Part shown: piece by piece, positions 1-23,985 of the stretch
Numbering within the stretch: the stretch's first letter is position 1
How the letters are laid out: each line of letters opens with the position of its first letter
Virus record (IMG/VR): IMGVR_UViG_3300043661_000106
Span: 1-23,985 of that record
DNA from: a virus
Reading direction: 5' to 3' (one strand)
Length of the DNA stretch: 23,985 bases
Made by a program: the position numbers and the translations under genes
The notes under the pieces: generated by a model
Databases searched by the model: none
The model's input: only the letters and a program-made list of their open reading frames with translations
Told to the model about the DNA's origin: nothing

Positions 1-2
1 CC

Positions 3-227
3 ATGCTCAGCATTGAAGGCGACTCGGTGCAGTTCGTTGACCGCGAGTATCCCGAAGCTATGCTGTCCATGTACGCGAGCGCCATCCGGTCCCACGCCGA
101 CGTGCGCAGTCACATCGAATGGCATCGCGAACAGCGCCGGCGCAAAGACTGGGAACTTCACCAGTGGCCGGGGCTTCGCTCGCAGACTTCAGCAGCAGTG
201 AAGGCCGCTGGACCCGTGGCCGAATAG
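3..227 (+). CDS. Edge ORF with a YPE/YPK-like motif, unknown function
   Basis: This short plus-strand reading frame may continue to the left of the window. Third codon positions are mostly G or C, as in the real genes here, and the charged, Trp/Arg-rich middle (WHREQRRRKDWEL) looks protein-like. Residues 15-20 read REYPEA, resembling the EYPK and MYPK motifs of the proteins at 10752-11270 and 11272-12255. It would converge with, and overlap by 39 nt, the small membrane gene at 189-359. No family was recognised. The start is uncertain because the ATG lies two bases from the edge and no ribosome binding site can be seen. Confidence 0.4.
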   Translation: MLSIEGDSVQFVDREYPEAMLSMYASAIRSHADVRSHIEWHREQRRRKDWELHQWPGLRSQTSAAVKAAGPVAE

Positions 228-359
228 CAAGTACAAAACGAAAATCAGAATCACCACGCCGACGATGCCGATGCTGCCGCCAGCGCCCCAGCGGTTATAT
301 CCGTAGTAGCCACCGCCACCGCCGAAAAGCAAAACCAGAATGATGATCAGAAGTAGCAT
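189..359 (-). CDS. Small hydrophobic membrane protein, DUF3309-like
   Basis: A 56-residue protein with two hydrophobic segments. Residues 2-12 (LLLIIILVLLF) precede a Gly/Tyr-rich linker (GGGGGYYGYNRWG), and a second Ile/Val/Leu-rich segment spans about 29-46. The hydrophobic - Gly/Trp/Tyr - hydrophobic layout resembles the small DUF3309-type membrane proteins found in bacteria and some phages (family recalled, not searched). A strong AAAAGGAG site lies about 6 nt before the ATG, supporting this start. The gene follows the membrane/coiled-coil gene at 372-704 by 12 nt and ends the minus-strand operon in this window. A holin-like or envelope role is possible but unproven. It ends in two cysteines. 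Confidence 0.6.
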   Translation of the reverse strand: MLLLIIILVLLFGGGGGYYGYNRWGAGGSIGIVGVVILIFVLYLLFGHGSSGLHCC

Positions 360-371
360 GTGGATCTCCTT

Positions 372-704
372 TTAACCAGGTGCCACTGGCGGTGGCGCTG
401 GATTTGTCTTTTCAGCAAGGGCGACCTTTTTGTCTGCGTCCGTTTGAATCGCAAGTTTTTCCGCATCGGTCTGCTGCTGTTTGATGGTTTCGTTTAACGC
501 CCTCACCATCCCGTTGGTGTGGTTTTCGATGGTGCCGAGTTTTTCATCTGCGGATTTGTTGTGCTGGTCCTGTTTGGTCGCCTGAATTTCCTGCTTCACC
601 TTAATCCATCCGGCCAGAGCCGTGAGCAGCGCGACGAAAGCGTAGACCAGAGCTTGCCCCGCCACGGTGTTGATAAAGGAAACTGGTTGCTGGAAAACGA
701 CCAT
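372..704 (-). CDS. Single-TM protein with coiled-coil tail (holin/spanin-like candidate)
   Basis: A 110-residue protein. A short N-terminus is followed by one transmembrane helix at about residues 16-32 (ALVYAFVALLTALAGWI), then a long polar, Gln/Lys/Glu-rich helix (about 33-95) and a Pro-rich end. This topology is common among small phage membrane proteins of lysis cassettes, such as holin-like proteins and inner-membrane spanins, and its location after the fibre genes suits that. No catalytic motif is visible. The ATG at 704 was chosen because an AAGGAG lies upstream and the hydrophobic helix starts soon after. An open frame continues upstream to 992, but there it is the low-complexity shadow of the neighbouring gene. 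Function is inferred from topology only. Confidence 0.65.
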   Translation of the reverse strand: MVVFQQPVSFINTVAGQALVYAFVALLTALAGWIKVKQEIQATKQDQHNKSADEKLGTIENHTNGMVRALNETIKQQQTDAEKLAIQTDADKKVALAEKTNPAPPPVAPG

Positions 705-733
705 GGGCCTGATGCTCCTTTGAAGTTGGTGGA

Positions 734-1237
734 TTAGGTGGTCGGTTTCTCGCGAACGGTGACCGCTGACGCCGGCGTCGCGTTGGTGTTCGGCGTGCCG
801 GGATTCTGAATCGCTTGCGCTTCGTTCGACTTCGCCGACTCGGCCACTGTGGTCACTTGAATGAAAAAAGTGCGCGGAAGTTTGCTGGTGTTCAGCGGCA
901 CGGTGGTGGACCAGCACAACGCGTTCGGCGGTGGCCCGGGATTGAGCGGCGGCGTGTACACCGGGCACTTCAGCTGCGCCACAGGAAAGCAATCCGACTT
1001 CGTTTCTTTGCCGCTGATCTGGCTGCGGTAGATGCAGTACGACAACACGTTCGGCGACGTGGACGGCAGCCAGTAAGCGATCAGCGTGTTGCTGTTCAGG
1101 ACCACGGCCGCGCCGTTGGCCGGCTGCGTCTGCTGCATCGTCGGGACTATCGGCGCGACTGGATGCGTGGCTGCGATGGCTGCAGTGATTAAAAACGCGA
1201 TCAACAAACAGATGGAAAAACCGCTAATTTTTCTCAT
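734..1237 (-). CDS. Exported protein with FnIII-like domain
   Basis: A 167-residue protein with a clear Sec signal peptide: MRK, then a hydrophobic stretch (about residues 6-20), with probable cleavage after AIAA near residue 23. The mature part resembles a fibronectin type III fold. It has a PANGAAVVLNSNTLIAYW strand region, SYCIYRS, and later FFIQVTTVAESAKSNEA, which matches the closing strands of FnIII domains. Several cysteines (SYC, SDC, LKC, ALC) could form disulfides after export. Its ATG overlaps the stop of the LuxR-type gene (ATGA), so translation is probably coupled. A role in adsorption or surface binding is inferred. FnIII-like domains are common on virion surface proteins, but a cleavable signal peptide is not. 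Confidence 0.75.
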   Translation of the reverse strand: MRKISGFSICLLIAFLITAAIAATHPVAPIVPTMQQTQPANGAAVVLNSNTLIAYWLPSTSPNVLSYCIYRSQISGKETKSDCFPVAQLKCPVYTPPLNPGPPPNALCWSTTVPLNTSKLPRTFFIQVTTVAESAKSNEAQAIQNPGTPNTNATPASAVTVREKPTT

Positions 1238-1467
1238 TCGAATTTCCCCCTTACTCCTTCGGAGTCTTCCAACGGAGTTAAAGCCGGAATCGGCCGGTAA
1301 AAAAAGGCCCGCGGAAGCGAATACGGCCGCAGTCCTAACTTCCTGTAAAGCGCCGCGACGTGGAACTTCACCGTGCGCTCGGTGATCTTTAGTTCGGCCG
1401 AGATTTCCTTGTTGGTCTTCCCCTGCTGCAGGCAGATATAAACTTCGTCCTGCCGGGGCGTGAACAT
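1234..1467 (-). CDS. LuxR/GerE-type helix-turn-helix protein
   Basis: A 77-residue protein that is essentially a lone GerE-type DNA-binding domain. Residues 2-45 show the family signature: FTPRQDEVYICLQQGKTNKE, then ISAELKITERTVKFHV and AALYRKLG. The N-terminal receiver or autoinducer domain of full LuxR regulators is absent, and a Pro-rich tail of about 30 residues follows. The start ATG lies one base after the stop of the upstream fibre-like gene and has no clear ribosome binding site. Its stop overlaps the next ATG (ATGA). Translation therefore probably depends on the fibre gene. It would be expected to act as a small cytoplasmic transcription regulator. Its target cannot be told from the sequence. 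Confidence 0.85.
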   Translation of the reverse strand: MFTPRQDEVYICLQQGKTNKEISAELKITERTVKFHVAALYRKLGLRPYSLPRAFFYRPIPALTPLEDSEGVRGKFE

Positions 1468-1468
1468 T

Positions 1469-2014
1469 TCAATTCGACGCCGGTGTGCAGTGCCAGTTGA
1501 CCACGTCGCCAGCGTTGCCGTTCATGCTGACCGAAGTGGTGGTCACGGCATCGATTTCCACGCCGTTGGTGGTGGACGCTGAAGTCGCTGTGCAGATGGG
1601 CGCCACAATGTACGGGGTGTTGAACGTGTGCGTCACGAGGCCGCCGGTCATGGTGAGTTGGCCGGCCGACACCACCGCCGCCAGCGTCACCTGATAGGAA
1701 AAACCTGAAGATCCGGAGCCTGTGACTGTGACGGTGTACTGGCCGGGCAGCGCAAAAAACTGGTAATTGCCGTTGGCGTCCGCGAGGCCGGTGAATGGCG
1801 ACGTCAGCGTGCTGTTGGCATAGATCGAACTCGCAAGCGCCGGCGCGCAGGGAATGCCAGCAGCGTTTGCGCCGCAGACCGTGATGGTCGCCAAGGGCAT
1901 CGGTCGCGATGTGCCGTTGACTGTGGTGAGCGCGACTTGTGCCGGCGAAGCGACGCCCTGGCCGCGGGCGGCCGCCGGAATAAAAAGCAGGATAAAAAGT
2001 GCGATTTTTCGCAT
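1469..2014 (-). CDS. Signal-peptide-bearing tail-fibre-like protein (short)
   Basis: A 181-residue protein. MRK plus a hydrophobic core (residues 4-13) and AARG|Q form a Sec signal peptide. An N-terminal beta domain follows (about 20-100), with TVNGTSRPMPLATITVCG, then SIYANSTLTSPF, DANGNYQFFALPGQYTVTV. This is the pattern of the small virion-binding or prealbumin-like domains seen at the start of phage fibres. The last 55 residues form a two-cysteine domain (APICTAT ... NWHC) shared with the proteins at 2026-3165 and 15516-17567. Cysteines are paired (VCG/IPC and PIC/WHC). An AGGGGAG site lies 5 nt before the ATG, fixing the start downstream of a longer open frame. It may be an accessory fibre or a secreted adsorption factor. 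Confidence 0.75.
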   Translation of the reverse strand: MRKIALFILLFIPAAARGQGVASPAQVALTTVNGTSRPMPLATITVCGANAAGIPCAPALASSIYANSTLTSPFTGLADANGNYQFFALPGQYTVTVTGSGSSGFSYQVTLAAVVSAGQLTMTGGLVTHTFNTPYIVAPICTATSASTTNGVEIDAVTTTSVSMNGNAGDVVNWHCTPASN

Positions 2015-2025
2015 GTTCGCTCCCC

Positions 2026-3165
2026 TTAGAAGCAAAACCCCTGTACTGGAACCCCGGCACCAGGTGTCGCGAAGTTCATGGACACGTGCGCGGTGGTGAC
2101 GCCGGTTAAGGTGACCGAGTTTCCAAAAAATCCAGTGAGCACACATACCGGCGTAGTCGTGAATGCAGTTCCGAAATTCACCTGGCAGGAAGACACACTC
2201 CCCGAACCGCCGTTTACGGTAAAAGCGTTATCCGTGCCGCCGACCGCCGCACCCGTTCCGCAGAGGCTCACGGTGGGCGTGCCGGTGAGAAACAGCGCGT
2301 GGTTGTTATAGGTCTGCGGGGGAGCGGTTGCGCCAACGATTTGTGAACCGTTGTATTTGAGATAGGTGAGGCCGCCGATGGTTGAAGGCGGCGTACTAGA
2401 AAACGGGATAGCGGTCGCGCCGAAGTGCACCTGGGTGACTTGGTCCGATGTGTTGATGTCCACACCGGAAGCCACCATCTGCGCGGGCGTTCCGCCATTG
2501 TTTGACATCATCCACCGGTGGGCAGACGAGTCCGCCCAGACGCAATCGAATCCCGCCGTCACGCAGCTGCCCGCAATCGAAGAAACTTCGGGGAAGATCA
2601 GCGACCCGCCCACCCAGGTCAGCAGGTCGTTGGAGTTCTTAGAAAAGCACAGGTTGGTGGTGCCCGACTGGTTGCGCCAACAAATCGAATCTGAGGAAGC
2701 CAGGCGCAGCGCGCCGGTAGTGGCTGGCGGACTGGTGCCAGAGATAAACGTACCGGTAAAGCTTCCGCCACCGCCGCCTGAGCCGCTGGTTCCGCCGCCT
2801 GGCACCTGATCAATGGAAAACAAGACGTCCGAGGGGGCACAGACCGGACCATCGTTTTGCAAGCATAAAACTAGCTTGAAGTAGGCACCGACAGACAGCC
2901 AAATCGTGGCTCGGCCACCAGTGGAAAACGGTACGGGGTTGGGGTTTTGAACTGTCCCCGTGTAGTCGGTGTAGCTGACGGCCTGTGTCGTAGTTCCCGC
3001 CTGAAAAACATACAGAACTCCGTTGGTCAAGGGGACGCCCGTATTGCTCAGGAACTGGATGCTTCCCACCCCACCAATCGGAGCCACCGACTGCGCGACC
3101 GTCGACCCACAAAACGCCAGAACTAAGGCCAAGATGCCTAATGAGTAACGAAACTTCCGTACCAT
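2026..3165 (-). CDS. Signal-peptide-bearing tail fibre/spike-like protein
   Basis: A 379-residue protein. Residues 1-25 are a Sec signal peptide (MVRKFRYS, a hydrophobic core, then TVA|Q). About residues 33-110 match the head-binding domain of many phage spikes and fibres: GVPLTNGVLYVFQAGTTTQA, YTDYTGTVQNPNPV, GGRATIWLSVGAY. A Gly-rich hinge (GGGTSGSGGGGG) and a beta-rich shaft of short repeats follow. The last 53 residues form a two-cysteine C-terminal domain (TPVCVLTG ... QGFCF) that two other exported proteins here share. GGAG lies 6 nt before the chosen ATG; an ATG 54 nt further upstream has no such site and would hide the signal. The likely role is host adsorption. Why it carries an export signal is unexplained. 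Confidence 0.8.
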   Translation of the reverse strand: MVRKFRYSLGILALVLAFCGSTVAQSVAPIGGVGSIQFLSNTGVPLTNGVLYVFQAGTTTQAVSYTDYTGTVQNPNPVPFSTGGRATIWLSVGAYFKLVLCLQNDGPVCAPSDVLFSIDQVPGGGTSGSGGGGGSFTGTFISGTSPPATTGALRLASSDSICWRNQSGTTNLCFSKNSNDLLTWVGGSLIFPEVSSIAGSCVTAGFDCVWADSSAHRWMMSNNGGTPAQMVASGVDINTSDQVTQVHFGATAIPFSSTPPSTIGGLTYLKYNGSQIVGATAPPQTYNNHALFLTGTPTVSLCGTGAAVGGTDNAFTVNGGSGSVSSCQVNFGTAFTTTPVCVLTGFFGNSVTLTGVTTAHVSMNFATPGAGVPVQGFCF

Positions 3166-3231
3166 TGAACGCTCCGCTGTAAGAGCCCAAAGTAGACACA
3201 TGAACAAAAAGTTAGTCACAGGGGTACTCCA

Positions 3232-3429
3232 ATGATTCGCCGAATTTTAATCGCGCTCACGGTTCTATGGTCGCTGTGGTGTCTCGTTTTGATGACCGGC
3301 GTTAAGAACGCTGAAGGCCGCCGTGAATGCTTCATTCTGATCGCCGGTGGATGGGTGTTGTGCACAGTACTCTGCGTTCTGTGGCGATTTATCACGGGTG
3401 CGCCATCTGCGAAAGCGGCGCAGTCTTAG
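3232..3429 (+). CDS. Small two-TM membrane protein on the opposite strand
   Basis: A 65-residue protein with two predicted transmembrane helices: residues 5-22 (ILIALTVLWSLWCLVLMT) and about 34-54 (FILIAGGWVLCTVLCVLW), joined by a short charged loop (KNAEGRREC). An AGGGG lies about 8 nt before the ATG. It is the only convincing gene inside the window on the plus strand. Its start lies 66 nt from the divergent fibre gene, and its end overlaps the 3' end of the ejection-protein gene by 38 nt (convergent). It could be a lysis, superinfection-exclusion or moron-type protein. None of these is shown by the sequence. Confidence 0.6.
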   Translation: MIRRILIALTVLWSLWCLVLMTGVKNAEGRRECFILIAGGWVLCTVLCVLWRFITGAPSAKAAQS

Positions 3430-4753
3430 CCATCTTCACGATTTCCGCCGGTGTGTGGCCTTTAGCCAGAAGTTTCTTGAAAGCTTGTTCGCGACCGATT
3501 GAACCTTCCCCCGCAAACTTCGAGTTGGACACCGTGGTCTGTCCCATGTCTTCGCCAGAATTGATCAGTGCCTGTCGCAAATCCACGCGTGTTAGGTCAT
3601 GAATCGCCTTCAGTGTGTGTTCGTCTTCACCGGCCGCATCAACGATGTCCTCACCGTTGGCGTGGACCATCTGCCGCATGCCCGCGTTCGGATAGAGTCT
3701 TTCAAGGCGAGCTTTGGCAGATTCTCCTTCTTCCGAGCCACCCATTTGCTTTTCTACTTGGTCGGTAATTGTTGCGGGCAGCTTTTCTGGAGCGACGGTA
3801 CGCGGCGCAGTTCGCGTTGCAACATCGCTGCCGGGCGTGCCGCGGGTAAGTTGCTGGCGCAGCGCTTTGGTCTTATCCAGCGGCTGCGCCGCGTTCGTGG
3901 CTGCGTCCACGATTTCGTTGACGGTCTTCTTCGGCGCTGCAGCGGCTGCGGCCGGCGCTTCTTCCGTTCCAGCTGTAAGCAGTCCCGCCGGCGGCCGCAC
4001 TAGCACAGCGCCTTCCGGAAGCGCGATCTTTCCCGTGGTCGGCGTTGCCTTCACAGGTGCAGCTGCAGCCGGCGCGCCGACTCGTTCTGGCAGAATTTCA
4101 CCAGGTCCGCGGCGAATGCTTGGCGGTGGCTTCGGTTTGCCCACACCTTCAAATGGAGTGATCGCCTTTTCCGCTTCCGAAGTGTCGAAGGCGTCGGCCG
4201 GAAGATCGATCTTTCCAATATCGGCGAGCTTGACCACCTTCTTCGCGGTTTTGTAGCCAGGAACTTCATCGAGCACGGCATCGGTCGCCATTTTCGCCGC
4301 AGCGCGCACGGTAGGCGACTTCGCTACGTTCACGGCCGCATCTTCTAGCGCCGCGCCGGACGCTGCACCGCCAGGCGCGCCAGCGACCACCTGCGTCACC
4401 GGATTATTGACGATGCCGGTGTCGGTTCCGAGCGGTTTGCCGGCCGATTTCCCACCGAACAGAAGTTCTTTCGTGCCGCGCGCGAGATCTCCCATCTGCG
4501 CCAGCACCGGGTGTTCGCTGCGACCAGATTGGGTGAGGTCTTGTACTTTTTGAAGCGCATCAAGCGGGTGAATTCCACCGGCCGCGTTCCCGGCGTCGTT
4601 CGGGTCTGTGCTGTCTGCGGCTGGCGCGCTGATTGTCGCAGTTGGCGCCTTCAAGCCGGGCACGCTTCCGGACACCAACTTCGCGCCTGGTGGAAGCTTC
4701 GGTACGTACGGCAGCGTTCCGCTTACGAGTGTCGCGCCTGGCGGCAGTCCCAT
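3392..4753 (-). CDS. Internal virion / DNA ejection protein candidate (Ala/Pro-rich)
   Basis: A 453-residue protein, rich in Ala, Pro, Lys and Glu and probably largely disordered. The N-terminus has two near-identical decapeptides, LPPGATLVSG (3-12) and LPPGAKLVSG (20-29), and a weaker copy (LPEGAVLVRPP) follows in the middle. The C-terminal third is more ordered and helical (ARLERLYPNAGMRQMV, HTLKAIHDLTRVDLRQAL, FKKLLAKGHTPAEIVKMA). It starts one base after the preceding ejection-type gene. Position and composition match the last of the P22-type ejection proteins (gp7, gp20, gp16 group), which are poorly conserved. No lytic transglycosylase motif was recognised. The assignment rests on synteny and composition. 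Confidence 0.6.
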   Translation of the reverse strand: MGLPPGATLVSGTLPYVPKLPPGAKLVSGSVPGLKAPTATISAPAADSTDPNDAGNAAGGIHPLDALQKVQDLTQSGRSEHPVLAQMGDLARGTKELLFGGKSAGKPLGTDTGIVNNPVTQVVAGAPGGAASGAALEDAAVNVAKSPTVRAAAKMATDAVLDEVPGYKTAKKVVKLADIGKIDLPADAFDTSEAEKAITPFEGVGKPKPPPSIRRGPGEILPERVGAPAAAAPVKATPTTGKIALPEGAVLVRPPAGLLTAGTEEAPAAAAAAPKKTVNEIVDAATNAAQPLDKTKALRQQLTRGTPGSDVATRTAPRTVAPEKLPATITDQVEKQMGGSEEGESAKARLERLYPNAGMRQMVHANGEDIVDAAGEDEHTLKAIHDLTRVDLRQALINSGEDMGQTTVSNSKFAGEGSIGREQAFKKLLAKGHTPAEIVKMAKTAPLSQMAHP

Positions 4754-4754
4754 T

Positions 4755-6407
4755 TTAGGAAGGTGCCTTCACTAGCGTGTAGTTCTTCATGTCGGCCGTG
4801 TCGCCCGAGCCGCTGTACTGATAATTCTTGCCACCCAGCGCGATGATGTGCCCACCAGCACCTGCACCACCACCGGCCGGCGCGCCGCGGTTGCTCTGGC
4901 CGTACATGTTCTGCAGCACGGAGTTATTTCCGATGCGCGACTTCACCTGGGAATCGACCGAATCCCTGAATCCTTCCAGCGCACCGTCTCTTGCTTCCGG
5001 ACTCGCCTTCGCCGGCGCGAGCGACATAATAAACTTCTGCATTCCTTCCGTGCCTTGCCCGCCGCCAGTCACCTTCGCGTAGTCGTCGGCCACGCCGATC
5101 AAAGTGGCGGCGTAATGCGCCACGGGGCCCGAGCCGGTTTGCGCTTTGTAAATATCGGCGATGCTGTTCCATACGGGCAGTTCGCCTTGCGGCAGCTGCT
5201 TGCCGATCGCCTTTAGCTGATCGATCGTGCCGCCCGGGTCGGTCATGGACTTGGCCGAACCGAAGAAGGCCACCTGCGCCGGCGATTTCGCAACGGTGAA
5301 GTCCGCATCGGCTTTTGCCGGCGACCATACTTTTCCTTCCGATGCCGCCAGCGCTTTTGCTTCGGTCAGCGCCTTCTCGGCGAATTCCGGTTTGCGCGAT
5401 GAAATGATCATCGACGGTGGCGTGTCGCCATCCACGAGCAGCCTGGCTGCGGCTTTCGGGTCGCCGTCGGTGATGGCTTGCTCGGCCGCTTTCTTTGCTT
5501 TGTCGATGGCCAGTTCATTCGCTTGTGAAGAATTCGCCATTCCCAGCAGCTTCGTTGCGCGCACGGCCGTCTGCGGGTCGTTCGACTTGGCCATGGTCTG
5601 CAGAAAAGCTTTCGATGCCGGCAGCTTGTCTCCGGAAAAAGCTTCGCTCGGATTGGTTTCCATCTTCAGCAGCGGGTCCGCGGTGGTTGCGTTGTCGAGC
5701 TCCTTCTTCCAAACATCGGCCGACTTCGTGCGGTAGTCCACGGCGGCCTGTTCTGCGCCCACGCGGTTGGTGAAGGCGTCGAAGTTCTGCACGTTCAGCT
5801 TCGGAATGATGCCGGCGACGTTGGGGTCGCCTTTGGTGATCTCAGCCAGCTGTGGCTTCAGCGCTTCGATCATGGCCGCTTTTTTCACCGGGTCCTTTTC
5901 CGCCATCACCGGCGCGGCGAGGTCCTGCAGCTGCTTGATAGAAGCGAACATTACCTTCTGATGTTCGTCGGTGGCCTGGTCCACGGACTTCCGAAATTCT
6001 AGCGTGGCTTTGGCGTCCTGAATTGCCGCCATGCCCGGCACGCCGGCCTTCATCTGGCCGTGAACCATCGCAAGAATCGGGTCGTCTGCAGCGACGCCCA
6101 ACATCGTCGCGACTTTGTCGTTACCGGGCGCCGTGGCTGGATCCGTCGCGAAAGTTTCCGGAGCGGACCAGTATTTGTTCTGCGCCTGCATCGTCTGCAG
6201 CTGAATCTGCTGCATTGTGTTTGCCTGCTGGGACGACTGAACTTTCGCTTGCGCTTCCTGCACGTCGAGTGGCGCGAGCTGCTGGCGTAGTGCCGTGTCG
6301 CTTTGCATGTTCTTCAGGCTTGCGAGCTTCGTGGCCTGGTCCACGGGGTTGGCCACGTTCGGTGCCGTGGGGTTCAGATTCGCTAGCGTTGGGAGTTGAA
6401 AAGGCAT
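4755..6407 (-). CDS. Internal virion / DNA ejection protein candidate (helical)
   Basis: A 550-residue protein. The N-terminal 80 residues are Gln-rich and helical (KVQSSQQANTMQQIQLQTMQ), followed by a long, mostly helical Ala/Lys-rich body (about 100-480) and a Gly-rich linker with a short Tyr-rich end (GGKNYQYSGSGD). Length, helicity and placement between two other ejection-type genes suit P22 gp20/gp16-like proteins, which are packaged in the head and ejected to help DNA cross the envelope. Direct similarity to a named family was not seen. It starts 7 nt after the preceding gene, with GAGGACACA just before the ATG. Confidence 0.6.
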   Translation of the reverse strand: MPFQLPTLANLNPTAPNVANPVDQATKLASLKNMQSDTALRQQLAPLDVQEAQAKVQSSQQANTMQQIQLQTMQAQNKYWSAPETFATDPATAPGNDKVATMLGVAADDPILAMVHGQMKAGVPGMAAIQDAKATLEFRKSVDQATDEHQKVMFASIKQLQDLAAPVMAEKDPVKKAAMIEALKPQLAEITKGDPNVAGIIPKLNVQNFDAFTNRVGAEQAAVDYRTKSADVWKKELDNATTADPLLKMETNPSEAFSGDKLPASKAFLQTMAKSNDPQTAVRATKLLGMANSSQANELAIDKAKKAAEQAITDGDPKAAARLLVDGDTPPSMIISSRKPEFAEKALTEAKALAASEGKVWSPAKADADFTVAKSPAQVAFFGSAKSMTDPGGTIDQLKAIGKQLPQGELPVWNSIADIYKAQTGSGPVAHYAATLIGVADDYAKVTGGGQGTEGMQKFIMSLAPAKASPEARDGALEGFRDSVDSQVKSRIGNNSVLQNMYGQSNRGAPAGGGAGAGGHIIALGGKNYQYSGSGDTADMKNYTLVKAPS

Positions 6408-6414
6408 TGTGTCC

Positions 6415-7227
6415 TCATTGCTGGCCGTAGACCGTCGGCGCCAGCGACGCCATCGGCGAATAACCCGCAGCAGAATCCATGCTGCCCGTGTTCGGCGTTG
6501 CGCTGCCGAAGCTCAAGCCGCTGCCGCCCATGTTCGACAGCATCGCCATGTTGCTCATGCCGCCGAGTGCGCCGGTAACTGCGTTGGAAACGCCCATGGT
6601 GCCCTGCGCTTTCGCCGCGCCTTCTTGGCCGTAAAGCGAAGCGATGTCGCCGCCCATGCCGGTCGTGATATTGCCGGCAGCGTTCGCCGCGCTGAGCCCT
6701 TGCGCCGATTGCCCGGCCAGCATGTTGTACTGGTTCTGCTGGTTGTTCAGGAACTTCTGGTAGGCGTCTTGGTATTGCGTCTGCGCGTTGCTGAACGTGT
6801 TTTGATAGTTCGTCGAAGCCACGCCCTGCGCGTAGTTGTTCATGCCCGCGAGCGTGCCGCCGGAAAGAAGTCCGCCCTGCGCGGCCGCGGAATTCTGCAT
6901 CGCATTTTCGCCTTGCTGCAGCTGGAACTGGTAGCCAGGCGTCGCGGCCGCCTGCGCTGCGGTGGGCGCTTTGAAATTTCCGCTGAAATTGGCCAAGAGT
7001 CCTTGGCCCGGCGTTGAGAGCATCTGCGAAAGAGTTCCGGACGCCGCCGTGCCCGCCGCCTGGTAAGGCTGAACGCCCGCCAGCGCCTGGGTTTCCGAAG
7101 TTCCCAGCTGCTGCTGGGCCTGCTGCATTCCCTGCTGTTCTTCCTGGGAAGCTTTGGACGAAGAGCTCGCGCCGAAGATGCCGCCGAGAAGGGAAGCGCC
7201 TGCTCCGATTGCGCCGGTGATGCTCAT
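6415..7227 (-). CDS. P22 gp7-like DNA transfer/ejection protein
   Basis: A 270-residue protein. The N-terminus is a Gly/Ala/Ser-rich hydrophobic stretch (ITGAIGAGASLLGGIFGA) followed by a Gln-rich segment. The central part has TPGYQFQLQQGENAMQNSAA, then GGLLSGGTLAGMNNYAQGVA, a signature common in phage DNA-transfer proteins of the gp7 type. Many short Gln/Asn/Ala repeats and Gly-rich membrane-active segments follow. In P22, gp7 is packaged in the head and ejected with the DNA. Its ATG overlaps the GNAT stop (ATGA). The assignment rests on recognised composition and the central motif. Confidence 0.7.
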   Translation of the reverse strand: MSITGAIGAGASLLGGIFGASSSSKASQEEQQGMQQAQQQLGTSETQALAGVQPYQAAGTAASGTLSQMLSTPGQGLLANFSGNFKAPTAAQAAATPGYQFQLQQGENAMQNSAAAQGGLLSGGTLAGMNNYAQGVASTNYQNTFSNAQTQYQDAYQKFLNNQQNQYNMLAGQSAQGLSAANAAGNITTGMGGDIASLYGQEGAAKAQGTMGVSNAVTGALGGMSNMAMLSNMGGSGLSFGSATPNTGSMDSAAGYSPMASLAPTVYGQQ

Positions 7228-7730
7228 AGGAATTTACACAGCGTATTGTCCGTGTGCACCCAGTCCAGCGCTTTCAAGAATGGTGTTTGATCGTGCGCGA
7301 TTTTGCAGCTGGTAATCATCATCGTCACTCCGCGAGCGCGCATGTCGCGCTCCCAACGTAGAAAAAGCTTGAGCCCCATTCCGTGACGGTCGTCGGGATG
7401 CATCCAGTACATGTCGGTGACCGCCTGTTCGCCGGAAGATTTATAGTGGAAGTGGGGCATGACGAAAGACATCAGGTAGCCCACGAGCTTTGCGTCCTGC
7501 CGCGCAGTCACCAGGTAAAACATCTTCAGTTTCTCGAGCTGCGCGTAACGCTCTTTGTCGAGATCGATCTTCAGCTTTTCCCGATTGACGCAGAGCTCTA
7601 GCCAGTGCTGGTACATCAGCGGTTCAGCGTCGGACCAGAAGTCAGCGAGCGCTTCGCGCTGTAAGGTAATCAGCGCAGTCGCCGATAGTTTCGAGGTCGT
7701 CGATCGCAATGTTTGGGATGTCGAGCTCAT
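7224..7730 (-). CDS. GNAT-family acyltransferase
   Basis: Up to 168 residues. The GNAT core is clear: KMFYLVTARQDAKLVGYLM (central strands), TDMYWMHPDDRHGMGLKLFL carrying the R-x-G-x-G acyl-CoA pyrophosphate-binding loop, then the helix LRWERDMRARGV and the late strands MMITSCK and FLKALDWVHTDNTLCKFL. A YQHWLEL motif with the following charged helix matches GNATs seen in other phage late operons. The start is uncertain. The ATG at 7730 overlaps the acyl carrier gene by 89 nt, whereas homology would start the domain near residue 20, where only a CTG is available. The acceptor is unknown. Sitting beside an acyl carrier protein, it could use an acyl-carrier rather than an acyl-CoA donor (inference). 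Confidence 0.8.
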   Translation of the reverse strand: MSSTSQTLRSTTSKLSATALITLQREALADFWSDAEPLMYQHWLELCVNREKLKIDLDKERYAQLEKLKMFYLVTARQDAKLVGYLMSFVMPHFHYKSSGEQAVTDMYWMHPDDRHGMGLKLFLRWERDMRARGVTMMITSCKIAHDQTPFLKALDWVHTDNTLCKFL

Positions 7731-7854
7731 GCAAAAATTCCAGAAGTTCCAGACTGTCGAGACCCAGGGTTTCGAGACGCGTGGTGCGCGTGGCGCGCAC
7801 GCCGAGGTCGTTCCACAGCTTTTCGAGAACGGTGTCTACAGTCAGCTGCTCCAT
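7642..7854 (-). CDS. Acyl carrier protein (phosphopantetheine-binding)
   Basis: A 70-residue protein with acyl carrier architecture: helix I at about 2-17 (EQLTVDTVLEKLWNDLG), a loop, then the attachment motif LETLGLDSLELLEFLHELD with Ser34 in the D-S-L triad that receives 4'-phosphopantetheine, and a third helix near the end (TIGDCADYLTAR). Length is slightly below the usual 75-80 residues because the acidic loop after helix II is short. The ATG overlaps the stop of the tail-region gene upstream (TGATG), and the 3' part overlaps the GNAT frame. No ketosynthase or phosphopantetheinyl transferase is in the window, so host enzymes would have to charge it. Its partner is not known; the adjacent GNAT is the obvious candidate. 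Confidence 0.85.
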   Translation of the reverse strand: MEQLTVDTVLEKLWNDLGVRATRTTRLETLGLDSLELLEFLHELDIPNIAIDDLETIGDCADYLTARSAR

Positions 7855-8390
7855 CAGAATTCCGACACCATCAGCTGCGACCCGTTGATCAAGTTCAGCG
7901 TGTCGCCGTTCGGACCGTTGACAACGAAATAATAAATATAGGGCGTGGTCGAGCTCAGGCCTGAGTCAATCACCGACATCGTGGCGGGCGTGACCACGCC
8001 GGCAGCGATCGTCCCGCCACCAAAAGCATCGCTGCCCACGATGACGTCGCCGGCGTTCGGCGCCGCGCCTTTGGCCGGAATAGCGCCCGTCGTGCGATAC
8101 ACGAACACGTAGTAAATGCCCGCCGTGTTCGGCTTGAGCGAAACGCGCGCTTGCACCTGATGCTCGCCGTAGACTGACGGCGTGATCGGTCCGGTGCCAA
8201 CTCCGGTGGATTGCTGGCCGCCATTGCAAACCACCGCCGTGGCGTTGGTGGAAATAGTGACGCGGTTGTTCACCGGCCTCGCGATGACGTCGGAAAGAGT
8301 CTGCAGGAAGCGCTTCCGCGTGAAGCCTGCGCCGGCTGGGTCCTTCAGGTCCCATTCCGTTCCGATGGTTGGAAGCAGCTGCTGCGGCAT
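7854..8390 (-). CDS. Beta-rich tail/virion protein, unknown family
   Basis: A 178-residue protein. A helical start (residues 20-40, TRKRFLQTLSDVIARPVNNR) is followed by beta-rich sequence with many Thr, Val and Gly residues (QVQARVSLKPNTAGIYYVFV, TTPYIYYFVVNG, LINGSQLMVSEF). It lies immediately after the gp10-like gene (TGATG overlap), where P22 encodes the tail needle gp26. It lacks the long heptad-repeat coiled coil expected of gp26, so it is not an obvious needle. A tail plug, adaptor or small fibre subunit is possible. It is also translationally linked to the acyl carrier protein downstream. Confidence 0.6.
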   Translation of the reverse strand: MPQQLLPTIGTEWDLKDPAGAGFTRKRFLQTLSDVIARPVNNRVTISTNATAVVCNGGQQSTGVGTGPITPSVYGEHQVQARVSLKPNTAGIYYVFVYRTTGAIPAKGAAPNAGDVIVGSDAFGGGTIAAGVVTPATMSVIDSGLSSTTPYIYYFVVNGPNGDTLNLINGSQLMVSEF

Positions 8391-9940
8391 CAGCTGACCG
8401 CCAGGTATTTACGCGCCAAGCGGTCTTGGCCGCTCTCCGTGGGATTGATGTAAGCATCCGCGATGCGCCAGGGAATCGGGTCGGACACCACAACCTTGGG
8501 CGTGAAGCTTGCCCAGCTGCCCAACCGCCGATCGATCGCAGCGACCTTAGAGTTTCCCGCCTTGCCGCACGCGATCATGCGGTCCGGCGTCCAAGTCTTC
8601 CCGAAGTCCTCGGAATAGGAGAACACCGCGTAAGGGTCGCGCGGGTTTCCGAAGCCGTCGGTCAGCGGCGGCTGCGGTCCCAAACCGGTTTCGAAATCGA
8701 CCTGAAATTCGTTAATCGGCATGGGATTCTGGCTGCTTTCCGCCGAAACCGTCGGACCGATACGCGTGCGCACAATGGGCGTCGAGATGCCGATGCCGGT
8801 CATTTCGCTCAAGTACTGCGTGGACATCGAATACACGTTTCCAGAGTTGCGGTCGCCAACCAAGTGGAGTCCAAAGTTGTAGGTGTGGCAGCGCGCGAGA
8901 TGCGCGCCTTGGCCCTGCACGCCTTTGATGATCGAACTCATGCGGTGCCACATGTTGAGATCGACGTCCAACCGCCAGGTCGCGTTCGCGGTCGGAAACC
9001 ACAGCCAATAAAAATTATGGCCGTTTTCCTGCGTGGCGAAGCCCACCGCGTCGGTGATGTTGACCTTCTGCGACTGCATCCAGTATTCGAATCCGTGATC
9101 GGAAACGCGCGTCGCGGTTTGTCCAGCGGCGGCGAAGACCATGCCCGCGCCGCGTTCATCGCCACCCAGCCAACAGATGGTGGTGCCGTTGGCGGTCGCC
9201 ACACGCGCGACGGAGTACTGCGCGAGGATGCCCACTTCCATGAAGCCGCCGTTCAGCACCGCGAACGGAAAGATCGGAAGCCCGGCGTTGTAGTAAGCCA
9301 CCGCGCGCTTGGCGCCGAAGACCCATAGCAGCCGGTTGGTCGCGATAATCGCAAGCAGCTGGTCGGAGAACACCGACACCTGCGAAACGGAAAGTCCGGT
9401 CCAGGTCGTCGCGTCTTCGGGATTCGAGATCTGGAAAATATTGTTTGATTGCAGCGCGACGAAGAAGCCGTCCAGGTAGTCGATCATCAGAATGTTTGCT
9501 GGCGCTGCGGTGATGGCGGCGAAAGCGTTGGTGGCCAGCAGGAACACCGTCAGCGTTCCGCCCGAAGCGATCGCGAGCTGGCCGGGATAGATGCCGCCGG
9601 CGGTTCCGCCGCCGATCATGGTCACCGGCAAGCCGTCGTTCAGGATGTTGTTATTCGCCGTCGCGGGATTTCCGCCGTAGTCGGTCAGCACGCCGTTGGC
9701 GGTGAGTTCGTACAGGTGCGTGCCGCCGACCACGAAGGTGCGGCCGCTAACGGTGCAGAAGCCGCGTGGAATGCCGCCGGCCAGCGTGGCAAAGAGCGAC
9801 AGTCCAGGCGTCGGCAGCAGAGCCCAGGCGGTGCGCGCGCTGGACGATTCCATCTGCTCGGGATACCAGTTAATGCTAAGTTCAGCATCCGCGAGCGGGG
9901 TCTGCGGCTGGTAAGTTCTGCCACAAAATCCGAATCTCAT
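8390..9940 (-). CDS. P22 gp10-like packaged DNA stabilisation protein (tail hub)
   Basis: A 516-residue protein (P22 gp10 is 472). The N-terminus shows the family pattern: NWYPEQMESSSARTAWALLP, then TPGLSLFATLAGGIPRGFCT, and GRTFVVGGTHLYEL. Repeated beta-blade-like segments follow (ILMIDYLDGFFVALQSNNIF, NRLLWVFGAKRAVAYYNAG). The later CWLGGDERGAGMVFAAAG and FYWLWFPTANATW segments also fit the Phage_stabilise family. In P22, gp10 binds the gp4 ring, closes the portal channel and carries the tail needle and spikes. It follows the gp4-like gene by 1 nt and overlaps the next gene by 1 nt. Confidence 0.85.
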   Translation of the reverse strand: MRFGFCGRTYQPQTPLADAELSINWYPEQMESSSARTAWALLPTPGLSLFATLAGGIPRGFCTVSGRTFVVGGTHLYELTANGVLTDYGGNPATANNNILNDGLPVTMIGGGTAGGIYPGQLAIASGGTLTVFLLATNAFAAITAAPANILMIDYLDGFFVALQSNNIFQISNPEDATTWTGLSVSQVSVFSDQLLAIIATNRLLWVFGAKRAVAYYNAGLPIFPFAVLNGGFMEVGILAQYSVARVATANGTTICWLGGDERGAGMVFAAAGQTATRVSDHGFEYWMQSQKVNITDAVGFATQENGHNFYWLWFPTANATWRLDVDLNMWHRMSSIIKGVQGQGAHLARCHTYNFGLHLVGDRNSGNVYSMSTQYLSEMTGIGISTPIVRTRIGPTVSAESSQNPMPINEFQVDFETGLGPQPPLTDGFGNPRDPYAVFSYSEDFGKTWTPDRMIACGKAGNSKVAAIDRRLGSWASFTPKVVVSDPIPWRIADAYINPTESGQDRLARKYLAVS

Positions 9941-9941
9941 T

Positions 9942-10751
9942 TTAGAAGTTGTGACTCCGTGTCGGCGTGCCGGTGTAGATGTTGCCGCGTGAACCGTGCG
10001 TGTTCACGATGGCTTCGTCGCACCAGGCTTCCTTGATCGGCGAATTGATCGAGGCCACGTCGTCCAGCGCGTTCTTCGCTATTTTCATCACCAGCTGCAG
10101 CTTCTGCGGGTCGCCGGGAAACTCGGCAGCCAGGTCCACGGCCAGGTTGTAGCGAATCGCTCGAGCGTAAGCCGGCGGAAAAGAGAACTGCGTCTGCAGG
10201 TTCGGAAATTGCGACAGCAGCGCCCAGGGATAGAGCACCACGGGATTCGCCTGTGTCGGCACCGGCCAGAAGTAGAGGTCGAAGTCCACCGCGTTGGCGT
10301 TCGCTTCGATGTAAACACCGCGTGGAATCAGCGAAGGCGTGGTCTTGTTCGCGACGCCCTGCCAGGCAACCGAGTCGTACATTTCCATGGGCACTTCAAC
10401 CGGTGTCTGCTGACTTGCGGAATACATAACCGATACGCGTTCGATGCGCGCCGGCCGATTCATCAGGAAATTCTCGGTCCCGAGCACATTTCCCAGCGTG
10501 TAGTGGCCTAGTCCGGCCACCAGTGTGAGCGTGTTTCCGTTCTGGTCCTGCGTGGTGTAGGGAATTGCGAAGACCATCAGGCGCTTGGCCGACCAGGCGT
10601 CCAGTAAATCGTTGGCCACCTGTAGCGCGTCATTCTGTTCGTCCGCGGTAAGGTTTTGTCCGGCACGCAGGGAACCGACCAGACGCAGCGCGCTCTTGAT
10701 GAAGGAAAGCGCGCTGCGCTGGACGCCTGGTGCGGGTGCTAGGTTCGGCAT
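9942..10751 (-). CDS. P22 gp4-like head completion / tail accessory protein
   Basis: A 269-residue protein. The first 60 residues carry the gp4 pattern of helices (SFIKSALRLVGSL, LTADEQNDALQVANDLLDAW, SAKRLMVFAI). A beta-rich insertion follows (YTLG, RIERVSVMY, FDLYFWPVPT), and then the C-terminal helices FPPAYARAIRYNLAVDLAAE and KLQLVMKIAKNALDDV. P22 gp4 (166 residues) forms a ring under the portal after packaging. This longer form, with a large middle domain, is common outside the enterobacterial group. It is followed by the gp10-like gene, the same order as in P22, and starts directly after the previous stop (TAAATG). Confidence 0.8.
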   Translation of the reverse strand: MPNLAPAPGVQRSALSFIKSALRLVGSLRAGQNLTADEQNDALQVANDLLDAWSAKRLMVFAIPYTTQDQNGNTLTLVAGLGHYTLGNVLGTENFLMNRPARIERVSVMYSASQQTPVEVPMEMYDSVAWQGVANKTTPSLIPRGVYIEANANAVDFDLYFWPVPTQANPVVLYPWALLSQFPNLQTQFSFPPAYARAIRYNLAVDLAAEFPGDPQKLQLVMKIAKNALDDVASINSPIKEAWCDEAIVNTHGSRGNIYTGTPTRSHNF

Positions 10752-11270
10752 TTAAGACGCCTTCTTCGACTTCCTCTTTGCCGTTTGCGGCTGGTTCTCG
10801 CGCAGCCAGAGTTCTTCTTCGTCCCGGTCGTGGACGATGGAAGCCTGAATGCGCTTTTTGTGCTCTTCCCGTGCGGCGCGGAAGTCATCGAGCGAATCGA
10901 AGGCGGCCGGTAGCGGTGCGGGCGTTTTGTCCATCGTCTTCGGATACATCCGATCGGTGATGGACACTACGCGATCGTTGGCGTGCTCTTCCAGCCAGCG
11001 TTCCTCTTCTGCCGCGTTGTTCACGATGCTGGCTTTTTGGAGCTCGTCCCATTCGCGGGTAGCGTTCTCCAAAAGCAAGTCGATTTGTTCCTTGCCTTTG
11101 AAGTCCACCCGCTTCGGCGCTGGCGTCTTGTCCATCACCTTCGGATATTCCTGATGGATGTAGGGTTTTTCTTTGTACACGCCGTGCCGGCCGCCGCCTT
11201 CCACGTACTCATGCGATTTGCGGCGAATCGCTTCCTGCTTCGCGGGGTCTTCTTGGTTGAAGTTCGCCAA
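10752..11270 (-). CDS. Duplicated YPK-motif protein, unknown function
   Basis: A 172-residue, highly charged protein. It is an internal tandem duplication. Residues 41-99 start EYPKVMDKTPAP and end ASIV-x4-EEERWLEE. Residues 108-160 start MYPKTMDKTPAP and end ASIV-x4-EEELWLRE, with a helical, Glu/Lys/Arg-rich linker in each copy. A Lys/Arg-rich tail (AKRKSKKAS) follows. No ATG exists before the first repeat. A TTG at 11270, just after the upstream stop and preceded by GGAAGG, is the best start. The YPK module recurs in the neighbouring protein at 11272-12255. Its place between coat/decoration genes and gp4 suggests a capsid-associated or assembly role (inference). Confidence 0.7.
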   Translation of the reverse strand: MANFNQEDPAKQEAIRRKSHEYVEGGGRHGVYKEKPYIHQEYPKVMDKTPAPKRVDFKGKEQIDLLLENATREWDELQKASIVNNAAEEERWLEEHANDRVVSITDRMYPKTMDKTPAPLPAAFDSLDDFRAAREEHKKRIQASIVHDRDEEELWLRENQPQTAKRKSKKAS

Positions 11271-11271
11271 G

Positions 11272-12255
11272 TTACACCGCCTTCCCGGTTTGATCGATCC
11301 GGAATGGCGCATCGGCCGGCCGTGCGGTTGACCGCGGCCGTGCAGATTCGCGGCTGGACGCGAGAACGCGCCTATCCGCTACGCCTTTGCGCTTGTCGTT
11401 CTTCACGGCCACAACCTTCGCGCGACGCGAACCGACGAAGACCCGCCTTTCCTTGCCGTCGCCCGCCTTACGGTCAGCAACACGCGATGGATTGCGGTCC
11501 GCTGGCCGTCCCGCTTGCCCCGCTCCCTTGCTGCTGGTGAGCTGGGCTTCGTGGTCTGCGTCGTTGGCGATGGCCGTCACGTCGTTGCCGTCGTCATCCT
11601 GGCCCACAACCACGTGCTTGGGATATTCCTGCGGCACGTAGTCTTCTGAACCAGCGCCCGGCACGTCGAGCGGACGATAACCTTCGGCCAGCGAATGCGA
11701 GTGCGACCGGCGGACGATTTGCTCGTGCGCGTCGAAAGGCACGGGCCTGAGCGTGTGTTTTCCGTCGAGCGGGACGGCTGGACTCATGCCGCTGTCCTTC
11801 CTTCCCAGCTTGACTTCGAACATCGCGTCGCTGAGGTCCGCATCGTCGAGCTGCTGAATCTGGTCCTTGACGGAGATGACGGATTCGAAAGCATCCACCG
11901 CATCGTTTCCCTTTTCTCCGGTCCTTCGCGACCATGCAATGCTCAGCACGCTATCGCCGACCATGACGCCTGAAAGCGGCACTGGTCCTCGTCCCGCACG
12001 CCCACGAACGGAACCGCTGTGGACGTGGTAGTTCGCGAGCGCAGCCACCGGCCGCTGCACAGGCTGAACGAAGTCCCTGTCATCGTCGAAGTTATCGGCG
12101 TCAACGAAATTGCCATAACCATCGACGCGGCGGTTGTCTACTGCGGTCGAAACCGGGTAGCCGTCCCGCTGGCTGTCGAAGTCGTCGGGATTCTGCGCTT
12201 CCGGCCGCGCCATCGGCTGCGCGGGTTTCACGTACGGTTTGTCTTGTGTCTTCAT
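11272..12255 (-). CDS. Charged YPK-motif protein in head region, unknown function
   Basis: A 327-residue protein, Asp/Arg/Pro-rich and probably poorly ordered outside a central segment at about 95-150 (PLSGVMVGDSVLSIAWSRRT, then an acidic helix). Residues 208-213 read PQEYPK, followed by a GQDDDGND turn and a short helix with DADHEAQL. This is the YPK-motif layout seen twice in the next gene. The C-terminal 90 residues are strongly basic (KAGDGKERRVF, GSRRAKVV, NDKRKGVADRR), suggesting nucleic-acid or capsid-lumen contact. An AAAAGGAG site lies 8 nt before the ATG. The largest gap of the operon, containing a hairpin, is directly upstream. No family was recognised. Confidence 0.75.
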   Translation of the reverse strand: MKTQDKPYVKPAQPMARPEAQNPDDFDSQRDGYPVSTAVDNRRVDGYGNFVDADNFDDDRDFVQPVQRPVAALANYHVHSGSVRGRAGRGPVPLSGVMVGDSVLSIAWSRRTGEKGNDAVDAFESVISVKDQIQQLDDADLSDAMFEVKLGRKDSGMSPAVPLDGKHTLRPVPFDAHEQIVRRSHSHSLAEGYRPLDVPGAGSEDYVPQEYPKHVVVGQDDDGNDVTAIANDADHEAQLTSSKGAGQAGRPADRNPSRVADRKAGDGKERRVFVGSRRAKVVAVKNDKRKGVADRRVLASSRESARPRSTARPADAPFRIDQTGKAV

Positions 12256-12290
12256 TGCTGTTTCTCCTTTTAAGGAAAACCGAAAAGTTT

Positions 12291-12328
12291 GGGACGCTGG
12301 TTACGCCCAGTGCCCCGCGAAGCGTCCC
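12291..12328 (-). terminator. Intergenic hairpin (possible terminator or attenuator)
   Basis: In the 98-base gap between the decoration-position gene and the YPK gene, 12291-12298 (GGGACGCT) is perfectly complementary to 12321-12328 (AGCGTCCC), giving an 8-bp stem with a 22-nt loop. On the transcribed strand the stem is followed by AAACTTTTCGG, a short T-run. It could end or attenuate the coat transcript so that the following genes are made at a lower level. The loop is long and the T-run short, so an RNA-stability or processing hairpin is equally possible. Confidence 0.4.
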
Positions 12329-12353
12329 CCCAGCCGAAGCAGGGAAGGAGTCG

Positions 12354-13205
12354 TTACGACACCGACGACGGTACGAACTTCTGAAGGCTCGCTGACCAAA
12401 TGAACGTAAACGATTTGAGCGGCGTGCCCGTACCAATCACTGAGATATTCCCCGTAGCGGTCCACGTCCAGGTCGAACCAGCTGCAGCAATGATTGTGAA
12501 CGAGCACGCACCCACTGCCGTGGCGTTACAGCCCACCGGAATGGTGAATCCGGTAATGGCTCCTGCACCGCTCACGATAAAGAGCGGTCCGCTGGGAAGA
12601 ATTACTCCAGCCGCCGCGGCTACCGTTGCGGTTTGACCACTCCAATCGCTTGCGTATGGGTTATTAAATCCGGCAACCCATCCGCCGGTGACCGAAGAAC
12701 AGAGCCACTGCGCGCCGGTCAGTACGTTGACCCATGGAGAAGTCGTGGTGTTGGCGGCCGTGCAGGTGGAGCCCATCGGCGGGTCTTGCGAAAACAGACC
12801 GTTCGGAACGGGGTTTCCGCCCTGCGCGATGGTCACGTTGTAATTCGGAGCCACCAGCACCATCGCACCGGAAAGATGCGGTGCCGCCTGCGTTCCGAGA
12901 TACCCGCGGTTGACCGAGATCAGTCCGGTGGTGGCGTTGACGTTGAAGACGCCCATCGCTTCGCGGTCGATGTAGATGATCGTCGAAGGCGTACCCGGGA
13001 GAATCGGCGCGACGATACCCGTGCTGGAAGCCAGCGTGATTTGGGTTTGAAGCGTCGGCGTGGTTCCCGAATAAAACGATGGCCCGGTGACCGCCGCCGT
13101 GAGCGTGGTTTGGGTCATCGTCTGCTGTTGCGCCGAAACGCCGAAGGCGCAGCTCAGCACGAGCGCGGAAAGCAAAAGCAGTTTGGTAAATCGGTTGGTT
13201 TTCAT
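12354..13205 (-). CDS. Signal-peptide-bearing protein in capsid decoration position
   Basis: A 283-residue protein. The first 25 residues are a Sec signal peptide (MKTNRFTK, hydrophobic LLLLSALVLSCAF, then VSA|Q). The mature part is Thr/Ala/Gly-rich and beta-like. About residues 77-113 follow a pattern often seen in phage head-fibre or decoration domains: YIDREAMGV, then ISVNRGYLGTQAAPHLSGA. A later segment holds WVNVLTGAQWLC and a C-terminal beta domain. It comes directly after the coat gene, where decoration proteins usually lie. TAAAGGA lies about 10 nt before the ATG, so the signal-peptide start is supported. A stand-alone exported protein is the alternative. The LSC in the hydrophobic core is not a good lipobox. 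Confidence 0.75.
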   Translation of the reverse strand: MKTNRFTKLLLLSALVLSCAFGVSAQQQTMTQTTLTAAVTGPSFYSGTTPTLQTQITLASSTGIVAPILPGTPSTIIYIDREAMGVFNVNATTGLISVNRGYLGTQAAPHLSGAMVLVAPNYNVTIAQGGNPVPNGLFSQDPPMGSTCTAANTTTSPWVNVLTGAQWLCSSVTGGWVAGFNNPYASDWSGQTATVAAAAGVILPSGPLFIVSGAGAITGFTIPVGCNATAVGACSFTIIAAAGSTWTWTATGNISVIGTGTPLKSFTFIWSASLQKFVPSSVS

Positions 13206-13219
13206 GTTCGTTTTTTCCT

Positions 13220-14488
13220 TTAGGCCGTAATCCGGCAAGCGCCCTGCGGATACATCGTCAGCCATCCGCCGAGAACGTCCAGCCGCATCAGCAAGCGGTC
13301 GGTGTTGATGTCGGGCTGCGCCCACATACGAATCGCGAGACCCAGTTCCTTGTCGGCGGCCATTTCCATGATGTGCTGGTTCTCGTACATCTCGAGATCA
13401 GCGCATCCGAAAGTGAACGCTTCGGGATGGAAGGCCAAGCCGCGCGTGGACTGCACGCCGGTAGCGCCCTGCACCGTGATGGCTGCGAGGTTGCCGGGCG
13501 AAGCGTCCACGGTCTGATACGGTCCGGCGAGAGTGATGCCGTCGCCGTCCACGCATCCGACGGGAATCGAGGCCAAGCCACCGCCGCCTGACACCACGTT
13601 CGCGAGTACGTTGAACGGTCGCAGATCGCCGGTTGACTGGCGAGTCAGCGGATTGATGCGGTGAACGCCGGCGAAGAAAATGATGTCGCCTTGGTTCAGC
13701 ACCTGGGTTGAAGCGGTCCAGCCGCTGGTTGCGATCAAGCTGCCGGTTTGCCCGGCGCCAGCCACGACGGGAGTGCCGCCCTGGAGTCCGACGGTAAAGA
13801 CCGGCGCGTTTTGGGTCATGAACCAATCGAAGCCCAGCCCGCGAGCTACGAGGCCCTTGAAATAATCTTCTTCGCCGCCTTCACCCTTGGCCAGATTGCG
13901 CAGGAAACCGAGTGATGCGGTGCCGCCGGCATTGGTGATCAAGCCCTGCAACGCGGGGAAGATGGCGCGCTGCATGCGCGGCGAAATGTGCACCGACAGC
14001 CCTTCTTCATCGTCGATAGGGAAGCCTTCGTCGGCGAGAATTTGAAGAGCGTTCAGATACACGTCGGCCGTGTTGGGCACCGTGCCAGGCGTTCCGACTT
14101 CGGCGGGCACGTTCAAAAACTGCTGCATGCCGGCGTAGTCGATGTCGTTCGCGAGTTGCACGATCTTGGGCTTAGTGACGCGGTTGGTGAAGTCGTCGAG
14201 TGAAAGCGCCATATCCGAAGAGGTGAACGCGCAGGCTTGTTGCCACTGCGTGTTGAGAGTCAACGGGACGGAACGCTCGATGTAGTCCTGCAGTTGGATG
14301 CCCTGCCCGACGGTGGACACGCTGCGCGCCGGCTTCCGGATGTTCAGAATGTATCCGATTTTTGCGCCCGCGCGTCCGAACTTGTCGTCGTAACGACGGA
14401 TGACTTTTTTCGTGAAGGAGATCGAATTTTCAAGGACCAGCAGGTTCTTGAAGCTGATCTCCTGGTTGGTCAGAATCATATTTGACAT
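13220..14488 (-). CDS. Major capsid (coat) protein, P22 gp5-like
   Basis: A 422-residue protein (P22 coat is 430). Features of the P22 coat family include an N-terminal helix, the early strand region IGYILNIRKPARS (44-56), and TSSDMALSLDDFTNRVTKPK, which is like the equivalent Asp-rich segment of P22. The middle has GDIIFFAGVHRINPLTRQST (267-286), matching the GDxxxFAGV stretch of gp5, and the end is LDVLGGWLTMYPQGACRITA, like the family's C-terminal strand. AGGAG lies 6 nt before the first ATG. It follows the scaffold gene by 12 nt, in P22 order. It forms the icosahedral shell. No processing site is expected in this family. Confidence 0.9.
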   Translation of the reverse strand: MSNMILTNQEISFKNLLVLENSISFTKKVIRRYDDKFGRAGAKIGYILNIRKPARSVSTVGQGIQLQDYIERSVPLTLNTQWQQACAFTSSDMALSLDDFTNRVTKPKIVQLANDIDYAGMQQFLNVPAEVGTPGTVPNTADVYLNALQILADEGFPIDDEEGLSVHISPRMQRAIFPALQGLITNAGGTASLGFLRNLAKGEGGEEDYFKGLVARGLGFDWFMTQNAPVFTVGLQGGTPVVAGAGQTGSLIATSGWTASTQVLNQGDIIFFAGVHRINPLTRQSTGDLRPFNVLANVVSGGGGLASIPVGCVDGDGITLAGPYQTVDASPGNLAAITVQGATGVQSTRGLAFHPEAFTFGCADLEMYENQHIMEMAADKELGLAIRMWAQPDINTDRLLMRLDVLGGWLTMYPQGACRITA

Positions 14489-14500
14489 CAGGAGCTCCTG

Positions 14501-15499
14501 TTACCGGCCCTCACGGAGCGCGCGCTTGAAGTCCCGCATCTTGCCCGGGTAGTTTGGCTTCGCTGCAATCTCTTTGGAAGTGAGGCCAGTCGATGAAGTA
14601 GCTGCGGTGGAGACCGGTTCGGGTGGTTCCGGTGACCGCTGCCTTGTTTTTTGTTTCGTCCCGCCATCAGCAGCGCCCTTTTCCCGGGACGCGCCAGTCT
14701 TCAGCCTCTCGGAGAGGCGACCGACTTCCATGATGGCGGACAGTTCGGACTTCTCAGCCAGCTTCTTCGCGTATTCAGGATGCTTGCCGAGGTAGTACAC
14801 CACTTCGGCGCCGTTATCCTGTTCCATGATTGCTAGCTGTACTCCCGTGTGCATTGGAAGATCTTGATCGACGACTTCGTCCCAGTCGTCATGTGTTTCG
14901 CTGAACTCTTCGACTTGGGTGCGATAGTTCGATAGATTGTTTTCGAGCGTTTGCCGCCGGGTTTTCTCGGCATCTTTGGCGGCTTTATCCGCCAGCGCTT
15001 TATCGACGCCCCAGGCCAGCAGCGCGTCTTCGTATTCCTGGTCGTCCTTGAATTTCGAGCGTTCCGGTCGTGAATTCTTGGTTTCCTCCTTCTTGGCCGG
15101 CGCCTTCTCGCCTTTTTCGAGCGCTTCCAAGCGTTTCTGGAGATCTTCATTCTGCTGTTTCAGTTCGCGGGTGGCGCGTTCGATCTTGCGCTGCACGCGG
15201 CTTGGCCGCTTCGCCGCTGGCCGTTCCTCTTCCTCGCCTTCTTCGTCCTCGTCGGCGGCTTTGGTTTTTGCTTTCCCTTTTTCTACCGGTTCGTCCTTGG
15301 CATCCTGCCAATCGACGTGTGCGGCTTCGAATTCCTCTTCGGTGTCGAAGTCATCGCGCTTGGGCTCTTCGGTGACTTCAGTTTTCGCCGCGGCGCTTTC
15401 TTCCTTCTCTACTTCCAAGCCGTTCTTAGCCAAAGTGTCTTCGATCAGCTCTTGCGTTGCGCCGTGACTGGAAGAGCTGAGAATGATTCCCTTTGCCAT
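14501..15499 (-). CDS. Scaffolding protein, P22 gp8-like
   Basis: A 332-residue, strongly acidic and helical protein (P22 gp8 is 303). Residues 30-100 are Glu/Asp-rich, with an acidic run (DEDEEGEEEE). About 100-200 is a coiled coil (RKIERATRELKQQNEDLQKR, LEALEKG). The C-terminus is basic (KMRDFKRALREGR), matching the coat-binding C-terminal helix-loop-helix known for P22 scaffold. The position immediately before the coat gene supports the call. AAAAGGAG lies about 8 nt before the ATG. It would direct procapsid assembly and leave before or during packaging. Sequence conservation in this family is low, so composition and synteny carry the assignment. Confidence 0.85.
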   Translation of the reverse strand: MAKGIILSSSSHGATQELIEDTLAKNGLEVEKEESAAAKTEVTEEPKRDDFDTEEEFEAAHVDWQDAKDEPVEKGKAKTKAADEDEEGEEEERPAAKRPSRVQRKIERATRELKQQNEDLQKRLEALEKGEKAPAKKEETKNSRPERSKFKDDQEYEDALLAWGVDKALADKAAKDAEKTRRQTLENNLSNYRTQVEEFSETHDDWDEVVDQDLPMHTGVQLAIMEQDNGAEVVYYLGKHPEYAKKLAEKSELSAIMEVGRLSERLKTGASREKGAADGGTKQKTRQRSPEPPEPVSTAATSSTGLTSKEIAAKPNYPGKMRDFKRALREGR

Positions 15500-15515
15500 T
15501 TTCTAATTCTCCTTT

Positions 15516-17567
15516 TTACGGTCCGTAGCAGACGACTTGCACGAATTCGGTGTCGTTCACCGTCGGCGTCAAGCTGTAGGTGAACACCACCGACGTGGTT
15601 GTCGGCGTTCCTGCCGTGAATGTGCCCGCTGGGTTGGTTCCGCCGGCCTGCGTGGCGGTGCACCAGAAAGGTGCGGCGAAGTAAGGCGTCGGAAAGGTGT
15701 AAGTGATGGTCGGCGCAGCGCCGACAGCCGCCGAACCGTTGGTGATGGTGAAACTGATTGGCGAATTCTCACCGAGCGGCACCGATACTGCCGCGCTCGT
15801 GCCCCAATTCGCGCTGAGCACCAGTTTCGCGGCCGTCAGCGGCGTGCCGGTAATGGAGGCGTTGCCCACCAGCGTGCAGCTGGAAGCTGGACAGATGCTT
15901 CCGTTGATGATGGTGTTGGCGCCGCCGTCGATGTGTATGCCGGTAAGTCCCGCGCCGCCGAGCGCAATGCCCGCGCCAGCCGGCTGCTGAATGGTTGTGC
16001 CTTGGAAGTAGTTGTGCGAGCCAGCGCGTGCGTACAGCAGACCGGCGCTGGTCGCCACCACCACCGCGTTATAAATCTGCGAGCCGTAAAAGTTAGCGGT
16101 GCCGGAATTGTCCACGCCGACCAAGTATTCGGGATTGATGATGTCGGCGTAGGAATTGAACGTCGAACCGGCGCCGACCACCACGGCGGCGTTAGTGGTG
16201 CTCGCGCCACTCCAGAAGCTTCCGTAAGAATCCACGGTCGAACTTCCCGCGATGATCAAGCCGCCCGCTGCGCTCGCGCAATATCCCACTCCGGTGAAGA
16301 CGACGGTGGTGTTCAAGCTGCTGCCGCTAACCTGACAAGCCAGGCCACCGAAGGAAAAGATCATGTTCGCCACCACGGTCGAGGGTCCTTGCAGACTCAT
16401 GCCGATGACCGAAGCGCCGTCGTTATTTCCGCAGCCCCAGCCGGTGACGTTGTAAAGCATGATTCGCTGGAAGGGCAGAAGGTTGAAGGTGTTTCCGTTG
16501 CCCCAAGTGTTGTAGCCCAGGCAGGTGAAAGTGATGTCGCGCATCACGTCCACGTTGGGCAGCTGGTAGGGAACTACCGACACGCTGTGCTTCCAGAACG
16601 CTCCGACGGTCGCCGAAAGGCCGGTGAAGGTGAAGTTCGGAACGGCGATGATGTACGTGTTGTTTGTGCCCAGCAGCGTATCGCCGTAAGAGTTCGTGGT
16701 GTCGGGGTCCTGAAACACTTTCGAACTGACCAGCATGGAACCGCTGGGAAGCTGCAGTGGCGCACGGTAGCCGACCGCTAAAGCCCATGCGGCCGTCAGG
16801 TTCGCGGTATCGTCGTCGCCCCAAGCTAAAACTTCGGTGCCGCTGCGGCTAGCATTCGCAGCGTTTGAACAGGTGATCGACGTGGCGCTATTGATTGCGG
16901 TGATGGTGCCCTGTGCCACGTCCAGCGTTCCGTTCTGGTTGTTGGGCCCGATGCCAAAACAGATTTGCCCTACCTTGGCGATCGCGCGCCCGTAGTTATC
17001 CGTTCCGGTGAAGTTTCCGTCCGGCGCGGTGATGGTGTTCTGCGTGTTGATGGTGGTGGCGTCGTTGACGAAGTGCGCATCGGCGAAGACCGTGCTGCAG
17101 CTGGCCGAGCCGCCGCAGTTGGGACTCGCGAATATCTTGTAAGTGTTTCCAGCCGTGGCCGTGGACGAACCAGCCGTCACGCCAAACCAGGTGCTTGTGG
17201 CGGTGTCGAATTCGAACTGGCAGATGGTGACGGCAAGCGCTGTAGCCGTCGGCACGCAACCGTTGATAACGTTGATGGTCTGACCGTTCGCGGAGTACGG
17301 CGCATAGGTGACCGTGAAGCCGCCGGTCCCGTTCTGCGCGAAGATTACGCTGACGCTGGCTTGCGCCGGTGTGGGCACGCCAGTGAACTGGAAGGCGGTC
17401 ACGTTCTGCGACAGCGTGACTTTGAAGTTCTTCCAGCCGTTGGAATCGATCGGCGCCTGCACCACGCCAGCCGGACTCGTCGGAAGAACCAGCTGCGCGC
17501 GCGCCGTGCTTGAGCGTCCAAGGAAAACAATTAGCAACAGAAGCGCAATCAAATATTGCTTTCGCAT
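15516..17567 (-). CDS. Signal-peptide-bearing tailspike-like beta-helix protein
   Basis: A 683-residue protein. Residues 1-24 are a Sec signal peptide (MRKQYLIALLLLIVFLG, then ARA|Q). About residues 40-130 are a small beta domain found on phage fibres (FKVTLSQNVTAFQFTGVPTP, VNVING-like strands, FEFDTATSTWFGV). DDDTANLTAAWALAVGYRAP followed by LQLPSGSMLVSS resembles the start of pectate-lyase-type beta-helices. Repetitive beta sequence continues to about 610. The last 63 residues are a two-cysteine domain (APFWCTAT ... VVCYGP) shared with two fibre-like proteins in the window. It lies between portal and scaffold, an unusual site for a spike, and its ATG overlaps the portal stop (TAATG). Polysaccharide binding or cleavage is plausible; no catalytic residues were identified. 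Confidence 0.8.
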   Translation of the reverse strand: MRKQYLIALLLLIVFLGRSSTARAQLVLPTSPAGVVQAPIDSNGWKNFKVTLSQNVTAFQFTGVPTPAQASVSVIFAQNGTGGFTVTYAPYSANGQTINVINGCVPTATALAVTICQFEFDTATSTWFGVTAGSSTATAGNTYKIFASPNCGGSASCSTVFADAHFVNDATTINTQNTITAPDGNFTGTDNYGRAIAKVGQICFGIGPNNQNGTLDVAQGTITAINSATSITCSNAANASRSGTEVLAWGDDDTANLTAAWALAVGYRAPLQLPSGSMLVSSKVFQDPDTTNSYGDTLLGTNNTYIIAVPNFTFTGLSATVGAFWKHSVSVVPYQLPNVDVMRDITFTCLGYNTWGNGNTFNLLPFQRIMLYNVTGWGCGNNDGASVIGMSLQGPSTVVANMIFSFGGLACQVSGSSLNTTVVFTGVGYCASAAGGLIIAGSSTVDSYGSFWSGASTTNAAVVVGAGSTFNSYADIINPEYLVGVDNSGTANFYGSQIYNAVVVATSAGLLYARAGSHNYFQGTTIQQPAGAGIALGGAGLTGIHIDGGANTIINGSICPASSCTLVGNASITGTPLTAAKLVLSANWGTSAAVSVPLGENSPISFTITNGSAAVGAAPTITYTFPTPYFAAPFWCTATQAGGTNPAGTFTAGTPTTTSVVFTYSLTPTVNDTEFVQVVCYGP

Positions 17568-19783
17568 TATTGCGGCCCTCCGGATGTTCCTTGCACCGGC
17601 GTGGCTGGTGCGGCTGGGGTGATCGGCATGGTTTTAGGCTCGACTTCTCCGGGCATTTCGGGCGTAGCTGGCGCGGCGCCGGCGTCCTGTTCGATTCCTA
17701 TATTTGCGTGCAGCTGCAGCATGCGGTCCTTGATGATGTCGAGCTCGGCCTGCATGGCTTGCACACCGGCTGCGGCGTTGGACTTGAGCAGCGCTTCGAT
17801 CATTCCGGCCTGCGCGTTGAAGTTCGCGATGCGTTCGCGACTTTCCAGCTCGAGGCGTTTTGTGCGGATGGTGTCGGTGGCGCGCGCGAGTTCGGCCACC
17901 ATCTGCTGCTTTTCTTGGGTGAACTGCGCAATCTGCGCCTGCAGCGCCTGCAGCTGGGTGGCTGGGTCGGTGGGGTCGTTGTCCTGCAGATTCGGCGGCA
18001 GCATCTTCTTCGCGCGGTCGCTCAGCACATTGCCGCCAGGGAAGTCGCCGTACTTTAGCCACACATCGCCGAAGACAGGGAAGAGCGAGGGCTCGGATTC
18101 AATCAGCGCGCCGATGGCTTTGAAGGCTTCCTTGCGTGCGGTGCGGTACTGCGGTCCGGCGGATAGCGTGACGTCGTAGTCACCCTTTCCGACGTCGTAA
18201 ACCTTCTTCAGAATCTTGGGGTTGATCATGGTCATCGCTTGCTCTTTCTGCGAGCCAGGGTCGTCGCCATCGTTCTGCGAGTTGTAGAGGATTGCGGTCT
18301 TAACAGAGTCGTCCGGATTGATGATTCGATTGATGCGCGGCGCGTCGATGTACCGCGGATAAAGATCGAGAATTATTTTCCCGCCCCAGCGAACTGCGCG
18401 GTTCAGGTTGTCCGACCAGTTGATAGTGCCGGTGCCTTGCGCTTGTTCGCGCGAGAGAATTCCGAAAGCGGATTCGTTGGGGTTGGGCTGCTCGCCCGGA
18501 CCGCTGCCGTAAATTCCGATGACCGACTTCATGTCGTAGTCGGCCTGCTGAATCAGCATGTGCATCGCCTGGATGGGCGGTTCGCGGTTTGCGCGCGTCG
18601 GTGGCGGCAGCTGCTTGCCGTCCTGGTCGTAGGCTTTGAAATACATGTACGGGTAGTTCTTGCGGTTCATCTGCCGGTACTCTTCTTCGTGTCCAGCGAT
18701 GGAACCTTCCGCGACGAACAACGGGTCTTTGCCAGTGAGATCCACTTGCTCGACCGCGCGCGTCACCATGAAGTCGTAAATGCGCTGCGCGTCGCGGTAG
18801 TCCCGCACGATGCCGGCGCGATAGACGCCGCCGTTGACGTTCAGGCGCACGCCGGAAAGCTCCACAATCGGGATGTACATGCCTTTATAGGTTTTGCGCT
18901 TCAGCACTTCGAGGCCGTTGTGCTTGACCCAGCAGACTTCGCGCGCCACACAGTCGCGGCGGCCGGCGATCATTCCTTTGTCGCCTTTGAATTTGTCGCT
19001 GTAGGTGGTTCTGCCGTCGTCTAACAGCAGCAGTTCTTTGCGCGTGAGTTCGAGCCACCAATATTCCGCAACGCGCACGCCGTCCTTCACCACCCAAGTC
19101 GGTTCCGCGTTGCCCATGTCGGTGGGAAGTCCCAGCTTGATGATTTCGGTCTTGCCGAATTCTTCCTCGTATGCTTCTTTGCTGAAGTTTTCGACGACGT
19201 GGCACCACAGCGGATCCGAACCGTCCGGCTTCCTGATCGGCGACATATAGACGGCGAAAGCGTTTTCGATTCCCACGATGCGCGGCTCTTGCTGGAAGGC
19301 GCTGTCGTCATCGCCGGGCACGTCGGTGATGTACTGGTTCTGAATGCGCCAGTAGTCCCAGCCGATACGCAGCATCATGTCGTAGGACTGGTCGTACACC
19401 GTGTCGGCAAAGCTCGCGACTTCGATATGCCGCAGCACGCCCTGATTGATAGCGGCGATTTCTTCGTCCGCACCTGAGCCCACCGGGTCCACAATCAGCG
19501 CTGGCCGGTGCTGGCGTTCTTCGCCGGTAAACTGGCGCAGGAAAGAAGGCGCGCGATTGACCACTAGACACGGCTTTCCTTCCAGCTCGCGGTTGGCGGC
19601 GACGGACTCATCCCACTGTCCCGTACCGATGGAGAACTTCAGGTCTTCGAGGCCCTGCTTGCGGGATTTCGATTCAGATTCTGCGGTGAGCTTGTAACGC
19701 TTAAGCGACTTCTCTATGAGCGCAGCATCCTTTTCCAGCTTTTTGCTGCGGTTCCTGCTCTTGGACGTCACTACAACGGGCAT
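17567..19783 (-). CDS. Portal protein, P22 gp1-like
   Basis: A 738-residue protein, near the P22 portal length of 725. The N-terminus has VNRAPSFLRQFTGEERQHRP, typical of the P22-portal family, then DTVYDQSYDMMLRIGWDYWR. The core contains VYRAGIVRDYRDAQRIYDFM, the RDxQRxYN-type segment of P22 portals, and YPYMYFKAYDQDGKQLPPP. About 605-690 form a long coiled coil (LQALQAQIAQFTQEKQQMVA onward), equivalent to the C-terminal barrel, followed by a Pro-rich end. It forms the dodecameric DNA channel at one vertex. It starts directly after the preceding stop (TAAATG), suggesting coupled translation. Confidence 0.9.
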   Translation of the reverse strand: MPVVVTSKSRNRSKKLEKDAALIEKSLKRYKLTAESESKSRKQGLEDLKFSIGTGQWDESVAANRELEGKPCLVVNRAPSFLRQFTGEERQHRPALIVDPVGSGADEEIAAINQGVLRHIEVASFADTVYDQSYDMMLRIGWDYWRIQNQYITDVPGDDDSAFQQEPRIVGIENAFAVYMSPIRKPDGSDPLWCHVVENFSKEAYEEEFGKTEIIKLGLPTDMGNAEPTWVVKDGVRVAEYWWLELTRKELLLLDDGRTTYSDKFKGDKGMIAGRRDCVAREVCWVKHNGLEVLKRKTYKGMYIPIVELSGVRLNVNGGVYRAGIVRDYRDAQRIYDFMVTRAVEQVDLTGKDPLFVAEGSIAGHEEEYRQMNRKNYPYMYFKAYDQDGKQLPPPTRANREPPIQAMHMLIQQADYDMKSVIGIYGSGPGEQPNPNESAFGILSREQAQGTGTINWSDNLNRAVRWGGKIILDLYPRYIDAPRINRIINPDDSVKTAILYNSQNDGDDPGSQKEQAMTMINPKILKKVYDVGKGDYDVTLSAGPQYRTARKEAFKAIGALIESEPSLFPVFGDVWLKYGDFPGGNVLSDRAKKMLPPNLQDNDPTDPATQLQALQAQIAQFTQEKQQMVAELARATDTIRTKRLELESRERIANFNAQAGMIEALLKSNAAAGVQAMQAELDIIKDRMLQLHANIGIEQDAGAAPATPEMPGEVEPKTMPITPAAPATPVQGTSGGPQ

Positions 19784-20014
19784 TTAGCCGAATAGTTTCT
19801 TGAACCAGCCAGCCACCGGCGGCGGCGTGTACGGTTGCGGCGCTTCTTCATCGTGGATGACGACTGGTTCTTCGAAAGGGAAGTCTGCGGGCGGCGGTTC
19901 CACCGGCGCTTCGACTTCAACGTGCGCGACGTACTTGTCCTGGTCCACCGGAATGATCTTCAGCAGCTTGATTCGCCGCGCTCTTTTTACCGCCTTGCTG
20001 GTTGGTTTCGCCAT
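19784..20014 (-). CDS. Small protein, unknown function, before the portal gene
   Basis: A 76-residue protein. The N-terminus is basic (KAVKRARRIKLLKI), the middle is acidic and Pro-rich (VEAPVEPPPADFPFEEPVVI), and the end is a short amphipathic motif (GWFKKLFG). AAGGAG lies 7 nt before the ATG, so this start is firm. The longer open frame upstream is a shadow of the neighbouring gene. Its stop codon is followed directly by the portal ATG. No family was recognised. Confidence 0.7.
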   Translation of the reverse strand: MAKPTSKAVKRARRIKLLKIIPVDQDKYVAHVEVEAPVEPPPADFPFEEPVVIHDEEAPQPYTPPPVAGWFKKLFG

Positions 20015-20024
20015 CGTTTTCTCC

Positions 20025-20276
20025 TTAGCTTTTGAGCCATCTATTTTCTGGCGTTGCCGAAACTCCGCGCGCCATGTCCGACAACTTGCCCATCCCGGGA
20101 TATTTCGCAGCCACCTTCGCGCGTACCGTGGCTTTCTCTTTCGACGTGCCGTTGCCGCTGACCCGGGCGAGCGCATTGCGCGCGTGCGATCTGTCGTGAA
20201 TCGGGTATCGTCGGCCGGGAAGAGCAAACCCCTTGGTGGGTATTTTCCTACGAGCTGCTGCCGTCAGTTGCGCCAT
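20025..20276 (-). CDS. Small basic phage protein with ALPGRRYPI/HARNALARV motif
   Basis: An 83-residue basic protein with the block KGFALPGRRYPIHDRSHARN followed by ALARVSGNGTSKEKATVRAK. I recognise this block as recurrent in small phage and bacterial proteins of unknown function. GGAGG lies 5 nt before the ATG at 20276. This site decides the start over an ATG 15 nt upstream and places the start inside the end of the GroES-like gene (29-nt overlap). The function is unknown. The high Lys/Arg content suggests binding to nucleic acid or acidic proteins. Confidence 0.75.
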   Translation of the reverse strand: MAQLTAAARRKIPTKGFALPGRRYPIHDRSHARNALARVSGNGTSKEKATVRAKVAAKYPGMGKLSDMARGVSATPENRWLKS

Positions 20277-20736
20277 TCGGTCCTCCGACAATCACGCGAA
20301 TATCTGCTTCCTGACAAAGGCAAATGTACGTGCCGTCCTTCGCTACCCAGCCAGCATCCACGCTTTGATAATCGTGGTGCGGTCCGATGATCACTTCCAT
20401 GCCCGGCGCGACTTCCGTTTCGAGGAAGTCGCCATCGAACCAGCGGCCCGGTCCCACCTTCAAGATCACGCCGCGGCGCGAATGAATCTGTTCAACGGCT
20501 GCGGTTTCCGGCCGGATGATGCGCTCGTACTTCAGCTTCTCGGTAAAGATGCGTACGAGTATGCGGTCGCGCAGCGGAATGAGATCAAGCGGGTCGAAGC
20601 CTGGCCGGCCTGGCGTTTCGTGCCAGCCGCCGTCGCCGTAGTGCGGACTTACCCAGGTGTCGGACGCTTGATGACGGCGCTTGATGTCTTGGACTGTGAG
20701 CGTAGACGTACTATCGCCGGTTTGCAGCGGAACCAT
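20248..20736 (-). CDS. GroES-like co-chaperonin with N-terminal extension
   Basis: A 162-residue protein. Residues 52-157 match the GroES fold. LIPLRDRILVR is the first strand, and a mobile-loop-length segment with hydrophobic IIR sits where bacterial GroES has its IVL-type tripeptide. SRRGVILKVGPGRW is the family's strongest motif. VAPGMEVIIGP follows, then a roof-like insert, and GTYICLCQEADIRVIV closes the domain. The first 51 residues are an extension of unknown role (His/Gly/Trp/Pro-rich). No GroEL is in the window, so it would act with host GroEL to fold phage proteins such as coat, as T4 gp31 does. The ATG at 20736 starts just after the upstream gene but lacks a good ribosome binding site, so the start is less certain. 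Confidence 0.8.
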   Translation of the reverse strand: MVPLQTGDSTSTLTVQDIKRRHQASDTWVSPHYGDGGWHETPGRPGFDPLDLIPLRDRILVRIFTEKLKYERIIRPETAAVEQIHSRRGVILKVGPGRWFDGDFLETEVAPGMEVIIGPHHDYQSVDAGWVAKDGTYICLCQEADIRVIVGGPNGATDGSSS

Positions 20737-20752
20737 CGGTTTTCGCGACGAA

Positions 20753-20986
20753 CTAGTTGACAATATCGTCGGGAGGTTTCTTTGCTTGTGGTCCAGGTAA
20801 TTCGGATGCGGGCACATCTTTCCAAGCGCCGTCTTCGATCACTACGTCGCCGGAACTCATGCCGATTACTGCGATGATGACGTTGTTCTTGACGAACACG
20901 ACAGCGATGCCGGACCAGAAGATTAGGTCGGCTTCGATGTTGGTGACTACGTTTTCGCCGGCTTTGCGCAGCCAGTACTTTTTCAT
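20753..20986 (-). CDS. Small protein, unknown function
   Basis: A 77-residue protein beginning MKKYWLRKAGENVVTNIEAD. A hydrophobic middle (WSGIAVVFVKNNVIIAVIG) reads more like alternating beta strands than a membrane helix. The Pro/Lys-rich end is PQAKKPPDDIVN. The ATG overlaps the stop of the upstream small gene (ATGA), which chooses this start over ATGs farther upstream in the frame. No family was recognised. Confidence 0.65.
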   Translation of the reverse strand: MKKYWLRKAGENVVTNIEADLIFWSGIAVVFVKNNVIIAVIGMSSGDVVIEDGAWKDVPASELPGPQAKKPPDDIVN

Positions 20987-21153
20987 CGCAAGGTGTACCT
21001 GTATGACGCGATGGTCTTCAGTGTGAGCGGGACCGTTTTGTACTTCGCGCCATCGCTGCCCTGCGTGATGCACACCCAACTCTGCGAACCGACGCTGCCG
21101 AACTTCAGCTGCAGGTTACGCTCGGCGCTCTGCTGCTTGGGATTGTTGCTCAA
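20983..21153 (-). CDS. Small protein with TTG start, unknown function
   Basis: A 56-residue protein read from a TTG three bases after the preceding stop. It begins with SNNPKQQSAERNLQLKFGSV and continues with short beta-like stretches (SWVCITQGSDG, YKTVPLTLKTI). Tight spacing on both sides (3 nt upstream, ATGA overlap downstream) and protein-like composition support it. The lack of an ATG makes it easy to miss. The function is unknown. Confidence 0.6.
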   Translation of the reverse strand: MSNNPKQQSAERNLQLKFGSVGSQSWVCITQGSDGAKYKTVPLTLKTIASYRYTLR

Positions 21154-21156
21154 AAC

Positions 21157-21333
21157 TTATTTCTTGCCTTTCTCGGTGCTTCCGCAAGCCCGGGAATTGC
21201 CGAAGTAGCTGCTGGGAAGTCCGCCGCTGCCCGCTTTTACCTTGGGCGTCTTCTCCGTCGAGCTGATCGACTTGGCGTTCGCGGTGCGCCCGCCGGTGGC
21301 TTGCTCTGCTTTGCTTCCTTTGCTTTTGCTCAC
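21157..21333 (-). CDS. Small Lys/Ser/Gly-rich protein with GTG start, unknown function
   Basis: A 58-residue protein starting at a GTG that overlaps the upstream stop (GTGA). The sequence is basic and low-complexity (SKSKGSKAEQATGGRTANAK, then GSGGLPSSYFGNSRACGSTE). It is probably unstructured. Tight coupling to its neighbours on both sides is the main evidence that it is a gene. No family was recognised. Confidence 0.6.
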   Translation of the reverse strand: MSKSKGSKAEQATGGRTANAKSISSTEKTPKVKAGSGGLPSSYFGNSRACGSTEKGKK

Positions 21334-21683
21334 GATGGCACTCCTTCGGTGCGAGCCGCTCGAGCGTTCTTGTGCATGGAGCCGACGCCGCGAACAGCTG
21401 GAAGTTCCTTGGCCGTTTGCTTCTCTGCGTTGCCAGTGGCTTCATCGTCGGGCTCATCTTCGGCCCGTCCGTTCAGTGGAAGATTGGTGTGCCGCGCGAT
21501 GTGCGCCGCAGCGCGGTCGCCTTCATCCGCACCGAACTGGAACTCGCGCGGGTCGTGCTGATAGCCCGAGAACACGTGCTTCACGATATGCCCGCCACCC
21601 AGCTTCGGGTGAATCTCGATGTGCGAAAGAACTTTCGGTCCAACCTTGGGTGGTTTTGCTGATGCTGCGACTATGCCGGCCAT
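21330..21683 (-). CDS. Phage protein of unknown function (HIEIHP ... HIARH)
   Basis: A 117-residue protein. The first half has SHIEIHPKLGGGHIVKHVFS, then GADEGDRAAAHIARH, a pattern I recognise from small phage proteins of unknown function. The second half is Glu/Lys/Arg-rich and probably disordered. AAGGAG lies 6-7 nt before the ATG at 21683, fixing the start. The gene follows the KTSC-domain gene by 16 nt. The histidines are notable but do not form a known metal-binding motif. Confidence 0.7.
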   Translation of the reverse strand: MAGIVAASAKPPKVGPKVLSHIEIHPKLGGGHIVKHVFSGYQHDPREFQFGADEGDRAAAHIARHTNLPLNGRAEDEPDDEATGNAEKQTAKELPAVRGVGSMHKNARAARTEGVPS

Positions 21684-21699
21684 GTTGTCTCCTTTTCTT

Positions 21700-21915
21700 T
21701 TATTCTCCCGCCTTCGTATGTTTGAATTTGCCCGCAATGTGCTTGCCAAAGTGCCCGCCAATCGATTCTTGGCGCTGGAACTCAGCGATGTGATCGGCGG
21801 TGAAGCCGTGGTACTGATAGACCTGGCCGCTGTGGAATTCCACTTCGAGGATGTTCTTCTCTGCGTCGTGACCGATGGACTTGATGGCCGACGATTTGAC
21901 TGGTTTTCGCTCCAT
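21700..21915 (-). CDS. KTSC-domain protein
   Basis: A 71-residue protein that is essentially one KTSC domain. It has VKSSAIKSIGHDAEKNILEV, EFHSGQVYQYHGF, then a helix (ADHIAEFQRQ) and GGHFGKHIAGKF at the end. The domain occurs in many phages and bacteria, alone or fused to other domains; an RNA-binding or RNA-processing role has been suggested for the family but is not established. The ATG overlaps the large terminase stop (TAATG). An ATG four codons earlier is possible. The final Cys of the family's KTSC signature is not evident. Confidence 0.85.
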   Translation of the reverse strand: MERKPVKSSAIKSIGHDAEKNILEVEFHSGQVYQYHGFTADHIAEFQRQESIGGHFGKHIAGKFKHTKAGE

Positions 21916-23243
21916 TACGCCATCCATCCGCCATCGCCTGTCGCTACTCGCGGTGTTGATTCGTCCTCAGACTTTCTAGGCTGCGGCCGCTGCAGTTCTT
22001 TGATCGACAGCGCGAAAGTCTGGAACGCGTCGGCGCCGTGTGAAGCCCAGTCGTGCAGCGGTTCGCGCCGGAAGGTCTTATGCTCTTCGTCCATTTCGTA
22101 ACGGTAGTGGCGCAGCGCCTGAATTCCGTCCGCGCATTTCTCTTTGTCGAACCAGCAGCGGCCGAAGATAGCGCGAACTGCTTCGATTCCATCTTTTTTT
22201 AGACCCACGCGCTTGCAGACTTTCACGCGGTCGCGGCCCATGTGTTCCTTCAACTGTTCCTCGATCGTGCGGCCGCTGCCGAGCTCGTGTGCCTTGGCGT
22301 CATGCGGCAGGTAGTGCAAACCGTAAGCGTATGGCCGCTCTTTCAACTCTTTCACGTAGTGGCCAAGCGCCTGCAGCGACCCGCTCAGGTAGTCAATCAG
22401 CCGGAATTCGAAAGGCAGCGACTGCGCAAACCAGATGCTGGTGTTATCGCCGTATCCCAGGTCCCAAAAGGTGTGCACGGGATGCTGCGAATCGTACGGC
22501 ACGCGCGTGATGCGGTACTCGGTGTCGGTGACTGCGAGTTCCTGGCGGTAGATAGCGCCATCGACGGACTGCTTGCACAAGCCGCCGTAAACGTGGTTGT
22601 ACTCCGCTTCGTCTTTGGCTTTCAGGTCTCGCATTTCTTTGACGATTACGTTCGACAGCCAGGGATTGTCCTTCCAAGTGGTGTGCACGACTTTTGCATC
22701 CGACGGTGGATTCACCACGAAGCGCTGGTAGGTGTCGTCGGTTTCCAGCTCCGGATTGAAGTCCACCCAGATTTCCGAATCGTTCTTGCGGATGGTGGGA
22801 ATCAGCACGCGCCAGCTGTTCTTCGACACCATGGCCGCTTCCGATACCCAGCAGATGTCGAAGTCCTCGTACGACTTTAGGTTCGACACGTTCTGCCGGA
22901 TGCCGACGAAGGCGAACTCAGTGCCGTTGGCCGCGGTGATGGAATGCTGCTTCACGTCGTACTTGTCCTGCAGGTCGAGGCGCGCAATCTGACTTTCCAG
23001 CAGGTAGTGCACGGACTCTTCAATCGACTTCTGCGTCTCACGCGCGCAGAGAATGCGGACGCCGGACTTACGGCCAGGCCAGAGAAGTGAGGGGTCGAGG
23101 CCGATCATCAGCAGAGCGCGTGCAAAGCTCCAGCTCTTGACGCCGTAGCGACCCCCGTAGGCAACTTTGTAGCGCGCCGGTTCCAACAGGAAGGTGAACT
23201 TGGGCGGAATCTCAACCGCGATTTTTGTGACCGTGGCGCTCAT
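21915..23243 (-). CDS. terL: Terminase large subunit (ATPase and nuclease)
   Basis: A 442-residue protein. The ATPase domain has Walker A GGRYGVKS (30-37), a variant of the usual GGRGSGKS, Walker B FDICWVSE (128-135) with the catalytic Glu, and the coupling motif DFNP (161-164). The nuclease domain has acidic residues in the expected order: D261 in FWDLGYGD, D315 in HDAKAH, and D398/D405 in HDWASHGADAF. It packages DNA through the portal. The ATG at 23243 overlaps the upstream stop (ATGA). The frame stays open to 23348 but that extension reads as His/Arg shadow sequence. It belongs with the terminase 6/3-type enzymes. Headful or cohesive-end packaging cannot be told from this alone. Confidence 0.95.
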   Translation of the reverse strand: MSATVTKIAVEIPPKFTFLLEPARYKVAYGGRYGVKSWSFARALLMIGLDPSLLWPGRKSGVRILCARETQKSIEESVHYLLESQIARLDLQDKYDVKQHSITAANGTEFAFVGIRQNVSNLKSYEDFDICWVSEAAMVSKNSWRVLIPTIRKNDSEIWVDFNPELETDDTYQRFVVNPPSDAKVVHTTWKDNPWLSNVIVKEMRDLKAKDEAEYNHVYGGLCKQSVDGAIYRQELAVTDTEYRITRVPYDSQHPVHTFWDLGYGDNTSIWFAQSLPFEFRLIDYLSGSLQALGHYVKELKERPYAYGLHYLPHDAKAHELGSGRTIEEQLKEHMGRDRVKVCKRVGLKKDGIEAVRAIFGRCWFDKEKCADGIQALRHYRYEMDEEHKTFRREPLHDWASHGADAFQTFALSIKELQRPQPRKSEDESTPRVATGDGGWMA

Positions 23244-23506
23244 AGGCCTTCGTTCACTCGGTCCTGAACTTCTTCCGGTCCGGTAACGATGATGGTGCCC
23301 TGAATGGTCATCTTGGCACCCGAATCTGCGTCGGTGAAGAACATCCATGGACCGGCTTCCGAAACATCTTTCCCGTTCCAGTTGCCTATCTGGCTGCCGC
23401 CATCGTACAGCGCAATTTTATAAACGGGCGCTGGCTTAGGCTCTTGCTCTTGAACAAGTGGAACCAGCAACACGGCGAATAGCTGCTTCAGGAAATTGCG
23501 TCTCAC
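23240..23506 (-). CDS. Small protein with Tat/Sec-like N-terminus between terminase genes
   Basis: An 88-residue protein from a GTG that overlaps the small terminase stop (GTGA). Its N-terminus has RRNFLK at positions 2-7 followed by a hydrophobic run (LFAVLLVPLV), like a twin-arginine signal (consensus R-R-x-F-L-K), but no clear A-x-A cleavage site. The rest is a short beta-rich domain (PVYKIALYDGGSQIGNW, TIQGTIIVTGP). It overlaps the large terminase start by ATGA. The function is unknown. It may be membrane-anchored rather than exported. Confidence 0.65.
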   Translation of the reverse strand: MRRNFLKQLFAVLLVPLVQEQEPKPAPVYKIALYDGGSQIGNWNGKDVSEAGPWMFFTDADSGAKMTIQGTIIVTGPEEVQDRVNEGL

Positions 23507-23907
23507 TTCAAATCCTTGAGCGTGGGCTTCACCACTTTCACCTGCAGCTCGATCGCGCGTCCTTCCGGTCCAGAGATCTCCGTCGTGTTCTTGATCTTTC
23601 CGAAAGCTCGATCAGCCAGCACCGAATACGCATACGCGTTCCCGCTTCGAAGTTGTTTAGCCATTCCTGCAGCGATTGCCGGGCCTTCGATGTCGAAGAC
23701 AAGCCGGGCGATTCTGGCTGCCACGTCATAGCCAGGTTTGCCGCTGGGGTTTCCCGACATACCCTTTTTGTAGGGCTTGAGGTTTCGCAGCGAATTGGGA
23801 TGTACCCCTTTCCGTTTGCGCTTGCCTGGTCCCGCCTTATCACTGCGTGCAGTGATTCGTTTCCGTTGCTTGTCTTCCTCGATTTGTTGCGCTGTGCGTT
23901 TGCCCAT
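23503..23907 (-). CDS. Terminase small subunit-like protein
   Basis: A 134-residue protein. The N-terminus is very basic (Lys/Arg-rich to about 35). It is followed by PYKKGMSGNPSGKPG, the GNPxGxP block found in many phage small-terminase-like (DUF5681-type) proteins. A helical domain follows (VAARIARLVFDIEGPAIAAG, LADRAFGK), with a beta-like end (IELQVKVVKPTL). It lies immediately upstream of the terminase region, where it would bind the packaging site on phage DNA and load the large subunit. The role is inferred from motif and position. The ATG lies one base after the previous stop. Confidence 0.75.
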   Translation of the reverse strand: MGKRTAQQIEEDKQRKRITARSDKAGPGKRKRKGVHPNSLRNLKPYKKGMSGNPSGKPGYDVAARIARLVFDIEGPAIAAGMAKQLRSGNAYAYSVLADRAFGKIKNTTEISGPEGRAIELQVKVVKPTLKDLK

Positions 23908-23908
23908 T

Positions 23909-23985
23909 TCACTCGCTGATGGCTTTCAGCGCGGCGATGGCCTGGTCCAGCCTGTCGCGCTTCTTCTGGAGTTCGGCAATCATGC
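23909..23985 (-). CDS. Short coiled-coil protein, possibly cut by the window edge
   Basis: A frame of 24 residues from the ATG at 23983 to the stop at 23909, reading MIAELQKKRDRLDQAIAALK and ending AISE. It is a clear amphipathic coiled-coil helix. Similar tiny proteins (or C-terminal helices) are common just before terminase genes. It may be complete from this ATG or the end of a longer gene, since the frame is open at the edge. Confidence 0.55.
   Translation of the reverse strand, partial: MIAELQKKRDRLDQAIAALKAISE

Follow-up and report, generated by a model that had tools for sequence, protein, structure and literature searches.

Genes for GNAT-fold proteins have been described close to the internal virion proteins of podoviruses, among them the cobaviruses (SIO1 pc40), the Zobellviridae and Pseudomonas phage PfAn1, and the family is collected as PHROG 1249. 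In an excerpt of PMC6775973 the gene for a GNAT lies with those of internal virion proteins B/D on one side and those of tubular proteins A/B on the other, and T7 gp13 is put forward as the possible counterpart of the marine podovirus GNAT. T7 gp13 (PF11090) and P22 gp14 (PF11039) are encoded directly before the gp14 or gp7 ejection gene, the position that is held by a GNAT in the locus described here. P22 gp7 is given, in the excerpted text of PMC8954989, as the equivalent of T7 gp14, an outer-membrane pore protein. How ejection proteins turn membrane-active and exit the capsid in order is unsettled.

Acyl carrier proteins (ACPs) enter this subject from two sides. HlyC and CdiC, as presented in an excerpt of PMC8510554, are acyltransferases fed by acyl-ACP that lipidate delivered proteins. 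Phages themselves carry ACPs, as the earlier note on this DNA correctly had it, only uncommonly; known examples, collected as PHROG 5934, come from Erythrobacter phage R6L, Olleya phage Harreka_1, Brevundimonas phage Bajun and Xanthomonas phage XF1, and are small proteins with a phosphopantetheine-type motif. The ACP of Alteromonas phage R22Y was interpreted by its authors as a host-metabolism gene (PMC11705849, in excerpt), and a phage GNAT, Rac, is reported to act on the host RNA polymerase (PMC7552054, in excerpt).

Here we describe a locus in a 23,985-nucleotide stretch of DNA from a short-tailed phage, analysed at its full length and referred to as the window, in which a 70-residue ACP is encoded directly upstream of a GNAT and both precede a gp7-like ejection gene. 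The enzyme is homologous to the podovirus GNATs, with the cobavirus protein likened by its description; in the stretches of the podovirus GNAT records that were examined, the ACP profile found no ACP. The presence of an ACP beside this enzyme suggests an acyl-based chemistry associated with the ejection apparatus. By title and abstract opening, the papers listed from a mainly open literature report no ACP and GNAT together at an ejection-gene locus. Reported below for the first time are the second lineage that carries the pair, the count of its rarity, the exchange of genes in the slot and the evidence from predicted folds.

Gene layout and identity of the two proteins

The minus strand of the window carries head, packaging and ejection genes in the order terminase, portal, scaffold, major head protein, Hc3 head closure and gp7-like EJ1; all coordinates below refer to that strand. 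Hc3 (8390..9940), a protein of head closure and packaged-DNA stabilisation (PHROG 578, E 4.8e-69), is separated from EJ1 by three genes: a small gene, HYP (7854..8390), the ACP gene (7642..7854, 70 residues) and the GNAT gene (7224..7730, 168 residues). EJ1 (6415..7227) matches PHROG 598, 'DNA ejection', at E 9.3e-23, and is the candidate target discussed below. Two further genes of a putative ejection set follow, EJ2 (4755..6407), placed by position in the absence of a secure profile match, and EJ3 (3392..4753), placed by position only, with no profile match. HYP gave no match in the PHROG search at E <= 1 and a Pfam match at chance level only.

Read directly, the HYP/ACP junction is TGATG, a 1-base overlap, and the GNAT/EJ1 junction is ATGA, a 4-nt overlap, with 89 nt shared by the ACP and GNAT frames when the listed ATG of the GNAT is used. 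The coordinates, strand and overlaps given for the two genes in the earlier note are correct, including the overlap of the GNAT with an ejection-protein gene. The coupling that it saw between the ACP and an upstream tail-region gene stands as far as the TGATG goes; the tail identity does not, for 7854..8390 has no PHROG match and follows Hc3. The true GNAT start may lie later than the listed ATG, because residues 1-20 are of low confidence in the structural model (pLDDT 57 and 66 in successive blocks of ten) and most aligned relatives start some 18-20 residues downstream. With the stop codon of the ACP close to GNAT codon 29, any GNAT start which keeps the first strand leaves some overlap of the two genes.

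That 7642..7854 encodes an ACP is confirmed by a profile of viral ACPs, by the predicted fold and by recurrence. Ser34, codon AGT at 7755-7753, lies within GLDSLELL, in the (G/A)xDSL context of a phosphopantetheine site. The protein scored 17.8 bits (E 0.0041) against Pfam PP-binding (PF00550), under the cut-off of 20.8, and E 0.026 against the ACPs of PHROG 5934, so neither match is secure alone; the top phmmer match among solved structures was an ACP (E 0.0042). A profile built from 22 viral ACPs, with the window ACP left out, gave the protein 20.0 bits (E 4.6e-6), whereas the highest score among 19,274 scored shuffles of the same residues was 11.6 bits, and it was the sole match at E <= 1 among the 214 ORFs of the window. 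The 22 proteins were retrieved by a short D-S-L pattern whose source alignment had the window ACP among its sequences. The D-S-L columns are invariant in the 23 aligned viral ACPs, the retrieval pattern itself having contained D-S-L.

An AlphaFold model of the ACP, for which the same 22 proteins were the alignment input, has four helices (6-17, 34-43, 48-51 and 57-69) at a pLDDT of 88.7, and Ser34 opens helix II. Named ACPs make up most of the best 50 Foldseek matches listed; the best of these is an ACP bound to its AcpS (TM 0.77, probability 1.00, E 7.2e-3), and none reached E <= 0.001. In an alignment with E. coli AcpP, to which the protein is 30% identical, helix II comes out some six residues shorter. 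The window protein is thus a reduced ACP, and the shortened helix, judged from the alignment, could weaken recognition of partners. It is also shorter than six other phage ACPs, to which it is 21-25% identical. A chance or annotation error as the source of the ACP assignment was ruled out by the shuffles, the fold and the recurrence.

The stretch 7224..7730 likewise encodes, as confirmed by profile and predicted fold, a GNAT-fold enzyme. It matches PHROG 1249 at E 2.9e-6 and Pfam Acetyltransf_1 (PF00583) at 17.4 bits, under the cut-off of 20.7. Its model (pLDDT 90.9) returned 287 Foldseek matches at E <= 0.001 and, in VIA-align, Z scores of up to 16.6 to GNATs (3fix_A, rmsd 2.4 over 141 residues). 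The structural matches, among those listed, are mostly CoA-using acetyltransferases and include 7n1l, a ribosomal-protein-alanine N-acetyltransferase. Both identities proposed in the earlier note, a 70-residue ACP with its D-S-L site and a GNAT, were borne out, and in the profile check that it recommended each protein fell below its Pfam cut-off and matched another profile, that of the 22 ACPs or PHROG 1249.

Nine residues of the GNAT (Y62, R77, Y85, H95, Y96, D106, R115, G134 and K143) are invariant in 29/29 aligned sequences, window included. Two sequences, L113 and L155, were omitted from alignment A11 for a stop inside the referenced stretch. A more distant set of 11 GNATs keeps just E45, G84, R115 and G134 invariant, and the GNAT of the second lineage described below is without H42 and E45. 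The canonical GNAT pyrophosphate loop is R/Q-x-x-G-x-G/A. At this loop R-x-G-x-x-(G/A/P/F) is the usual reading among the 28 relatives, and the loop after R115 in the window (RHG-MG) is one residue shorter than in all 28.

Recurrence and rarity of the ACP-GNAT pair

A scan of IMG/VR with an ACP alignment found a second ACP-GNAT pair, in three contigs (L175, L179 and L180) that are counted as one lineage because their DNA is 100% identical over the stretches compared. The gene order is that of the window, Hc3 - small gene - ACP - GNAT - EJ1 - EJ2, with 4-nt overlaps at both ACP/GNAT and GNAT/EJ1 as against 89 nt and 4 nt in the window, and the D-S-L site is retained in both ACPs. The two lineages share 34% identity in the ACP, 36% in the GNAT and 36% in Hc3. 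Since the window Hc3 is 75% identical to that of its nearest relative, L014, the pair-carrying lineages are far apart as measured by this protein. Recurrence of the pair at the same place makes a chance neighbourhood unlikely.

Elsewhere the two genes occur separately. At 80 GNAT loci other than those of the two pair lineages, the flanking DNA examined gave no hit with the ACP profile; a permissive search of 191 upstream ORFs of these loci gave none (best E 7.9, chance level), the short upstream ORFs contain no D-S-L-like motif, and a single locus offered less than 400 nt upstream for the search. Seen from the other gene, a PHROG 1249-family GNAT stands beside a viral ACP in 3/80 ACP loci, all of one lineage, and the remaining 77 have none within at most 4 kb on each side; these 80 were drawn from 117 viral ACP loci, and 11 of them had less than 1 kb on one side. 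The pair is therefore rare, with two distant lineages and one shared position in all the DNA searched. Alignment scans detect only sequences that fit their patterns, and since the GNAT of the second lineage itself falls outside the GNAT pattern, further pairs may have escaped detection. Relatives in IMG/VR were found by alignments alone, neither the ACP nor the GNAT as a single query protein having given a confirmed one; tblastn of the ACP against 50,697 phage records had no match at E <= 1, and two GNAT-alignment scans of genome contigs returned no cellular GNAT relatives.

GNAT relatives are present in 18 phage records, of which 11 stretches were inspected. The gene right after the GNAT fits the EJ1 profile in two of these, Pseudomonas phage PfAn1 and Caudoviricetes sp. 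ct2os315. Zobellviridae GNATs lie among head-completion, head-closure or tubular-tail genes and precede large unnamed proteins, the annotation around the Limnohabitans DC33 and Variovorax VPv81 GNATs is uninformative, and in Podoviridae sp. ctQRb9 the GNAT gene comes after the terminase instead. The IMG/VR alignment scan yielded at least 572 confirmed GNAT relatives. In the 80 loci analysed, EJ1 is directly downstream in 47, two stop at a contig edge, and 31 have another or an unresolved next gene; a lambda J-like tail protein is among the genes downstream of one (L125). Without an ACP, the GNAT is often encoded next to ejection or tail genes, as is partly known in print (excerpt of PMC6775973). 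None of the six other phage ACPs adjoins an annotated tail or ejection gene; one of them (L085) has a major capsid gene about 0.9 kb downstream. In Pfam searches of four genes that follow other phage ACPs, one was a RusA nuclease, three had no match, and no GNAT was seen.

The earlier interpretation is thus partly supported. Its suggestion that ACP and GNAT act as a unit gains from the second lineage, and its link to ejection gains indirectly from the 47/80 loci with EJ1 right after the GNAT; a strict unit is spoken against by the unpaired GNAT and ACP loci; co-occurrence of the pair beside P22-type genes in other phages, which it offered as a check, holds for one further lineage and not for the 80 remaining GNAT loci. 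Either gene alone in unrelated positions, named there as counter-evidence, was found for the ACP, and the lone GNAT mostly stays before an ejection or tail gene.

A free GNAT tree splits the two ACP-linked GNATs, pairing the window with L170 and L176 with L097 with weak support, and a tree constrained to keep the two in one group gains 2.13 log units over the free one (p-AU 0.545). A resolved clade of ACP-linked GNATs is accordingly unsupported, and shared descent, transfer and repeated assembly of the pair are indistinguishable from GNAT trees.

A putative acylation unit and its rivals

The data show two proteins identified by profile and predicted fold, a close packing of their genes and a second lineage with the same arrangement; from these we infer the scheme that follows, from the arming and loading of the ACP through the transfer and its target to any effect on infection. 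The ACP and GNAT would form a phage acylation unit that is made together with the ejection proteins and modifies a virion protein, with EJ1 the likeliest; we put this forward tentatively, at somewhat less than an even chance. The ACP would receive its phosphopantetheine at Ser34 from a host phosphopantetheinyl transferase and its acyl chain from the fatty-acid enzymes of the host, and the GNAT would pass the chain on to an amine of the virion protein. EJ1 is placed first among the targets because its gene adjoins and overlaps that of the GNAT and because the protein, being like P22 gp7, would be directed to the membrane; its hydrophobic, Gly/Ala-rich N-terminus (MSITGAIG) would be expected to enter the host envelope. 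The HlyC family, cited as a precedent in the earlier note, holds up as an analogy of logic, in that an acyl-ACP donor and a small acyltransferase gene would stand beside the gene of a delivered, membrane-active protein, and not as family membership. The GNAT has no profile match to the HlyC family (at E <= 10 in Pfam, just Acetyltransf_1), and HlyC-type proteins are absent from the best 50 VIA-align matches listed, which excludes nothing. H95 and D106, which may be compared as sequence columns to the His/Asp dyad of HlyC-type enzymes, are conserved in 29/29 GNATs. HlyC relies on the acyl-ACP of the cell, whereas the phage of the window brings its own ACP.

The rarity of the pair bears on this scheme directly. 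The 80 GNAT loci without an ACP and the 77 ACP loci without a GNAT imply that the GNAT can work without a phage ACP, and a family that is normally without an adjacent ACP probably uses acetyl-CoA as its usual donor. The preponderance of CoA-using acetyltransferases among the structural matches listed, the small number of residues invariant in the distant set of 11 GNATs and the lack of a resolved clade of ACP-linked GNATs likewise count against the scheme. The GNAT could then be an ordinary acetyl-CoA-dependent acetyltransferase of an ejection or tail protein, possibly of its N-terminus, with the ACP a separate passenger, an alternative that we consider rather unlikely though well worth weighing. 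The structural match to 7n1l is in its favour, as are the proteins encoded after the GNAT: a small residue follows Met in 34/37 clusters of these proteins versus 110/148 other ORFs, and their N-termini are hydrophobic (mean Kyte-Doolittle 0.95 vs -0.12, p 6.6e-14) across unrelated gene families. These clusters are phylogenetically non-independent (L163 has no downstream gene, and L166 is doubtful but included), and the EJ1 N-terminus is hydrophobic in 7/7 relatives that have nothing between Hc3 and EJ1, so that a hydrophobic EJ1 N-terminus is no sign of modification and the pattern tells only what kind of protein is the neighbour. It is also improbable that a passenger ACP should have come to one and the same junction on two occasions, with the gene order alike, in lineages so far apart.

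Two further readings take the pair away from acylation of the virion. If it acted on the host during infection, by taking over acylation or lipid metabolism or by modifying a host protein, the placement of the six other phage ACPs away from annotated tail and ejection genes (save for the capsid gene near that of L085) and the roles reported for the R22Y ACP and for Rac would fit; both pairs, however, lie within the late morphogenesis cluster and overlap an ejection gene, where products usually serve the virion, and we regard action on the host as improbable. ACPs act as non-catalytic partners in other complexes. The ACP could accordingly be structural, a non-catalytic partner or chaperone, with the GNAT fold a morphogenesis scaffold that replaces T7 gp13 or P22 gp14. 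The shared position of T7 gene 13 and P22 gene 14 directly before the gp14/gp7 gene and the suggestion of a gp13-like GNAT in the excerpt of PMC6775973 speak for such a replacement. Against it, profile comparisons of the GNAT family showed no similarity to either T7 gp13 (hhalign prob 0.3 and 0.4%, E ~0.17-0.18) or P22 gp14 (prob 0.9%, E 0.058), although they are weak tests in which the T7 and P22 proteins were represented by one to five sequences; the nine residues invariant in 29/29 GNATs are expected of an enzyme, and both ACPs retain the D-S-L site. We judge this structural role the most doubtful of the readings considered, and continue with the acylation unit as the preferred one.

The slot between Hc3 and EJ1 in relatives of the window

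Thirty-five IMG/VR relatives were found via Hc3, and the slot between Hc3 and EJ1 is readable in 29 of them (unreadable in L017, L018, L022, L023, L044 and L048). At E <= 1e-3, none of the 29 slots contains a match to the window ACP or GNAT. The slot of this clade takes other group-transfer enzymes, in keeping with the proposed acylation unit. A short GNAT-like protein of 117-123 residues occupies it in 11/29 loci; a Pfam scan of three short slot proteins gave two weak GNAT matches and one without a match, and the alignment of the short slot GNAT to the GNAT family is weak (hhalign prob 58%). A sulfotransferase with a small gene is found in 5/29, the two sulfotransferases scanned matching Pfam Sulfotransfer_3 at E 3e-10 and 5e-10. 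The small gene is alone in three slots and seven are empty; single cases are a weakly GNAT-like protein in L043, a 121-aa GNAT in L047 and, in L046, only a 152-aa protein without a match to the small gene of the window. Mapped on an Hc3 tree with 30 rows, the six labels for slot content take 14 changes (minimum 5, shuffled mean 16.8).

The start of EJ1 follows the content of the slot. It reads M-P in 20/20 loci with a filled slot and M-(G/A/S) in 8/8 with an empty one, L046 being counted as empty and L047 left out of this count and of the tree, as its EJ1 start is unclear; in both ACP-GNAT lineages EJ1 begins M-S. Independent pairs on the Hc3 tree agree in direction in 4/4 cases (p 0.125), and with four pairs only the link cannot reach significance. 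The simple explanation is hitch-hiking of adjacent DNA. It is conceivable, if unlikely, that some podoviruses lipidate their first-ejected outer-membrane pore protein by means of the ACP-GNAT pair, with a fatty-acyl chain attached perhaps at the small residue that is exposed once Met is removed, and that the pair occupies a swappable modification slot. If so, a lipidated ejection machinery would be a virus-encoded analogue of N-myristoylation, and other relatives would fill the same slot with a short GNAT or a sulfotransferase.

A special tie of the pair to one type of ejection module was also considered and rejected: the window EJ2 is nearest to those of L038 and L030, and then to those of L029 and L176. 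The slot of L038 holds a sulfotransferase and that of L030 a short GNAT.

Occupants of the slot

The gene position between the head-closure gene Hc3 and EJ1, the P22 gp7-like ejection gene, is here called the slot. In T7 and P22 the equivalent position, immediately preceding the gp14 or gp7 gene, is held by T7 gene 13 (compared locus L013, 1308-1724) and P22 gene 14 (L258, 1412-1867), respectively. Profile comparison, with few phage-side sequences, detected no similarity between the products of these genes and the GNAT family (PHROG 1249). Sulfotransferase-like proteins are encoded in the slot before the ejection gene at five loci (L029, 4246-4824; L034, 10505-11080; L035, 10393-10971; L036, 6659-7219; L038, 10405-10986), each gene being followed by a small ORF of 65-134 aa; the two of these proteins that were scanned, from L029 and L035, matched Pfam Sulfotransfer_3 (E values of 3e-10 and 5e-10).

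The second residue of EJ1 (start at 7227 in the window; starts compared across L014-L046) varied with slot occupancy: it was Pro in 20 of 20 loci with a filled slot, Gly, Ala or Ser in all eight with an empty one, and Ser where the slot carries ACP-GNAT.

The GNAT family in other contexts

At locus L170 (3365-4447), a single open frame in the same slot joins the GNAT to an N-terminal segment roughly 200 aa long. In a different group of phages, large proteins of 807-1330 aa with hydrophobic N-termini are encoded downstream of the same GNAT family (L111, L123, L125, L139, L150, L160 and L164); that of L125, the sole member scanned, is lambda J-like (phrog_31).

The ejection module and the gene beyond

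The window ejection module is a mosaic: the C-terminal half of the second putative ejection protein, EJ2 (4755-6407), is 52% identical to that of L176, a locus carrying the same GNAT family, despite only 36% identity in Hc3. Past the ejection genes lies a gene for a small HTH protein (1234-1467; PHROG 3282 sigma factor, E 1.5e-6).

Follow-up and report, generated by a model that had tools for sequence, protein, structure and literature searches.

The head genes of cyanophage Pam1 have been listed as portal, scaffolding, capsid, cement and then adaptor (PMC9382816), and an Ig-like fold has been described for the cement proteins of Pam1, GP4, epsilon15 and BPP-1 (PMC9698820). An extra domain within P22-type coats reportedly reinforces them (PMC9698820), so that a separate cement protein is less expected in phages that carry such coats. 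In P22, orf69 (NP_059631.1) lies between gene 5 and gene 4; literature searches on this protein, and on the YPK motif that is the subject of this work, found nothing.

Here we examine two neighbouring small late genes, A and B, of an uncultured soil phage, whose products share a module centred on YPK. The window, by which we mean the whole stretch of DNA analysed, is the 23,985-base virus record IMGVR_UViG_3300043661_000106.

The late-gene block

The late block is on the minus strand and encodes, in order, the terminase, a P22 portal, the scaffold, a P22 coat, a Gly/Ser/Thr-rich protein, A, B, a gp4-like adaptor and a gp10-like closure protein (Table 1). Portal, scaffold and coat are of P22 type and stand in order (P22_portal, 8e-117; scaffold phrog_8865, 3e-35; P22_CoatProtein, 2e-21), and the homologues of gp4 (phrog_12985, 5e-33) and gp10 (phrog_578, 5e-69) are directly 3' of A and B; phrog_12985 also covers the P22_Tail-4 protein of Pseudomonas phage PAE2. 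By this gene order the window carries a P22-like podophage head–neck cassette.

Table 1. Positions of the late-block genes and of the elements within proteins A and B
Feature	Position	Strand	Remark
Scaffolding protein	14501..15499	-	family match
P22-like coat protein	13220..14488	-	family match
Gly/Ser/Thr-rich protein, signal-peptide-like N terminus; between coat and A	12354..13325	-	
Protein A, 327-aa ORF; residues ~156-245 orthologous to small A proteins of related phages	11272..12255	-	profile E 1e-26 in window
A DAHEQIVRR element, conserved in nearly all A proteins	11707..11733	-	
A YPK module, residues 209-239, short hairpin form without inserted helix	11539..11631	-	
Protein B, 172 aa, TTG start, two YPK modules and Lys-rich tail	10752..11270	-	
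B N-terminal element QEAIRRKSHEY, counterpart of HEQIVRRSH in A	11205..11237	-	
B module copy 1, residues 40-96	10983..11153	-	
B module copy 2, residues 108-159	10794..10949	-	single ancient duplication
B C-terminal Lys-rich tail QPQTAKRKSKKAS, net charge +5	10755..10793	-	
P22 gp4-like tail accessory factor (phrog_12985), directly downstream of B	9942..10751	-	
P22 gp10-like head closure (Hc3)	8390..9940	-	

Exported proteins are unexpected within a head operon. Starts resembling Sec signal peptides were seen by eye (e.g. MKTNRFTKLLLLSALVLSCAFGVSA) in the Gly/Ser/Thr-rich protein and in other late-block proteins on the minus strand, at 734-1237, 2026-3219, 1469-2146 and 15516-17567. The position of the Gly/Ser/Thr-rich protein between coat and A is conserved across related contigs, and its counterpart in L064 (7052-7882) also begins like a signal peptide. 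The phage further encodes, on the same strand, a Cpn10/GroES-domain protein (20248-20817; Pfam E 3e-5) and a 70-aa product that looks, by eye, like an acyl carrier protein (GLDSLELLEFLHEL, 7642-7854), the latter adjoining a GNAT-like protein at 7224-7730.

The internal repeat of protein B

Protein B begins with a TTG at 11270, one base past the stop of A, and this start gives the 172 residues and the two module copies that had been described from the sequence alone, with YPK beginning at residues 42 and 109. Copy 1 reads YPKVMDKTPAP...ASIVNNAAEEERWL and copy 2 YPKTMDKTPAP...ASIVHDRDEEELWL, the common pattern being YPK-x-MDKTPAP ... SIV-x4-EEE-x-WL. This repeat is beyond chance: local alignment of one half of the protein with the other scores 92, against a maximum of 63 in 5000 shuffles.

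Relatives of B on other IMG/VR contigs are 40-62% identical to it, and in three orthologues (46-62% identity) neither copy has been lost; two copies are found in five B proteins, that of the window included, and a single copy in the remainder. Between phages, copy 1 is 64% identical to copy 1 and copy 2 60% to copy 2, whereas the two copies within one protein share 42%, and the copy-2 clade has a support of 0.985, which together show one old duplication without later homogenisation. Comparison of B with its orthologues gave dN of about 0.25-0.5, dS of at least 1.6 and often saturated, and dN/dS of about 0.2 (misframed rows for protein A of contig L002 were left out of the dN/dS analysis); B is under purifying selection.

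The relationship between A and B

A looser copy of the module had been noticed in the upstream protein A, where PQEYPK is indeed present, with YPK at residues 211-213. Aligned directly, window A and B show no significant similarity (135 of 2000 shuffles are equally good), and the N-terminal element alone reaches just 20% probability, as would fit a reading in which the YPK similarity is convergence or low-complexity chance and the genuine repeat is confined to B. The family profiles, built from relatives gathered separately for A and for B, speak against such a coincidence, since hhalign matches them with 96% probability and a score of 49.1 where 300 column-shuffled versions reach at most 19.9, and the A profile picks out B both in the window (E 2e-4) and in L064; we therefore regard chance or convergence as highly improbable. 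As judged from these profiles, A and B are paralogous and their modules homologous.

The match covers two elements, HEQ-I-VRR-x-H in A with QE-x-IRR-x-H in B, and the YPK module, which has an extra helix between its two strands in B and is a short hairpin in A. The two elements are separable, since four A proteins (L018, L032, L038 and L040) have no YPK module. The last ~80 residues of A (245-327) have an odd codon-position composition, with a second-position GC of 0.60 against 0.36-0.45, which leaves the reading frame of this stretch open to doubt; the A protein of L027 has a comparable long Arg-rich tail.

The A proteins of two soil phages (L017, 3359-3790; L051, 112-501) end in a Rho_N/SAP-like domain, with weak matches (phrog_3281, 3e-4; Pfam Rho_N, 0.057), and PAE2_6 also appears to do so. 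The A proteins at L006 4996-5568 and L027 1180-2112 have an extra N-terminal SH3-looking domain (GQ-V-YRYDD...APAIVVR...VNLKVL) with a weak match to phrog_19300.

The REYPEA of the edge ORF at 3-227 had also been counted with the module, and this assignment is not borne out, its pairwise similarity being near chance (108 of 2000 shuffles) and its profile E-value 2.1 among the window ORFs; the ORF is on the strand opposite to the late genes.

Distribution of the gap genes

The proposal that the module is common to neighbouring small proteins and recurs in other phages is supported, with many profile matches and a conserved slot between the coat and the gp4 adaptor gene. Among uncultured P22-like contigs long enough to show gene order, about 30 distinct ones have scaffold, coat, Gly/Ser/Thr-rich exported-looking protein, A, B, gp4 and gp10 in that sequence. 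A Bryobacterales (Acidobacteriota) MAG includes a 39-kb contig, assigned to it by binning, that carries one copy of the block in the same gene order. A search for B among 396 Acidobacteriota genomes returned only this MAG, so carriers of the A/B block are probably not common prophages of Acidobacteriota. Through this one binned contig, Acidobacteriota may be hosts.

A tblastn search with P0001 gave no match among cultured phages; cultured members were reached with a consensus probe and then by walking from gp4 and coat homologues. The probe led to two phages in which coat and gp4 flank a small gene, Pseudomonas phage PAE2 and Chlorobiaceae phage CV-1-33. A probe match in Microcystis phage Mel-JY33 was dismissed as chance, being on the wrong strand and inside another gene. 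Walking from gp4 homologues disclosed a gene with the module in the coat–gp4 gap of phiAX1, P26218 and ctfPj964, and a form of the module with GW-x-D-x-P in the gap gene of VvAW1, BA3, X14, Vibrio 1.211 and DSL-LC05; PBR31 orf024 is a further gap-gene member, and P22 orf69 a candidate one. In reference phages without the exported-looking protein the module gene still lies between coat and gp4.

A profile made from soil phages only was scanned on the 2589 ORFs of the first-found reference loci, a scan that is not circular for phages reached via gp4. It matched the gap genes of ctfPj964 (4.5e-6), CV-1-33 (2.6e-5), P26218 (6e-5) and phiAX1 (0.011), and otherwise only the MAG contig's own A and B. 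With leave-one-out profiles the gap gene came top in 16 of the 17 loci, the exception being window A; this test is partly circular because the modules had been picked by eye among gap genes. The reference phages L069, L071, L076-L078, L082 and L083, with P22-like coat and/or gp4-like genes, have no recognisable module gene in the gap, and the family is thus common but not universal among P22-like phages.

PAE2_6, CV133_gene48, PhiAX1_420, P26218_35, PBR31 orf024 and VvAW1 gene 9 resemble the window genes in slot and in module (YPK/FPK-hhY...hhV...EE). The reference phages differ in having one gene with one copy; in the soil phages there is a pair of paralogues, and B can hold as many as two copies. 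Several reference members add GW-x-D-x-P and an HeH/SAP-like C terminus; the GW-x-D-x-P ending, present in several but not all of them and so not strictly defining, is absent from window A and B, and B has EEExWL. P22 orf69 shares the position of the family, its module ends in DGWLDHP and it has a basic tail, RKGRKPK; it differs in having no YPK. Its leave-one-out profile ranked it first of 191 ORFs (E 0.007; next ORF 0.55), which is weak evidence from sequence for its membership.

Predicted structure of the module

The AlphaFold2 models have a pLDDT of 84.7 and pTM of 0.50 for B, and a pLDDT of 76.3 and pTM of 0.40 for A. In the model of B each copy has a short strand at IV with a helix on either side; copy 1 also shows a short strand at PK, and at the matching place, ahead of its helix, copy 2 has a strand of two residues. 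The model of A has strands at 58-64 and 70-75 and a helix at 78-94. The module is accordingly predicted to be beta-beta-alpha, with a YPK strand, a return strand containing xIV and a helix starting at EEE. This strand–strand–helix module with the YPK and EEE hallmarks, by which the coat–gp4 gap family is recognised, is present in the window proteins. The sequence-only reading stood to be overturned if profiles found no other phage proteins and the copies folded differently; the profiles match many, and the predicted order of elements is the same.

Foldseek against PDB and BFVD and VIA-align yielded no credible structural match, and neither did a sequence-profile search of the PDB, whose best hit, AroA (E 0.04), we reject as a fold relative. 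The absence of structural matches does not establish a new fold. No Pfam or NCBIfam family matches the module proteins, and PHROGs gave only weak matches without a function (phrog_37709, E 0.0015; phrog_28255, E 9e-4).

C-terminal tails

The B proteins with two modules have basic tails. The tails of reference members are more basic than those of neighbouring proteins (p 2e-4), and a [KR]GR-x-P core is carried by 4 of the 14 reference members, compared with 1 of the 114 neighbours (p 4e-4), both tests having been framed after the sequences were seen and one of the 14 members, ctTUS972, being doubtful. A SAP match was obtained only in Vibrio 1.211, at E 0.014. These sequence features suggest that in some relatives the tail, AT-hook-like or SAP-like, may contact DNA; window A and B contain neither a [KR]GR-x-P core nor a SAP/HeH C-terminal domain, the tail of B being merely Lys-rich.

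Possible roles of A and B

A fixed slot in the late block and a small module that has been multiplied suggest an accessory, structural role in which the protein would dock on another virion component, and they would fit the dock on capsid or portal proposed from the sequence alone. We give about even weight to the reading that A and B are small late-operon proteins in or on the virion head or neck, with the putative beta-beta-alpha module docking on a virion partner. Homology, duplication, purifying selection on B, the predicted order of elements and the fixed slot between coat and gp4 all support this reading; the low pTM of both models, the gap without a module in several reference phages and the reported self-reinforcement of P22-type coats count against it. 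The literature, the papers on X14 and VvAW1 included, yielded no virion proteomics or interaction data. In the mechanism we propose, the paralogous A and B would most probably become part of the head or neck or attach to it, the module would bind a repeated partner, either the coat lattice or the portal/gp4/gp10 connector, the two copies in B would give avidity or bridge two sites, and a tail that touches DNA, whether basic, AT-hook-like or SAP-like, would be limited to some relatives.

The two proteins might instead act as assembly factors outside the virion, helping coat or gp4 to fold or join in the manner of a chaperone or scaffold and then leaving the particle. They are small, charged and partly disordered, are encoded alongside scaffold, coat and gp4, and one B orthologue has a very weak match to a scaffold family (phrog_8865, E 0.026), but this match falls short of significance and a scaffold gene is already present in these phages; we consider this role unlikely. 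A little less likely still is an outer decoration (cement) protein on the coat lattice. Like A and B, which come after the coat block, the Pam1 cement protein is listed between capsid and adaptor (PMC9382816). It is set apart, by description only, as Ig-like, as are those of GP4, epsilon15 and BPP-1, against the beta-beta-alpha prediction here, and the self-reinforcement of P22-type coats also argues against it (PMC9698820).

Returning to docking in the head or neck, a bolder extension, which we think unlikely as a whole, is that the coat–gp4 gap, P22 orf69 included, holds one ancient undescribed family whose members anchor the packaged genome to the inside of the head or to the neck. Its members would combine a beta-beta-alpha docking domain with a variable DNA-binding tail (AT-hook-like, SAP-like or Lys-rich), and in soil phages it would have grown to two genes and three docking modules.

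Significance

Boundaries and spread can now be given for a small gene without annotation that recurs in the head operons of a major phage morphotype. Tractable members are named, possibly including P22 orf69, so that the role becomes testable in a laboratory phage. A and B also form a marker gene pair for uncultured P22-like phages, possibly ones that infect Acidobacteriota.
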